A DNA stretch of 64,000 nt from Palleronia marisminoris. Its GTDB lineage: Bacteria > Pseudomonadota > Alphaproteobacteria > Rhodobacterales > Rhodobacteraceae. The stretch covers positions 1-64,000 of the forward strand of contig NZ_FWFV01000004.1 in assembly GCF_900172315.1 (NCBI RefSeq), given 5' to 3'. Both the position numbers and the translations under genes were made by a program. The notes beneath the pieces are model-generated. The model ran no database searches. It was not told where the DNA came from and worked only from the letters and a program-made list of their open reading frames with translations. Position 1 is the stretch's first letter. Every line of letters starts with the position of its first letter. This document shows, piece by piece, positions 1-64,000 of this stretch.

Positions 1-227
1 CTCCTGAGCTCGCTAGGTTACATGCCGCCGGCAGAGGCTGAGAGACGACATCTTGAACAGCCCCAACCCCGCGATAAGGTCGCCTGACCCGTTGAACGAA
101 ACGCTCTCCGGTAAAGCCGGGGCGGTTCAGGTTGTGCCGAAGCCGCTGGTTTCGGCGCAATCCCTCGCCGATGAGCATGGCGCTCCCCGGGATCAAAAAC
201 TCAACGTCAACGACCGCTTGATCGCCC
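1..227. other. Non-coding or unassigned left edge
   Basis: No reading frame here resembles a known protein. The stretch lies before the duplicated regulator fragment that starts near 228 and probably belongs to the same scarred region. No repeat, tRNA or promoter could be supported. Confidence 0.3.
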
Positions 228-496
228 GCTTCGGAGGAAGGGCGATAGCAGTCCCCTCGGGTCGAAAACATAGGCGGTATACGTCCGGACGTAGCTCGAC
301 GATCTTCCCGAAGACCTTGCGGAACGCAGCCTCGTCGCTGTAGCCCACCTCCCATGCGATCTGCGCCACCGTTCGGCCTGACCGCTGCACCCGGAGCACG
401 GGCCTGGTCCCCATGGCTCAGTAGAGGGACGAAGCCACTATAGTGGCGCTGTTCCCGCCCGGCCGGGTCGAAGAGCATGTAACGGGCGGTCGCCCT
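228..496 (-). pseudogene. Truncated AraC-family (GlxA-type) regulator fragment
   Basis: A remnant of the C-terminal helix-turn-helix of a GlxA-like AraC regulator. The minus strand reads RTVAQIAWEVGYSDEAAF followed by a tail close to PEGTAIALPP, nearly the same as the end of the intact regulator at 13798-14844. Nucleotide similarity runs from about 228 to 496 and matches about 13838 to 14270, but roughly 165-170 bases are missing after the GTxRTV part, so the first recognition helix and linker are gone. It has no N-terminal domain and cannot encode a working regulator. It is best explained as a segmental duplication followed by internal deletion. The direction of copying is inferred only from which copy is intact. 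Confidence 0.8.
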
Positions 497-792
497 CATC
501 CTGCCCGATCGCTCGACCGAAGTCTTCACGAGCTATGACGCGGCTGGAGATTTGCGGTGAGCGATGAGGGCTCACAGTGAAGTCCGACTTCGGCATGGCG
601 AGTTTATCCGCCTGACAGGCCAGCTGCCAGCCGACGCGGCTCGGAGCTACTGCTGGGTTGTCCGGATGCGAGCTGTATCGAGGCGCGCCTAGATGACCGG
701 ACGCGTCCTGTGACGGATCTCGTGCGCGATTCATTTTCATGGTCACGCTTGCCAAGCGGCATGCCCGCGGCGTCTGTGCCGTTCGAAGCTTT
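497..792. other. Intergenic stretch with no recognisable gene
   Basis: About 300 bases between the regulator fragment and the nitronate monooxygenase gene. Short open frames exist on both strands but none has family resemblance. Homology to the intact regulator stops near 496. Confidence 0.3.
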
Positions 793-1866
793 TCACTGGA
801 TCAACGTCGCTCGCGCTTCAGTCCAGATGGAGCGCACGATCTCGCCGGCAGGCTCGTTGCGTGCCAGCCGCGCGCTCTGCCCTGCCCATGCTTGCATGCA
901 CGCAAGGTTGTTCTCCTTCGCGCCGAGCGCTCGCATCGGACCCGTCGCCGAACGCTGCAGCGGGTAAGGAAGGGGCGCCGGCGCACCTTCGCATTCGGTC
1001 GCGGCGATGTAGTCGGTGCGCAAGCTCCGCCCGAGCCGGCCGGAAAACGCGCGCGTGGTCGTTGTGTCGTCTGGCTGGGCCCGGCCGATGGCATCGGCCC
1101 ATGCCGGCGCGATGGCGGCTTCGGGCGCCCGCAAGAAGGCTGTCCCGACCAGTACAGCCGACGCGCCGAGCGCGAGCGCGGCTACGACGCCGCGCGCGTC
1201 CGCCATGCCGCCGGCTGCGATCACCGGCACGCCAACTGCGTCATGGATCGCAGGCACGAGCGCCATCGACCCGCACATCTGCGCGTTTGCCTTGTCTGCA
1301 TTGAAGGCTCCGCGATGCCCGCCGGCTTCGCTGCCCTGCGCGATAATGGCGTCGGCTCCCGCTGCCTCGGCCTGGAGGGCCTCCGCGACCGTGGTCGCAG
1401 TAGCGAACCAGCTGATCCCGCCAGCCTTCATCCGGTCGACGACGTGGGGCGGAAAAAGGCCCATGATCGAGGACATCACAGCCGGCCGGGCCTCTATCAG
1501 GGCCTCGCACTGATCAGCGAAGGGCACGGGAAGATCGGCGGAGAGTCTGGCGGGAGCCGGACCCCAGGCCGCCAGAAATTCGGTAACTGCCCGCTCGTGG
1601 TCCGCGTCACGCGGCGGCGCAGGGTCCGGCACCCACAGGTTCATCTGGAACGGCCCCTTGCTCGCGGCCCGGAATTCAGCCGCCCACTGGGCGATCTCAT
1701 CAGGGTCCATCATCAGGGCGCCGCATCCGCCCATGCCACCGGCCTCCGCGACGGCGGCAGCCAGCGCCGGAGGGCAAGCCCCCGCCATCGGGGCCATCAG
1801 GATCGGTACGCGCATGTCATACGCCGTACAGAACTCGTCGACACGCCTCAAAGCCCTATCCAGCAT
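793..1866 (-). CDS. Nitronate monooxygenase (2-nitropropane dioxygenase family)
   Basis: An FMN-dependent TIM-barrel enzyme of 357 residues that would oxidise alkyl nitronates such as propionate 3-nitronate; the family also includes FabK-type enoyl reductases. The barrel begins with PILMAPMAGA (residues 21-30). The phosphate/FMN signature QGSEAGGHRG is at 177-186, and AAGGMADARG follows at about 217-226. The start at 1866 is preferred because GGGAGGA lies just upstream; the open frame continues another 48 codons without a better ribosome site. It stands alone between scarred sequence and the damaged chemotaxis genes, so the physiological substrate is not indicated by neighbours. Family assignment is secure; exact substrate is not. 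Confidence 0.88.
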   Translation of the reverse strand: MLDRALRRVDEFCTAYDMRVPILMAPMAGACPPALAAAVAEAGGMGGCGALMMDPDEIAQWAAEFRAASKGPFQMNLWVPDPAPPRDADHERAVTEFLAAWGPAPARLSADLPVPFADQCEALIEARPAVMSSIMGLFPPHVVDRMKAGGISWFATATTVAEALQAEAAGADAIIAQGSEAGGHRGAFNADKANAQMCGSMALVPAIHDAVGVPVIAAGGMADARGVVAALALGASAVLVGTAFLRAPEAAIAPAWADAIGRAQPDDTTTTRAFSGRLGRSLRTDYIAATECEGAPAPLPYPLQRSATGPMRALGAKENNLACMQAWAGQSARLARNEPAGEIVRSIWTEARATLIQ

Positions 1867-2127
1867 CCTGTCCTCCCTCGCCGTGTTGATTTGCTGAAGC
1901 CCTCTCCGCATGGCGTAGCACACGCGTTTGCGAGTCGGGTTCTTCTGCGCGACCGCTATGATCTGTAGCATGGGCGAATGCGGCGTGACCGCGCCAGCGT
2001 CCAGGTCCATGGGAGCGCCAACGCAGCCGCCTTTTCGGGCTCCAGGGGAGGGCCGGTTCCTCTCCTGTCTCGTTGGAGCTGGCGCGGCCTCCCCTGGAGT
2101 TCGTTTTTATCTGAGTCAGGTGTGGCT

Positions 2128-2739
2128 TCAGTTGCTCCGGGTCACCTCGCAGCCACGCGGCATCGCTGATGAGGCGCTCGTCGTCCCATGCGCCCTGCCG
2201 GAAGAAGGATCCGCCGCCACCTCGCCGTGTCCTAAGTAGTAGTGACAGCATCGATCGCGTCCGTCCATCATCCCTCCGAAGATGCCGTCGATCTGGATCA
2301 GGATGATCAGGTCCGACCCGCGGCGGCTGAGGCCCTCGATGATGCTGCTGTCCCAGTGATTGGCGCCGATGCTGGGGCACGGCTCGATCTCGTCCGCGCG
2401 TATCTGATCCACCTTCCGCACCCGGCCCGTGAGGATGCCGAGCGGCTTGCGCCATCCGCAACATCGATGACGACGATCTGGCCAACCTCGCTCCATTCGA
2501 TTGACGAAATGCCAAGCCTTCAGGTCGACGACCGGCAGAGGGGTCCCGCGGAGATCGACGACTCCCAGAACGCCAATGGGCGCATCGGGCAGCGGGGTGA
2601 TCTTCCCCGGGACCAGTAGCTCCCGCACATCGCGGACATCTATTCCGAGCGTCTGCTCGCCAAGGTGGAAGGTGAGGTAGGCGGGGGAGGAAGCCTCCTC
2701 CCCCGCCACGTCCCGCACATGCCGAGTGCTGATTTTCAT
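2128..2739 (-). pseudogene. cheW: CheW chemotaxis coupling protein, frame-damaged
   Basis: CheW bridges chemoreceptors and the CheA kinase. The N-terminal half is good CheW (YLTFHLGEQTLGIDV, then GVVDLRGTPLPVVDLK). Between about 2487 and 2445 the frame reads an implausible Trp/Arg/Cys-rich stretch, while the adjacent frame reads VGQIVVIDVADG, exactly the expected CheW strand; the original frame then resumes with KPLGILTGRVRKVDQI. This indicates two compensating frameshifts. After IDGIFGGMMDGRD the tail is again unlike CheW and another frame stops early, so a third shift is likely. It follows the receptor remnant at 2743 by 3 bases. Sequencing error is an alternative, but the truncated receptor next door favours decay. 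Confidence 0.7.
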
Positions 2740-2742
2740 GGA

Positions 2743-3030
2743 TCAGCCGGCGTAGCGATGGAAGTCGTCGTCGGAGACCTCCTCCGACTTTAGGTCGAGC
2801 TCGAACGCCTTCACGTCCTTCTGCGTCCGGGTCGGCTTGGCGTTGGACGCCACGACCTTGGGCTTGGCAGGGGCCACGGGACGCTTGCCGGTATCGTCGA
2901 GCTCGAAATACGAGATCACGCCGGTCAGCTGCTGCGACTGTGCCGCCAGTTCCTGGCTCGTCGCGGCCGATTCTTCCGCGGCGTTCGCGTTCTGCTGGAT
3001 CACCTTGTCGAGCTCGCGGATCCGAGACGC
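2743..3030 (-). pseudogene. Methyl-accepting chemotaxis protein, C-terminal remnant
   Basis: Only the last ~95 residues of a chemoreceptor survive. LDKVIQQNANAAEESAATSQ is the end of the signalling coiled coil, followed by the usual ISYFEL segment, a basic linker rich in Ala, Pro and Lys, and an acidic tail ending DDFHRYAG. Sensor domain, membrane segments, HAMP and the signalling hairpin tip are all missing. Upstream of about 3030 the frame continues for some codons with unrelated sequence, which marks the break. It sits directly before the damaged cheW, so both are parts of one former chemotaxis operon interrupted next to minC. Confidence 0.8.
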
Positions 3031-3386
3031 TGGGCCCCACACACTGACGCTGCTCGGCTGCAGGTCTCCTTCGAGCGCTCTCATTTGATGAGCCTTTGTT
3101 CACAGGTGCCGTGGACGATGTCGCCATCCAGCCCCGCTACTCGCACGAGGACGCTACTGCGGCAGTCACGCCCTCTTCGCGCGGCGTTCTCCGAGGCTGC
3201 CTGCGACGAGGTTCGATGCGATGGCGGGTTCTTGCTGACACTCCGGACGCCTCCTTCCGCACGGGCTCTCATCCGTGGAAAGTAGGCGAAGAACAAGAGC
3301 GGCGCGGCCCCGAGTCGTGACCTGCCAGAAAACAGGAGCAGCAGTCTGACGTGTCCAATCGAGACGCCGAAGGGCGGCGTTAAACC
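3031..3386. other. Break region between chemotaxis remnant and minC
   Basis: No gene could be supported in these ~350 bases. The left end is where receptor homology stops; the right end must contain the promoter and ribosome site of minC. No insertion sequence ends were recognised. Confidence 0.3.
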
Positions 3387-4097
3387 ATGTCGACAAGTAT
3401 AGCATCTTTCCAGATCCGTGGGCGGTTCCTCACGGCGCTCGCTCTTCGGATCGACGCCGATGAGGACAGCGAGGCCCTCTACGAGCAACTGGATGCACAA
3501 CTTCGGCGTGTCCCGCAATTCTTCGACGAGGCGCCGATGGTCCTTGACCTGTCGAACGCGCCCAAGATCGCGGACCCGTCCCGCCTTCGCGTGCTGGTCG
3601 CGAACTTGCGGCGTCGCAAGCTGCGTGTCTTCGGAGTGCAGAGCGGCGGCATGGTTTCGGAAGATGCCTTGCTGGAACTGGGACTCATTGCGGTCCCGAG
3701 CGCCAAAGACGCCCCGCTGCCGATCGACGGCCAGAGAAGCCGTCAGTCCCGTGCCGAGGGTCACGGGGGCAAGAACGTGGTGATCCACGCGCCGGTCAGG
3801 TCAGGCCAGATGATTGTCAGCGAGCACGGCGATATCACGGTGATCGGCTCCGTCGCCTCCGGCGCCGAACTGGTCGCAGGCGGTTCGATCCACGTCTATG
3901 GCCCCCTGCGCGGGCGCGCGCTGGCCGGTGTACACGGGGACGAAGACGCGCGGATCTTTTGTCAGTCCCTTGATGCGGAACTGGTGGCCATCGCCGGCCT
4001 CTACAAGACGAGTGAGACGCTCGGGGACGCAAATCGCAAGCGATGCACGCAGGTGTTCCTCGAGAACGACCGACTGCGCATGGAGGTAATCGGATGA
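3387..4097 (+). CDS. minC: Septum site-determining protein MinC
   Basis: MinC inhibits FtsZ polymerisation away from midcell and works as a MinC-MinD copolymer on the membrane. The 236-residue protein has the N-terminal FtsZ-binding domain (to about residue 110), a short charged linker, and the C-terminal beta-helix domain with the MinD-binding signature VRSGQ at 137-141 and YGPLRGRALAG at 171-181. It is the first gene of a three-gene operon: its TGA overlaps the minD start in ATGA, which implies translational coupling. All expected features are present, so the operon looks functional although its left flank is scarred. Confidence 0.95.
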   Translation: MSTSIASFQIRGRFLTALALRIDADEDSEALYEQLDAQLRRVPQFFDEAPMVLDLSNAPKIADPSRLRVLVANLRRRKLRVFGVQSGGMVSEDALLELGLIAVPSAKDAPLPIDGQRSRQSRAEGHGGKNVVIHAPVRSGQMIVSEHGDITVIGSVASGAELVAGGSIHVYGPLRGRALAGVHGDEDARIFCQSLDAELVAIAGLYKTSETLGDANRKRCTQVFLENDRLRMEVIG

Positions 4098-4942
4098 CGG
4101 TTGATTTGAAAGAAAAGCCCCCGTTGGGCCGGGTCATCGTGATCACGTCGGGGAAGGGAGGCGTGGGCAAGACCACATCCTCGGCTGCGATCTCGGCGGG
4201 TCTGGCCAAGCAGGGTCACAAGACGGTCGTGATCGATTTCGACGTAGGCCTGCGCAATCTCGACATGACAATGGGGTGTGAGCGCCGGGTCGTCTTTGAC
4301 TTCATCAATGTCATCCAGGGAGATGCCCGGCTGAAGCAGGCCCTGATCCGCGACAAGCGGCTGGAGAACCTGTCGATCCTGCCCACGTCGCAGACGCGGG
4401 ACAAGAACGCGCTGACGAAGGAGGGGGTCGAAAAGGTTCTCGACGAACTGAAGCAGGAGTTCGACTACATCATCTGCGACAGCCCGGCGGGAATTGAGCA
4501 CGGTGCCCAGATGGCAATGTACTTCGCCGATGAGGCCGTTGTCGTAACAAACCCGGAGGTCTCATCCGTTAGAGACAGTGATCGGGTTCTGGGACTTCTC
4601 AACAGCCAGACCCGGCGGGCCGAGACCGCCAATGCCGAACCGGTCAAGGCTCAGGTGCTACTGACACGCCACGATCCCGCACGCGTGCAAAGCGGTGAAA
4701 TGATGACAGTCGATGACGTGCTGGAAATCCTCGCTGTACCGCTTCTTGGCGTGATCCCCGAGAGCCCGGCAATCCTGCGCGCCTCCAACACCGGCACGCC
4801 TGTCGTACTCGACCAGCCATCCATTGCGGGGCGGGCATACGAGGACGCCGTCAGACGCCTTACCGGCACCGAGGTCGAGATGCGGATCGAAGGCGAGCGG
4901 CGTCCGAGGCTGTTTCAACGGCTGTTCGGGCGTGCGTCATGA
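4094..4942 (+). CDS. minD: Septum site-determining ATPase MinD
   Basis: MinD is the membrane-cycling ParA-type ATPase that recruits MinC and is released by MinE. The 282-residue product has a deviant Walker A, SGKGGVGKTT (19-28), a switch region with DFDVGLRNLDM, and a basic/hydrophobic C-terminal amphipathic tail (PRLFQRLFGR) that would form the membrane-targeting sequence. The start at 4094 is chosen because it overlaps the minC stop (ATGA); an upstream in-frame ATG lies deep within minC. The stop overlaps the minE start in the same way. Confidence 0.97.
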   Translation: MTVDLKEKPPLGRVIVITSGKGGVGKTTSSAAISAGLAKQGHKTVVIDFDVGLRNLDMTMGCERRVVFDFINVIQGDARLKQALIRDKRLENLSILPTSQTRDKNALTKEGVEKVLDELKQEFDYIICDSPAGIEHGAQMAMYFADEAVVVTNPEVSSVRDSDRVLGLLNSQTRRAETANAEPVKAQVLLTRHDPARVQSGEMMTVDDVLEILAVPLLGVIPESPAILRASNTGTPVVLDQPSIAGRAYEDAVRRLTGTEVEMRIEGERRPRLFQRLFGRAS

Positions 4943-5208
4943 GCCTGTTCAGCTTCGCCCGCAAGCAGCGCCGCCCGAAAAGCGCGCAGACCGCCAAGGA
5001 CCGGCTGCAGATCCTTCTTGCTCATGAGCGCAGCAGGGGAGGTGCCGACGAAACCGACTACCTGCCAATGCTGCAACGCGACATCGTGGCAGCGATCCGG
5101 AAATACGTCGCGATCAGGGAGCAAGACGTCGAAATCCGCATGGAGCGCGGAGAAAAGATGTCGAGCTTGGAGATCAACATCGAGATGCCTCGGCCGACCC
5201 CTTCCTAA
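4939..5208 (+). CDS. minE: Cell division topological specificity factor MinE
   Basis: MinE stimulates MinD ATP hydrolysis and gives the Min system its midcell specificity. The 89-residue protein has the usual short hydrophobic N-terminus (MSLFSFARK), the anti-MinCD helix region with AKDRLQILLAHER, and the dimerisation region ending SLEINIEMP. ATG overlaps the minD stop. It completes minCDE. Confidence 0.96.
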   Translation: MSLFSFARKQRRPKSAQTAKDRLQILLAHERSRGGADETDYLPMLQRDIVAAIRKYVAIREQDVEIRMERGEKMSSLEINIEMPRPTPS

Positions 5209-5522
5209 GGCGCGCTCATGTGCGGATGGCTCCCCCTCATGCGAGTTTCTTCGCTTGAGGCCGCCAAGTGACGACCGAAGCCTCGGTTGGTGCGCAACGC
5301 AGCGCATGACGACAGGCTGCGCATCCGCCGCCGGTGCGGGTCGCAGCATCGAGTTCTTCCCGGAAACGACTGCTTCGAGCAAGCCGCGTTGCAGCCCCTT
5401 CGGCTAGTGGCAGATTTGGGCAGTCCGCGTAGGACGGCCGAAATCTTCATATCTCTGCCGCCTCGGATATTGCCAGGGCGTCCTCGAGTTCGACACCGAG
5501 GGAACGGACGGCGAAAAGGCCT
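5209..5522. other. Convergent gap between minE and the dehydroquinase gene
   Basis: A 314-base interval where minE (plus) and the catabolic operon (minus) converge. Terminators would be expected, but I see no convincing hairpin with a T-run. The minus-strand frame at 5447-5530 gives a short protein-like tail that I could not assign. Confidence 0.35.
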
Positions 5523-6020
5523 TCAAGCCGCCTGCTTGAGAAGTTGCCCGATCCGCGTGATGGCGAAGCCGTAGCCGGCGATTCCGAAGCCCTCGATCTT
5601 GGCCGTTGCCGCCTTGGATACGTAGGAGAGATGCCGGAACTCGTCGCGCCGGAAGAGCGGCGAGATGTGGCATTCGAAAATCGGTCCCTCGAACATGAGG
5701 AGCGCGTCCAGGATCGCGATCGAGGTCGAGGTGAAGCCAGCCGGATTGATGACGATGGCGCTGGCCGAGGACCGCGCCTGCTGGATCCACCGGATGATCT
5801 CGGCCTCGGAGTCACTCTGGCGAAAGTCGATCGCAAAGCCGGTCGGCGCGGCCGCCTCGTGACAGAGCCGCTCGACATCTTCCAGCGTATCGTGACCGTA
5901 GATCTCGGGCTGGCGGGTCCCGAGCATGTTCAGGTTCGGTCCATTGATGATGAGGATTGGGAGCCCCGCCTCGTCCCGCCTCTGGGAGGATCCGGGAGTG
6001 TCGGTCGTGGTGTCGGTCAA
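5523..6020 (-). CDS. Type II 3-dehydroquinate dehydratase homologue (catabolic locus)
   Basis: Type II dehydroquinases remove water from 3-dehydroquinate to give 3-dehydroshikimate; in a catabolic locus this links quinate to protocatechuate. The 165-residue protein has INGPNLNMLGTRQPEIYG (25-42) with the catalytic Tyr41, the RQSDSEAE loop (67-74), and the catalytic His118 in ECHIS. The usual THTS motif reads TSTS (97-100), so the substrate-contacting His is Ser98, and the usual SNxHAR reads SPLFRR. The fold and catalytic pair are kept but the pocket is altered. The only workable start is TTG at 6020, with AAGGA about 10 bases upstream. It is the last gene of the TRAP operon, 53 bases after dctM. 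Confidence 0.85.
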   Translation of the reverse strand: MTDTTTDTPGSSQRRDEAGLPILIINGPNLNMLGTRQPEIYGHDTLEDVERLCHEAAAPTGFAIDFRQSDSEAEIIRWIQQARSSASAIVINPAGFTSTSIAILDALLMFEGPIFECHISPLFRRDEFRHLSYVSKAATAKIEGFGIAGYGFAITRIGQLLKQAA

Positions 6021-6073
6021 TTGCGCAGTCCTTTTTCAATGCCGCGGACGCTCTGTGGTGATCGCAGTTTGCC

Positions 6074-7369
6074 TCAGTTCCCGTAGCCGTAGAGCCGCGG
6101 CAGCCATAGAACGACGCTCGGGATGAAGGTGATGATTGCCAGCCCCACGATCATGATCGCGACGAATGGCAGGAGGTGCCAGATCGTCTGGCCGATCGGC
6201 GTCCGGGTGATCCCGCTCACCACGAACAGCAGCAGCCCGTATGGTGGCGTCACGAGACCGAGCATCGTGTTGACGACGACGATCACGCCGAAATGCACCG
6301 GATCGATGCCGAGCGCCAAGGCCGTCGGAAGGAAGATCGGAACGATGACGAGTAGGATCGTGTTTGCCTCGAGCAGGCATCCGAGCAGAAGAAGCAGCGC
6401 GTTGATCATCAGCAGGAAGCCGATCATCCCGAGGTCGAAGTCGGCAAGGCTGCCGCGGATGGCATTTGGAACCTGCTCAACCGTGACGACGTAGTTGAAG
6501 GCCAAGGCACCTGCGATGAGGATGCCGACCGATGCGGTCGAACGGGCGCTGTCCTTCACCGTCTGGTAGGCCATGCGAAGGCTGATCGAGCGATAGAAGA
6601 ACGCCGAGACAAGGAACGCGTAGAGCCCCGCCAATGCTGCGGCCTCGGTGGGTGTGGTGACGCCGCCGTAGATGCCGGCGAACAGGATCACTGGCATCAA
6701 GAGCGCGGGCACAGCGCGCAGCGTAATCCGCGGCAAGTCGCGTACCGGCACTGGGTCGTCGACTGGGAAGCCGTAAAGGCGGGCAAGGAACGCGTTCATC
6801 ACCATGAGAAGCACGCCGAGAACCAGTCCGGGCCCTACACCGCCGAGGAAGAGATAGCCGATCGAGGTGTCCGACACGAGCGCATAGAGGATCATCGGGA
6901 TCGACGGCGGGATGATCGGCCCGATGATGGCCGTCGCGGCGGTGATCGCGCCGGCATAGGCCGCCGGATACTTCCCGTCCTTCGTCATCAGGTTGATGAT
7001 GATGCGCCCCATGCCGACCGCATCGGCGATGGCCGAGCCCGACATGCCTGAAAAGATCAGAGACGACACGACGTTGACGTGGCCGAGCCCGCCGCGGAAC
7101 CGCCCGACCAGCGCCCGGCAGAAGTCGAGCAACCGATCCGACAGCGAGCCCACGTTCATCAGGTCTGCAGCGAAGATGAAGAGCGGGATCGCCAGAAGGA
7201 CGTAGGAGCCGTAGAGGCCCTGAAGCATCTGCTCGCCGGCGATGCTCATGTCCTGACCGACCATCAGCAGGTAGAGGACCGAGGCACCGATCATCGCGTG
7301 GCCGATCGGCAGCCCGACGAATGCCGTCATCATGATGACGGCGACGGTGACGCTGAATTCCCAGCTCAT
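6074..7369 (-). CDS. dctM: TRAP transporter large permease (DctM family)
   Basis: The main membrane channel subunit of a tripartite ATP-independent periplasmic transporter, driving uptake with an ion gradient. It has 431 residues, about twelve hydrophobic segments, the early PIGHAMIGAS segment, and the family signatures SGMSGSAIADAVGMG (around 108-122) and IIPPSIPMILYA. The ATG at 7369 overlaps the stop of the small permease gene (ATGA), so the two membrane subunits are translationally coupled. Its place between a dehydroquinase and a solute-binding gene suggests quinate or shikimate as substrate; that is inferred from context. Confidence 0.93.
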   Translation of the reverse strand: MSWEFSVTVAVIMMTAFVGLPIGHAMIGASVLYLLMVGQDMSIAGEQMLQGLYGSYVLLAIPLFIFAADLMNVGSLSDRLLDFCRALVGRFRGGLGHVNVVSSLIFSGMSGSAIADAVGMGRIIINLMTKDGKYPAAYAGAITAATAIIGPIIPPSIPMILYALVSDTSIGYLFLGGVGPGLVLGVLLMVMNAFLARLYGFPVDDPVPVRDLPRITLRAVPALLMPVILFAGIYGGVTTPTEAAALAGLYAFLVSAFFYRSISLRMAYQTVKDSARSTASVGILIAGALAFNYVVTVEQVPNAIRGSLADFDLGMIGFLLMINALLLLLGCLLEANTILLVIVPIFLPTALALGIDPVHFGVIVVVNTMLGLVTPPYGLLLFVVSGITRTPIGQTIWHLLPFVAIMIVGLAIITFIPSVVLWLPRLYGYGN

Positions 7370-7899
7370 TCGGAGAAGTCCTTTCGCGTGACCGCCTGTG
7401 GGTCGCCGTCCTCATGCGTCTCTTCGCGTCCCTGCAAGGCACCCCAGAAGATCCACGCGTAGCGCAGGATGGAACCGACGGTGAACAGGACGAAGACGAA
7501 GAAGACCCATGAGTAGGGAATGTCGAGATATGACGTCTCTTCGATCTTCATGAAGGTGACGTAGTCCCAGACCGCCGGCAGCGAGATCGCGTAGATCACG
7601 ACGAGGAAGAGCGAGAAGATAAGCCGGAACACGCGCCGCACAGCCGGACTGACCGTGCCATAGATGATGTCGAAGCGGATCTCGTCCTCTTCCCTCGCCG
7701 AAACGGACTGGCCCCACAGGATCACCCAGGTCCAGGCGATCACACAGACCTCGACCGTCCAGCCGACCGGGCTGTTGAGGACGTAGCGCATGAACACCTG
7801 CACGATGAACGCCACGAACATCGCGGCGAGCAATATCGCGGGCACCGCCTCGACGAAGTTACGCGCCGCGGCGCGCCACTTGGGTCGCTCCGTTTTCAT
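7366..7899 (-). CDS. dctQ: TRAP transporter small permease (DctQ family)
   Basis: The small membrane subunit that supports the large permease. Four transmembrane segments are visible: one after FVEAVPAILLAAMF, one around CVIAWTWVILWGQS, one after VRRVFRLIFSL, and one around YSWVFFVFVLF. QVFMRYVLNSPVGWTVE is typical of DctQ. I prefer ATG at 7899, preceded by GAGG; a GTG at 7935 would add 12 residues. The last residues are charged (EETHEDGDPQ). Product is about 177 residues with this start. Confidence 0.9.
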   Translation of the reverse strand: MKTERPKWRAAARNFVEAVPAILLAAMFVAFIVQVFMRYVLNSPVGWTVEVCVIAWTWVILWGQSVSAREEDEIRFDIIYGTVSPAVRRVFRLIFSLFLVVIYAISLPAVWDYVTFMKIEETSYLDIPYSWVFFVFVLFTVGSILRYAWIFWGALQGREETHEDGDPQAVTRKDFSE

Positions 7900-7955
7900 G
7901 AATTGCCTCGGAGTCTGCGCGGAGACCGGGCGCACCCGGCCCCCGCCGTGCCGTT

Positions 7956-8969
7956 TCAGTTCGCGCTGCCGTCCGAACCGATCGCGTTGATCTGGTCGAG
8001 CATGCCCTCAGGCCAGCTTTCGGCGAACTCGGATTCAAGGTATTTCTGCTGGGCGAATTCGCGGAAGGCCTCGCGGTCGGGCTCGTAGACGTCCAAGCCC
8101 TCGTCCTTGAAGAACTGAACGAGCTCGTCCTCGCGCGCGAGGTGACGCTCGGTGCTTTCTGCAACGGCTTCATCCACTGCGCCTTGCAGCAGTTCCTGCT
8201 GCTCGGGCGTCATCTCGTTCCAGACCTCGGAGGAGATGCTGAGCACGTCGAAACCCACGAGGTGACCGGTCAGCGCGATCTGACCGGTGACTTCGTAGAA
8301 CTTCATGTTGTAGTCGTTGGGCAGCGGGTTGTCCTGGCCGTCGATGGCCCCGGTCTGCAATGCCGTGTAGACCTCGGAATACGCGAGAGGCGTCGGATTT
8401 GCGCCGATCGCTTCGCCGAGGAATTGCCATGCATCCCCGCCCGGCATACGCAGGGTGACGCCACTGAGATCTTCCGGCGTCATGACTTCGCTTTCATCGC
8501 GGCTTGGCACAAGGTTGACCTGCCTCGTGCCGAAGTAGACTGGCGCGAGGATGTGGAGCCCGGCCTCTTCGGCCATCTGGTTCAACTGCTCGCCGACCTC
8601 GCTGTCGAACACCGCCTCCATGTGGTCGACGTCCTGCAAGACATATGCCGCAGTGAGGATCGACCAGGCCGGAACCTGGTCGGCCAGGTCCTGTGGCGCG
8701 ATAAGGCCCATCTCGAGGTTGCCGCGCTGGATCGCCGTCAACTCAGAGCCCTGCGGGATCAGGGTCGAGGCGTTGTAGACCTGCAGGTCAAACTCTTCCG
8801 AAACGGCTTCGGAGATCTTCGCGAAGGCCTCGGCGCGGATGTCGCTCTCGGAAACGACCGAAGACAGCCGCAGGACCGGCGCCTCCTGCGCTGAAGCTCC
8901 GAAAGCGAAGCCGGCGGTCGTGGCGGCGAGTCCGGCTGCAATGGCCGCGCGGCGCGTTACGAATGGCAT
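7956..8969 (-). CDS. dctP: TRAP transporter solute-binding protein (DctP family)
   Basis: The periplasmic receptor of the transporter. The 337-residue precursor starts with a signal peptide (MPFVTRRAAIAAGLAATT..., cleavage likely after ASA-Q) whose TRRAAIAA could suit Tat or Sec export. The DctP fold is clear: RQVNLVPSRDESEVMTPEDL and the ligand-binding region LSGVTLRMPGGDAW, where the Arg normally contacts the substrate carboxylate, then TGAIDGQDNP. The start at 8969 has GGGAGGA 8 bases upstream; an in-frame ATG at 9044 would prepend unlikely charged residues. It is the first transport gene after the regulator. Confidence 0.93.
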   Translation of the reverse strand: MPFVTRRAAIAAGLAATTAGFAFGASAQEAPVLRLSSVVSESDIRAEAFAKISEAVSEEFDLQVYNASTLIPQGSELTAIQRGNLEMGLIAPQDLADQVPAWSILTAAYVLQDVDHMEAVFDSEVGEQLNQMAEEAGLHILAPVYFGTRQVNLVPSRDESEVMTPEDLSGVTLRMPGGDAWQFLGEAIGANPTPLAYSEVYTALQTGAIDGQDNPLPNDYNMKFYEVTGQIALTGHLVGFDVLSISSEVWNEMTPEQQELLQGAVDEAVAESTERHLAREDELVQFFKDEGLDVYEPDREAFREFAQQKYLESEFAESWPEGMLDQINAIGSDGSAN

Positions 8970-9079
8970 GATAGTTTCCTCCCGTTGGATTGCCCCTTCG
9001 ACCGGGGCCTGCCCCACTTCCACATTCTTAATTTTGTCTGTCAATAGCGGAAACGTCAGTTGTTACGAAGTGGAGACCG

Positions 9080-9781
9080 CTACGACGCGGGAATGCGCCC
9101 CGTGGCCAGGACGTGCTCCACCCCGCTCTGAACATGAAACACAAGAAGCTCCACGGCCGCATCTGCGTCACCGGCCACGACGAGGTCGCGCATGCGTTCG
9201 TGTTCTTCTGCCGCGATCTCGCCCCGGAACGACAGAACCAGCATGTGGTACCGCATATATCTGTCGAAGACCGACGAGTGAGTTTGCATCAAAGCAGGCG
9301 CATTGCATGCCGAGATCGTGGCGTGGTGGAACCCCCAGTCGTATCGCACCCACTGCTCCACCGCGCTTTGGCCGCCGCCGATGAGATCACTCTCGACCGC
9401 CGCCAGTTTGTAGTGTGCCGCCACCACGTTTCCCCGCCACTCCAGGTCTCCCGCGGCCATGGATCGGCGCAGGGCGTGCGTTTCGAGCAGGAGCCTCAGG
9501 TCGGCGATGTCGCGCAGCCCCGCCTCGCTGATCGGCGCGACCTCGAAGCCTCGCTGCCCCTCTGCCGTGACGAGTTCTTCCATCGCGAGTTTGCTGAGTA
9601 TCTCGCGCAAGGTTGAGATTCCGGCCGAGTACGTTTCCTTGAGCACTTCTAGCTTGAGTTTCTGCAGCGGTTTGAGGCGCCCGAGGACGATGTCGGAGCG
9701 GATGCGCCTGTAGGCGACATCGCCCACGGTCTCTCCGTCATGGCCGAAGATATCGAACTTGTGGATCTGTGTGCTGAGCAT
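9080..9781 (-). CDS. GntR-family transcriptional regulator, FCD (FadR-like) type
   Basis: A 233-residue regulator with an N-terminal winged helix (about 18-80, including ISTLREILSKLAMEELV) and an FCD effector domain (about 90-215), which usually binds a metal and a carboxylate; metal-type residues appear in YDWGFHHATISA and later His residues. It lies upstream of the TRAP operon and is divergent from the dehydrogenase gene at 10116, so it most likely controls both arms in response to quinate, shikimate or a breakdown product. GGGGA precedes the ATG. The effector is inferred from position only. Confidence 0.85.
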   Translation of the reverse strand: MLSTQIHKFDIFGHDGETVGDVAYRRIRSDIVLGRLKPLQKLKLEVLKETYSAGISTLREILSKLAMEELVTAEGQRGFEVAPISEAGLRDIADLRLLLETHALRRSMAAGDLEWRGNVVAAHYKLAAVESDLIGGGQSAVEQWVRYDWGFHHATISACNAPALMQTHSSVFDRYMRYHMLVLSFRGEIAAEEHERMRDLVVAGDADAAVELLVFHVQSGVEHVLATGRIPAS

Positions 9782-10115
9782 TGGTCCCCGACCTTACCAG
9801 AAAGAGATTGTCGGACCGCAACGTGCCGGTACCGCTTCGATATCTGCCACGCCCGCTCGCGGCACGCGAGTCCTCACGCGGAGCCGTATAAGCTGAACCT
9901 CGGCGCGCTTTCGCTGCTATTGACGATAATGACCTTCATTCCATACTATACCAGAGGATAGCAAAAACGTTGAATGCCGCAAGGGAGAAGCGCGCACCAT
10001 GGGGGTCGGCTGCAAGCCCGAGATGCGCTGGCTGCATCCGCGCGGCGAATGAGCGTGTCCATCGGCTGCGGCACATCCGCAGTTTTGAAACCTTCATCTT
10101 TCGAGAGGTAGTTCG
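9782..10115. promoter_or_regulatory. Divergent control region of the quinate/shikimate locus
   Basis: A 334-base non-coding interval separates the regulator (minus) from the dehydrogenase (plus). It is less GC-rich than its surroundings near 9920-9965. It should hold both promoters and the GntR operator. A sequence CCATACTATACC at 9941-9952 overlaps the predicted plus-strand -10 and is a reasonable place for an operator, but no clean palindrome is present. Confidence 0.5.
9920..9949 (+). promoter_or_regulatory. Putative sigma-70 promoter for the dehydrogenase-dehydratase arm
   Basis: TTGACG at 9920-9925 and TACTAT at 9944-9949 are separated by 18 bases, close to a housekeeping promoter. Transcription would begin near 9956, leaving a leader of about 160 bases before the ATG at 10116. 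Assigned by eye only. Confidence 0.4.
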
Positions 10116-10964
10116 ATGCCCATGCATCGTGAGCGGGTGCAACTCGGCCTGATCGGAGACAACATCACGCGCTCGCAGGCACCCAGTCTCCACGAGCGCG
10201 CGGGAGACCTGATCGGCGTCGATGTCCGGTACGACCGGCTGGTCCCGCGAGACCGGGGGCACAGCTTCGAGGAGATCTTCGCCCAAGCCCAGGCAGCCGG
10301 CTACAGGGGGCTCAACATCACGTATCCCTACAAGGAACGTGTCGTGCCCCTGCTGACGGTGGCCGATCCACGGATTGCACGGCTGGGGGCGGTCAACACC
10401 GTCCTGTTCACGGCAGAGGGGCCTTTGGGCTACAACACGGACTTCTCCGGCTTCATCGCCGGGTACAAGCGCGTGCGCGGGTCGGCGCCGGCTGGGAGGG
10501 TTTGCATGGTTGGCGCCGGCGGGGTCGGCAAGGCCGTAGCCTTTGGACTGCTTGAACTCGGGCTGCAAGAGTTGCGCCTCGTCGAACAGGACCTTCCAAA
10601 GGCGGAGATGCTGGCGGATACGCTCCGTTCCGCCGAGCCGGCGCTCGCCGTGAAGGTAGTCTCTGAACTTCCTGAGGCTGCCGCCGAAGCAGACGGGCTG
10701 GTCAACTGCACTCCCGTCGGCATGGTGGGATACGAAGGAACGCCCGTGCCGCGCGAATTGATGACAGCGGCCTCCTGGGCATTCGATGCCGTCTACACTC
10801 CGCCTGACACGCTGTTCCTGCACGAAGCCGAGGCAGCCGGTCTTGCGATCATCTCCGGAGAGGAATTGTTCTTCTACCAGGGGCTTCACGCCTTCTCGGT
10901 CTTTCACGGTCGGGAAATCGGCGAAGCAGCACTCCGCGACATCGTTGCAAAGCCGGCCGCATGA
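10116..10964 (+). CDS. Quinate/shikimate dehydrogenase (AroE family)
   Basis: Oxidises quinate to 3-dehydroquinate and/or shikimate to 3-dehydroshikimate. The 282-residue protein has the substrate domain with RSQAPSLHE (19-27, where anabolic AroE has an SxS pair), NITYPYKE with catalytic Lys73, GAVNT (91-95) and NTD with catalytic Asp109, then the glycine-rich GAGGVGKA at 133-140. After the second Rossmann strand comes LVEQD; an acidic residue here instead of the Arg/Thr of NADPH enzymes points to NAD, as expected for catabolic use. GAGAGG lies 9 bases before the ATG. It is followed by the dehydroshikimate dehydratase on the same strand. Confidence 0.88.
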   Translation: MPMHRERVQLGLIGDNITRSQAPSLHERAGDLIGVDVRYDRLVPRDRGHSFEEIFAQAQAAGYRGLNITYPYKERVVPLLTVADPRIARLGAVNTVLFTAEGPLGYNTDFSGFIAGYKRVRGSAPAGRVCMVGAGGVGKAVAFGLLELGLQELRLVEQDLPKAEMLADTLRSAEPALAVKVVSELPEAAAEADGLVNCTPVGMVGYEGTPVPRELMTAASWAFDAVYTPPDTLFLHEAEAAGLAIISGEELFFYQGLHAFSVFHGREIGEAALRDIVAKPAA

Positions 10965-11136
10965 CGGGCGCGGCCTCGACTGGTTCAATCCCACGCTCCC
11001 TGCCCGGGAAGGTCGCGACACCCGCTGCAGGCTTGCTCAATTCCTTCAAGCGTCCCGCGTCAAACGTCACCGCGAATGACGAGCCTGCGAGGGAGACAAC
11101 ATCCTTGCAGCCCACCTCAGAAGGAAAGCCCACGTC

Positions 11137-13017
11137 ATGAAGACCTCCATTGCCACCGTGTCGATTGCCGGCGACCTGACGGAGAAGCTTGCGGCGATCG
11201 CCGCGGCGGGGTTCGACGGCGTCGAGATCTTCGAGCAGGATTTCATCGCTCATGACGGCGGTCCACGAGAGGTCGGACGGATGGTGCGCGACCACGGGCT
11301 GGAGATCACGCTGTTCCAGCCGTTTCGCGACTTCGAATGCCTGCCCGAGCCACTACGGTCCAAGGCGTTCGACCGTGCGCGGCACAAGTTCGACACCATG
11401 GCCGATCTCGGCACGGACATGATGCTGATCTGTTCATCCTGCCATCCCCGCGCTCTGGGTGGCATCGACCGCGCGGCCGACGACCTGGCCGAGCTTGGCG
11501 AGATCGCGAAGGAGCGCGGCCTGCGCATCTGCTACGAGGCGCTTGCCTGGGGCCGACACGTCAACGACCATCGTGACGCGTGGGAGATCGTGCGGCGCGC
11601 AGACCACGCATCCGTCGGCCTGATCCTCGACAGCTTCCACACGCTGGGCCGGGGAATCGATCCTGACTCCATCCGTGCGATCCCGGGCGACCGCATCTTC
11701 TTCATCCACCTCGCCGACGCCCCCGCGATCGAGATGGACCTGCTCTACTGGTCGCGCCACTTCCGCAACATGCCGGGAGAAGGCGACCTGGGCGTCGAGC
11801 GCTTCATGCGCGCGGTGATGGCCACGGGCTATGCTGGACCGATCAGCCTCGAAATCTTCAACGACCAGTTCCGCGGGGGTGATCCGAAGGCGATCGCCCG
11901 TGACGGGCGTCGGTCACTCGTCTCGCTCATGGACGACGTGCGCCGGGCAGAACCCGAAGTTGCTCAGGGTTTGCCCGAGATCCCCGCCCGTGTCTCGGCC
12001 GAAGGGATCGGCTTCATCGAGTTCGCGTCGCGAAGGGAGGAAGCAAGAGCCCTAAGCGCCGCGCTTTACAGCCTGGGCTTCAATCTGGTCGGCCGCCACC
12101 GCACGAAGGAGATCGATCTCTGGCGGCAGGGGGAAATACACATCGTCGTCAACCGCGAAACCGAAGGACATGCCGGTCACACCTGGAACGCGCGCGGCAC
12201 CTGCGTGTGTGACATCGGTATCGAGGTTGGCTCCGGCGAAGACGCACTGTCCCGTGCGAAAGCGCTCGGCGCAGACCCGTTCCGGCAGGAGATCGGGGTG
12301 GGCGTCCTGACCCTGCCGGCGATCCGAGGCCTTGCGGGGTCGGTCCTGCACTTCGTGGACGCCACCAACGGGCTCAATCGCGTCTGGAGCGACGAGTTCA
12401 CGGCAGTCCCGGCCGAGGAGCCGGACGCGGGGCTCACCCATGTCGACCATCTCGATCAAATCACGAGCTACCACGACATGCTGAGCTGGACTCTCTTCTA
12501 TACCTCGCTGTTCGACATGGAGAAGTCGCCGATCCTCGACGTGATCGACCCGAACGGTTTGATCCGCGCTCAAGACGTCACCAGCCGCGGCGGCGGCTTC
12601 CGTGTCACGCTGAATGCAACCGAGACACACAGAACCTTGGCTGGAAGCTTCCTCGCCGATAGTTTCGGCGCTTCGGTCCACCAGATTGCACTCGCCACCG
12701 ACGACATCTTCGCAACGGCGAATGTGCTCGCGGCGCGCGGCTTCGCTCCCCTGACGATTCCAGAGAATTACTACGACGACCTCGAAGCCCGCTTTGACCT
12801 GCCGCCGGGTTTACTCGATAGGCTGCGCGCGGGGAACATCCTGTACGACCGGATCGAAGGCTCGGATTTCTTCCAGATGTACTCCCGTGTCCTGCCCGGC
12901 GGCCTGTTCGTCGAAATTGTCCAGCGCGGTCCCGGCTATCGCCGCTATGGCGAGGTGAACGCACCGTTCCGGATTGCAGCGCAGAAGCGGCTTGCCAGAT
13001 CGGATGAAATCCTGTGA
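11137..13017 (+). CDS. quiC: 3-dehydroshikimate dehydratase, QuiC-type two-domain protein
   Basis: Converts 3-dehydroshikimate to protocatechuate, the committed step into the beta-ketoadipate pathway. The 626-residue protein joins an N-terminal sugar-isomerase-like TIM barrel (residues 1 to about 275, with metal-ligand regions ICYEALAWGRHVND, GLILDSFH, FIHLADAP and SLEIFNDQFR) to a C-terminal 4-hydroxyphenylpyruvate-dioxygenase-like VOC domain (about 285-610, with THVDHLDQI, QIALATDDIF and FVEIVQRGPGYRRYG). This order and length match Pseudomonas QuiC-type enzymes. AGAAGGA precedes the ATG. The gap of 172 bases from the dehydrogenase suggests one transcript, though a separate promoter is possible. 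Confidence 0.9.
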   Translation: MKTSIATVSIAGDLTEKLAAIAAAGFDGVEIFEQDFIAHDGGPREVGRMVRDHGLEITLFQPFRDFECLPEPLRSKAFDRARHKFDTMADLGTDMMLICSSCHPRALGGIDRAADDLAELGEIAKERGLRICYEALAWGRHVNDHRDAWEIVRRADHASVGLILDSFHTLGRGIDPDSIRAIPGDRIFFIHLADAPAIEMDLLYWSRHFRNMPGEGDLGVERFMRAVMATGYAGPISLEIFNDQFRGGDPKAIARDGRRSLVSLMDDVRRAEPEVAQGLPEIPARVSAEGIGFIEFASRREEARALSAALYSLGFNLVGRHRTKEIDLWRQGEIHIVVNRETEGHAGHTWNARGTCVCDIGIEVGSGEDALSRAKALGADPFRQEIGVGVLTLPAIRGLAGSVLHFVDATNGLNRVWSDEFTAVPAEEPDAGLTHVDHLDQITSYHDMLSWTLFYTSLFDMEKSPILDVIDPNGLIRAQDVTSRGGGFRVTLNATETHRTLAGSFLADSFGASVHQIALATDDIFATANVLAARGFAPLTIPENYYDDLEARFDLPPGLLDRLRAGNILYDRIEGSDFFQMYSRVLPGGLFVEIVQRGPGYRRYGEVNAPFRIAAQKRLARSDEIL

Positions 13018-13061
13018 CGAACCGTCGCCACCGACCAACCTGGTTGTTTCGCGGAGATCGC

Positions 13062-13288
13062 AGGAGAAGCTCCAGATGCGTCGCCGGGGCGACCGGATGC
13101 GGGCTCTCGGGACGCGAAGGCCGATGCTGGTGCCGGATACCCTGGATATCCGCTGGAGCCTCGATTTCGTCAGCGAGATCCATGTCCGGCAGCACGACTA
13201 CAACCACCAACGCCCCCGTTCTGGCCTCGGGAACATCCCGCCAGCCGAATTCGTGGCTCCGAAGGGGCTGACAATGCGCGCCGCGTAG
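13062..13288 (+). mobile_element. IS3-family transposase remnant with internal deletion
   Basis: Two separated parts of an IS3-type OrfB are joined in one frame. EKLQMRRRGDRMRALGTR and RWSLDFVSE come from just before the catalytic domain; HDYNHQRPRSGLGNIPPAEF is from the extreme C-terminus. The DDE catalytic core between them is missing, so this is a dead scar. It lies about 45 bases after the quiC stop and marks a past insertion at the edge of the catabolic locus. No terminal inverted repeats were identified. Confidence 0.8.
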
Positions 13289-13520
13289 CCCCGGGAATCA
13301 ACCTGCGGACTCTCCGAATAGCTGGAGCAGAGCCGGGGCTCAGGTCATGTTGGACGTCCCGCCGCCACGTCGCCGACCGCCTCGGATCGTCGACGACCGC
13401 TGGTCTAATACACGAAGACGACCAGCGACGCGGCCATACCTGGCCTCGCGCCAAGCAGTTCGCAACTCCTCGTCAGAGCCGATCAGAATAATACGATCGC
13501 CTGAAGCGGCCGTTGTCAAA
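13289..13520. other. Unassigned sequence after the transposase scar
   Basis: Nothing recognisable was found between the transposase remnant and the small MFS fragment. Confidence 0.3.
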
Positions 13521-13652
13521 GGTGCGATGAGTCTCGTCGTGCTGGCCCTCGGAATGACCGCGAGCGTCGCGCCGCTAACCTACACTGTGCTCTCGAGCGC
13601 TGGTGACCGCAATTCCGGCGAGGCTCCGGGCGTGGACAATGCTATTGCCGCG
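13521..13652 (+). pseudogene. MFS drug-efflux transporter fragment
   Basis: About 43 residues resemble the late transmembrane region of a DHA2 (EmrB/QacA) transporter: LVVLALGMTASVAPLTYTVL followed by SSAGDRNSGEAPGVDNAIA, where family members read LALGM..VAPLT..V..S...H.G.ASG.NNA. Both ends lose similarity, no start site or other segments are present, and several residues depart from the family. It is a gene scrap within the scarred zone, not an expressed gene. Confidence 0.6.
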
Positions 13653-13797
13653 ATGGGCCATGCACCGGTGCTGATTGGCCCCGACGACCACCTCGCTGCT
13701 GGCATCGCAGCGGCGGTACCGGTCGGAGCCGCTGTCGATCTTGAGCGACGGCAGCGCGTTCCTTCTCGTCCGGGCCGAGGTCGCCGAAGCGGCGGCA

Positions 13798-14844
13798 CTA
13801 TGAGTGAACGGGATCGCACGAGTGCTCCGCGGTTCGTGCCTTCGGAGGAAGGGCGGTAGCAGTCCCCTCGGGTCGGAAACGCAGGCGGTAGATGCCCGGA
13901 GGTAGCCCGACGATCTTCCTGAAGACCTTGCGGAACGCAGCCTCGTCGCTGTAGCCCACCTCCCATGCGATCTGCGCGACCGTGCGGCTCGACAGTTCGA
14001 GCATCTCGCGAGCACGACCCATCCTGAGCTGCTGGCAATACTCCTTCGGCTTGAGCCCCGTCGCCTTGAAGAAGCGGCGGAGGAACGTGCGCCGCTCCAG
14101 CATCGCGCGTTCGGCCATGGCTGCGACCGTTACGTCGCGCGCGCCGGTGGCTTGCAGCCAATGCTGCACCCCGAGCACGGGCCGGTCCCCGTGGTTCAGT
14201 CGAGGAGCGAAGCCACTGTAGTGGCGCTGTTCCCGCCCGGCCGGGTCGAAGAGCATGTAACGGGCGGTCGCCACGGTAACAGCCGAGCCGAGCTGCCGAT
14301 GGACGATCCTCAGCCCAAGGTCGGTCCACGCCATGACGGCGCCGGCGGTGATGATGTCGCCGTCATCAACCAGAAGGCTGTCGGCGTCGATCCGGACTGC
14401 CGGATAGCGTTCGGCGAACTCCACGGCGTGGCACCAGTGCAGCGTCGCCGAACGACCGTCGAGCAGGCCCGCGCGCGCCAGCAGGAACGCGCCGGAGCAG
14501 ACCGAGCAGATGACGCAGCCGCTGGCGTGACGGTCCTTCAGCCACGCCGCCAGCGTGTCGAGCAGCACCGGATCGTTGGGCAAGTCCCGCAGGCTCGGCG
14601 CCGCGATCGCCACGACCGGGCGACCGACGAGTCCGGGATGGGTGTCGAATGTCTTGGCAATCGGACCGGCTGCGGCCTCTGGTCTCCAATGCGTGACCCG
14701 CAGCATCGGCGCCGTGGCCCCGCCGATCAGCTGAGATTGCTCGCTGGCGATCCCGAAAACGTCGGTGAGACCGTAGAGCGCAGAGAGCTGCGCACCCGGA
14801 TAATGCAGGATCGCGATCTCGGCCGGCGGATCAACCAGCGTCAT
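13798..14844 (-). CDS. GlxA-family AraC-type transcriptional regulator
   Basis: A 348-residue regulator with an N-terminal DJ-1/PfpI-like domain (about 1-190; EIAILHYPGAQLSALYGLTD, then CSGAFLLARAGLLDG) and a C-terminal AraC DNA-binding domain with two helix-turn-helices (about 225-320; AEGYSDEAAFRKVF-type second motif). The ATG at 14844 fits the family start MTLVDPPAEIAIL; the frame stays open for about 200 more codons but these overlap the divergent hydrolase. Its 3' end is partly duplicated at 228-496. It is divergent from the hydrolase at 14950 by 105 bases and may control it; that is inference. Confidence 0.9.
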   Translation of the reverse strand: MTLVDPPAEIAILHYPGAQLSALYGLTDVFGIASEQSQLIGGATAPMLRVTHWRPEAAAGPIAKTFDTHPGLVGRPVVAIAAPSLRDLPNDPVLLDTLAAWLKDRHASGCVICSVCSGAFLLARAGLLDGRSATLHWCHAVEFAERYPAVRIDADSLLVDDGDIITAGAVMAWTDLGLRIVHRQLGSAVTVATARYMLFDPAGREQRHYSGFAPRLNHGDRPVLGVQHWLQATGARDVTVAAMAERAMLERRTFLRRFFKATGLKPKEYCQQLRMGRAREMLELSSRTVAQIAWEVGYSDEAAFRKVFRKIVGLPPGIYRLRFRPEGTATALPPKARTAEHSCDPVHS

Positions 14845-14949
14845 TGTCAGATTCGCCCCGGAGTTTGTCGGTTCCGCCAGTCTGCACCAGGTTGCCGTTA
14901 GGGCAAGTATTCCATTGGGACGCTCACGTCCTTCTGCGGGAGCACGCAC

Positions 14950-15816
14950 ATGCCAAAGGTCAGGACCGAGGACGGCGCTGAAATCTTCTACAAGGACTGG
15001 GGCAGTGGACAGCCGATCGTCTTCTCGCATGGCTGGCCGCTGACGGCAGATGCCTGGGACGCGCAGATGGTCTTCATGGGCGGCCAGGGTTTTCGGGTGA
15101 TCGCCCATGATCGCCGCAGTCATGGCCGGTCGGACCAGACCTGGCACGGCAACGACATGGACACTTATGCCGACGATCTCGCGGCGCTGATGGATGCGCT
15201 CGACCTGCACGACGTCGTGATGGTCGGGCATTCGACCGGCGGCGGCGAGGTCACGCACTATATCGGCCGGCATGGCACGGCGCGCGTGGCCAAGGTGGTG
15301 CTGGTTGGGGCGGTACCGCCACTGATGCTGAAGACCGAGGCGAATCCAGGTGGTCTGCCCCTCGATGCATTCGACGTCATACGCAAGGGCACCTACGACA
15401 ACCGAGCGGAGTTCTTTCGCGATCTGACGCTGCCGTTCTACGGGTACAACCGCCCCGGAGCGCAAGTGTCAGAGGGGGTCCGCGAGTCGTTCTGGCTCCA
15501 GGGCATGATGGGCGGCCTCAAGGGCCAGCTCGACTGCATCCGCGAGTTCTCGGAGGTCGACTACACGGAGGATCTGAGGAAGATCGACGTGCCGACGCTG
15601 ATCCTGCACGGCGATGACGACCAGATCGTGCCGATCGGCGCGGCTGGCTTGATGAGCGCGAAGATCGTGTCGGGCGCCGTGCTCAAGATCTACGAGGGCG
15701 GCGATCACGGATTGCCGACGACACACCAGGACAGGTTCAACGCCGACCTCCTTGCCTTCGTGCGGGGAGAGCCGGTCGTAGGAGCGCGGGCACAGAGGAG
15801 CCAGGAAGATGCGTGA
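14950..15816 (+). CDS. Alpha/beta hydrolase, non-heme chloroperoxidase-like
   Basis: A 288-residue alpha/beta hydrolase of the cofactor-free haloperoxidase/arylesterase group. Oxyanion segment SHGWP (26-30), nucleophile elbow GHSTGGG with Ser95, acid residue in [12 protein letters not shown] (about 220-230) and His in [10 protein letters not shown] are all present. Such enzymes hydrolyse esters or lactones and, with acetate, can form peracid. The next hydrolase starts before this stop (8-base overlap), so the two are cotranscribed. Specific substrate unknown. Confidence 0.88.
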
Positions 15817-16672
15817 AGAAGATTTCACCAGCGCCGGCGGCGTCCGGATCCACATGCGCTCGTGGGGGGCCGAGGGCGCCCCGCGCGCCGTCGTGGTCAT
15901 CTGCCACGGTGTGAACTCGCATGGCGGGCAGTACGGCTGGACCGCCGAGCAACTGACGGCCCGCGGCTTCGCCGTCTTCGCCGTCGACCTGCGCGGTCGC
16001 GGCCAGTCCGAGGGCGAGCGCTTCTACGTCGAGGACATCGCCGACTACGTGGCGGATGTCCGAGGGCTGATCGGCATCGCCAAGGAGCGGCACGCGGGGC
16101 TGCCGCTCTACCTGCTCGGCCACAGCGCCGGTGGCGTCGTCTCCTGCACCTACGTGCTCGACCACCAAGACGAGATTGACGGGCTGATCTGCGAAAGCTT
16201 CGCCTTCCAGGTGCCGGCGCCGGGCTTCGTGCTGGCCGCGATCAAGGGCCTCAGCCACGTCGCGCCGAAGCTGGGCGTGCTGACGCTGAAGATGAAGGAC
16301 TTCACCCGCGATCCTGTCGCACTCGCCGCGCTCGAGTCCGACCCGTTGGTGAAGGACGAGAGCCAACCCGCCGCCACGGTCGCCGCGCTCGTGCGCGCCG
16401 ACGAGCGGTTGCACGGCAACTTCGACAAGATCACGTTGCCGGTCCTGATCCTCCACGGCACCGATGACCGCGCGACGGTCTGCCGAGGCAGCGAGTATTT
16501 CCACGAACACACGGGATCCGCGGACAAGACCCTCAAGCTTTACGAGGGCCACTATCACGACCTCCTCAACGACCTTGGCAAGGAGGACGTTCTGGACGAC
16601 ATCGTCGGCTGGATCGAGGCGCGGTTGCCGGTGAGGGCAGATCAGGGTCTCGCGGCGCCGATCCCCGCATGA
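15809..16672 (+). CDS. Alpha/beta hydrolase, monoacylglycerol lipase-like
   Basis: A 287-residue serine hydrolase (Hydrolase_4/lysophospholipase type). It shows [11 protein letters not shown], the nucleophile elbow GHSAGG (about residues 103-108), [10 protein letters not shown] for the acid and [10 protein letters not shown] for the histidine. The overlap with the preceding hydrolase suggests translational coupling. Likely acts on glycerides or small esters. No signal peptide, so cytoplasmic. Confidence 0.88.
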
Positions 16673-16957
16673 GCGGCAGCGGTAAGTCGATCCCCATCGC
16701 TCGTCGCGGCGGCTGCGAGAGGCACAAAGTGGCCGCACACGGATTGGCGAAAGATGTCGTGGATCTCGGTTTTGCTTACACTTCGAGCTCCTTCTTCGAT
16801 CGGAGCGTGTCCCGCAGTTGCTCGTCCAGCGACTAAAGAGAGCGCGTGCATCCGCGCAGGATGCGGGACAATCCGGACGATAAATCCGCCGGAAGGCGAG
16901 TCCGGAAGTAAATCGCCGTATGCCCCATGTGGCGTGCACGGTGTCACAGATATAGCT
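16673..16957. other. Convergent gap without a recognised gene
   Basis: Lies between the second hydrolase (plus) and the FAD monooxygenase (minus). No convincing coding frame or terminator seen. Confidence 0.3.
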
Positions 16958-18178
16958 TCACCGGCGGAACTCCTGGTTCGGATGTTCCGGCCGCAGTCCC
17001 ATTCCGACGATCCGGCCCGGAACGTCTCGAAGGAGCGGGACACCGGCCATTACCCGTAGAGGGAGGGGCGCACGAAAGACCGACTTGCTGCGCAAGGCCC
17101 TCAGTAGCACGCGGTCCTGGACCAGGATTTGCAGCCACTGGATCGCCCGTGTTGGCCACTGGCGGCGGCGCTGCACGGAAGCAAGTTCGCGATCCGACGG
17201 CAATCCTCGGCGCAACGGGTTCACCAGCAGGTTCGCGGTTGCCACCGCGTCCTGCACCGCGAGGTTCACCCCGACGCCGCCCACGGGCGACATGGCATGG
17301 GCGGCATCGCCGATGCAGAGCAGCCCCGGTCGCCACCAGGTCTCCAGCCGGTTCACCTGAACGCTGAGGACTTTCACCTTCTCCCAGGACGTCAGCTCAT
17401 CGATGCGGCTCGGCCCCAATGGAGCGATCTTGGCCACCTCGGCACGAAACGCGGCAAGTCCCGCCGCTTTCTTCTCTTCGAAGCCGCCTTTCGGCACGAC
17501 GTAGGCGCACTGCCAGTAGTCGCCGCGATTGAGCATGATGAAGATCTGGCCCGCGGCGAACCGGCCTTGTGTCTCGTCCGTGTCGGACGCCGAACGCGAC
17601 AGCCGGAACCAGAGCACGTCGATCGGCGCGCCGAAATCCCGCACGTTCAGGCCGGCTTCCGTTCGGAGGCGCGATCCGCGGCCGTCGGCTGCGACCGTCA
17701 GCGGGGCGCGGATCTCGAGCGCACCGTCCGCGGCTTCGGCCTGGACGCCCCTTACCCGTCCCGCCTCATGCAGGAGGCGGCAGCCCTCGGCCTGCATGAT
17801 CAGTCGAAAGCCGGGATGCGCCTTCCCCTTTTCCGCCAGGAACGACAGGAAGTCCCATTGCGGCATCATCGCGATGAACGGCGCGCGGAGCGGCAGGCGG
17901 GAGAAGTCGGCAACCGGCACGCGATCCGGTCCGAACTGCGCGAAGAGCTTCTGAATGCGCTGGTGGGGCAGTTCCAGGAACTCGGTCAGGAGGCCGAGGT
18001 CATGCATCAGTTCCATGGTCGAGGGATGGATCGTGTCGCCGCGGAAGTCGCGCAGGAAATCGGCGTGCTTCTCCAGGACGACAACGTCGAGGCCTGCCCG
18101 AGCCAGCAGGTAGCCGAGCGTCAGCCCGGCGGGTCCGCCGCCGACGATGCAGCACTGCGTCGAGATCTCGGTCGCCAT
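16958..18178 (-). CDS. FAD-dependent aromatic-ring-type monooxygenase (UbiH/PHBH family)
   Basis: A 406-residue flavoprotein. The N-terminal dinucleotide fold CIVGGGPAGLTLG (about 9-21), the DTIHPSTMELM motif, and the C-terminal FAD motif IGDAAHAMSPVGGVGVN (GD motif) are all intact. FAD-dependent oxidoreductases of this close type hydroxylate phenolic compounds or act on quinone precursors. The ATG at 18178 has GGAAAGG upstream; a longer frame to 18250 has no ribosome site. The gene is isolated among degraded sequence, so the substrate cannot be inferred. Confidence 0.85.
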   Translation of the reverse strand: MATEISTQCCIVGGGPAGLTLGYLLARAGLDVVVLEKHADFLRDFRGDTIHPSTMELMHDLGLLTEFLELPHQRIQKLFAQFGPDRVPVADFSRLPLRAPFIAMMPQWDFLSFLAEKGKAHPGFRLIMQAEGCRLLHEAGRVRGVQAEAADGALEIRAPLTVAADGRGSRLRTEAGLNVRDFGAPIDVLWFRLSRSASDTDETQGRFAAGQIFIMLNRGDYWQCAYVVPKGGFEEKKAAGLAAFRAEVAKIAPLGPSRIDELTSWEKVKVLSVQVNRLETWWRPGLLCIGDAAHAMSPVGGVGVNLAVQDAVATANLLVNPLRRGLPSDRELASVQRRRQWPTRAIQWLQILVQDRVLLRALRSKSVFRAPLPLRVMAGVPLLRDVPGRIVGMGLRPEHPNQEFRR

Positions 18179-18250
18179 CGACCGCGCCTTTCCGATATCA
18201 GCCAGGCTGCCGCGAGTATCGTCCGACGCTGCCTTCCTGGCAACATGCAC

Positions 18251-18734
18251 AGGCTACGACGTTATCGTCCCGCCGCGATCGAACGTCTGTCCCAGAACGA
18301 TCGCTTCGAGGCAGTGGCGTCGGTCTCGCCGCCTTCGCTGATGCTGTGGTCGCCCGCGATCCTGGCCGGATGAGTTCGCATCTCGACATCCCTGGTTGCC
18401 TACAAGAACCATTTACCACGTCTGCACGCGCCTGTGGCGTTGCTGCGGCTCGGAACGCCATCGCTTCTATCGACGCGGCGGCGCAAGCGAGGCGGCCCAT
18501 GGCGCCAGTTACTGTGCACTCGCGGCGGGTGGCAGCTTCCTGATCCTATTTCTGGCTGGCTCGCGACCGCGGCGCATACGCCCACAGCGAACGGCAGGAA
18601 GGTCTCGCGGTCCGGACACAAGGTCGTATCCCAACCTGCCGGTCGAAAACTGCCGATTATGCTGCGCCTTCGTTGAAGTGAATCAACCCGAAGGCGAGAC
18701 TCGTCAGCCGTGCCGAGGTCCAGTTCGAGCTTTT
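18251..18734. other. Scarred non-coding stretch
   Basis: No intact gene. A short plus-strand frame near 18700-18770 (AEVQFELFYDL) faintly resembles the N-terminus of LtrA-type proteins but is too short to call. The region begins the gene graveyard that continues to about 20,090. Confidence 0.35.
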
Positions 18735-19255
18735 CTACGACCTCCGAAAAGCGCTCGGTTTCGCGTCGAGGCTGTGCGTGCGCGTCGGTGAACGCGCTTC
18801 TGCCCGGAAGAACCCAGCGAGAAGCGCGATACCGCCAAAGCGGGCCACCGCCGGCCCCGGGCCGGGACCCGCCATCAAAAGCCCAAAGACCGGTGCGCCG
18901 GCGGTCTGTCCCACCGCGATGGTCAGGCACCCGACCATGAGCCCGGTCGCGGGACGGTCCGGCAAGGCGTGGATGCTCCAAATGAGATAGACACCGGTCA
19001 ACATCACGTAGGCCGCGCCGAAGAAGGCGCCACCGACAAGCGCGAGGCCGGGTCCGATGCCGTAGCCGACCGCGAGGATGTTGGCTGACATTAGCCCGAG
19101 GAAAGCCCCGTGAACGCGGCCGAGGCCAAACCGGCCGACAAGCGTTCCGGCCCAAGCCCCGGCAATTCCGCCGGCACCGATGCAAGTCCACAACAGGCCA
19201 CCTTGTATGCCGCGACGGCCTCGGCGATCTCGGGCGTGTCGCCCCCAGTCTCCGC
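18735..19255 (-). pseudogene. YbfB/YjiJ-type MFS transporter, C-terminal fragment with frameshift
   Basis: The minus strand reads about 165 residues of the C-terminal half of an MFS permease: WTCIGAGGIAGAWAGTLVGR, GAAYVMLTGVYLIWS and TIAVGQTAGAPVFGLLMAG form about four membrane segments. Near 19200 the family sequence jumps frame: the neighbouring frame reads GGDTPEIAEAVAAYK immediately before WTCIGAGG. There is no N-terminal half or start. Similarity stops near 19255, where a short-chain dehydrogenase tail begins on the other strand. Non-functional. Confidence 0.72.
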
Positions 19256-19275
19256 GCGGGACCGCAGGAATAGCG

Positions 19276-19500
19276 ATCATGACGCCGATGTGGGAGCCGA
19301 TGCCGGGCGGCGGCCCCGACCGGGCCAAGCGCGAAGCGGCAATGGTCACGGACACGCCGATGCGGCGGTTCGGAAAGGCTGAGGAAGTGGCGGCCCTGAC
19401 CATCATGCTGGCCTCGGACGAGGCGGCCTACATGACGGGCACCGAGCTCACGATCGACGGCGGCATTCTCGCCGGTTCTGCCGCGGCGCCCGGTGGCTGA
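19276..19500 (+). pseudogene. Short-chain dehydrogenase/reductase, C-terminal fragment
   Basis: The last ~74 residues of an SDR-family oxidoreductase: TPMRRFGKAEEVAALTIMLA followed by SDEAAYMTGTELTIDGG, the standard C-terminal SDR signature. The cofactor-binding Rossmann motif and the catalytic Ser-Tyr-Lys residues are absent. It abuts the truncated MFS fragment at about 19255-19275 in the opposite orientation, so the junction is a rearrangement point. Confidence 0.8.
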
Positions 19501-19639
19501 GGGAAAGCGGAGGCGGACGCTCCCGTGTCTGCCTCCGCTAAGCTTTGGTCGCCACGCATCATCCGCGTCCAAGATGGCATCGGACACGCAGCGAATGACC
19601 GCTTCCGCTCAGCAGACGTTCATCCCTCAGTTCATGCCA

Positions 19640-19930
19640 TCTGCGCGGCTTCGCCGAGCGTTCCGCGTCCGTGCCGGTCTCCATGGCGGGGGCCATCACA
19701 GGCGGCCAAGTGGTCCTTGCAAGCCGTCTCTTACCGCGCCAGCCCGCGCGCCACTGACCAGAGACCGAGCGTGTCGGGCGCCCTGCGCAGCATGGCGTAG
19801 GACATAAGCCGCGCAACCCGACCGTTGCCGTTCAGGAACGGGTGCACCCAGAGAAGTCGGTGATGTGCACAAGCCGCTGCAAGGATCGGCTCGATCCGAC
19901 CGGGCGGCGATACGGGCTCGAAGAACGTCT
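19640..19930 (-). pseudogene. Fic-domain protein fragment
   Basis: Minus-strand reading ILAAACAHHRLLWVHPF followed by LNGNGRVARLMSYAMLRRA carries the Fic core. Fic proteins normally transfer AMP from ATP; the consensus is HPFx(D/E)GNGRxxR, but here the acidic residue is Asn. The frame ends at a TAA at 19731, after GLWSVARGLAR, while the next frame continues with HLAACDGPRHGDRHGRGTL, also expected in this family. A frameshift near 19727, a missing N-terminus and the Asp-to-Asn change all indicate decay. Stretches on either side (19501-19639, 19931-20088) hold no recognised gene. Confidence 0.72.
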
Positions 19931-20088
19931 ACTGTCGAGATGGCTGGGTGGGCCGACCTTGAGCTTCGCACGGCTGTAGCTGATTTGCGCCGATTTATCC
20001 GACATCGCATGAGGCCCGAGGTCGCGGAACTACGGCTCGGCCGGTTCTTGTGGCCTATTCCGCCGAAACTTGATCCGGATTTACAGCC

Positions 20089-20400
20089 TCAGTGTGTCCA
20101 GGCACCACGGCGCGCGGTTGCGAAATTCTCGCCGTAGCCGCCGGGGCGGACATTGGCGCGGCGCTTCTTGGGGAGGGTGACGATCACATCGATTCCGTGA
20201 GTTTCGGCGTAGTCGAGCGCCTCTTCCTTCGTCGCGAAGCGCAGCCGCACCTGGGGCTGGGTGTCATGCGAGGACGTCCATCCCATCAACGGATCGATCC
20301 TCCGCGGCGTGTCGGCAGTGAATTCGAGCACCCAGTCCTTCGTCTTTGCGTTCCCCGAAGACATGGCGGTCTTGGTGGGCTGATAGATGCGCGCGGTCAT
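20089..20400 (-). CDS. ETC complex I subunit, NDUFS4-like
   Basis: A 103-residue homologue of the NDUFS4/AQDQ accessory subunit of respiratory complex I, found in alphaproteobacteria and mitochondria. [20 protein letters not shown] and WVLEF near the start, and the ending that includes the MGWTSSHDT and [12 protein letters not shown] segments, are diagnostic. Start ATG at 20400 matches the family; upstream codons in frame run into divergent uvrB sequence. It acts at the cytoplasmic arm of NADH:quinone oxidoreductase. It is the first clearly core gene right of the scarred zone and is divergent from uvrB by 115 bases. Confidence 0.9.
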
Positions 20401-20515
20401 CGGTCGCCTCCTTCTCTGGTCGCTCGACATATGTGGAATCGCGCGGCTTGAAGCAAGGCCGACGTTCCCCGTCCGGGCAGCTTGCACCGCGCCCGCGCAC
20501 GCATATCTTCCCCCC

Positions 20516-22714
<2,199 letters not shown>

Positions 22715-22771
22715 GGCCCGACGGACAAGGGCGTTAATCGCCGATTCACTCTCTTCTGCGATGACGGGGGC

Positions 22772-23437
22772 ATGACCCTGCTTCGCGCCCTTGTCCTTCT
22801 GTTCACCATGGTCGCCACGGCGGCCACCTCGGGCGCCTGGCCGCGTCCGGAGGGCGAGACGTTCATGTCGCTCAAGTTCGGGCGGCAGGGCGATATAGAG
22901 GTGCAGAGCCTTTATGCCGAGTACGGCATGAGCCCGCGCCTGACCTTCGGCCTCGCCGCCGACCGCTACGGCCCCCAGGCCGGCGCCGTCTCGGCCTTCA
23001 GCCGCGTCGCGCTGACGCCCGACCGCCCGTGGCAGGTGTCGGTCTCGGCCAGCGCCTCGTTCGAGCTGGACGGGGGTACGCCCGAGGAATTGACCGTTCT
23101 GCCGGGCGAGGTCCGCAACGGCGTCACCCTGCATGTCGGCCGCGGCTTCACGGTCGGCGATCGCGACGCCTGGTTCGACGTCGAGGCGGGTCGGGACAGC
23201 ACCGGGCTTGAAGAGCAATGGCGGATGGGTCTCGTCGCGGGGATTCAGGTGACCGACCGCAGCAAGCTGTTCGTGGAGTTCGAGGGCGCCGAGGACGAAG
23301 AGGGCACGGCGCTACGCATCGCCCCGAACGCCGCCTATTCCATCGCAGACGGCATCGACCTTACCGTCGGCTATGCGTTCGACCCGAGCGGCGACACCGA
23401 AAGCCGGATTGACCTGGGCGCCTGGCTCGCCTTCTGA
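22772..23437 (+). CDS. Secreted beta-rich hypothetical protein
   Basis: Unknown function. The 221-residue product has a signal peptide (LLRALVLLFTMVATAATSGAW) followed by alternating strands such as MSLKFGRQGDIEVQSLYAEY, LTFGLAADRYG, WQVSVSASASFEL, and it ends in an aromatic residue (LGAWLAF). Short alternating amphipathic strands and the terminal Phe are consistent with a small outer-membrane beta-barrel. It lies 57 bases after uvrB and converges with the DUF4864 gene, with stop codons adjacent. Confidence 0.7.
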   Translation: MTLLRALVLLFTMVATAATSGAWPRPEGETFMSLKFGRQGDIEVQSLYAEYGMSPRLTFGLAADRYGPQAGAVSAFSRVALTPDRPWQVSVSASASFELDGGTPEELTVLPGEVRNGVTLHVGRGFTVGDRDAWFDVEAGRDSTGLEEQWRMGLVAGIQVTDRSKLFVEFEGAEDEEGTALRIAPNAAYSIADGIDLTVGYAFDPSGDTESRIDLGAWLAF

Positions 23438-23836
23438 TCAGACGCTCACGTCCGGCATCTCCACAAGGCGGACGCCGTCGATCTTCCAGCCGTCCGGCCC
23501 GTCGACCATGTCGTAGTCGAGCGCATGGTACGCCCCGTCGGCATCCCGGATGATGACCCGCTGGCGCTGCACGCCGCCCAGATCCTCCAGCGCGCCGAAG
23601 CGGACATCGCCGGGGCGGTGGACCATCGGGTACCCGTTGCGCACCATCCTCCCGAAGTTGCCGGGCGTCCCGAACATGTTCCGGATGTCCGGCGAGGCGT
23701 AGGTGAAGGCACGGTCGAACGCATCGGCGCGGAAGGCTTCGAGCTGCGAGGAAATCACGCCCTCGATCTCAGAATCCTGCGCGAGGGCGGGCAGACAGAA
23801 AATCGAAAGCGCTGCGGCGAGGACGATGCGTCTCAT
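23438..23836 (-). CDS. DUF4864 domain-containing secreted protein
   Basis: A 132-residue protein with a signal peptide (MRRIVLAAALSIFCLPALAQ) and the DUF4864 domain: IEGVISSQLEAFRADAFDRA, FTYASPDIRNMFGT, then IDGVRLVEMPDVSV. The fold is probably NTF2-like, given the helix-strand pattern and size. Function unknown. It converges with the preceding beta-rich protein and lies 63 bases from the lysS stop on the same strand. Confidence 0.85.
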   Translation of the reverse strand: MRRIVLAAALSIFCLPALAQDSEIEGVISSQLEAFRADAFDRAFTYASPDIRNMFGTPGNFGRMVRNGYPMVHRPGDVRFGALEDLGGVQRQRVIIRDADGAYHALDYDMVDGPDGWKIDGVRLVEMPDVSV

Positions 23837-23899
23837 GGCGTCTCCTTTCGGATCAGCCTAAGACGCGCCCCCGCCGCGCAGGAAGTCTCTTTCCCGTGA

Positions 23900-25471
23900 T
23901 CAGTTCGCGAGCGCCCGGTCGATCAGCGCCACCGTTTCGTCCACGCCATAAAGCGCAACGAACCCACCGAAGCGCGGCCCCTGGCTCTGTCCCAGCAGCA
24001 CCTCGTAGAGCGCCTTGAACCAGTCGCGCAGCGGCTCGATCTCGTGCGCCTTGCCGACGGCGAAGACTTCGGACTGAAGAGCCTCGGCGTCGAGGCCGCT
24101 CTCCCACGCCGCAAGCCGCTCGCGCAGATCGAGGATCGCGGCGCGCTCGGCGTCGGTGGGCTGGCGGAAGGTCTTCTCGGGCTTCACGAAGTCGTTGTAG
24201 TAGCGGATCGCATAGCCGGCCGCTTGGTCGAGCTGCGGGTTCGCCTCGGGCGCGGCGCCGGGCGCATAGCGGCGGATAAAACCCCACAGCGTCTCCTTCT
24301 CCTCGGCGCCGGACACGCTTGCAAGGTTCAGAAGCATCGCGAAGGGCACCACCATGTCCGACTGCGGAACGTCGCTGTTGCCGTGGATGTGCCAGACCGG
24401 GTTGTTCAGCCGCGCGGTCTCGTCCTGATCGGGATAGGCCCGCAGCTGCTGGTGATACTCGTCCACCGCCTTCGGGATCACGTCGAAATAGAGCCGCTTC
24501 GCCGTCTTCGGCTTCTGGTACATGAAGTAGGCGAGGCTTTCGGGCGACGCGTAAGTCAGCCATTCCTCCATCGACAGGCCGTTGCCCTTCGATTTCGAGA
24601 TCTTCTGGCCCTTGTCGTCGTTGAACAGCTCGTAGGTCAGCGTCTCGGGGCCGGGGCTGCCCAGCGCGCGGCAGATCTTGCCCGCCTGCGTAACCGAATC
24701 GATCAGATCCTTGCCCGACATCTCGTAATCCACGCCCAGCGCGTGCCACCGCATCGCCCAGTCGGGTTTCCACTGCAGCTTGACGTTGCCGCCCGTCACC
24801 GGGACCTCGACGCGCTCGCCGTCGGGTTCTTCATAGACGATGGTGCCCTTTTCGACGTTGCGCTCAAGCGTCGGGACCTGCAGCACGTGGCCTGTCTTGG
24901 GGCTGACGGGCAGGAACGGCGAGTAGCTCGCCTGACGATCCGGCCCAAGGGTCGGCAGCATGATCGCCATGATCTCGTCGAACCGCTCGAGCGCACGCTG
25001 CAGCGCCGCGTCGAACTGGCCACTCGTGTAGTAGTCGGTGGAAGAGGCGAATTCGTACTCGAACCCGTAGCTGTCGAGGAACGCGCGCAGGCGCGCATTG
25101 TTGTGGGCGCCGAAGCTGTCATGGGTGCCGAAGGGATCGCGCACGCGGGTCAGCGGCAGGTGAAGGTCTTCGGCCATCTGCTCCTGGTTCGGGACGTTTG
25201 TCGGGACCTTGCGCAGCCCATCCATGTCGTCCGAAAAGCACAGAAGCTTCGTGGGGATGTCCGACATCGTCTCGAACGCGCGGCGCACCATGGTCGTGCG
25301 CGCCACCTCGCCGAAGGTGCCGATATGGGGCAGGCCAGACGGGCCGTAGCCCGTCTCGAACAGGGCGTAGCCCTTCTCGGGCGGCTGTTTCTCGAAGCGT
25401 TTGACCAGCTTGCGGGCCTCTTCGAACGGCCAGACCTTCGAGGTCATCGCAATTTCACGCAGCTCGGTCAT
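23900..25471 (-). CDS. lysS: Lysyl-tRNA synthetase, class I
   Basis: Charges tRNA-Lys. This is the class I form found in archaea and alphaproteobacteria, unrelated to class II LysRS. The 523-residue protein shows [19 protein letters not shown] (HIGH motif variant) near the start and KISKSKGNG (KMSKS) in the middle, with the alpha-helical anticodon domain after it. ATG at 25471 is chosen because GGAGAAAG precedes it and the sequence [19 protein letters not shown] fits the family; the longer frame is divergent from the TerB gene start. Confidence 0.96.
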
Positions 25472-25566
25472 CGCTTTCTCCATCATGGAATGCGCGCTTG
25501 CAGTATTGCCGCGGCGCGGAACCGTCAATTACCATGCATGCCGACACCCGAACCCCCGGAGCACCG

Positions 25567-25989
25567 ATGAACGACGTCCCCAACAGCCTCAGCCCGCAGG
25601 ATTGCCTTGTGGCGGTCATGGTCGCCGTCTCCGCATCGGACGAGAACCTGCGCACGACCGAGCTCGTCACGATCGAGCGGGTCGTCAACCACCTGCCGAT
25701 CTTCGCGAAATACGACCAGGATCGGATCCGCACCGTCTCGCAGACGGTGTTCGACCTTTACGCGGAAGAGGACGGGCTCGACGCGCTGTTCGGCCTGATC
25801 CGCGACAACCTGCCCGAGCCCCTGTTCGAGACCGCCTACGCGCTGGCCTGCGACGTCGCGGCTGCCGACGGCGCTCTGGGCGAGACCGAGATTCGCCTGC
25901 TGGAGGAAATCCGCTACGAGCTGTCGATCTCGCGGCTGAGCGCGGCCGCCATCGAACGGGGTGCCCGGGCGCGGCACATGGTGCTTTAG
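25567..25989 (+). CDS. TerB-family tellurite-resistance-like protein
   Basis: A 140-residue, all-helical, acidic protein of the TerB/DjlA-like superfamily. The two repeats show SPQDCLVAVMVAVSASDENL with an acidic metal-site pattern, and ACDVAAADGALGETEIRLLEEI. Such stand-alone TerB proteins are common in proteobacteria, and their roles are unclear. ATG at 25567 follows CCGGAG. Stop codon overlaps that of the convergent D-Ala-D-Ala carboxypeptidase gene. Confidence 0.78.
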   Translation: MNDVPNSLSPQDCLVAVMVAVSASDENLRTTELVTIERVVNHLPIFAKYDQDRIRTVSQTVFDLYAEEDGLDALFGLIRDNLPEPLFETAYALACDVAAADGALGETEIRLLEEIRYELSISRLSAAAIERGARARHMVL

Positions 25990-27446
25990 GTCAGGTGCGC
26001 CTTGCCCCAGCTTTCCAGAAGCTGGCGCTGGAGGTATTTCGACGATCCGATCCAGCTGCGCCCACCCTCGGGGCGCTCGCGCTGTTCCACGGTCAGCGCA
26101 TCGCGGCGGGGGATGTCGCCGGTGAAGATCGCGAAGGCGAGCGTCCGACCGTCCGTCGGGCCGGTGATGTAGCCGGTCAACGCGCTGACGAAGTTCAGTG
26201 TGCCGGTCTTGGCGGTCACCGTGAACCGCGTGTCGTCGAGCGGAAAGCCCTTCATCAGCGATTTCAGCGCGCCGCCGTCGTGACTGGCAACCATCGCGCG
26301 GACCATGTCGGCCGGTGAGATGCGGCTGTCGTCGCCCAGCCCCGAGTGATCCTCGAGCGCGACGTTGCGGAGTCCGTGCTCGCGCTTCAGCCAGTCGTTC
26401 ATCCGGCCAGCGCTTTCAACCAGCGACTCGACCGGGCCTTCGGTCTGGGACGCCGAGACGCCCACCACCTCGGCGGTGATGTTGGTCGAATAGTTCAGCA
26501 TGTCGGCCAGAATCGGCGGCAGCACATTGCTGCGGTGGACCTGCAGCACGTCACCCTGCGCGTGGTCGGCATAGTCCACAACGCCGCCCGAGATGATGCC
26601 CTGCGACTGCGCGAGCGTCTGGAACACCTCGCCTGCATAGAGCGCGGGAAAGCGCACCGGCAGCCAGCGCGAGCCGGCGTTCCCAAGGGCCGTTCGCGCC
26701 ACGGTCCATTCGTCGATGCGCTCGCCGCGATTGTAGGTGTAGACCGGGCCGGCACGATCCGCGACCTCCATCTGCGCCACCGTCACGGCGGCGGTCTCGC
26801 GGATTCCGGGCGAATCCATCGTCACCTCGTAAGCACCGCCTTGCCGCTCCCACCCGAAATGGACACGGTTGTAATTCAGGTTCAGGCCGCCGATCGCCGG
26901 GTTGTAGGCAACGTGCCGGGGCTGCTCCTCGTCGATCTCGTAGAGGTTCGGCAGCGCCCCGGACCACACGCGCATCCGCCCGCCGATCTCGCGGACGCCC
27001 ATCTCCTTCAGCGCCACGGCCATGGCCATCAGACCGTCGGTATCCAGGGTCGGATCACCCCCGCCGGCGAGAATCAGGTCGCCCTCGATCCGCCCGTTCA
27101 CCACCGGCCCCGTCGCCACAAGCCGCGTGTCGAAGCGGTGCTGCGCCCCCAGCTGTTCGAGCGCCCACATCGTGGTCAGCGCCTTGGCCGTCGAGGCCGG
27201 GGGCATCCCGAGGGCGTAGTTGTGCGATTCGAGCACTTCGCCGGTGGCGGCATCGGCCACGGCGAAGGCGACCGTGCCCGACAGGCTGCTGCCCTCGACC
27301 AGGTCCTTCCCGGTGGGGATCGGCTCCTTGGGGGGCTCGGAGCCGCGGAGGCGCGGGCGAATTGAACGCGTCGGAGCCTCGGCCCAAGCGCCGGTCGCGC
27401 TGGCCGACAAGAGGCCCGCCAGCATCTGGCGTCTGCTCAGGCGCAT
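25986..27446 (-). CDS. dacB: D-alanyl-D-alanine carboxypeptidase/endopeptidase (PBP4, DacB family)
   Basis: A class C penicillin-binding protein of 486 residues acting on peptidoglycan in the periplasm. The SRRQMLAGLL start resembles a twin-arginine signal. The catalytic SxxK is STAK at 85-88, the SxN motif is STN in LNYSTNITAE, and KTGT follows near residue 430. The large insertion between SxxK and SxN typical of PBP4 is present. It lies 82 bases downstream of nadD on the same strand. Confidence 0.92.
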   Translation of the reverse strand: MRLSRRQMLAGLLSASATGAWAEAPTRSIRPRLRGSEPPKEPIPTGKDLVEGSSLSGTVAFAVADAATGEVLESHNYALGMPPASTAKALTTMWALEQLGAQHRFDTRLVATGPVVNGRIEGDLILAGGGDPTLDTDGLMAMAVALKEMGVREIGGRMRVWSGALPNLYEIDEEQPRHVAYNPAIGGLNLNYNRVHFGWERQGGAYEVTMDSPGIRETAAVTVAQMEVADRAGPVYTYNRGERIDEWTVARTALGNAGSRWLPVRFPALYAGEVFQTLAQSQGIISGGVVDYADHAQGDVLQVHRSNVLPPILADMLNYSTNITAEVVGVSASQTEGPVESLVESAGRMNDWLKREHGLRNVALEDHSGLGDDSRISPADMVRAMVASHDGGALKSLMKGFPLDDTRFTVTAKTGTLNFVSALTGYITGPTDGRTLAFAIFTGDIPRRDALTVEQRERPEGGRSWIGSSKYLQRQLLESWGKAHLT

Positions 27447-27528
27447 TTTCCCTCCGGTTTTGCCGCCGAATGATTTAGAGCGATCGCGCGGAAACGATCA
27501 ACCATAAGTACCTGACAACGGGATCACT

Positions 27529-28125
27529 TCAATGTTTCCACTGTCCCGCGCGTCGCAATTCGGTCGAGGATTCAGGCCGCAGCGGGATATTGACGAAGGA
27601 CCAGGCGGGCGGCGCAGCCTGCGCAAGCATCGCGGGCGGCACACGATCCGACGCCAGCCGCCGCGCCGTGGGCGAGTTGAGCGCGCGCAGCCGATCCCCC
27701 GGCCGCGCGAAGATCCCCAGCGGCACACGGCCCGCGATTTCGTCCCACCGATCCCAGAGGTGGAATTGGCCCAAGTTGTCCGACCCCATGAGCCAGACGA
27801 AGCGCAGGTGGGGATACGCCTCTTGCAGGCTCGCCACGGTGTCGGCGCTGAACCGCGAGGACAACTGCGCCTCGATGTCCGTGACGTGCACGCGCGGGTG
27901 GCGCATCACCTGGCGCGCCTGTGCAAGCCGGCGATCCAACGCGGCGGGAGCGTCCCGCTTCAGCGGATTGCCGGGAGAGACCACCCACCACACCCAGTCC
28001 AGCCCGAACCGGGCGAGCGCCGCCCGCGTGATTGCCACGTGCCCCGCATGGGCGGGATCGAACGAGCCGCCGAGCAGGCCCACACTCTGCCCGCGCCCCG
28101 CCACGGGCCAGTCGGGCCCCCTCAT
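27529..28125 (-). CDS. nadD: Nicotinate-nucleotide adenylyltransferase
   Basis: Adenylates nicotinate mononucleotide in NAD synthesis. The 198-residue protein has [19 protein letters not shown] (nucleotidyltransferase signature with HxGH as HAGH), [29 protein letters not shown], and the C-terminal STELR motif (the SxxxR phosphate-binding site). ATG at 28125 is preferred over an upstream start, since the added residues would be low-complexity and unlike the family. Divergent from ctaD. Confidence 0.94.
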
Positions 28126-28364
28126 GTCTCGGTTCGTCCCATGGCGCCTGAATGCCGCGCACGGCCCGTGTCCGCAAGGCTCGGCATGCCCGAGTTGCGG
28201 CGGCGGACGTCCGGCAGAATTAGAGCCGAATTGCCGTCGCAGTTCCCGCACCGCGCCAAAACGTATCATTGCGATGCCCGGCTGATAGGCTTAGAACGCG
28301 CTTCGATGCGCGTGGGGCTCGGAGTCTGCGTGCCTCTTTGTTAACGGGAACCAGGAGGGACGAC

Positions 28365-30041
28365 ATGGCTGATGCAGCCGTCCACGGCCATGGCGGACAC
28401 GAGGACGACCGGGGCTTCTTCACCCGGTGGTTCATGTCCACCAACCACAAGGATATCGGTATCCTTTACCTCGTCACCGCGGCAGTAACCGGGTTCATCT
28501 CGGTCGCGTTCACGGTGTACATGCGCATGGAGCTCATGGAGCCCGGCGTCCAGTTCATGTGCATGGAAGGCGCGCGGCTCCTCCCGACCGCGACCGAGAA
28601 CTGCACGCCGAACGGACACCTGTGGAACGTGCTGATCACGGCCCACGGCATCCTGATGATGTTCTTCGTCGTCATTCCCGCGCTTTTCGGTGGCTTCGGC
28701 AACTACCTGATGCCGCTGCAGATCGGCGCGCCGGACATGGCGTTCCCGCGCCTCAACAACCTCAGCTACTGGCTTTTCGTTGCCGGTTCGGCGCTAGCGG
28801 TGTGCTCGCTGTTCGCACCTGGCGGCAACGGGCAGATGGGCTCGGGGATCGGCTGGGTGCTCTATCCGCCGCTTTCGACGACCGAGGGCGGGTATTCCAC
28901 CGACCTTGCCATCTTCGCCGTGCACGTTTCGGGCGCCTCGTCGATCCTGGGCGCGATCAACATCATCACGACGTTCCTGAACATGCGCGCTCCGGGCATG
29001 ACGCTGTTCAAGGTTCCGCTCTTCGCGTGGTCCGTGTTCGTGACAGCGTGGCTGATCCTTCTGGCCCTGCCCGTCCTGGCCGGCGCGATCACCATGCTGC
29101 TGACCGACCGGAACTTCGGCACGACGTTCTTCGACCCCTCGGGCGGTGGTGATCCGATCCTCTACCAGCACATCCTGTGGTTCTTCGGACACCCCGAGGT
29201 GTATATCGTGGTCCTGCCGGGCTTCGGCATCATCAGCCACATCATTGCGACGTTCTCGAAGAAGCCGATCTTCGGCTACCTGCCGATGGTCTGGGCGCTG
29301 ATCGCGATCGGCGTCCTGGGCTTCGTCGTCTGGGCGCACCACATGTACACCGTCGGCATGTCGCTGACCCAGCAGTCCTACTTCATGCTGGCCACGATGG
29401 TCATCGCGGTGCCCACGGGCATCAAGATCTTCTCGTGGATCGCGACGATGTGGGGCGGCTCGGTCGAGCTCAAGGCACCCATGCTCTGGGCCTGCGGCTT
29501 CCTCGCCGTGTTCACCATCGGCGGCGTCACCGGCGTCGTGCTGAGCCAGGCGGCAATCGACCGCGCCTATCACGACACCTACTACGTCGTGGCGCACTTC
29601 CACTACGTCATGTCCCTGGGCGCCGTCTTCGCCATCTTCGCGGGCATCTACTTCTACTTCCCGAAGTTCACCGGGAAGATGATCCCCGAATGGATCGGCC
29701 ACGCGCACTTCTGGGCGATGTTCATCGGCGCCAACCTGACCTTCTTCCCCCAGCACTTCCTGGGTCGTCAGGGCATGCCCCGCCGCTACATCGACTACCC
29801 CGAGGCGTTCGCTCTGTGGCACCATGTCTCGTCCTGGGGGGCCTACCTGTCCTTCGCCTCCTTCCTGTTCTTCATCGGGGCGATCTTCTGGGTCCTCGCG
29901 AAGGTGCCGCGCACGGCGCCCGCGAATCCCTGGAATGAGTGGGCCGACACACTGGAATGGACCCTGCCCTCGCCGCCGCCGGAGCACACGTTCGAGACGC
30001 TCCCCAAGCGCGAGGACTGGGACAAGGGCCACGCGCACTGA
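28365..30041 (+). CDS. ctaD: Cytochrome c oxidase subunit I (aa3 type)
   Basis: Catalytic subunit of the terminal oxidase, carrying heme a and the heme a3/CuB centre. The 558-residue, twelve-helix protein shows [10 protein letters not shown] near the start, the heme a ligand region [15 protein letters not shown]-like ([10 protein letters not shown]), the CuB/His-Tyr site [10 protein letters not shown], the HH pair in [10 protein letters not shown] and the heme a3/heme a His in VVAHFHYV. A strong AGGAGGGA lies before the ATG. In this region it stands apart from ctaC/ctaE, as often in Rhodobacteraceae. The DUF2244 gene follows after 2 bases. Confidence 0.97.
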
Positions 30042-30043
30042 CC

Positions 30044-30577
30044 ATGCCGGTTCAATGGACCACATCGAAAGAGGAGGCCCCGGCATCGCCCGGGGCCTTT
30101 TCGCATGAGGGGGGGCGTCCTTTCGCCACCCTGCGGCTCTGGCCGCACCGCTCCCTGCCCATGTCCGGCTTCGTGGGGATCATGGCGTTCACCGGCTGCA
30201 TGTTCCTGGTGCCCCTCGCCCCGTTCATCGGCACGCCGGTCTTCTGGGGACTCCTGCCGTTCCTCGTGGCGGCGATGGCCGCGCTGTACCTGTTCTTCCT
30301 CAGGAACTACCGCGACGGCGAACTCACCGAAGTGCTGACGGTCTGGTCGGACCGGATCGCGCTGGTGCGTCACAACCCCCGTACCTCGGACCAGACATGG
30401 GAGGCCAACCCCTATTGGATTCGCCTCTCGCTCCACCCCGATCGCGGGCCGGTGAGGAATTACCTGACGCTGGATGGTGGTGGCCGCGAGGTCGAGCTTG
30501 GCGCCTTCCTCAGCCCCGAAGAGCGCGAGGCCGTCTATGACGACCTCGACCGGCTGCTGAAACGCCTGCCGCACTAG
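30044..30577 (+). CDS. DUF2244 domain-containing membrane protein
   Basis: A 177-residue protein with two adjacent membrane segments (GFVGIMAFTGCMFLVPLAPF and FWGLLPFLVAAMAALYLFFL) and a cytoplasmic C-terminal DUF2244 domain (VLTVWSDRIALVR, WEANPYWIRLSLH, VELGAFLSPEER). The ATG at 30044, two bases after the ctaD stop, gives an N-terminus MPVQWTT that looks right for the family. A hairpin with a T-run lies inside codons 11-20. Family members often neighbour cytochrome oxidase genes, so a role near the oxidase is plausible but unproven. Confidence 0.85.
   Translation: MPVQWTTSKEEAPASPGAFSHEGGRPFATLRLWPHRSLPMSGFVGIMAFTGCMFLVPLAPFIGTPVFWGLLPFLVAAMAALYLFFLRNYRDGELTEVLTVWSDRIALVRHNPRTSDQTWEANPYWIRLSLHPDRGPVRNYLTLDGGGREVELGAFLSPEEREAVYDDLDRLLKRLPH
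30075..30101 (+). terminator. Intrinsic-terminator-like hairpin after ctaD, inside the DUF2244 gene start
   Basis: AGGCCCCGG (30075-30083) pairs with CCGGGGCCT (30090-30098) around a six-base loop, followed by TTTT at 30098-30101. This is a standard rho-independent terminator shape, 34 bases after the ctaD stop. It falls within codons 11-20 of the next gene, so it could attenuate transcription of that gene or end part of the ctaD message. Confidence 0.65.
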
Positions 30578-30604
30578 GGCGCGGCAAGCGTACCGTCCCG
30601 GCGC

Positions 30605-31066
30605 TCAGTTCAGCCGGGACTTCACCTTGGGACCGACCATGCCGAAATCCATCTGACCGGTGTGACGCTCCTTCAGGACCCCCATCACCTTGCCCATGTC
30701 CCGGATCGATGTGGCGCCCGTCTCGGAGATTGCGGTATCGACGGCACGCTCCACCTCGTCGTCGGCCAGGCGGCGCGGCAGGAATTCCTCGATGATCGCG
30801 ATTTCCTCGCGCTCGCCCTCGGCCAGTTCGAGGCGCCCGCCTTCTTCATAGGCGCGCGCGCTTTCCTGGCGCTGCTTGATCATGCGCCCCAGGATCTGGC
30901 GCACTTCCGCGTCCGTGACCCCATCGGGCCCGTCCTCGGTCGAGCGGGCGGCAATGTCGCGGTCCTTGATCGCGGCGTTGATCAGCCGCAGCGTCGAAAG
31001 ACGTGCGGCCTGCTTCTCTTTCATCGCCGTCTTCATGGCGGCATTGATGCGGTCGCGCAGTTCCAT
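30605..31066 (-). CDS. GatB/YqeY domain-containing protein
   Basis: A 153-residue YqeY-family protein, all helical, related to the tRNA-binding tail domain of the amidotransferase GatB. Clear segments are RINAAMKTAMKEKQAARLST, LRLINAAIKDRDIAAR, and ITDTGATSIRDMGKVMG-like region ending FGMVGPKVKSRL. ATG at 31066 matches the family N-terminus MELRDRINAAMK. In alphaproteobacteria the family is often next to carA, as here (divergent by 130 bases). Molecular function is not established. Confidence 0.92.
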   Translation of the reverse strand: MELRDRINAAMKTAMKEKQAARLSTLRLINAAIKDRDIAARSTEDGPDGVTDAEVRQILGRMIKQRQESARAYEEGGRLELAEGEREEIAIIEEFLPRRLADDEVERAVDTAISETGATSIRDMGKVMGVLKERHTGQMDFGMVGPKVKSRLN

Positions 31067-31196
31067 GGCATATCCTCGGTCGACGCGGAAACGGCCTTTC
31101 ACCTATGACCGGAGGTCGGGAACGGCAAGGCGCTTGACCGTGTGGCACGATCTCCATACATCGCGGTAGATTTGCGCCCAGCCCGGAGATCCCGCC

Positions 31197-32345
31197 ATGC
31201 CCCGCCAGACCCCGACCGCCTGCCTCGCCCTTGCCGACGGGACTGTCTTCTATGGCCGCGGATTTGGCGCCACCGGGCAAACCACGGCCGAGCTCTGCTT
31301 CAACACCGCGATGACCGGCTACCAGGAGATCGTGACCGACCCCTCCTACGCGGGTCAGATCGTGACCTTCACGTTCCCCCATATCGGCAACACCGGCGTC
31401 ACTCCCGAGGATGACGAGACCGCGATTCCGTTCGCGGAAGGGATGGTGGTGAAGTGGGACCCGACGGCCTCGTCCAACTGGCGCGCCGCCGAAGAGCTGG
31501 GCGCCTGGCTGGCCCGGCACGGCAAGATCGGCATCGGCGGCCTAGACACGCGCCGGCTGACCCGCGCGATCCGCCAGCAGGGCGCGCCGCATGTCGCGCT
31601 CGCCCACAACCCCGAGGGCAAGTTCGACATCGAGGCGCTGATCGCTGCCGCACGCTCGTTCCCGGGCCTCGTCGGGCTGGACCTCGCCAAGGACGTCAGT
31701 TGCCTGCAATCGTACCGCTGGGACGAGATGCGGTGGGCCTGGCCGACCGGTTACCTCAAGCGCGACAAGCCCGGCCACAAGGTCGTGGCCATCGACTACG
31801 GCGCCAAGCGCAACATCCTGCGCTGCCTGGCCAGCGCCGGCTGCGATGTGACCGTCCTGCCCGCCACCGCCACGGCCGAGGAAATCATGGCCCACAATCC
31901 CGCTGGACTGTTCCTCTCGAACGGTCCCGGCGACCCGGCGGCGACCGGCAAGTATGCGGTCCCGATGATCCAGGAAGTCCTCAAGACCTCGGACATCCCC
32001 GTGTTCGGCATCTGCCTTGGTCACCAGCTTCTGGGTCTCGCCCTCGGGGCCGAGACGCAGAAGATGGGCCACGGCCATCACGGCGCGAACCATCCGGTGA
32101 AGGAGCTGGCGACCGGCAAGGTCGAAATCACGTCGATGAACCACGGCTTCACCGTGAACTCGCAGACCCTGCCGAAGGGCGTGGAAGAGACGCATATCTC
32201 GCTCTTCGACGGCTCGAACTGCGGCATCCGCGTGCCCGACCGACCCGTCTGGGGCGTCCAGCACCACCCCGAGGCCAGCCCCGGCCCGCAGGACAGCTTC
32301 TACCTGTTCGAGCGTTTCGCGAAGGTGATGGACGACGCGGCCTGA
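31197..32345 (+). CDS. carA: Carbamoyl-phosphate synthase small subunit
   Basis: Glutamine-hydrolysing subunit that supplies ammonia to CarB for carbamoyl phosphate, used in arginine and pyrimidine synthesis. 382 residues: N-terminal CPSase_sm domain (LADGTVFYGRGFGATGQTTA, FNTAMTGYQEI) and class I glutamine amidotransferase domain with GICLGHQLLGLALG (nucleophile Cys) and QHHPEASPGP (catalytic His/Glu). carB is not in the window. Confidence 0.97.
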   Translation: MPRQTPTACLALADGTVFYGRGFGATGQTTAELCFNTAMTGYQEIVTDPSYAGQIVTFTFPHIGNTGVTPEDDETAIPFAEGMVVKWDPTASSNWRAAEELGAWLARHGKIGIGGLDTRRLTRAIRQQGAPHVALAHNPEGKFDIEALIAAARSFPGLVGLDLAKDVSCLQSYRWDEMRWAWPTGYLKRDKPGHKVVAIDYGAKRNILRCLASAGCDVTVLPATATAEEIMAHNPAGLFLSNGPGDPAATGKYAVPMIQEVLKTSDIPVFGICLGHQLLGLALGAETQKMGHGHHGANHPVKELATGKVEITSMNHGFTVNSQTLPKGVEETHISLFDGSNCGIRVPDRPVWGVQHHPEASPGPQDSFYLFERFAKVMDDAA

Positions 32346-32408
32346 TCCGCGTTCACCATCCCTTAAGCGAAGGGTGACAGGATTGGCGGATCCACGGACG
32401 GAACCGCC

Positions 32409-34046
32409 ATGTTCGACCTCGCTCATCTCGATCCCATGTCGCCGGTCGTCCCGGGCCGCGATGCCGTGCCCCTGCCCGACGCGCGCGCGATCCGCAAACT
32501 GGGCGCCGGGTTCTGCGCCCGCCATGCCGTGCTGCCCCTTCGTGCCGGGTCGGGTTTCCAGCCGATTGCGGTAGCCGACCCCGATCGCTTCACGCTGGTC
32601 GCCTCGCGGATCCGTTCGGTTCTGGGGGATATCGTGCCCGTGCCCACCAAGCGCGCGGATTTGATGGCCGCGCTCACGCGCCATGGCGGCCTCGCCCTCG
32701 CACGCGAGGCCGAAGAGAGGTGCCCGCCGGACCGCAGCTGCCGGGGCTTGCGCATTGCGCCCTCCGTCGCGGCCGGCATCGGCGTTCTGCTCGTGGCGGC
32801 CGTCTGCCTTGCGCCAAGCCGCGCGCTGATCGCCGGGCAGGTCGTGGCGATCGGCATTCTCGCCATCCAGACCGCGCTTTACCTCGTCGCCATGTGGCCG
32901 CGGCGCACCGGGCGGATGGTGCGACAGGCTCCCAGCGCGCTGCCCACGATCTCGATCCTCCTGCCGCTCTACCGCGAGGAAGACATCGCCCCCATGCTTC
33001 TCGAGCGGATCGAGGCGGTCGATTATCCGCGGGACCGGTTCGAGGTGTGGCTCATCATGGAATGCGACGACCACGTCACCGCGCGGGCCATCTCGCGGGT
33101 CGCGCTGCCGGCTTGGGCGCATGTCCTGACCGTGGCCCCAGGCGAGGTTCAGACGAAGCCGCGCGCGATGAACGTCGCGCTGGATTTTTGCCGGGGCACG
33201 ATCGTCGGCGTGTACGACGCCGAGGACGCGCCGGAGTCCGACCAGCTTCTTCGGGTGGCCGCGCGGTTTGCGGCGGCCAAGCCGAACGTTGCGGCGCTGC
33301 AAGGTCGGCTGAGCTTCTACAACACCCGGGCGAGTTGGCTTACCCGGTGCTTTTCCATCGACTACGCGGCGTGGTTCTGGATGATCCTGCCGGCGATCGG
33401 GCGGCTCGGCTGGCCCATTCCGCTTGGCGGAACCACGATCTTCCTGCGCCGCGACGCGCTGGAAGCCGTCGGCGGCTGGGATGCGCACAACGTCACCGAA
33501 GACGCCGACCTTGGCCTGCGCCTCGCCCGCGCCGGCTGGCGGACCGAACTGATCGACAGCGTCACCCGCGAAGAGGCCACCGCCCGTCCACTCGCCTGGA
33601 TCAAGCAGCGCTCCCGCTGGCAGAAGGGCTACGCGATCACATGGGCGGCCCACATGCGCCACCCGCTGCGCCTGATCCGCGACATCGGGCCATGGGGCTT
33701 CGTGGGCGTGCAGGTCCTGTTCCTGGGTTCGCTGGCCGGTGCTGCGCTGGCGCCGCTTCTGTGGCCGTTCTGGCTGCTCTTGGCTGCAGCGCCCCTGCCC
33801 TACACCCCCACGCTTCACGCGCTTTGGGTCGTGCAACTGGGGCTGGGCCTGACGCTTGTGATCCAGGCGATCGGCCTCGCCATCGCCCTGTCGCGGCAGC
33901 GACGTCTTGAGCTGGCGCGGTGGATCCCGGTGATGATGCTCTACTATCCGCTCGCGACGATTTCGCTGTGCAAGGCGGTGGCCGAACTCGTCACCCGGCC
34001 CTTCTACTGGGACAAGACCGCGCACGGCGTCACGCGCCCCGACTAG
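32409..34046 (+). CDS. Family 2 glycosyltransferase with GspE/MshE-N-like front domain
   Basis: A 545-residue membrane glycosyltransferase. Residues 15-105 (RKLGAGFCARHAVLPLR, PIAVADPDRFTLV, PVPTKRADLMAAL) resemble the N-terminal domain of type II secretion ATPases and MshE, known in MshE to bind cyclic-di-GMP. Two membrane helices follow at about 116-165, then the GT-A core with ECDD (~219), YDAEDA (~268), EDADLG (~363) and QRSRWQKGY (~400), and several helices at 425-520. It resembles alphaproteobacterial polysaccharide synthases. No other polysaccharide genes are adjacent. The front-domain assignment is by eye. Confidence 0.82.
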   Translation: MFDLAHLDPMSPVVPGRDAVPLPDARAIRKLGAGFCARHAVLPLRAGSGFQPIAVADPDRFTLVASRIRSVLGDIVPVPTKRADLMAALTRHGGLALAREAEERCPPDRSCRGLRIAPSVAAGIGVLLVAAVCLAPSRALIAGQVVAIGILAIQTALYLVAMWPRRTGRMVRQAPSALPTISILLPLYREEDIAPMLLERIEAVDYPRDRFEVWLIMECDDHVTARAISRVALPAWAHVLTVAPGEVQTKPRAMNVALDFCRGTIVGVYDAEDAPESDQLLRVAARFAAAKPNVAALQGRLSFYNTRASWLTRCFSIDYAAWFWMILPAIGRLGWPIPLGGTTIFLRRDALEAVGGWDAHNVTEDADLGLRLARAGWRTELIDSVTREEATARPLAWIKQRSRWQKGYAITWAAHMRHPLRLIRDIGPWGFVGVQVLFLGSLAGAALAPLLWPFWLLLAAAPLPYTPTLHALWVVQLGLGLTLVIQAIGLAIALSRQRRLELARWIPVMMLYYPLATISLCKAVAELVTRPFYWDKTAHGVTRPD

Positions 34047-34693
34047 TGCGGCGCGTCCTGCGTCGAATCGTGGCGCAGGCGCGTCTCGTACGCGGTAGAG
34101 ATATGCGCGCACAGCGCCCCGCGCGCCGCCGCCCCGTCCCGCGCCTCGAGAGCCGAGACGATGGCGTCATGCTCGGCCAGCGCATCCTCTCCGCGCCCCT
34201 CGACGGCAAGGGAGGTCGTCGCCAGAAGGGCCATCGACCGGTGCACCAGGTCAAGCTGCTGCACCAGGAACATGTTGTGCGAGGCAAGGTGGATCTGCTT
34301 GTGGAAGCGCCGGTTCGACCGGCTGAGCGCGCGCGGATCGTCAAGCCGCCCCCGGTCGTCCTCGACCATCCGGCGCAGCACGCGCAGCTCCTCGTCGGTT
34401 GCGTGGCGCGCGGCCAGTTCGGCCGCCAGCCCCTCGAGCTCGGTCCGCACGATGTAAAGCTCGGCCATCTGGTTGTGGTCGAGCGACGAGACGATCAGGC
34501 TCCGCCCGTCCCGCGTCAGCAACGACTGCGTCTCGAGCCGCTGCAACGCCTCGCGGATCGGCGTGCGGCTGACGCCGAAGCGCTCGGCCAACTCGTTCTC
34601 GACCAGCCGGTCGCCGGGCTTGTAGAGCCCCTCGTCTATCGCCTCGAGGATCAGCCGATAGGCGTCCTTTTGCGGCGCTTTCGCGTCTGGCAT
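34043..34693 (-). CDS. GntR-family transcriptional regulator, FCD type
   Basis: A 216-residue regulator with an N-terminal winged helix (about 10-70; YKPGDRLVENELAERFGVSR and TPIREALQRLE) and a C-terminal FCD effector domain with RFHKQIHLASHN in the metal/ligand site. ATG at 34693 matches the family start (MPDAKAPQKDAYRLILEAI); the longer frame is Arg-rich noise. Its stop overlaps the convergent glycosyltransferase stop. The HAD-type nucleotidase gene is divergent, 59 bases away. Target unknown. Confidence 0.88.
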   Translation of the reverse strand: MPDAKAPQKDAYRLILEAIDEGLYKPGDRLVENELAERFGVSRTPIREALQRLETQSLLTRDGRSLIVSSLDHNQMAELYIVRTELEGLAAELAARHATDEELRVLRRMVEDDRGRLDDPRALSRSNRRFHKQIHLASHNMFLVQQLDLVHRSMALLATTSLAVEGRGEDALAEHDAIVSALEARDGAAARGALCAHISTAYETRLRHDSTQDAPH

Positions 34694-34752
34694 GCGAGCC
34701 CTCCCTTCCCGGCGGTATAGACAGCCCGCTGGCCCGCCGCTAGGGCAGCGGA

Positions 34753-35415
34753 ATGACCATCGACACGTGGATCTTCGACCTGGACGACACGCTCTACCCG
34801 CCCGAATCGGGGATCGTGGCGGCGATCGAGGCGCGCATGACCGACTGGATCGCGCAGCGGCTGGGGGTCGAACCGGCCGAGGCCGACCGCCTGCGCCACG
34901 CCTACTGGCGCGACTACGGCGGCACGCTGCCCGGCCTCGTCGCCCGTCACGGCATCGCGCCCGAGACGTTCCTGGCCGATGTGCATGACATCCCATTGAC
35001 CGGCCTCGCCGCCGATCCCGCGCTTGGGACCGCCCTCGCAGCGCTGCCCGGGCGTCGGGTCGTGTTCACGAACGGCAGCGCGTGGCACGCAGAGCGTATC
35101 CTTCGGGCGCGGGGCCTGACCGACCATTTTCACGGCACCTTCACCATCGAGCACGCGGATTTCGTCGCCAAGCCCGACGCCCGCGCCTTCGACTCTGCCT
35201 TCCGCGCGCTGGACATCGACCCCACCTGCGCCGCGATGTTCGAGGACAGCCCGGCAAACCTGCGCATCCCCCACGCGCGCGGCGTGTGCACCGTCCTCGT
35301 CGGCCCCCGCGCCGTTGAGGAGCCGTTTATCGACCACCACGCCCCCGATCTGACGGCTTTTCTGTCGCAGGTCGGCATCGGCGGCTTCCCCGCGCGGCCC
35401 CGCCACCTACCATGA
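34753..35415 (+). CDS. HAD-superfamily pyrimidine 5'-nucleotidase
   Basis: A 220-residue HAD hydrolase of the SDT1/pyrimidine-nucleotidase type. Motif I is FDLDDTLYPP near the N-terminus (nucleophile DxD), motif II VVFTNGS, motif III the Lys in FVAKPD, and motif IV MFEDSPANL. It should dephosphorylate UMP/CMP-like nucleotides or related phosphates. Its stop overlaps an ATG of the next gene (ATGA), suggesting cotranscription with the flavoprotein. Confidence 0.88.
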   Translation: MTIDTWIFDLDDTLYPPESGIVAAIEARMTDWIAQRLGVEPAEADRLRHAYWRDYGGTLPGLVARHGIAPETFLADVHDIPLTGLAADPALGTALAALPGRRVVFTNGSAWHAERILRARGLTDHFHGTFTIEHADFVAKPDARAFDSAFRALDIDPTCAAMFEDSPANLRIPHARGVCTVLVGPRAVEEPFIDHHAPDLTAFLSQVGIGGFPARPRHLP

Positions 35416-35420
35416 GAGCC

Positions 35421-36629
35421 ATGGATACCGACATCTTCATCTCGGGCGCCGGCATCTCCGGCATGGTGCTGGCGGCGCTTCTGGCCAAGCGCGGCTGGCG
35501 CGTCACGATCTGCGACCCGTCGACCCCGCCCGATGGCGAGGCGGCCGAGGGCTCGGACCTGCGGTCGACCGCCTACCTTGAGCCGTCGGTCGACGTCCTG
35601 CGCGAGGCGGAACTGTGGGAGCATCTGTCGCCGGATGCCACGCCGCTCGAGGCGCTCCGGGTCATGGACTCGACCGGCTGGCCGCCACAGCAGACCGCTT
35701 TGCGGACCTTCCGGCCCGACGATCTGGGCCTCGGGGCCTTCGGCTGGAACGTGATGAACTGGCGCGCGCACCAGACACTTTCGGCGGCCCTGCGCGAGGC
35801 GCCGGGGGTCGATCTGCGGCTGGGCACCGGCTTTGCAGACATGACAGCGCGGGACGACAAGGCGTTCGTGACCCTGACCGACGGCAGACGGTTGACGGCC
35901 CGGCTGGTGGTGGGCGCCGACGGCCGCGCCTCGCCGGTGCGCGAGGCGGCCGGGATCGACACGCGCATCCAGCGCTACGGGCAGAAGGCGCTCGCCTTCG
36001 CCTGCACCCATGCCGAACCGCACCAGCATGTCTCGACCGAGATATACAATTCCGGCGGCGCGATGGTCACTGTCCCGCTGGCGGATCACGACGGGCGGGC
36101 GGCGTCCTCGATCGTCTGGATGGACGACGGCGCCCGCGTGACCGAGCTTGCCCGGATGGACGAGGCGACGTTCAACGCCCGCCTGACCGAGCGTGCGCTC
36201 CACGTCATGGGGCCGATGCAGCGCGCGACGCCGCTGCGGGTCTGGCCCATCGTCACCCAGACCGCCCGCGCATTGACGGCCAAGCGCACCGTCCTGGTGG
36301 CCGAGGCCGCGCACGTCCTGCCGCCGATCGGCGCGCAGGGGCTGAACACTTCGATCGCCGATATCGCCACCCTTGCCGACTGTCTGCAGGAGGATCCCGG
36401 GGCGCCCGAAGGGTTGGCCCGCTATGCGCGCGCGCGGCAGGCGGACATGCTGGGACGGGCCGCGGCTATCGATGCCTACAACCGCCTTTGCCGGTCGAAC
36501 CTCGGGCCGGTCCAGAAGCTGCGGGCCGAGGGGCTGAAGCTGGTGAACGACGTAGCCCCCCTGCGGCGGCGGGTGATGATGGCGGGGATGGGTGCGCTCA
36601 GATCGGACCGGACCGCCGCTCCTCGCTGA
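35421..36629 (+). CDS. UbiH/UbiF-family FAD-dependent hydroxylase
   Basis: A 402-residue flavin monooxygenase of the ubiquinone-biosynthesis hydroxylase group. Features are IFISGAGISGMVLAALLAKRGW (dinucleotide fold), RLVVGADGRASPVREAAG (DG motif) and LVAEAAHVLPPIGAQGLN (second FAD motif). ATG at 35421 or 35412 are both possible; 35412 overlaps the HAD gene stop. Probably acts in ubiquinone ring hydroxylation (membrane-associated), but the exact position is not resolvable by eye. The last 32 bases overlap the convergent Lrp gene. Confidence 0.87.
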   Translation: MDTDIFISGAGISGMVLAALLAKRGWRVTICDPSTPPDGEAAEGSDLRSTAYLEPSVDVLREAELWEHLSPDATPLEALRVMDSTGWPPQQTALRTFRPDDLGLGAFGWNVMNWRAHQTLSAALREAPGVDLRLGTGFADMTARDDKAFVTLTDGRRLTARLVVGADGRASPVREAAGIDTRIQRYGQKALAFACTHAEPHQHVSTEIYNSGGAMVTVPLADHDGRAASSIVWMDDGARVTELARMDEATFNARLTERALHVMGPMQRATPLRVWPIVTQTARALTAKRTVLVAEAAHVLPPIGAQGLNTSIADIATLADCLQEDPGAPEGLARYARARQADMLGRAAAIDAYNRLCRSNLGPVQKLRAEGLKLVNDVAPLRRRVMMAGMGALRSDRTAAPR

Positions 36630-37050
36630 GAAGGACGTTCGCCTCGACGTTGCCGACGCCCGGCAGCGTCAGGATGCGGCGGCGCAGGACACGCTCGAAA
36701 TCGGCGATGTCCCGGGCAATGACCCGCAGACGGTAGTCGTAGAGGCCCAACACGTGCTCGACCGTCTGCACCTCGGGGATGGCGGTGATCGCGCGCTCGA
36801 ATGCGGTGAGGTCCAACCGCCCCTTCGCGGCGAGCTTCACCCCCAGGAACATCGTCACCCCGAACCCCAGTGCCTCGAGGTCCAGATCGAGGCGCCGGCC
36901 CTTCAGGATCCCGGCCTCCTGCAGCCGCCGCACCCGTCGCCAGGCGACCGGCTGGGACAGGCCGACCCGCTCGCCCAAGGCCGTAGAGGACAGCGTCGCG
37001 TCCTCGGTCAGGGCGCGCAGGATGGCGCGGTCGGTGTCATCGGGGGTCAC
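36598..37050 (-). CDS. Lrp/AsnC-family transcriptional regulator (first of a pair)
   Basis: A 150-residue regulator: N-terminal helix-turn-helix (DRAILRALTEDATLSSTALG, ERVGLSQPVAWRRVRRLQEA) and C-terminal RAM ligand domain (AITAIPEVQTVEHVLGLYDY, LPGVGNVEANVLL). Its ATG overlaps the stop of the upstream Lrp gene by four bases, so the two are coupled and could form mixed oligomers. Senses an amino acid, not known which. Confidence 0.9.
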   Translation of the reverse strand: MTPDDTDRAILRALTEDATLSSTALGERVGLSQPVAWRRVRRLQEAGILKGRRLDLDLEALGFGVTMFLGVKLAAKGRLDLTAFERAITAIPEVQTVEHVLGLYDYRLRVIARDIADFERVLRRRILTLPGVGNVEANVLLSEERRSGPI

Positions 37051-37502
37051 AGGGGCAGCCTTTCGTCGGCTTTCAGGGTCGCGACCTGCATCAGCGCCTC
37101 GATCTCGGCGATGTGCGGCAGGGTCAGGATGCGCTCGCGGTAGAGCCGGTGGTAGTCGGCGAGGTTGCGGGCGACGAGCGACAGGCGCACATCGACGCGG
37201 CCGAGGAAGGTCTGAATCTCGGTCACCTCGGGCACCTCGCGGGCGGCGTCGATGAAGGCGTCGAAGGCGCGGGGGTCAGCCTTGTCGAGGGTGAAGCGCA
37301 GGCTGACCTCGATCTCGTAGCCCAAGGCGCGCCAGTCGATCCGGGCGTGCTGGCCGCGCAGGACGCCGCTTGCGCGCAGCCTCTCGAACCGGCGGGTCGC
37401 AAGCTGCGTCGTGACGCCGGCGCGGGTGGCCAGCGCCGCCAACGTGGCGGCGGGATCGTTCTGCAATTGGCGGAGAAGCCGCCTATCGATGTCGTCGAGC
37501 AT
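37047..37502 (-). CDS. Lrp/AsnC-family transcriptional regulator (second of a pair)
   Basis: A 151-residue paralogue: LDDIDRRLLRQLQNDPAATL and a helix-turn-helix with RAGVTTQLATRRFERL, then the RAM domain (AAREVPEVTEIQTFLGRVDV, LPHIAEIEALMQ). It is divergent from ilvC with 129 bases between, so control of the branched-chain gene or self-control is plausible. The intergenic stretch is AT-rich near 37505-37535. Confidence 0.9.
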   Translation of the reverse strand: MLDDIDRRLLRQLQNDPAATLAALATRAGVTTQLATRRFERLRASGVLRGQHARIDWRALGYEIEVSLRFTLDKADPRAFDAFIDAAREVPEVTEIQTFLGRVDVRLSLVARNLADYHRLYRERILTLPHIAEIEALMQVATLKADERLPL

Positions 37503-37535
37503 AAGAACTTATAGATGCACGACAAAGGCGAATAA

Positions 37536-38654
<1,119 letters not shown>

Positions 38655-38688
38655 GCCGACGCGCCCTCGCGCCGTCTGCAGGAACACC

Positions 38689-38721
38689 CGCGCGGGCCGA
38701 GAGATCGGGCCGCGCGTTTTT
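38689..38721 (+). terminator. Rho-independent terminator of ilvC
   Basis: CGCGCGGGCC (38689-38698) and GGGCCGCGCG (38707-38716) can form a GC-rich stem with a small bulge, followed by TTTTT (38717-38721), 35 bases after the ilvC stop. Confidence 0.75.
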
Positions 38722-38783
38722 CTTCGTGCTGGCTGCTCGAAGTCGCTCTTCCCCCCGTCTCGCGCCCGGCCTACGAAAGCGCC

Positions 38784-39680
38784 ATGACCGACCGTCCCAC
38801 CCCTGAAAACTGGCTCTCCATCCTGTTCCTCGGCCTGATCTGGGGCGGGACCTTCATGATCGTCTCGATCGCCCTGCGCGGCTATGGCCCGCTGACAGTC
38901 GCCTGCGCGCGCACGACGCTGGGGGCGGCAGCGCTTCTGATGCTGATGGCCGTGATGGGCCGGCGGTTTCCCCGCGAACCGCGCATCTGGGCCTTCGCCG
39001 TCCCCATCGGGATCGCCAACACCGCCCTCCCGTTCTTCCTTCTGAGCTGGGGTCAGCAATACGTCCCCTCGGCCTTCGCCGGCCTGTCGATGGCCGCACT
39101 GCCGTTATTCGTGCTGCCCCTGGCGCATGTCTTCTCGGACGAGCCGATGTCCCTGCGCCGAGCCTTCGGCGTGAGCCTTGGCTTTTCCGGGGCGGCGTTG
39201 CTGCTGGGACCCGGTGCGCTGGCGTTTGAGACTGGGGGCACCGAGGCGCTGGGGCGGATTGCGTGCCTGACGGCGGCGGTGTCCTACGCTGCCGGGTCGA
39301 TCCTGACGCGGCGATGCCCGCCGGTGGACGCGATCACGCTATCGGCGCTGACCCTGGTCGTCGGTGCGGTGGTGCTGATCCCCGCGATGCTTCTGGTCGA
39401 GGGGGTGCCCCGCCTGTCGGGCTCCCTCGCGGACCCGGCGATCGTGGTGCTGGGGCTGATCCCCACGGCGCTGGCCGTGCTGATCCGGGTGCGGGTGGTG
39501 CAAACCGCGGGATCGGTCTTCATGACGCTCGTGAACTACCAGGTGCCGGTCTGGTCCATGATCTTCGGCGCCGCCGTCTTGGGCGAAGCGCTGCCGCTGC
39601 GCTTCTTCGCGGCGCTCGCGCTGATCCTCGCGGGCCTCGCCGTCAGCCAGTGGAACTCGCTGCGCGGCCTCGTGCGCTAG
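38784..39680 (+). CDS. EamA-family (DMT) transporter
   Basis: A 298-residue, ten-helix inner membrane transporter with two EamA repeats. Typical stretches are [44 protein letters not shown]-like loop, and [21 protein letters not shown] in the second repeat. Likely an exporter of metabolites or amino acids. Its stop overlaps the convergent glmM stop by three bases. Confidence 0.9.
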
Positions 39681-41023
39681 CCCGTGGCGCGGGCGATGCG
39701 GTCCGCGATGGAGTCCACGACTTCGGCCAAGAGGGCCTCGTCCTCGCATTCCGCCATCACGCGGATCAGGGGCTCGGTCCCCGAGGCGCGGATCAGCACG
39801 CGGCCCGAGCCGTTCAGCCGCTCTTCGGCGGCGGCGATCTCTTTCTTCACGCCCTCATCCTCGAGCGGCGCCCCGCCCGGCTGGTAGCGCACGTTCTTCA
39901 GAAGCTGCGGTACCTTGTCGAACTGCGCGGCGAGCTTGGAGGCCTTCTCTCCCGTCTCGACCATGGCGGTCAGGAAGTGCAGCCCCGCGAGAAGGCCGTC
40001 GCCGGTGGTGGCGTGGTCGGTCATCACGATATGGCCCGACTGCTCGCCCCCGAGGTTGTACCCGCCCGCGCGCATCGCCTCGACCACGTACCGGTCCCCG
40101 ACCTTGGTGCGGTGCAACTGCAGCCCGCGCGAGCCGAGGAACCGCTCCAGCCCGAGATTCGACATGACCGTGGCGACCAGCGTGCGCTCCGCCAGAAGGT
40201 CCGCCTCGGCCCAGCGGCTGGCGAACAGCGCCATGACCTGGTCTCCGTCGGCGACCTCGCCGTTCTCGTCGATGATCATCACCCGGTCGGCGTCGCCGTC
40301 GAGGCAGATCCCGAGGTCTGCGCGACGTTCGCGGACCAGCCGTTGCGCGGTCTCCGGCCGGGTCGAGCCGCAATCGAGATTGATGTTCAGGCCATCGGGT
40401 TCGACCCCCATCGGAATGACCTCGGCGCCAAGTTCCCACAGGACCTCGGGGGCGACGCGGTGTGCGGCCCCGTTGGCGCAATCCACCACGATACGCAGCC
40501 CCTCGAGGGTGCGGCCGACGGGCAGCGTGGACTTCAGCCGCTCGGCATAGCGGAACCGGCCGTCGTCGATCCGCTTGGCGCGGCCGATCGTGCCGGGGCT
40601 GGCCCTTTCGGTGCCCTCTTCGACGAGGCGCTCGATCTCGGTCTCGGCAGCGTCCGACAGCTTGAAGCCGTCGGGCCCGAAGAACTTGATGCCGTTATCC
40701 TCGTGCGGGTTGTGGCTGGCCGAGATCATCACGCCCGCATCGGCGCGCATCGACGGGGTCAGGCTTCCGACCGCAGGCGTCGGCACCGGCCCCAGAAGCA
40801 GGACGTTCATGCCGACGCTGGTGAAGCCCGCGGTCAGCGCGTTCTCGAACATGTAGCCCGACAGGCGGGTGTCCTTGCCGATCACGACCCGGTGCGCGCC
40901 CGCGCCCTCGCGCCGGAAATAGCGGCCGGCGGCAGCGCCCAGCTTCATGGCCATCTCGGCCGTCATCGGGTGGGTGTTCGCGGTGCCGCGGACGCCGTCG
41001 GTGCCGAAGAGCTTGCGGGTCAT
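39677..41023 (-). CDS. glmM: Phosphoglucosamine mutase
   Basis: Interconverts glucosamine-6-phosphate and glucosamine-1-phosphate for cell wall synthesis. 448 residues: [11 protein letters not shown] at the N-terminus, phosphoserine loop [17 protein letters not shown] (around 100-116), metal loop CLDGDADRV and the C-terminal phosphate-binding loop [14 protein letters not shown]. Its ATG overlaps the folP stop by four bases; folP-glmM linkage is widespread in proteobacteria. Confidence 0.97.
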
Positions 41024-42024
41024 GGGGTCTCTCCTGTGGTGGACGCCTGCCAGAGGGTAAGGGCCTGTCTTGTATCCGCCAAATCGTGAACGCGGAGTAT
41101 CTGCGTACCCTGCGCCGCCCCCGCAAGCGCGACGGCGATGGATCCGGACATCCGGTCGCGGGGAACCTCGGCCCCTCCGATGGTGCCGATGAACCTTTTG
41201 CGCGACGCGCCCAGCAGGATGGGGCAGCCCAGCGCGTGGAACAGGGACAATCGCGCGAGCAATGCGAGATTGTGGGCGACGGTCTTGCCGAACCCGATGC
41301 CGGGGTCGACGATGATCCGGTCGCGGGGGATGCCGGCGCTTTCGGCGGCATCGACCCGGGCGGCAAGGTAGTCGTAGACGTCGAGCAGCACGTTATCGTA
41401 GCGCGGCGACTGCTGCATCGTCGCCGGGTCGCCTTGCGCGTGCATAAGGCACACCGGTAGGCCTGCGGCCGCGACCGTGGCGGGCATTCGCAGGTCGAAA
41501 GTCATGGCCGAGACGTCGTTGATCATGTCCGCTCCGGCAGCGATTGCCGCTTCGGCAACGGCAGCCTTGCGCGTGTCGATCGAGATCGGCCCGTCCCAAT
41601 CGGCGCGCGCGGCGCGGATCGCGGGCGTGACGCGGGCGATCTCGTCGTCCACGGGGATCGCGGTGGCGCCGGGGCGGGTGCTTTCACCGCCCACGTCGAG
41701 GATGTCGGCCCCCGCCGCGATGAGCGCCCGGGCTTGCGGGACCTCGGCGCCCGCATGGACACCCCCGTCCGAGAAGCTGTCGGGCGTCGCGTTCAAGATC
41801 GCCATGATCCGCGGCTGATCCAGCGACAGGCGGCCCAACGGCGCGCGCGGGGCGACGAGGCGGTCGCGCACGGCGTAGGGCAGCGCCTCGGCCGGCAGGA
41901 TCCGGGGGACGGCGTCGCGGGACAGCGCCTCGACATGGGTGAACCACGTCCAGCCGCCGGCGAGGGTCAGCGCCTCTGGCGGGCGGGCGGGACCGGCCTG
42001 GGGGATGGGCCGCCAGTAGGTCAC
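41020..42024 (-). CDS. folP: Dihydropteroate synthase
   Basis: Joins p-aminobenzoate to the pterin pyrophosphate in folate synthesis; the sulfonamide target. TIM barrel with [39 protein letters not shown] and [11 protein letters not shown] choose GTG at 42024, whose last bases overlap the folB stop (GTGA); no ATG lies between this point and residue ~104 of the open frame that would retain the domain. About 334 residues; the N-terminal ~95 residues before the barrel are longer than in E. coli FolP. Confidence 0.93.
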
Positions 42025-42920
42025 AGGGGCCACGCCTCGGTCGGGAGGTCTGTCGCGGGGGCCTCGGCGCCCACGACCAGCAGGCGGCGTGCCCGCATTT
42101 GTCCCGCGAACCACGCGGCCAGGGAGACCGTGTCACGCGGCTGAGCAGAAGGAGGCTCGACGGCGTCCAGCACCAGCTTGGACGGGGCCCAGACGGTCGT
42201 GCGGCCCTTCTTCATCGCCCAGTCGAGTTCGGTCCGCGTCTCGACGACCACGCAGCGGGCGTCGCGAGCGGCGAGGCGCCAGCAGTTCTGCTCGATCGCC
42301 AGCAGGTCGATGCGGCGCTGGACCATCGCGTGGCCGGTCTGCGGCGCGGGGTTCGGCGCGGGCCCGACGCAAAGGATCACCGGCCCGTCCGCCTCGATCC
42401 GGTCGAGGATCGCGGGCAGGTCCGGCGCGTCGATGGCGGCGTTCGCCAGGAAGGCCACGACGGGATGAGGGGCGGTGTCGTCGGTCGTCTCGCGCACCGG
42501 CCCTTCGGAGGTGCGCACGATCTCGACCCCCAGCGCGCCCGGCCCGAGGTCGAGCTTTTCGATCCGCACGAAGCAGCGCAGCGCCTGCGGTTCGGCCAGA
42601 AGGCGCGACGCAACCCGCTCGGCCAGGGTTTCCAGGAGGTTCAGCCGCTCTTCGCTCAGGGCCGCCTGGATGGCTTCGGCTATGGTGTCGTAGGACAGCA
42701 CGTCGTCCACGTCGTCGGTCGCTCCGGCGCGGCTTGGCCGGACCTCGACCACGATGTTGAACTGGACGCGCTGGGTTCGGCCACGCTCGGGCTGAAAGGC
42801 GCCGATCTCGACCTCGACGACGTGGTCGCGCAGGGAGATCCGGTCGGGGAAGCCCGCGGGCGGATAGGCGGCCGCGCGGGCTTCGGGGTGCTGGAATGCC
42901 AGCTTGGTGTCGTCACCCAT
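42021..42920 (-). CDS. folB: Dihydroneopterin aldolase with long C-terminal extension
   Basis: FolB converts 7,8-dihydroneopterin to 6-hydroxymethyl-dihydropterin. Residues 1 to about 140 are a FolB domain (ISLRDHVVEVEIGAFQPERG, VLSYDTIAEAIQAAL, LNLLETLAERVASRLL and a final FVRIEKLDL). The remaining ~155 residues (HPVVAFLANAAIDAP, PVILCVGPAPNPA, IDLLAIEQNCWRL, TELDWAMKKGRTTVWAPSKL) are not part of FolB and look like a separate alpha/beta domain. Standard FolB is about 120 residues. The stop overlaps the folP GTG, so the two folate enzymes are coupled. Confidence 0.88.
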   Translation of the reverse strand: MGDDTKLAFQHPEARAAAYPPAGFPDRISLRDHVVEVEIGAFQPERGRTQRVQFNIVVEVRPSRAGATDDVDDVLSYDTIAEAIQAALSEERLNLLETLAERVASRLLAEPQALRCFVRIEKLDLGPGALGVEIVRTSEGPVRETTDDTAPHPVVAFLANAAIDAPDLPAILDRIEADGPVILCVGPAPNPAPQTGHAMVQRRIDLLAIEQNCWRLAARDARCVVVETRTELDWAMKKGRTTVWAPSKLVLDAVEPPSAQPRDTVSLAAWFAGQMRARRLLVVGAEAPATDLPTEAWPL

Positions 42921-42981
42921 GACTGCCCCTCTCTCGCCTCGGTCCGCGTCTTACGGCAGAACGGGACGCGACGGAAGGACG

Positions 42982-43689
42982 TCAGGACTGGACGTAGAAG
43001 TGGTGCTCGCCGATCGTTGCGACGCGGTCGAACGCGCTGGCCCAGTACGGGTTCACGGCCTTGGTGTGGTAGAACAGCGCGCCGTCGGTCAGGTCGCGCG
43101 GGGCACCGTCGATGAACAGGCCGGCGATCTTTTCCATGCGATCCATGGTGCGGCGTTCGCCAACGACCTCGGGGAGGCCGTCGCAGGTATAGCTGAACTG
43201 GCAGGCGTGCTTGCGGCCCGTGCCCTGGTTCACCACCTGACAGATCGTGTCGGGAAAGCGCGGGCTGTCGACGCGGTTCAGGATGACCTCGGCCACCGCG
43301 AAGACCCCCTCGGCCCCTTCGCCGCGCGCTTCGAAATAGAGCGCCTCGGACAGGCATTCGAACTGCTTGTCGCCATCGGCCGCCGGAAGTGTGTCGACGA
43401 AGCCATAGTCGTACGCAATTTCCGGACGATCCTTGCCCTCTTCTTGCACGTCGGGGGCGAGTGCGTCACGAAGGGTCTGTCCAGCGTCGGGCTGCACTTC
43501 CGGCGCGGCGCTACCGACGAGGCCTTCGAGGCGGTCGCCCAGCGTCTGTCCAAGCTCGATATCGGGCGCGGATTTGGTGCCGAAGGTGACATCCGCCATC
43601 GCGGCGGTCGAAATGGTGAGACCGGCCACTAGGCCGACAATCGTCATCGCGCGCCGAACGGCACGCGCCGCGAAAACATCACACTGCAT
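42982..43689 (-). CDS. SleB-type cell wall hydrolase
   Basis: A 235-residue secreted protein: signal peptide (MTIVGLVAGLTISTAAMA), about 90 residues of low-complexity linker, then a Hydrolase_2/SleB lytic transglycosylase-like domain with LSEALYFEARGEGAEG (catalytic Glu), AVAEVILNRVDSPRFPDTIC, CQFSYTCDG and FYHTKAVNPYW. Acts on peptidoglycan in the periplasm. The start may be 43689 or the internal ATG at 43647, which begins exactly at the hydrophobic signal. Confidence 0.9.
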   Translation of the reverse strand: MQCDVFAARAVRRAMTIVGLVAGLTISTAAMADVTFGTKSAPDIELGQTLGDRLEGLVGSAAPEVQPDAGQTLRDALAPDVQEEGKDRPEIAYDYGFVDTLPAADGDKQFECLSEALYFEARGEGAEGVFAVAEVILNRVDSPRFPDTICQVVNQGTGRKHACQFSYTCDGLPEVVGERRTMDRMEKIAGLFIDGAPRDLTDGALFYHTKAVNPYWASAFDRVATIGEHHFYVQS

Positions 43690-43854
43690 TCAGAATCCCC
43701 GTAAGCCTGGCGTGTTTGACAGGGGCGTGTCCCGGCGGCCTCTCGGCGCCGCGCCCTTGCAAGCAGGGGATGACGTACGAAACTCGCCGGCTCAGACCAA
43801 TACCGGAATACCGGGGTGCGCAGGTTCCCGCCGATTATTGTAAAACTCGCGCCG
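43690..43854. other. Intergenic region upstream of the SleB gene
   Basis: 165 bases between the SleB start and the ppdK stop on the same strand; it must hold the SleB promoter. No clear hairpin for ppdK termination seen. Confidence 0.3.
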
Positions 43855-46407
43855 TCAGCGCTCGGGCGGGGCCGTGGTTGTGCGTCCCCGCTCGCGGATC
43901 GCAATATGTGCCGCCGCCATCCGCGCGACCGGAACGCGGTAGGGTGAGCAGCTGACATAATCGAATCCGGCGGCGCGAACGAAGGCGATCGAATCGGGGT
44001 CTCCGCCATGCTCGCCGCAGATCGACAGGATCACGTCGGGCCGGCCGCGACGGCCACGCTCGGCGCCGATGGTCAGAAGCTCGCCCACGCCTTCGGTGTC
44101 GAGCTGCAGGAACGGATCGTCGGCAAAGACCTTCTCGCGCACATAGGCCGACATGAACCGCCCGGCGTCGTCGCGCGACAGGCCATAGGTCATCTGCGTC
44201 AGGTCGTTCGTCCCGAAGCTGAGGAATGTCGCGTATTCCGCGATCTCGTCGGCGCGCAAGGCGGCGCGCGGCGTTTCGACCATGACGCCGAGGTGGTAGT
44301 CGAAGTCGACCCCGCTTTCGCTGCGCACCTGCGCCGCCACGGCGTCGATGCGGGACTTCACCAGCTCGACCTCGCGCTTGGCCGAGACAAGCGGGATCAT
44401 CACCTCGGGCGTCACGCGCGGGGATGTCTGCACGGCGGCCTCGAAGATGGCGCGGGCCTGCATCTCGTAGATCTCGGGCATGGCGATCCCGAGCCGCACG
44501 CCGCGCATCCCCAGCATCGGGTTGAACTCGCTGAGGGTCTGGATGCGCCGCTCGACCGCCGCCAGCGGCAGGTCGAGAGACGCGGCGAGATCCAGCATCC
44601 CCTTGCGGTCCTGCGGCAGGAACTCGTGCAGGGGCGGGTCCAAGAGGCGGATTGTGACGGGCTTGCCGGCCATGATCTGGAACAGTTCGAGGAAGTCGGC
44701 GCGCTGCACGGGCAGAAGCTGGTCCAGCGCCGCGGCCCGGTCGTCGGCACTTTCGGCGAAGATCATCTCGCGCATGGGGGTCAGGCGACCTTCGTCGAAG
44801 AACATGTGCTCGGTCCGGCATAGCCCGATCCCTTCGGCGGCGAAGCGCGCGGCGGTGCGCGCCGCGTCGGGGGTGTCGCAATTGGCGCGGATGCCGATGT
44901 CGCGCCGCTCGTCCGCCCAGTCGAGGATCGTGCGGAACGCGTCGTCCATTGCAGGTTCGAGCAGCGGCGCGGCGCCCTGGATCACCCGCCCGTCCGAGCC
45001 GTCCAGCGTCACCACGTCGCCCTCGGCATAGATGCTGCCGTCGGGTCCGCGCAGGCTGCGCGCGCGGGGATCGATGGCGATGTCCGAGGCGCCCACGACA
45101 CAAGGCAAGCCCAGCCCGCGGGCGATCACCGCCGCGTGGCTGGTCGGGCCGCCCCGTTCGCACAGGATGCCCTTGGCCGCGTGCATCCCCAGCACGTCGT
45201 CGGGGGTGGTCTCGCGCCGAACGAGGATGACGTCCTCTTCGCGTGACTGCGCCGCCTGGGCGGCGGCCGCGCTGAACACCAGCTTGCCGGTCGCGGCACC
45301 GGGGCTGGCGGCGATGCCACGGGCGATCAGTGGCAGGCGCGCGTCGGGGTCCACCTGCGGGTGCAGCACGTCCAGAAGCGCGCGGGGGGCGATACGAAGC
45401 ACGGCTTCGCCCTCGGGTATGATCCCGTCGGTCGCGAGCGCCACGGCGATCCGCAGCGCGGCGCGCGACGTCCGCTTGACCCGCACCGCGTCGAGGATGT
45501 GCAGCGCGCCGTGATGCATGGTGAACTCGATCTGCATCTCTTCGCGCAGGCGGGTGCGGCAGAGCCCGCCGTACAGCTGCAGATCCGCGTAGATCTGCGG
45601 CGAGCTTTCTTCCAGCGACTCCCCCCGCGTATCACGGCCGAGATACAGCGCCCCCGCCCCCGGCAGCAGCGCCTCGCGGCCCTGGCTCTGGCGCAGGTAG
45701 CGGCCGGTGATGCGGTTTTCGCCGGTGGACGACGACACGAACTGGATGACGCCGGAGCCGCTTTCGCCGCTGGCGGGATTGCCGACGCCCAGCACCATGC
45801 GCTGCACGACGAGGCCGAGGCCCGCATTCTCGGGCGCGCCACGGGCCCGGCGCAGCAGTCGCGCCGTGGTGCCGTCCCAGGCGCGGGCCATGGCCGACAG
45901 GACCGCCGAAAGCTGTTCCGCGGGCTCGTCGGGGAACGGCTCTTCCATCTGCTCTTCGTAGGTGACGAGCATCCGGTCGATGCTCTGCCCGTCGAAAAGG
46001 TCGGGATTCAACCGCGCGACCTGCGTGGCGAAGGACTGGATGAACCGCGCATAGAGCGCGGCGGCCGCCCCGGGTCCCAGCCGGTGGGACAGAGCCGCGT
46101 GGCGCGCCCGGTTCATGCCGATGTTCAGGACCGAGGGCGGCCCGCCCCAATCAGCGGCCTCGGAGGACGGCCGAACGGAGACCAGCGGGTCCGCCCCGAA
46201 CGCCGCGATCAGCGCCTCGGCGTCCAGCCGCCCGCCCTGAGCGATGCGGCCGACCGTGTCGAAGTCGACGGCGTAGGTGTCGGGGACCGGCAGGCCGAGG
46301 CGGATCAGCCGTTGCAGGCACTTGGCCCGCCCCCCGTGGGCCTTGGGGCGAATATTGGCGGTCGGCGTGATGTAGGTCACGCCGGCGATGTCGACCTCGT
46401 GCTGCAC
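43855..46407 (-). CDS. ppdK: Pyruvate phosphate dikinase-type PEP-utilising enzyme
   Basis: Interconverts pyruvate/ATP/Pi and PEP/AMP/PPi. The 850-residue protein has an N-terminal ATP-binding domain (VSVRPSSEAADWGGPPSV, VVQRMVLGVGNPASGESGSG), the central phosphohistidine domain with ERGGPTSHAAVIARGLG, and the C-terminal PEP-binding barrel (GIGLCRTEHMFFDEGRL, EFNPMLGMRGVRLGI, SFGTNDLTQMTYGLSRDDAG). GTG at 46407, preceded by AGAGGAG, gives the best start; the longer ATG frame adds an unlikely segment. The usual N-terminal GGKGANL motif reads AHGGRAKCL, a divergent form. It follows glyS by 67 bases. Confidence 0.9.
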   Translation of the reverse strand: MQHEVDIAGVTYITPTANIRPKAHGGRAKCLQRLIRLGLPVPDTYAVDFDTVGRIAQGGRLDAEALIAAFGADPLVSVRPSSEAADWGGPPSVLNIGMNRARHAALSHRLGPGAAAALYARFIQSFATQVARLNPDLFDGQSIDRMLVTYEEQMEEPFPDEPAEQLSAVLSAMARAWDGTTARLLRRARGAPENAGLGLVVQRMVLGVGNPASGESGSGVIQFVSSSTGENRITGRYLRQSQGREALLPGAGALYLGRDTRGESLEESSPQIYADLQLYGGLCRTRLREEMQIEFTMHHGALHILDAVRVKRTSRAALRIAVALATDGIIPEGEAVLRIAPRALLDVLHPQVDPDARLPLIARGIAASPGAATGKLVFSAAAAQAAQSREEDVILVRRETTPDDVLGMHAAKGILCERGGPTSHAAVIARGLGLPCVVGASDIAIDPRARSLRGPDGSIYAEGDVVTLDGSDGRVIQGAAPLLEPAMDDAFRTILDWADERRDIGIRANCDTPDAARTAARFAAEGIGLCRTEHMFFDEGRLTPMREMIFAESADDRAAALDQLLPVQRADFLELFQIMAGKPVTIRLLDPPLHEFLPQDRKGMLDLAASLDLPLAAVERRIQTLSEFNPMLGMRGVRLGIAMPEIYEMQARAIFEAAVQTSPRVTPEVMIPLVSAKREVELVKSRIDAVAAQVRSESGVDFDYHLGVMVETPRAALRADEIAEYATFLSFGTNDLTQMTYGLSRDDAGRFMSAYVREKVFADDPFLQLDTEGVGELLTIGAERGRRGRPDVILSICGEHGGDPDSIAFVRAAGFDYVSCSPYRVPVARMAAAHIAIRERGRTTTAPPER

Positions 46408-46474
46408 TGCGGCGCTCCTCTTGTGTTCAGAGCATACGCCGCGTGCGGACCCAGGCAAGGTTCGTGACGCGCGG

Positions 46475-48583
46475 TCAGCCCTCGATCCGGGTCAGATCGG
46501 CGACGCCAAGGCAGAGCGTGCGGATCCGGCTGAGAAGGTTCAGCCGGTTGCGCCGCAGGATCTGGTTGTCGGCGTTGATCTGCACCGACTCGAAGAACAC
46601 GTCGATCGGCGGGCGCAGAAGGGCCAGCGAGGTCATCGCCGCGCCGAAATCCTCGTCAGTCATGGCCTTCTCGATCACCGGCTCTTGCTGGTCGAGTGCT
46701 GCGAACAGCGCGCGTTCCTCGTCCGTATGAGCATGCTTGGCGTCGGCCCCGAAGGAGTATTCGACGCCGTCCTTTTCCTCGGCCTGGGTGAGGATGTTAT
46801 TCGCCCGCTTGAAGCCTTGGACGAGGTTGGTGCCGTCCTCGGTCTTCATGAACGCCGCCAGCGCCCGCGCCCGCTTGACCAGCAGCGTCAGGTCGTCGGC
46901 GTTCGGCATGGCGAGGCAGGCGTCGATGACGTCATGCGGGATGCCCTCGTCCCGGAGGTGGACCTTCAGGCGGTCCTCAAAAAATTCCATAAGATCACCG
47001 ACAAGGACTCGATGATCGAACTCAGCGAGGCCATCGGAACGGTCGTGTCGACGCTCAATTCGAATTGACTCGTCGAGCAAACCGAATATCGCCAAACGCA
47101 GGTCGTTCGTCAGGATCAACCGGATCACCCCTAGCGCAGCCCGGCGCAGCGCATAAGGGTCCTTCGATCCCGTGGGCTTCTCATCAATCGCCCAGAAGCC
47201 CGTCAGCTTGTCCAGCTTCTCTGCCAGCGACACCGCAACCGAGACGGGTGCGGTCGGCACCGTGTCGGAGGGACCAAGCGGCGCGTAATGTTCGGCCACG
47301 GCATCCGCCACGACATCGTCGAAACCAGCACTTTTCGCGTAATAGCGGCCCATGATTCCCTGCAATTCGGGGAATTCGTAGACCATTTCCGATGTCAGGT
47401 CGGCCTTGGCGAGCCGAGCGGCCTGCTCGGCCTCGTCCGCATTCGCGCCAACCACCGGGGCCAACTCGCGCGCGAGGGCGGCGATGCGCTCGACCCGGTC
47501 GGCTTCGGAGCCCAGCTTGGCGTGGAAGGTGACGGATTTCAGGTTCCGGGTCCACGCGCCCATCCCGGCCTTGGCGACGGCAAGGTCGTTCTTCCAGAAG
47601 AACGCGGCGTCGGCGAGGCGGGCCGAAAGGACGCGCTGGTTGCCGTTGAGGATCGTCGCGCCGTCATCGGCCGTCTCGCGGTTGGCGACTGTCACAAATC
47701 GAACAATCCGGCCCGATCCGGGCTCGCGGACCGAGAAGAACTTTTGATGTTCGCGCATCGAGGTCTGCAACACCTCGGGCGGCAGGTCGAGGAACTGTTC
47801 GTCGATCGTGCCCATCAGCGTGACCGGCCATTCGACCAGCCCCGCGACCTCGGCCAGAAGGCCCGCATCCTCGACCACCTCGAGCCCCGCCGCGAAGGCG
47901 AGGTTGGCGGCGTCGGCGCGGATCGTCTCGGCGCGTTCGTCGGGGGACAGCATCACGAAGGCGCGCTTCAGCTTGTGCTGGTAGTCCTCGAAGGACCTCA
48001 CGCGGATCTCGCCCGGCGCCATGAAGCGGTGGCCTTCGGTCACGTCAGAGGAAACGATGCCGTCGATGTCGAGCGGGACAACCTCGTGCCCTTCGGGGCG
48101 TGTCAGGATGCAGACGATGCGGTGCAGCGGGCGCACCCAGCGCAAGGACCCAGCGCCCCAGCGCATCGACTTGGGCCAGGGGAAGCCGCGCACGGTGGCC
48201 TCAACCACCTCGGCCACGATTTCGGGCGCGGGGCGGCCCTTCTTTTCGATCCGGGCGAAGTAGGTCTCGCCCTTCTTGTCTGCGCGGACCTCCAAGACAT
48301 CGCGGATGACGCCGGCGCCGCGCAGGAAGCCCTCGATCGCCTTGTCGGGCGCGCCGACCTTGGGGCCCTTGCGCTCTTCGACCGTGTCGGGAGAGCGGTC
48401 CGTCAGCCCTTCGAGAGCCAGCGTCAGGCGGCGGGGGGTAACCATGGTGCCGGCGTGGGCGTAGGTCAGGCCGGCCTCGACCAGACCGTCCGTCACCAGC
48501 CGCTTGAGGTCATCGGCCGCGCGGGCCTGCATCCGGGCGGGGATTTCCTCGGAGAAGAGTTCGATCAGAAGGTCGGGCATCAT
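46475..48583 (-). CDS. glyS: Glycyl-tRNA synthetase beta subunit
   Basis: Large subunit of the alpha2-beta2 GlyRS, 702 residues. LLIELFSEEIPARMQ at the start, EERKGPKVGAPDKAIEGF, FFWKNDLAVAKAG, and GIMGRYYAKSAGFDDVV are typical GlyS segments, with a C-terminal anticodon-binding-like domain (DEALLTLLV-type region to the FFESVQINADN motif). Two ATGs are in tandem (48583 and 48580); the first overlaps the stop of the DUF6446 gene. Confidence 0.96.
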   Translation of the reverse strand: MMPDLLIELFSEEIPARMQARAADDLKRLVTDGLVEAGLTYAHAGTMVTPRRLTLALEGLTDRSPDTVEERKGPKVGAPDKAIEGFLRGAGVIRDVLEVRADKKGETYFARIEKKGRPAPEIVAEVVEATVRGFPWPKSMRWGAGSLRWVRPLHRIVCILTRPEGHEVVPLDIDGIVSSDVTEGHRFMAPGEIRVRSFEDYQHKLKRAFVMLSPDERAETIRADAANLAFAAGLEVVEDAGLLAEVAGLVEWPVTLMGTIDEQFLDLPPEVLQTSMREHQKFFSVREPGSGRIVRFVTVANRETADDGATILNGNQRVLSARLADAAFFWKNDLAVAKAGMGAWTRNLKSVTFHAKLGSEADRVERIAALARELAPVVGANADEAEQAARLAKADLTSEMVYEFPELQGIMGRYYAKSAGFDDVVADAVAEHYAPLGPSDTVPTAPVSVAVSLAEKLDKLTGFWAIDEKPTGSKDPYALRRAALGVIRLILTNDLRLAIFGLLDESIRIERRHDRSDGLAEFDHRVLVGDLMEFFEDRLKVHLRDEGIPHDVIDACLAMPNADDLTLLVKRARALAAFMKTEDGTNLVQGFKRANNILTQAEEKDGVEYSFGADAKHAHTDEERALFAALDQQEPVIEKAMTDEDFGAAMTSLALLRPPIDVFFESVQINADNQILRRNRLNLLSRIRTLCLGVADLTRIEG

Positions 48584-49080
48584 TGATCCTCGCGCGGCGG
48601 GCAGTCCTCGCCGATCTGGGTGCCGTCATAGGCGCGTTCGCCGCAATTGTTGAGCTGGTGCCACACGTAGCCGCGACCGCCCGGCAGGATTGCGACGACC
48701 CGGTCCACGCCGAATTCAATGTTCTTTTCGGCCAGGAACGCCTGCGCCTGAGCGCTTGCAAGCGCCACGCCGATTTCCTCGGCATCGAAGCAGTCGAACC
48801 AGAAGGGCGCGTTCAGCGGCACTGCGCCCTCGTAGGGCACGGCATCCACATCGGGCGTCAGGGGCGTGTCGAAGCAGGCGCGGAAGCGGATGGGCGATGA
48901 GTTCGCATCGATCGCCTCGATGTTGGTGGCTTTGGCCGGTATCTCTCCGGCCTCGGTTTGCAGGGCGAAGCCGCGGGGCGAGACACGCTCGTAGAAATAG
49001 TAGACCTGCAGGTAGTAGAGCCCCAAGGCGGCCACCACGGTCACCACGGCCAGAAGGATGGCGATGATCTTGCCGGTCAT
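48580..49080 (-). CDS. DUF6446-type membrane-anchored protein within the glyQS operon
   Basis: A 166-residue protein of unknown function. One N-terminal transmembrane helix ([20 protein letters not shown]) anchors a periplasmic domain with [38 protein letters not shown], and [20 protein letters not shown]. Cysteines at CFDTP, CFDAEE, NNCGE and EDCPP could form disulfides. It is coupled by ATGA overlaps to glyQ upstream and glyS downstream. Similar proteins sit at this spot in Rhodobacterales, by memory; there is no obvious link to tRNA charging. Confidence 0.75.
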
Positions 49081-50009
49081 TGCGCCGCTTCGGTTTCGGC
49101 GAACCCGCCCGCCTCGGTCATCAGGAAGGCGTCGGCGCATTGCTTGGCCAGTGTGCGGACGCGGCCAATATAGGCTTGGCGTTCGGTGACCGAGATCACG
49201 CCCCGCGCATCCAGGAGGTTGAAGATGTGGCTGGCCTTGATCGTCTGGTCATAGGCGGGCAGCGCCATGACGATCCGCCGCCCCGTGCGCGGGTCCACCG
49301 CGGGCCGGGACAGGAGGTTCGCGCATTCGGCCTCGGCCTCTTCGAAGTGGCGCAGGAGGACATCGGTGTTGGCGGTGTCGAAGTTGAAGCGGGCGTATTG
49401 CGCCTCGGCCTCGCGGAAGACGTCGCCATAGGTCAGCGGGCGGGGGCTGTCGGGCTTGTTGAACGGCATGTCCATGACGTGGTCGACGCCGAGGACATAC
49501 ATGGCGAGGCGTTCGAGGCCGTAGGTCAGCTCGCCCGAGACCGGGTGACAGTCGTGGCCGCCGACCTGCTGGAAATAGGTGAACTGGCTGACCTCCATGC
49601 CGTCGCACCAGACCTCCCAGCCAAGGCCCCATGCGCCCAGCGTCGGGCTTTCCCAATCATCCTCGACGAAGCGCAGGTCGTGGAGGTTCGCGTCGATGCC
49701 GATGGCCTCGAGGCTGCCCAGGTACAGCGCCTGCAGGTCAGTCGGCGAAGGTTTGATGATGACCTGGTACTGGTAGTAATGCTGCAGCCGGTTCGGGCTG
49801 TCGCCGTAGCGCCCGTCGGTCGGACGGCGCGAGGGCTGCACATAGGCCGCGGCCCAGGCGTTCGGCCCCAGCGCGCGCATGGTCGTGGCCGGGTGGAACG
49901 TGCCCGCTCCGACCTCCATGTCGTAGGGCTGCAGGACGGCGCAGCCCTGGCGCCCCCAGTAGTCCTGGAGGGCAAGGATGATGTCCTGGAAACAGGTCGG
50001 CTTGGCCAT
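49077..50009 (-). CDS. glyQ: Glycyl-tRNA synthetase alpha subunit
   Basis: Catalytic class II subunit of GlyRS, 310 residues. [60 protein letters not shown] and [17 protein letters not shown] are all diagnostic. ATG at 50009 removes 16 unlikely codons. It heads a coupled glyQ-DUF6446-glyS group, which probably includes ppdK. Confidence 0.97.
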
Positions 50010-50177
50010 GTCAGCCCCTTCGCGAAACCGGGGCCTGCATAGGCAGAAGGGCAACAAGGGTCAATCGTGACGCAACCGTGAAGCCCGCGTTTCTTGACGA
50101 CCTCCCCCTCATCCGCCCTTCTGTCCTGCGAAACAGGCCCCGGGCCTTTGTGCAAGATCGACAGGGAACGAGTGAAC

Positions 50178-51908
50178 ATGAAATCGAGAACCGCCATGAC
50201 CGCCGTACTGGCCAGCCTGGCCGCGCCGGCATGGGCGCAGGACACGTGGCTCCAGGTCGAGGCGCAGTCGAACGCCCCCGCCGCGATCGAAACCGCGCGC
50301 GAGTTCGCCGGTCAGATCGACGGGGTCGCGGCGTTCGACCTGAACAACTCGTCCTGGTTCGCTGTGGCCATCGGTCCCTTCACCCCCGAAGAGGCCGCGC
50401 AGCAGCGCCGGTCGCTCCGTGCCCGTCAGTTGATCCCCAGCGACAGCTTCACCACCGACGGCTCGATCTTCGGCGAGGCGATCTGGCCCGAGGGGGGTGT
50501 CGAAACGGCCCAGGCCGACACCTTGGGCGAAGCCGCCCGCGTCATGGTGCCCGAGGCCGAGCCCCAGCAAGAGCCGCAGGAGACGCTCGCCGAGGCGCGT
50601 GAGAGCGAGTCCCTGCTCATCGGCCCCGAACGCGAGGCCCTTCAGGTCGCGCTGCAATGGGCCGGCTATTACGACGGCCCGATCGACGCCGCGTTCGGCC
50701 GCGGCACCCGTGGGTCCATGGCCGAATGGCAGGCCGCCAACGGCTACGACGACACTGGCGTGTTGACGACGCAGCAGCGTGCCGAGCTTCTGGCCCAGTA
50801 CAACGCCGTGCTCGACGGGCTCGGCATGGCGAACGTCATCGACAGCACCGCCGGCGTCACCGTCCAGATGCCGACCGAGCTGGTGGCCTTCGACCGCTAC
50901 CAGCCGCCCTTCGCCCATTACGAGCCGCGCAACGGCGCGGACCCCCAGGCCAAGGTGCTTCTGATCTCGCAAGCCGGCGAGCAGGCCGACCTCTACGGGC
51001 TCTACGACGTCATGCAGACGCTCGAGATCGTGCCGCCCGAGGGCGAGCGCGAGCGGCGGCAATCGGGATTCACCCTGGTCGGCCAGGGCGACGACATCGT
51101 CAGCCACACCGAGGCGCGGCTCGAAAATGGCGAGATCAAGGGCTTCACCCTGATCTGGCCTGCGGGTGACGAGGATCGCAGCACCCGCGTGCTCGACGAG
51201 ATGCTCGCCAGTTTCGAAACGACGGCGGGCGTCGTGATGCCCGACGAGATGGGCGAACCGACCGAGGATCAAAGCGTCGACCTGCTGGCCGGGCTGGAAA
51301 TCCGGCGGCCCGAACTGGTCCGCTCGGGTTTCTTCGTGTCGCGTCGGGGGGACGTGCTGACCACCGCCGACGTGGCGCAGGGCTGCGAGCGCATCACTCT
51401 CGAGGACGGCATCGAAGCCACGGTGACGGCCGCCGACGCCGAACGGGGCCTTGCCCTGCTCGAGCCGGGGCAGGCGCTGGCCCCGCGCCAGCACGCGACC
51501 TTCCGCGAGGGCGTGCCGCGCCTCAACACCGAAGTCGTGCTGTCCGGTTATTCGTTCGAGGGGCAGCTCGGCGCGCCATCGATGACCTACGGCACCCTCG
51601 CCGCGATGGAGGGGCTGGACGGGGCCGAGGACGTGCGGCGCTATGCGCTCGAGGCACGTCCGGGTGACGCGGGCGGGCCGGTCTTCGACAATGGCGGACA
51701 GGTCCTCGGCCTTCTGCAGCCCGAGGGTGAACTGGGCCGCAGCTTGCCGGACGGCGTCGCCTTCGCCACGGATGTGGACACCATCGAGGGCTTTCTCAGC
51801 GGCGCCGGCCTGACCCCATCCACCGCGCCGCTGGGCGAGGATCTGCCGCTGGGCCAGATGGAGCGGCGCGCGACCGACATGACGGTACTTGTGGGCTGCT
51901 GGAGGTAA
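50178..51908 (+). CDS. Secreted peptidoglycan-binding protein with inactive trypsin-like domain
   Basis: A 576-residue secreted protein. Order of parts: signal peptide (1-20, ending AWA-Q), a SPOR-like repeat region (about 22-90), a PG_binding_1 domain (about 150-207, REALQVALQWAGYYDGPID and FGRGTRGSMAEWQ), a middle domain (220-375), and a trypsin-like domain (380-555). In the last domain the usual His site (TNAHVV-type) is TTADVAQGC with Asp398, the Asp site (FDLALL-type) is RGLALL with Gly424, and the Ser site (GNSGGP-type) is GDAGGP with Ala498. All three catalytic residues are lost, so it should bind rather than cut, probably at the cell wall. Divergent from glyQ. Confidence 0.85.
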   Translation: MKSRTAMTAVLASLAAPAWAQDTWLQVEAQSNAPAAIETAREFAGQIDGVAAFDLNNSSWFAVAIGPFTPEEAAQQRRSLRARQLIPSDSFTTDGSIFGEAIWPEGGVETAQADTLGEAARVMVPEAEPQQEPQETLAEARESESLLIGPEREALQVALQWAGYYDGPIDAAFGRGTRGSMAEWQAANGYDDTGVLTTQQRAELLAQYNAVLDGLGMANVIDSTAGVTVQMPTELVAFDRYQPPFAHYEPRNGADPQAKVLLISQAGEQADLYGLYDVMQTLEIVPPEGERERRQSGFTLVGQGDDIVSHTEARLENGEIKGFTLIWPAGDEDRSTRVLDEMLASFETTAGVVMPDEMGEPTEDQSVDLLAGLEIRRPELVRSGFFVSRRGDVLTTADVAQGCERITLEDGIEATVTAADAERGLALLEPGQALAPRQHATFREGVPRLNTEVVLSGYSFEGQLGAPSMTYGTLAAMEGLDGAEDVRRYALEARPGDAGGPVFDNGGQVLGLLQPEGELGRSLPDGVAFATDVDTIEGFLSGAGLTPSTAPLGEDLPLGQMERRATDMTVLVGCWR

Positions 51909-51923
51909 CTCCGGTGGCCCCCG

Positions 51924-52742
51924 TCACGCGTCGAAAAGCGCCTTCAGCATCGGCGAGTCGGGCGCGCGCAACCCGTCGATCACGTCGAAATGGTGCCGAC
52001 CCTCGTCGACCACGATGCGCGCATCCCACGCCTCGGACAGCCACTGCGCCTGGTTCTGGAAGGCCGGCAATTCCGCGCCGCCGACCCAGACCGTGACCGG
52101 CGCCCGGTGGACGACCTCGCACAGGATCGGGCTTTCCATCGCGGCCTCTTCGGCCGTCAGCTTCAGGTCACCGTTCATGCTCAGGCCGACCAGCGGCCGC
52201 AGGTCCGATACAGGCGAAATCGGCAGCACATGGGCGAGCCGCTTGGCCACCGACGCGGGCAGCATCGGATCGGCACACAGCATCCGCGCCACCAGGTGCC
52301 CGCCCGCCGAATGGCCGGCAAGGCGGATCGGCCCCCCTGCCACCTCGGCAGCCGCCACCCGGACCGCTTGGGCGATCTGCAGCGTGATCCGCGAGATCCG
52401 CGCCTCGGGCGCCAGCGAGTAGGAGGGGATGGCGACGGCGTAGCCGCGCCCGAGGGCGCCTTCGGCGAAATGCGACCAGTCGTGCCGGTGCCGCGAGCGC
52501 CAGTAGCCCCCATGAACGAACACCATGAGGCCATCTGGCGCGCCGTCGGGCAGGAACAGGTCCAGCTTTTCGCGCGCGGTGGCGCCGTACGGGATGCCGA
52601 GGCGGGCGCGGTCGCCCATGCTGTCGCGGAACACCCGCGCCTCGTCCTCCCACAGGGGGATGAACCGCTCGGCATCCGGCACCGCGGCGCTGTTGTCGTA
52701 ATCGGCGTCGCGCGCCACGATCTGTTCGCTATGTTTCGCCAT
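51924..52742 (-). CDS. Alpha/beta hydrolase (kynurenine formamidase/BD-FAE-like)
   Basis: A 272-residue cytoplasmic esterase. MVFVHGGYWRSRHRHDWSHF (HGG oxyanion motif with the extra Trp seen in arylformamidases), IRLAGHSAGGHLVARM for the nucleophile Ser, and the His near DEGRHHFDVIDGL. Candidates are N-formylkynurenine or small esters. No kynurenine-pathway genes are adjacent, so the specific reaction is uncertain. Confidence 0.87.
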   Translation of the reverse strand: MAKHSEQIVARDADYDNSAAVPDAERFIPLWEDEARVFRDSMGDRARLGIPYGATAREKLDLFLPDGAPDGLMVFVHGGYWRSRHRHDWSHFAEGALGRGYAVAIPSYSLAPEARISRITLQIAQAVRVAAAEVAGGPIRLAGHSAGGHLVARMLCADPMLPASVAKRLAHVLPISPVSDLRPLVGLSMNGDLKLTAEEAAMESPILCEVVHRAPVTVWVGGAELPAFQNQAQWLSEAWDARIVVDEGRHHFDVIDGLRAPDSPMLKALFDA

Positions 52743-52865
52743 GCCGCACCCTCACCACATAACGAGGAAGTGACGCGGGCCCGCCGCGGTTCCCGTGACG
52801 CATGGAACCGGCGGACCTGCCCGCCTCGTTAACCAACTGACGCATCTTCAAACGAAGGCTACCCG

Positions 52866-54344
52866 ATGTCCCAGACCGATCTCGCTTCCCGCTTGTCCGA
52901 CCCCGAACTGTTGCAGAGCCGCGCCTATCTGGGCGGGAAATGGTCCGACGCCGCAAGCGGCAAGACGTTCGAGGTGACGAACCCCGCCAAGGGCGACGTG
53001 CTGACCGAGCTCGCCGATCTTGCGCGCGAGGATATCGGCCGGGCGATCGACGCCGCTTACGAGGCGCAAAAGGACTGGGCGAAGCGCACCGCCGAGGATC
53101 GCCGCGACATCCTGATGAAATGGCACGACCTGATGGTCGAGCACGCCGACGATCTCGCCATCATCCTGACCGCCGAGCAGGGCAAGCCGGTCGCCGAAGC
53201 GAAGGCCGAGGTCCTCTATGGCGCGGGCTTCATCAAGTGGTTCGCCGAAGAGGGCCGCCGCATCTATGGCGAGATCATCCCGCCCCATGCCCCCGACAAG
53301 CGCATCCACGTCATCAAGCAGCCCGTCGGCGTCGCGGCGGCCATCACGCCGTGGAACTTCCCCAACGCGATGATCACCCGCAAGGCCGGCCCCGCGCTGG
53401 CCGCCGGGTGCAGCTTCGTCGTCCGGCCGCCGTCGCTGACGCCGCTGTCGTCGCTGGCGCTCGGCGTGCTGGCCACCCGCGCCGGGCTGCCCGAGGGCGT
53501 GCTCTCGATCCTGCCCTCGACCGACAGCTCGGGCACCGGCAAGGAGTTCTGCAAGAACCCGAAAGTCCGCAAGCTGACCTTCACCGGCTCGACCGAAGTG
53601 GGGCGCATCCTGCTGAAGCAATCGGCCGAGCAGGTGATGAAGACCTCGATGGAGCTTGGGGGCAACGCGCCCTTCCTCGTGTTCGACGACGCGGATCTCG
53701 ACAAGGCGGTCGAGGGCGCGATCGCCTGCAAGTTCCGCAACGCCGGCCAAACCTGCGTCTGCGCCAACCGCATCTACGTCCAGTCGGGCATCTACGACGC
53801 CTTCGCCGAAAAGCTGAAGGAGCGCGTCTCGCGGATGTCCGTCGGCGACGCGCTGGAAGGCGAGGTGGATTTCGGCCCCCTGATCGACGAGGACGCGGTG
53901 GAAAAGGTCGAAAGCCACATCGCCGACGCCAAATCCAAGGGCGCCGACGTGATCTACGGCGGCGACCGGCACGAGATGGGCGGCACGTTCTTCCAACCCA
54001 CCATCGTCACCGGCGCCACTCAGGACATGGCCTTCGCCACCGAGGAGACGTTCGGCCCCCTCGCCCCGCTCTTCCGGTTCGAGACCGAGGAAGAGGGCAT
54101 CCAGCTGGCCAATGACACGATCTTCGGGCTGGCGTCGTACTTCTTCGCGAAGGATTTCAGCCGGATCACCCGCGTGTCCGAGGCGCTGGAATATGGCATC
54201 GTCGGCGTGAATACGGGCCTGATCTCGACCCCGGTGGCGCCCTTCGGCGGGGTGAAGCAATCCGGCTTGGGCCGCGAGGGGTCGCATCTGGGCATCGATG
54301 AGTATCTCGACGTCAAGTACATCTGCCTCGACGTCGAGCTCTGA
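52866..54344 (+). CDS. gabD: NAD(P)-dependent succinate-semialdehyde dehydrogenase
   Basis: An aldehyde dehydrogenase of 492 residues in the GabD group, oxidising succinate semialdehyde to succinate. PWNFPNAMITRKAGPALAAG, the cofactor region FTGSTEVGR, the general base in MELGGNAPFLVF (Glu), the nucleophile Cys in NAGQTCVCANRIYVQ, and EETFGPLAPLF are all present. The position usually written KPxxxTP is RPPSLTP, which slightly alters the cofactor pocket. No gabT or regulator is adjacent. Divergent from the arylformamidase-like gene by 123 bases. Confidence 0.92.
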   Translation: MSQTDLASRLSDPELLQSRAYLGGKWSDAASGKTFEVTNPAKGDVLTELADLAREDIGRAIDAAYEAQKDWAKRTAEDRRDILMKWHDLMVEHADDLAIILTAEQGKPVAEAKAEVLYGAGFIKWFAEEGRRIYGEIIPPHAPDKRIHVIKQPVGVAAAITPWNFPNAMITRKAGPALAAGCSFVVRPPSLTPLSSLALGVLATRAGLPEGVLSILPSTDSSGTGKEFCKNPKVRKLTFTGSTEVGRILLKQSAEQVMKTSMELGGNAPFLVFDDADLDKAVEGAIACKFRNAGQTCVCANRIYVQSGIYDAFAEKLKERVSRMSVGDALEGEVDFGPLIDEDAVEKVESHIADAKSKGADVIYGGDRHEMGGTFFQPTIVTGATQDMAFATEETFGPLAPLFRFETEEEGIQLANDTIFGLASYFFAKDFSRITRVSEALEYGIVGVNTGLISTPVAPFGGVKQSGLGREGSHLGIDEYLDVKYICLDVEL

Positions 54345-54351
54345 TCCTTGC

Positions 54352-54377
54352 AGGGCCGCTCGGCTACGGGCGGCCCT
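54352..54377 (+). terminator. Hairpin after gabD
   Basis: AGGGCCGC (54352-54359) pairs with GCGGCCCT (54370-54377) around a ten-base loop, 7 bases after the gabD stop. There is no long T-run after it, so it may act as a weak terminator or message-stabilising stem. Confidence 0.5.
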
Positions 54378-54434
54378 CGTTCCTTGCTGGCGCCTGATGC
54401 AGCTCTGGGCGGGCTTTCTGGTGCCGCGAGGGGA

Positions 54435-54878
54435 TCACCGGCGCCGGACCCACACCATGCGTACGTCCGGCGTCCGTTCTTCGTTGTCCTGACCGTCAGT
54501 GAGCTCGCACTCGTCGAATCCGTGCGCCGCATAGAACCGGCGGGCATCCGTGTTTCGCTGAAACGTCCAAAGCTGCAATTCGTCCGCGTCTGCCCTTGCC
54601 TCCGACAGAAGCTCGGACCCGATGCCCCGTCGCCAATATCCGGGGTCCACGTAGAGGTGATTCAGCCACCCCTCGTTCGCGGAAACGAACCCGGCGACGT
54701 CCGATCCATCGCGAGCCACCCAGACATTTTCTGCCGGGATCACGATCGTGCTGAAGAACCAGAGGTCCTCATCCGCTGAGTGCACCACGGGCAGCCACGG
54801 CATCGCCTTGATCCGGGACGCTCGGTGTATCCTCGCGATGGCTTCGCAGTCGGCATCCGTGGCCCTGGATATCTTCAA
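54435..54878 (-). CDS. GNAT-family N-acetyltransferase
   Basis: A 147-residue acetyltransferase. The core has VWVARDGSDVAGFVS, LNHLYVDPGYWRRGIGSELL (acetyl-CoA loop Q/RxxGxG/A as RRGIGS) and LWTFQRNTDARRFYAAHGF. Acceptor unknown. Confidence 0.88.
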   Translation of the reverse strand: MKISRATDADCEAIARIHRASRIKAMPWLPVVHSADEDLWFFSTIVIPAENVWVARDGSDVAGFVSANEGWLNHLYVDPGYWRRGIGSELLSEARADADELQLWTFQRNTDARRFYAAHGFDECELTDGQDNEERTPDVRMVWVRRR

Positions 54879-55016
54879 GCTTCAATCCTCCAGTGGGGCC
54901 TTCCCGCCGATCACACTGCGCCGCCTCCGCGATCATCGCTAGCTGACGGCTTGGGCAGGCCATGGCCCATTGCAGGATGGTCTCAGATAGACGCCACGAC
55001 CGTCCCCCACCCACGC

Positions 55017-55043
55017 AAAAGGCCGCGCCCGGGGGCGCGGCCT
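55017..55043 (-). terminator. Rho-independent terminator of the small heat-shock gene
   Basis: On the minus strand, AGGCCGCGCCC pairs with GGGCGCGGCCT (11-base GC stem, about 55020-55043) followed by TTTT (complement of AAAA at 55017-55020). It lies 26 bases after the heat-shock gene stop. Confidence 0.8.
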
Positions 55044-55068
55044 ACCTTCGTCAGGGAAAACCTGCGGC

Positions 55069-55530
55069 TTATTCGGCCGCGATCTGATGCTCGACCGTCT
55101 CGGCCGGCTTCTCGATGGCGATGCGGCGGGGCTTCAGCGCCTCGGGCACCTCGCGCTTCAGTTCGACGATCAGCATGCCGTTGACGTGGCGCGCGCCTTC
55201 GACCCGGACGTGATCGGCCAGGTGGAAGCGGCGCTCGAAGGCGCGGGTGGCGATGCCGCGGTGCAGGTAGGTCCGGCCCTGGTCGTCATCGGCCTTCCGG
55301 GCGGACACGACGAGCGCATTCTCGCGCTGCTCGACGTTCAGCTCGTCGTCGGTGAAGCCCGCCACGGCAATCTCGATGGCCCAGGCGTCGTCGCCGGTCT
55401 TCTCGATGTTGTAGGGCGGGTAGGTCGTCTGCGCGTTCGCGTTGTCGCGGATCACGCGGTCCATCAGGTCGGCCATCTGGTCGAAGCCGACGGTGGCACG
55501 GTAGAGCGGAGCAAGATCAAAGGTTCGCAT
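55069..55530 (-). CDS. ibpA: Small heat-shock protein, Hsp20 family
   Basis: An ATP-independent chaperone that binds unfolded proteins. The 153-residue protein has PLYRATVGFDQMADLMD at the start, YNIEKTGDDAWAIEIAVAGF, the conserved LHRGIATRAFERRFHLADHV, and a C-terminal crystallin strand NGMLIVELKREVPEALKPR with RRIAI as the I-x-I type tail. Resembles IbpA of alphaproteobacteria. The 5' leader (55531-55560) is short and no ROSE-type thermometer was folded by eye. Confidence 0.93.
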   Translation of the reverse strand: MRTFDLAPLYRATVGFDQMADLMDRVIRDNANAQTTYPPYNIEKTGDDAWAIEIAVAGFTDDELNVEQRENALVVSARKADDDQGRTYLHRGIATRAFERRFHLADHVRVEGARHVNGMLIVELKREVPEALKPRRIAIEKPAETVEHQIAAE

Positions 55531-55706
55531 ATCGGTTCATCCTTGCGTTAAGCGATCACCAATTTTCGTTGCCTTCCCCATCGGGGACAGGCGGCGGTCG
55601 GACCCAGGATAGGCGTCCGACACAGGGAATATGGGAGGCTTATCCGGCCCGTTCAAGAGGTTCTGGAGCCAGAAAAAGCGTCGCGGAAACAGCGATTTAG
55701 GGCAGA

Positions 55707-56495
55707 TCAGGGGCGGATGAACCTGGCGCCTGTTTCGGGGCGTGCGCCGCCGTCGGCGCTGCGCCAGAACACCCCGTTCGAGGCCGTCAGCTCTGCCCGC
55801 AGCGCGGGCAGCACGTGGGCGATATCGGCCCCGACCGAAACCTTGCGCCCGTCCGCCTCGGCCTTGGCAGACACCACCGAAACGACCTGTGGCGTCGCCC
55901 CGTCGAACCGCAGGACGGGCGCGCCGGACGAGCCGAAATCGACGTCGCAGGACATCACCAGCGCCCCGCTTTCGCGCGCCAGCACGCGGCATTCCTGTTG
56001 CAACGCGGGGCGCTCAGCACGGTCATGCGCATAGGAGACGATACCGATCCGGACGCCCGCCATCGCGCCCGCAGGGATCGGCGCGACGATGTGCGGATCG
56101 ACGGGACGGTCGAGCTCGATCAGGGCGATGTCGGCGGCGAGCGCCCCGGTCCCCTCCGCACCAGGCCTGTACCCGCGCGAGATGACCACACGCCGCGCGC
56201 CCCGCTCGGCATCCGCGCGGCCGTCGCGCAGGCCCGCGCGGAACACCAGCATCTCGGGGGCGATCGGGCCGCCGGCCTCATCCGTCACGCAATGGGCGGC
56301 CGTCAGCACCAGCCGCGTGTCGATCAGCGTGGCCGTGCAGAACCCCTGCCCCGCAATTTCGAGCCGCCCGACCGCGCGGAACGCCCGCACGTCGTCGCCC
56401 GTCGCCAATTGGCGCAGATCGCTGTCGCCGGCCGTCGCCACGGCAGGGCGCAGAAGGACAAGGGCCATGAGGCTGAGGGCTGCGAGGATGCGCAT
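55707..56495 (-). CDS. Secreted trypsin-like serine protease
   Basis: A 262-residue secreted protease: signal peptide (LAALSLMALVLLRPAVATA), TAAHC with His68, ADIALIELD with Asp122, and FGSSGAPV with Ser190. The three catalytic positions are intact. Four cysteines (Cys53, Cys69, Cys169, Cys183) fit two disulfides. It is periplasmic or secreted, and it is the intact counterpart to the dead domain at 50178-51908. Substrate unknown. Confidence 0.9.
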   Translation of the reverse strand: MRILAALSLMALVLLRPAVATAGDSDLRQLATGDDVRAFRAVGRLEIAGQGFCTATLIDTRLVLTAAHCVTDEAGGPIAPEMLVFRAGLRDGRADAERGARRVVISRGYRPGAEGTGALAADIALIELDRPVDPHIVAPIPAGAMAGVRIGIVSYAHDRAERPALQQECRVLARESGALVMSCDVDFGSSGAPVLRFDGATPQVVSVVSAKAEADGRKVSVGADIAHVLPALRAELTASNGVFWRSADGGARPETGARFIRP

Positions 56496-56567
56496 GGGGC
56501 TCGACCTTCCGGCGATTCGGGTGCGTCTACCATTGGTCGCAGGTCATGGCCGCATTGCGGCGGAAGT

Positions 56568-57941
56568 TTACAGAGGTCGGGGCGATTCGGGCGGAATCTT
56601 GTCGGGGCGCGGCCCGCCCGTGGCCCAGTCCAGCAGTTCGACCGTGTGCACGACCGGGATGCCGGTGCCGCTGGCGATCTGTGTCATGCAGCCGATATTG
56701 CCCGCGGCGATCACGTCCGGGGATCTCGCCTCGATCGTGGCGACCTTGCGGGCCTTCAGTTCGGCGCTGATCTCGGGCTGCATCAGGTTATAGGTGCCGG
56801 CCGAGCCGCAGCACAGGTGGCTGTCCTTGGGCTCGACCACCTCGAACCCCGCGCGGGCAAGCAGAGTCTTGGGCGCCGCCCGCACCTTCTGTCCGTGCTG
56901 AAGCGAGCAGGCCGCGTGGTAGGCGACGCGCAGCGGCCCCTTCCCTTCGGTCGTCGGCTTGCGCGCGTCGATGCCGGCCACGTCCTCGGCGGCCTCGTTC
57001 GGGGTGTGCAGCGGCTCTTTTCCCGGCAGGAGCCGCATGAGCAGCTCGGACACATCGCAGGCCAGCGCGCTGATCTCGGCGGCCTCTTCGGCCATATCGG
57101 TCGTGCGCAGCATGTGGCCATAGTCCTTCACGGTCGTGCCGCAGCCGCTGGTGTTCACCACCACCGCGTCGAGCCCGCCGTTCCGCTTGACCGCCTGCCA
57201 AGAACGGATGTTGGCCTTTGCGAAGGCGTGGGCCTGGTCCTCTTTCCCCATGTGGTGGACCAGCGCGCCGCAGCAGCCCATGCCGTCGGCCACCACCACC
57301 TCGCATCCCAGCCGCGTCAGCAGCCGCACCGTCGCCTCGTTGATCGTGGGGTCGAGCGTGGATTGCGCGCAGCCGGTCAGCAGCGCCACGCGCATCCGCG
57401 TCTCGCCCTCGGCCCGGTGGATCTGCGGGCGGTCCGCCTCCGACCTTCGTGCCAGCCGGGGCGGCGCCATGTCGAGCATCGCCCTCAGCCGCTTGTCGGG
57501 CATCAGGGACTTGAGCGGGCGGCCGATCCGGGCGGCATGCAGGGCAAGGCGGAAGCGGCCGGGGTAGGGCAGCACGCGGGCCAGCATCCAGCGTAGGGCA
57601 CGGTCGCGCCATGGGCGCTTATAGGTCCGCTCGATATGGACGCGGGCGTGATCGACGAGGTGCATGTAGTGCACGCCCGAGGGGCAGGTCGTCATGCAGG
57701 CGAGGCAGGACAGGCAGCGGTCGATATGGGTGACGGTCTTTTCGTCGGCGGGCCGGTCGTTTTCGAGCATGTCCTTGATGAGGTAGATGCGCCCGCGCGG
57801 GGAATCGAGCTCGTCACCCAGCACCTGGTAGGTCGGACAGGTCGCCGTGCAGAACCCGCAATGGACGCAGGCGCGCAGCACCTCGTTCGACCGGGCGGTG
57901 TCGGGGTCGGTCAGCTGCTCGGGGGTGAAATGGGTCTGCAT
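56568..57941 (-). CDS. glcF: Glycolate oxidase iron-sulfur subunit
   Basis: Electron-transfer subunit of glycolate dehydrogenase, 457 residues. Two ferredoxin-type clusters near the N-terminus: CVHCGFCTATCPTY and CLSCLACMTTCPSGV; then two CCG-type domains with CGCCGALVHH-like GCCGALVHHMG and LCCGSAGTYNL. Third gene of glcDEF, 7 bases after glcE. Confidence 0.96.
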   Translation of the reverse strand: MQTHFTPEQLTDPDTARSNEVLRACVHCGFCTATCPTYQVLGDELDSPRGRIYLIKDMLENDRPADEKTVTHIDRCLSCLACMTTCPSGVHYMHLVDHARVHIERTYKRPWRDRALRWMLARVLPYPGRFRLALHAARIGRPLKSLMPDKRLRAMLDMAPPRLARRSEADRPQIHRAEGETRMRVALLTGCAQSTLDPTINEATVRLLTRLGCEVVVADGMGCCGALVHHMGKEDQAHAFAKANIRSWQAVKRNGGLDAVVVNTSGCGTTVKDYGHMLRTTDMAEEAAEISALACDVSELLMRLLPGKEPLHTPNEAAEDVAGIDARKPTTEGKGPLRVAYHAACSLQHGQKVRAAPKTLLARAGFEVVEPKDSHLCCGSAGTYNLMQPEISAELKARKVATIEARSPDVIAAGNIGCMTQIASGTGIPVVHTVELLDWATGGPRPDKIPPESPRPL

Positions 57942-57948
57942 CAGGGCC

Positions 57949-59019
57949 TCACGAGTGCGCGAACAGCGCCTTGGGGTCGAACTTGCTGACGATCCCGCCG
58001 GTCAGGCGTTTAACCGCGTCGGGTTCGGGGTGCAGCGTGCCGAGCGTCGCATGCGTCTCGGGCGCGGCGCGGACGAGGGTGGCGTGGCCGGCGCATGTCA
58101 TCTGCGCGCGCAGGTCGGTTCCGGGCGGCGTCTCGGCCCAGATCAGCCCGCCGCCCCAGTCCATCAGCCAGCGCCCCGGCAGTGCGGCCACCAGCGCCGG
58201 TGCGTGAGAGGGGCGGACCGAGACGCGCCAGAGGTCGCCCTCGACCCCTGCGAACCGGGTGGCGTCGCGGATCGCGGGCCACGGGTCAGCGTCGATCTGC
58301 CGCCACTCGCCGGGCAACGCGGCGGCGAGGCGGTCGGCGCGGTAGGCGACGGAGTCGCCGCCGCCTTCGATCCGCAGGAAGGTGCCGGCGGCGGGATCAT
58401 GCGCCGCGCCCGTCACCTCGAACGGCGTGGAAAGCGCCACCGACATCGCTGCGACGGCGTCCTCGGGTGTCAGGCCCTCGGCGGCGAGCGTCACACTGGC
58501 CGCGACGCCCGGCAGCAGCTTCAGCGCAACCTCGGTCAGCACCCCGAGCCGCCCGCGCGAGCCGCAGAGAAGCTTGGCCAGGTCGAGACCGGTTACGTTC
58601 TTCATCACCCGCCCGCCATTCTTCACCACCTGCCCCTCGCCGTCGACGAAGCGCACGCCGATCACCGCGTCGCGGGCAGCACCTGCCACCATGCGGCGCG
58701 GGCCGCTGGCGTTGGTCGCGACGCAGCCGCCCAAGGTGGACGTGCCGGACCGCCCGAGGACGCGCGCCGCCTCCCACGGCTCGAAGGCGAGGCGCTGTCG
58801 TTCGGCCTCGAGAGCGGCGTCGATCTCGGCCATAGGCGTACCGGCCCACGCCACGAGGGTCAGCGCGCCGGGCTCATAGAGCGTGATTCCGGTCATCCGG
58901 CGGGTCGTCAGGTCGCCGGCCTCGACCGGCGCGCGCGTGCCGCCGCCGCGGATCGCCATCGGCGCGTTCGCGCTGCGGATCATCCGGGCAAGGTCGCCCT
59001 CGCTTTCGGGCTGCAACAT
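57949..59019 (-). CDS. glcE: Glycolate oxidase FAD-binding subunit
   Basis: A 356-residue FAD-binding (PCMH) protein, short relative to GlcD. Features are MAIRGGGTRAPV, GRSGTSTLGGCVATNASGPR, LCGSRGRLGVLTEVALKL, and a C-terminal substrate-binding-like domain lacking the full GlcD active site. ATG at 59019 is two bases from the glcD stop. Confidence 0.94.
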   Translation of the reverse strand: MLQPESEGDLARMIRSANAPMAIRGGGTRAPVEAGDLTTRRMTGITLYEPGALTLVAWAGTPMAEIDAALEAERQRLAFEPWEAARVLGRSGTSTLGGCVATNASGPRRMVAGAARDAVIGVRFVDGEGQVVKNGGRVMKNVTGLDLAKLLCGSRGRLGVLTEVALKLLPGVAASVTLAAEGLTPEDAVAAMSVALSTPFEVTGAAHDPAAGTFLRIEGGGDSVAYRADRLAAALPGEWRQIDADPWPAIRDATRFAGVEGDLWRVSVRPSHAPALVAALPGRWLMDWGGGLIWAETPPGTDLRAQMTCAGHATLVRAAPETHATLGTLHPEPDAVKRLTGGIVSKFDPKALFAHS

Positions 59020-59021
59020 CG

Positions 59022-60455
59022 TCAGGCCGCCCGCCGGCCGGCGCTGACAGACAGTGGGAACACCTTGGCCGGGTTCAGCAGCCATTTGGGATCGAACACG
59101 TCCTTCACTCGCATCTGCGCCTCGAGGTCGGCAGGGTCGAACTGCACCTCCATCAGGTCGCGCTTTTCGACGCCGACGCCATGCTCGCCGGTCAGGCAGC
59201 CGCCGACCTCGACGCAGAGGCGCAGGATGTCGGCGCCCAGGGCCTCGGCCTTCTCGAGGTCGCCCTCGGTATTGGCGTCGAAGATGATCAGCGGGTGCAT
59301 GTTGCCGTCGCCCGCGTGGAAGACGTTGGCGACACGCAGACCGTAGCTTTCGGTCAACTCGGTGATGCCATTCAGAACGCGGGGCAATTCGCCCACGGGG
59401 ATCGTGCCGTCGAGGCAGATGTAGTCGCCCATCTGCCCCATCGCGCCGAAGGCGGACTTGCGGCCCAGCCAGATCGCCGCGCTTTCCTCGGCGCTGGTCG
59501 AGGCGCGAAGTTCGACCGGGTCGAGGCGGCGGGCGATTTCCTCGATCCGGTCGAGCTGCGCGTCTATCTCGGCGTCCGAGCCTTCGACTTCGACGATCAG
59601 CAGGGCGGCGCAGTCGGGGTAGCCGGCGCCCGCGAAGGCCTCGCAGGCGATGATGGCGGGGTGATCCATGAACTCGATCGCGACAGGCAGGATTCCGGCC
59701 TTGAGGATGTCGCTGACGCATTGTCCGGCGATCTCGGACTCGTCGAAGCCGATCAGGACCGGGCGAGCGCCTTCGGGCTTGGGCAGGATGCGCAACGTCG
59801 CCTCGGTCACGACGCCAAGCTGTCCCTCGCTGCCGCAGATCACGCCCAGAAGGTCCAGGCCGGGGGCGTCCATGTGGCCGCCGCCGATCTCGACCACGGT
59901 GCCGTCCATCAGCACCACCGTCACGCCCAGCAGGTTATTCGTGGTGACGCCATATTTCAGGCAATGCGCCCCGCCCGAGTTCATCGCGATGTTGCCGGCG
60001 ATGGCGCAGGCAAGTTGCGAGGACGGGTCGGGGGCATAGAAGAAGCCGTCCTCCTCGACCGCGCCGGTAACGGCGAGGTTGGTGATCCCCGTCTGCACGC
60101 GGATCATCCGGTCGGGGTAGCTGACCTCGAGCACCTCGTTCAGTCGCGCCACACCAAGGACCACCGCATCCGCCGTGGGCAACGAGCCCCCGGCCAGCGA
60201 GGTGCCCGCCCCGCGCGGGACGACGGGCACGCCTTCCTCGTGGCAGACCGCCAAGCAGGCCGAGACCTCCTCGGTCGAGGACGCCAGCACCACGGCGAGC
60301 GGCGGACAGGCATAGGCCGTCAGCGCGTCGCATTCATAGGCGCGCACCTCTTCGGGGGCGTGGATCACCGCGCCCTCGGGCAGCGCCTCGGCCAGTCGGC
60401 GCACGACCGCCGCCTTGCGCGACAGGATGGCGGGGTTCGGATCCGGCATCTGCAT
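59022..60455 (-). CDS. glcD: Glycolate oxidase catalytic subunit
   Basis: Oxidises glycolate to glyoxylate; 477-residue FAD enzyme. VVPRGAGTSLAGGSLPTADA, GNIAMNSGGAHCLKYGVT, GSEGQLGVVTEATLRILP, HAGDGNMHPLI and GEHGVGVEKRDLM are diagnostic. ATG at 60455 with AAGGAGGAG upstream. Starts the glcDEF operon; no GlcC-type regulator next to it. Confidence 0.96.
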   Translation of the reverse strand: MQMPDPNPAILSRKAAVVRRLAEALPEGAVIHAPEEVRAYECDALTAYACPPLAVVLASSTEEVSACLAVCHEEGVPVVPRGAGTSLAGGSLPTADAVVLGVARLNEVLEVSYPDRMIRVQTGITNLAVTGAVEEDGFFYAPDPSSQLACAIAGNIAMNSGGAHCLKYGVTTNNLLGVTVVLMDGTVVEIGGGHMDAPGLDLLGVICGSEGQLGVVTEATLRILPKPEGARPVLIGFDESEIAGQCVSDILKAGILPVAIEFMDHPAIIACEAFAGAGYPDCAALLIVEVEGSDAEIDAQLDRIEEIARRLDPVELRASTSAEESAAIWLGRKSAFGAMGQMGDYICLDGTIPVGELPRVLNGITELTESYGLRVANVFHAGDGNMHPLIIFDANTEGDLEKAEALGADILRLCVEVGGCLTGEHGVGVEKRDLMEVQFDPADLEAQMRVKDVFDPKWLLNPAKVFPLSVSAGRRAA

Positions 60456-60534
60456 GGGGGTCTCCTCCTTGGTCGAGGCTATGCGCGGAGCCGGGGACTG
60501 GCAAGCGCGCCGGGGGCGGCCTATGGTCCGGCTC

Positions 60535-61245
60535 ATGTCCCTGATCGATCGCCTGTTGCACCTTTCCCCGCTCGACCTGGTCGCGGTCCTCCTGCTGCTG
60601 GTGGGATGGCAGGCCCTGAGCTTCTGGATCGAGCGCGAGGACGCGGCGAAACCCTCGGTCACGGTGCTGATGATGACCGAGCGGCGCGAGTGGATGGTGC
60701 AGATGGTCACCCGCCAGCCGCGGATCTTCGACGCGACGATCCTGTCCACCCTGCGGCAGGGCACAACCTTCTTCGCCTCGACGGTCGTCATCGCGATCGG
60801 GGGCGTGCTGGCGGTGATCGGCAACGCCGAGCAGATCGGCGGCGTGGCGGAAGAGCTGGGCGCTCACGCGACGCCGGTGATCTACCAGGTGAAGCTCGGG
60901 TTCGTAGCGCTGCTCCTGACCGAGTCGTTCCTGAAATTCGTCTGGTCGAACCGGCTGTTCGGTTATTGCGCCGTGGTCATGGCGGCGGTGCCGAACGATC
61001 CCGACGACCCCGAGGCGCTGCCCCGCGCCGCCCGCGCGGCCGAGTTGAACATCCGCGCCGCGGGGAACTTCAACCGCGGCCTTCGCGGGCTCTACGTGGC
61101 GCTGGCGGCGCTGGCATGGCTGATGGGAGCGGTCGCGCTGATCCTCGCCAGCCTCGCCGTGTTCTGGGTAATCTGGTCGCGGGAATACCAATCGCAGCCC
61201 CACGCCATCCTCAGCCGCCCCCCGGGAGGGGCGGCGAAGGGCTAG
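60535..61245 (+). CDS. DUF599 family inner membrane protein
   Basis: A 236-residue membrane protein with about four helices (LDLVAVLLLLVGWQALSFWI, TTFFASTVVIAIGGVLAVIG, VIYQVKLGFVALLLTESFLKF, LAWLMGAVALILASLAVFWVIW) and the conserved RIFDATILSTLRQGTTFFAS loop and FNRGLRGLYVAL. Function unknown. ATG at 60535 fits the family start (MSLIDRLLHLSPLDL). Its stop overlaps the convergent csaA stop. Confidence 0.85.
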   Translation: MSLIDRLLHLSPLDLVAVLLLLVGWQALSFWIEREDAAKPSVTVLMMTERREWMVQMVTRQPRIFDATILSTLRQGTTFFASTVVIAIGGVLAVIGNAEQIGGVAEELGAHATPVIYQVKLGFVALLLTESFLKFVWSNRLFGYCAVVMAAVPNDPDDPEALPRAARAAELNIRAAGNFNRGLRGLYVALAALAWLMGAVALILASLAVFWVIWSREYQSQPHAILSRPPGGAAKG

Positions 61246-61577
61246 TGCAGGCGGCCGCCCAGAGGCACATCTTGGTCGGGCGCGACGAGGACGACCTCGC
61301 CCTGCGGGTCGGGAACGCCAAGGACCAGCACCTCGGATTTCACCGGCCCGATCTGGCGGGGCGGGAAGTTCACCACCGCCAGCACCTGTTTTCCCACCAG
61401 CGTGGCGGGATCGTAATGCGCGGTGATCTGCGCCGACGACTGCTTGATCCCGATCTCGCCCCCGAAATCGACGCGCAGCTTTATGGCGGGCTTGCGCGCC
61501 TCGGGGAAGGGTTCGGCCTCGACGATGCGCCCGACGCGGATGTCGAGCTTCAGGAAGTCGTCGAAACTGGCGCTCAT
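61242..61577 (-). CDS. csaA: CsaA-type tRNA-binding domain protein
   Basis: A 111-residue stand-alone tRNA-binding OB-fold protein (CsaA). LDIRVGRIVEAEPFPEARKP, AIKLRVDFG, KQSSAQITAHY and VVNFPPRQIGPVKSEVLVLG are typical. Described in other bacteria as a chaperone-like or tRNA-binding dimer. Its ATG overlaps the proC stop by four bases, so it is coupled downstream of proC. Confidence 0.93.
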   Translation of the reverse strand: MSASFDDFLKLDIRVGRIVEAEPFPEARKPAIKLRVDFGGEIGIKQSSAQITAHYDPATLVGKQVLAVVNFPPRQIGPVKSEVLVLGVPDPQGEVVLVAPDQDVPLGGRLH

Positions 61578-62374
61578 GCACCAAGCTCGCGCGAGCGGTC
61601 GGCGGCGGCAGTGATCGTGCGGCGCATGAGGTCCGGCAGATCCGCCATCAGCACGTCGAGCCCGGCCTGCGTGGTGCCGTTGGGCGACGTCACCTCTTGC
61701 CGCAGGGTCGTCGGGTCCTTCGGGCTGTCCTCGGCCAGTTGACCCGCGCCGCCAACGGTGGCCTTGGCGAGCGCCAGCGCGAGGTCCGCGGACAGGCCCT
61801 GCGCCTCGCCGGCCTTCGCCATGCTTTCGATCATGTGGAACACATAGGCGGGACCCGAGCCGGAGACGGCCGTCACCGCGTCCATCTGGTCTTCGGCCTC
61901 CAGCCGCACCGTCTGGCCGACCGCGTCCAGAAGATCGGCGGCGAGGTCGAGCGACGACTGCCCCTCGTCATTCGCGACGATCGCGGTGATCCCGCGCCCG
62001 ACGGCGGCGGGGGTGTTGGGCATGGCGCGGATGATCGGGGTGCCGGGGCCGAACGCATCGGCGAACTTGGCGACGGTGACGCCCGCCGCGACCGACAGGA
62101 CGACCGTCTTGCCGCCACCCAGGGCCGCCACGTCGGGCAGCGCGTCGGTCATCATCTGCGGCTTCACGGCGACCAGAAGCATCGCCGGTTGATCAGGAAT
62201 GCGCTCGTTGATGTGGACGCCGGTGCCTTGCAGCCACTCGGACGGCTTCGGGTCGATCACCCAGACGTCGCCGGGGTCGAGCGCGCCCTTCAGCCACCCT
62301 TCCAGCATCGCGGAGCCCATCTTGCCGCAGCCCAGCATCACCAGCCCGCGGCGCTTCAGTTCGTTCATGTCCAT
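61574..62374 (-). CDS. proC: Pyrroline-5-carboxylate reductase
   Basis: Last step of proline synthesis. 266 residues: VMLGCGKMGSAMLEGW Rossmann start, RAMPNTPAAVGRGITAI, AVSGSGPAYVFHMIESM and the C-terminal dimerisation helix with LRQEVTSPNGTTQAGLDVL. ATG at 62374. Followed by csaA in the same operon. Confidence 0.96.
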   Translation of the reverse strand: MDMNELKRRGLVMLGCGKMGSAMLEGWLKGALDPGDVWVIDPKPSEWLQGTGVHINERIPDQPAMLLVAVKPQMMTDALPDVAALGGGKTVVLSVAAGVTVAKFADAFGPGTPIIRAMPNTPAAVGRGITAIVANDEGQSSLDLAADLLDAVGQTVRLEAEDQMDAVTAVSGSGPAYVFHMIESMAKAGEAQGLSADLALALAKATVGGAGQLAEDSPKDPTTLRQEVTSPNGTTQAGLDVLMADLPDLMRRTITAAADRSRELGA

Positions 62375-62521
62375 CGCGTCACCTCTTTCGTTTGCGCGCA
62401 ACAGACCAGAGGCGGGCGGGGATGTCACGGGGGCGGCGTCAAGGGCGCACCCCCGCCCGCGAGGCCCCCGAAGTTTCAAGCAGGATGAAGGCGGCGGGAG
62501 TGCCCGTCCGGGACCGTCCGC

Positions 62522-62899
62522 CTACCTGTGGGGCGTCGCAGGCTCTGCCGCGGACGCGTTGTGGCGAAGCAGATCGTCGGCGCGGTAGGTCTCATACGCA
62601 ATACCTGCCAGTTCAGACACGGTGCGGATGCGTAGCTCGTAGGGTCCCTCGCGCCCGTCGGTGTCGATCATCACAACGACCGGCTCCTTGCCGGTCAGCG
62701 ATCCGGCAAAGATCGCCTGCTGAACGCTGTCGAGCGAGGAACGCTTGTCGAGGCCGACCTCGTAGACCGCGGTGTCGGTTTCACAATCCACGCGGATGCG
62801 GTGCAGGTCGTATCCCACCGAATAGGCATGACTGACCTCGGTCTCGCCTCCGAAGATCAGCGAGCAAAGGATTGCGGCAAGTTCGAGTTCGTTGGCCAT
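62522..62899 (-). CDS. Small conserved-looking protein, PD-(D/E)xK-like pattern
   Basis: A 125-residue protein of unknown function. It contains RIRVDCETDTAVYEVGLDKR then a helix SSLDSVQQAIFAGSLTG and a strand PVVVMIDTDG. An Asp followed about ten residues later by E-x-x-x-x-K next to a strand, then a helix and strand, is the order in the restriction-endonuclease-like core. No nuclease family is certain; the start MANELELAAILCSL would be the first helix. It is 66 bases from nothing obvious downstream, upstream of proC by about 150 bases on the same strand. Confidence 0.6.
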   Translation of the reverse strand: MANELELAAILCSLIFGGETEVSHAYSVGYDLHRIRVDCETDTAVYEVGLDKRSSLDSVQQAIFAGSLTGKEPVVVMIDTDGREGPYELRIRTVSELAGIAYETYRADDLLRHNASAAEPATPHR

Positions 62900-62972
62900 G
62901 GCGCATGATCTAGCGCGCCTTTCGCCCGAGCGCAGGTGAAAACCGCCGCGGTGGTTAGCGTGGATTAAGGAT

Positions 62973-63019
62973 GGGGCCGCGACCTCGTTTCTTATGAGGG
63001 GTAAGGTGGTCGCGGCCCC
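62973..63019 (-). terminator. Long-looped 12-bp hairpin after the YbjN-like gene
   Basis: GGGGCCGCGACC (62973-62984) is the perfect inverted repeat of GGTCGCGGCCCC (63008-63019), with a 23-base loop, just past the stop of the YbjN-like gene. No T-run follows on the minus strand, so it may be a stabilising stem or a weak terminator. Confidence 0.5.
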
Positions 63020-63031
63020 TGCGGGCGCAGG

Positions 63032-63535
63032 TCACGCCCGGCCGTAGGCCTCGGCTATTGCGACCTGCATGGCGTCCCGGGGCGCGCGATTGCCCCAGCA
63101 AACCAGCTGGAAGGCGGGATAGAAGCGTTCGGCGTTGCGCACCGCGGCGTCGATCATGCGGTCGATCTGCTGGGACCCGGCGATCTGCGCGCCCGACAGG
63201 GACAGCGCGTAGCGGTAGACCATCAGCTTGGGCTCGGCCCAGTAGGTGAAGGCGCCCAGCCAGCACTGATCGTTTGCGGCGTTCAGCACCTCGTAGAGTT
63301 CCGGAAGGCGCTCTTCCGGGGGCTCCATCTCGAAGGTGCAGATCAGGCGGAGCGTCTCGTCGTAGGGCGCCCAGGCCAGGGTGAGGGAGTAGGTGCGCCA
63401 CTTGCCCTCGACCGCCATTGCGATCTGGTCGTCGGCGACGCGGTCGAATTCCCATTCGTTGTAGGTGGCCAGATGCTCGACAAGGTCGATCGGGTCGAGA
63501 TCGTCCGGCGTGATGTATTGCTCGCTCAACGACAT
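63032..63535 (-). CDS. YbjN domain-containing protein
   Basis: A protein of about 167 residues with the YbjN fold. IDLVEHLATYNEWEFDRVAD, QIAMAVEGKWRTYSLTLAW, LRLICTFEMEPPEERLPELY, and the C-terminal helix-rich VYRYALSLSG and FQLVCWGN define it. YbjN-like proteins resemble secretion chaperones; their role here is unknown. The start is either 63535 (MSLSEQYIT) or one of two ATGs up to 63547. Confidence 0.85.
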   Translation of the reverse strand: MSLSEQYITPDDLDPIDLVEHLATYNEWEFDRVADDQIAMAVEGKWRTYSLTLAWAPYDETLRLICTFEMEPPEERLPELYEVLNAANDQCWLGAFTYWAEPKLMVYRYALSLSGAQIAGSQQIDRMIDAAVRNAERFYPAFQLVCWGNRAPRDAMQVAIAEAYGRA

Positions 63536-63762
63536 TGGCATCCCCATGTCTGAGAGGCCGAGGGGACACTGCTGATCGCCCAAGGTCTCGGTGCCTGCAC
63601 GAGGAGGGGTCTTGTTCGCCCCCTGTCCTCACAAGATATGGTGTGGGAGGGTGCCGAATCTGTAAAGTGAATAATTGCCCGAGGCAGCCGCAAAGTTGTG
63701 GATATCAATCCGCGGAACGCAAGATTTGGTGTGCGGACTAATACGATTCCGTGACATGAGCC

Positions 63763-64000
63763 TCAGAGACTGAGGCGCGCGCGCAACGCCGCGCCGATGG
63801 TCCCGTCATCCAGGAAGTCCAGCTCGCCCCCCACCGGCACGCCCTGTGCCAAGGTCGTCAGGCGCAGCCCTTCGAACCCGGACAGCCGGTCGGCGATGTA
63901 ATGGGACGTGGTCTGGCCATCCACGGTGGCCCCGAGGGCGAGGATCACCTCGGTCACGCCTTCCTCGGCCACGCGCGCTTCGAGCCGGGGGATGCGCAGT
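63763..64000 (-). CDS. recR: Recombination mediator RecR, C-terminal part (runs off the window)
   Basis: RecR helps RecFOR load RecA at gaps. Only the Toprim C-terminal region is in the window: [35 protein letters not shown], and [19 protein letters not shown], the standard RecR ending ALRARLSL. The N-terminal zinc finger lies beyond 64000. Confidence 0.94.

Follow-up and report, generated by a model that had tools for sequence, protein, structure and literature searches.

A predicted, family-wide trypsin-like pseudoprotease of the Rhodobacteraceae with putative wall-binding domains and triad-bearing relatives

Few accounts seem to exist of trypsin-like pseudoproteases that have become fixed throughout an entire bacterial group, and MamO was the one clear bacterial case found in open-licence PMC papers. 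In MamO, the trypsin-like pseudoprotease domain has been retained to bind metal and to activate another protease (PMC4794232). A study of CenKR in Rhodobacter sphaeroides names envelope genes such as RSP_1880 (PMC9275681). An exact-word search of open-licence PMC papers found no account of the pseudoprotease described below. MarP of mycobacteria is an active membrane-associated serine protease with transmembrane helices. Its structures (PDB 3k6y, 3k6z, 3lt3) are among the nearest solved sequences to our protein, and membership of the MarP family was rejected at 30.7 bits against a cut-off of 250 (NCBIfam NF033740).

The gene lies in a stretch of 64,000 nucleotides from Palleronia marisminoris (contig NZ_FWFV01000004.1, positions 1 to 64,000), the whole of which is called the window here. 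It encodes a family-wide pseudoprotease with active cousins, which is a broader picture than the first-pass annotation of the window could show.

Domain plan of the protein

The open frame of 576 codons runs on the plus strand from an ATG at 50178 to a stop codon at 51906-51908 (Table 1). A SPOR-like region and a peptidoglycan-binding domain had been proposed ahead of the trypsin-like domain, and this arrangement was borne out by Pfam, for SPOR only just. When 25 orthologues were searched at E ≤ 0.5, the SPOR profile matched 17 of them and the PG_binding_1 profile all 25. In a full-length model computed from three sequences, which was otherwise discarded for its low confidence (pLDDT 38.6), the first 95 residues follow the order strand-helix-strand-strand-helix-strand, as in SPOR domains. 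The Trypsin_2 match spans profile positions 2-144 of 144, with a cut-off of 27.6 bits. The PDZ domain expected behind the protease part in the HtrA/Deg family was not matched at E ≤ 1 (Pfam), and a short tail carrying Cys574 is found there. Two features are new relative to the first-pass annotation: a domain of about 145 residues that separates the trypsin part from the wall-binding part, and the conservation of the only two cysteines of the protein, C403 and C574, as a pair.

Table 1. Positions of the pseudoprotease gene, its domains and residues, and neighbouring genes in the window
Feature	Position	Strand	Remarks
Pseudoprotease gene	50178..51908	+	576 aa; probably exported; match in 339/394 family genomes
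Likely Sec signal peptide, residues 1-20	50178..50237	+	AWA precedes Gln21; read from sequence
SPOR-like domain, residues 24-80	50247..50417	+	Pfam SPOR 21.1 bits, cut-off 21.0; marginal
PG_binding_1 domain, residues 149-202	50622..50783	+	Pfam 39.7 bits, cut-off 23
Middle domain, residues 207-350, probably Mog1/PsbP/DcrB-like	50796..51227	+	Predicted model, structure comparison
Trypsin_2 domain without catalytic triad, residues 383-512	51324..51713	+	Pfam 51.9 bits
Catalytic His site, Asp398	51369..51371	+	Codon GAC; Glu or Asp in 112/152 rows (Glu 72, Asp 40, Ala 15, Gln 13, His 1, and others)
Cys403, probable disulfide partner of Cys574	51384..51386	+	In 152/152 rows; also in active relatives
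Catalytic Asp site, Gly424	51447..51449	+	Codon GGC; Gly in 136/147 rows, Asp in 3
Catalytic Ser site, Ala498	51669..51671	+	Codon GCG; Ala 109/152 rows, Val 19, Thr 9, Ser 3, and others
Cys574, conserved C-terminal tail	51897..51899	+	In 152/152 rows; also in active relatives
glyQ, glycyl-tRNA synthetase alpha	49077..50009	-	Divergent neighbour; start taken as the ATG of MAKPTCFQ; name read from sequence
DUF6446 gene between glyQ and glyS	48580..49140	-	
S1-type protease, secreted-looking	55707..56495	-	Pfam Trypsin 47.1 bits

For residues 205-370 no Pfam family was matched. Residues 207-360 were modelled alone from three sequences (pLDDT 64.2, pTM 0.62), and a Foldseek search with this model gave no match at E ≤ 0.001; TM-scores were about 0.3 to 0.4, and the list was headed by PsbP, DcrB and SciW entries. 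Comparison of the same model by VIA-align gave, among its best matches, Z values of 8.6 for 3lyd, 8.2 for EagT6, 8.2 for 1vr8, 8.1 for DcrB, 8.0 for SciW, 7.7 for MTC28, 7.1 for LpqN, 7.0 for PsbP and 6.5 for Mog1, values in the range (6 to 8.6) that can reflect merely a common arrangement. Several of these proteins belong to one fold group, and judging from the predicted model the middle domain is probably Mog1/PsbP/DcrB-like. An envelope role is plausible from the likely signal peptide and the SPOR-like and PG_binding_1 domains, and the anatomy of the protein points to a periplasmic, wall-bound location.

Loss of the catalytic triad and relatives that retain it

According to the first-pass annotation, all three catalytic residues of the trypsin-like domain are replaced, by Asp398, Gly424 and Ala498. 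The codons and a clear alignment to intact relatives confirm this: LTTADVAQGC stands at the His site against LTNHHVVAGC in the relatives, AADAERGLALL at the Asp site against ATDADSDLALL, and PGDAGGP at the Ser site against PGNSGGP. Since neither a nucleophile nor a base is left, cutting is very unlikely.

The family loci were aligned in 159 rows (158 loci and the window), of which 156 contain the trypsin domain; three rows have no letters at the triad sites, because of a contig end (L058), a trypsin part in another frame (L069) or the lack of a trypsin domain (L079). Leaving out one active homologue (L081) and rows more than 90% identical gave 152 non-redundant rows, and none of the triad residues is kept in 145 of these, one in 7 and two in 0. 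Among the glyQ-linked rows with a trypsin domain (n = 144, including the window itself and the second copy of one species), 138 have no triad residue, 6 have one and 0 have two. By this alignment the loss is general among the orthologues, and none of those aligned has an intact triad; the intact homologue L087, described below, lies elsewhere in its genome. Thus, in the earlier statement that the fold is preserved while the chemistry is lost, the loss of the residues stands and is general, and the fold of the trypsin domain, given the pLDDT of the full-length model, is a reading from sequence profiles.

The GDxGGP loop around the old Ser site is nearly invariant in the 152 rows, with Gly496 in 147, Asp497 in 147, Gly499 in 152 and Gly500 in 147; position 497 is mostly Asn in the active relatives. 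When the 198 columns were ranked by conservation, the Ser site came 91st and the His site 112th, and therefore the replacements are not frozen, while the Asp-site column (35th) and Asp497 (16th) are well conserved. In one row (L018) the old His site does read His, probably through a chance return, in a domain that is otherwise dead (His, Gly, Ala).

A profile built from 25 sequences was run against 385 genomes of the class. At E ≤ 1e-25 it hit 33 of them; 28 of these hits lie beyond the family, and there the match covered the C-terminal module only. His, Asp and Ser are intact in 24 of the 25 loci read outside the family, and the 25th (L117) has a broken frame in which His and Asp are visible. 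By eye, all 25 have the first cysteine, and the 24 that are readable to the end have the second as well; a PG-binding-like part was seen in several active relatives. Inside the family, intact triads were found in L082 (genome G173) and L087 (genome G162), and G173 carries both a dead protein (L052) and the active relative. L087 matches the family profiles for the SPOR (6e-21), PG-binding (1.9e-21) and middle (3e-10) regions, and therefore an enzyme of the same plan with an intact triad exists. It is located elsewhere in its genome than the glyQ locus; its contig of 11 kb gave no match to GlyQ, and neither did the 11 kb around L082.

A tree was computed from 197 columns, excluding the catalytic ones, for 28 other rows and a sample of 67 from the roughly 155 dead ones (27 selected, 40 taken at random), leaving out L081 (the same gene as L087), L117 for its broken frame, and L085 and L086, which are HtrA-like. 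The 67 dead rows are split from the 28 others by one branch with an SH-aLRT of 98, and both L087 and L082 fall among the active rows, L087 grouping with the active relatives. The label 'intact triad' needs two changes on the tree instead of one, because L084 has His-Leu-Ser at the aligned columns (His-Ala-Ser in the other alignment), and in view of its own motif GADLAAIL this deviation is read as an alignment slip. The tree agrees with a single loss, and because it comes from a quick search, has no outgroup and includes several long branches, the direction of change is what we infer and not what the tree proves.

Distribution and the glyQ locus

At E ≤ 1e-20 a match to the protein was obtained in 339 of 394 genomes of the family, nearly all sampled at one per genus, and in 13 of the 14 genomes of the window's genus; 55 genomes had no match at this threshold, one of them from the window's own genus. 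Among the relatives, two have species names: Palleronia abyssalis (66%) and Salipiger thiooxidans (50%). Among 158 family loci collected, 152 either showed glyQ or had at least 1.2 kb upstream, and glyQ is the divergent upstream neighbour in 146 of them (including the window and the second copy of one species); five loci ending at contig ends and the active homologue L081 stand outside this count. No glyQ was present within about 1.4 kb upstream in L024, L032, L051, L135, L159 and L197. In the 1.5 kb 3' of the gene no downstream operon partner was seen (153 loci), and the commonest plausible genes there, on the opposite strand and named from sequence, encode a thiamine-diphosphate enzyme (49/153) and a TrkH-like protein (35/153).

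The surroundings of glyQ were read in 12 of the 55 genomes that gave no full match. A TrkH-like gene directly adjoins glyQ in G162, G001 and G029, and a thiamine-diphosphate enzyme gene does so in G109 and G379; as the same two genes lead the downstream groups elsewhere, these five sites are taken as empty. A trypsin-less relative, L208, sits by glyQ in G023, and the remaining six genomes, including G066 of the window's genus, have other glyQ neighbours. In the loci L230, L231, L234, L237 and L238, glyQ is found beside a TrkH-like or thiamine-diphosphate enzyme gene without the pseudoprotease gene.

The DUF6446 gene was considered as a partner and found unsupported, being present in 373 of 394 family genomes (and in 0 of 14 control genomes); of the 55 that gave no match to the pseudoprotease gene, 42 have it and 13 lack it. 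The set of 55, as well as one of these 13, was obtained by subtraction. An exact-word search of the open-licence PMC literature found no paper that names DUF6446. Its matches are weak in G162 (2.2e-23) and G001 (2.6e-26), which suggests that these genomes are early branches, and the empty sites between glyQ and trkH in both would fit a later arrival of a copy at that place. For G029 and G109, where the DUF6446 matches are strong, losses seem more likely.

Possible role of the retained domain and comparison with known systems

Mean pairwise identity over the 152 rows is 49% in the trypsin part, 49% in the SPOR region, 49% in the middle domain and 60% in PG_binding_1, and in the trypsin part of one close pair (L042, L043) dN/dS is about 0.10, with 18 silent and 5 replacing changes. 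Together, these identities and the ratio in this one pair point to purifying selection on the dead trypsin domain. Two loci beside glyQ, L079 (G289) and L208 (G023), have the SPOR-like, PG-binding and middle parts, with no trypsin domain in any frame of either locus, and therefore the domain is dispensable in some lineages; L077 (G094) is the reverse case, with the SPOR and PG-binding regions missing and the middle and trypsin parts retained. So the trypsin domain would be useful in most lineages and could be lost in some. In L208 two SPOR-region stretches are matched by the full-length profile, though Pfam SPOR fails to reach E 0.1 in this protein.

We consider it rather probable that the pseudoprotease is an exported, wall-anchored and non-catalytic scaffold or adaptor, which probably holds or senses its partners and does not cut them. 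A binding role is suggested by the kept loop, the kept cysteines and the steady conservation, and a scaffold or adaptor is preferred because no partner protease is linked to the gene. Sequences and tree support its relation to a widespread set of alphaproteobacterial trypsin-like proteases with intact triads, several of which have a PG_binding_1-like part and share its two cysteines. They also support the view that a branch of these, located beside glyQ, has lost His, Asp and Ser, and that its dead domain has been retained by purifying selection. The loss was presumably single and would have preceded the diversification of most of the family. SPOR domains attach to the denuded glycan strands of the division site, and the SPOR and PG_binding_1 domains may anchor this protein to the wall, probably where such strands occur. 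The C403-C574 pair would tie the C-terminal tail to the trypsin domain, and the GDxGGP loop, the acid at the His site and the Gly at the Asp site could keep a cleft-like surface that would bind a protein or peptide without cutting it. Together with the Mog1/PsbP-like domain, the whole may then act as an envelope scaffold or adaptor.

It is rather unlikely that the SPOR, PG_binding_1 and middle domains do the work and that the dead domain is only a folded, slowly eroding cap. Such a passenger would explain why L079 and L208 lack the trypsin domain at the glyQ locus and keep the rest, and why the Ser and His columns are more variable than the surrounding loop; moreover, 10 of the 55 match-less genomes match DUF6446 strongly (<1e-44) and may have lost the entire pseudoprotease gene secondarily. 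However, the identity of the trypsin part equals that of the SPOR and middle domains over the 152 sequences, dN/dS is 0.10 in the pair mentioned, the cysteines are present in 152/152 rows, and L077 lacks the SPOR and PG-binding parts and has the middle and trypsin parts.

We give still less credence to an active site rebuilt as a clade-specific pocket for a ligand, a cation or a peptide end at the division-site wall, formed by an acid at the His site (Glu or Asp, 112/152), Gly at the Asp site, a small residue where Ser stood and Asp497 where the active relatives have Asn. If this were true, the protein would be a family-wide envelope sensor derived from a dead protease.

Slightly more doubtful again is that the protein regulates an active envelope protease (DegP, HtrA or another), which its dead domain would pair with or activate; the action of MamO on MamE is a precedent (PMC4794232). 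The own genome of the window does encode DegP- and HtrA-like proteins with intact-looking triads, these being, by reading, its other Trypsin_2 matches besides the protease at 55707-56495, and the dead protein and an active relative occur together in G173 (L052, L082). On the other hand, no active relative of the group was found in the window's genome, and no protease gene was found to be linked to the pseudoprotease gene. The first-pass annotation had noted an intact trypsin-like protease nearby and hinted at a link. This enzyme is indeed there, as its Pfam Trypsin match and its motifs read by eye (TAAHC, DIALI, GSSGAP) indicate, and its triad looks intact; the link is unsupported, as among five other loci with at least 5 kb downstream (L009, L010, L202, L204, L205) the protease is found only in L009, at the same place in Palleronia abyssalis (57%).

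Hydrolysis through other catalytic residues is very improbable. The conserved acids at 398 and 497 do lie near the old site, but Ser is found at 498 in 3/152 rows and His at 398 in 1/152, and the cysteines, which relatives with an intact triad also have, more probably pair in a disulfide.

Apart from this gene, the window's genome may encode a second wall-binding pseudo-peptidase, L089 (G000:C11:198500-201500), a protein of 561 aa that matches PG_binding_1 in two stretches and, at residues 48-124, part of a caspase domain (24.0 bits, cut-off 21.4), although the caspase His and Cys motifs are not visible in it by eye. G066 has a gene similar to it (L090).

Returning to the described systems, MamO is likewise an alphaproteobacterial trypsin-like domain with a degenerate active site that is kept for non-catalytic work. 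However, MamO keeps His and Asp, with Thr for Ser, is related to HtrA, belongs to the magnetosome island and binds metal via two histidines (PMC4794232), whereas the protein described here is without all three catalytic residues, has predicted wall-binding domains, lies beside glyQ and contains a single His in its trypsin module (residues 379-576). That one His rules out a MamO-like surface di-histidine metal site. CspC of Clostridioides difficile is likewise a bacterial pseudoprotease with a signalling role, but is subtilisin-like rather than trypsin-like and acts in spore germination (PMC6636752). Also among the closest systems are the alphaproteobacterial PG-binding trypsin-like proteases (L098, L101, L103, L104, L106, L107, L109, L110, L082 and L083, and L087 with SPOR too), in which the C-terminal module, its two cysteines included, likewise follows a PG-binding-like part; they differ in that His, Asp and Ser are intact, and the SPOR and middle profiles are matched by L087 only. 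A pseudoprotease with predicted wall-binding domains is present in most sampled genera of a large family (339/394 genomes), and since active relatives exist, the original chemistry is open to testing along with the new role.
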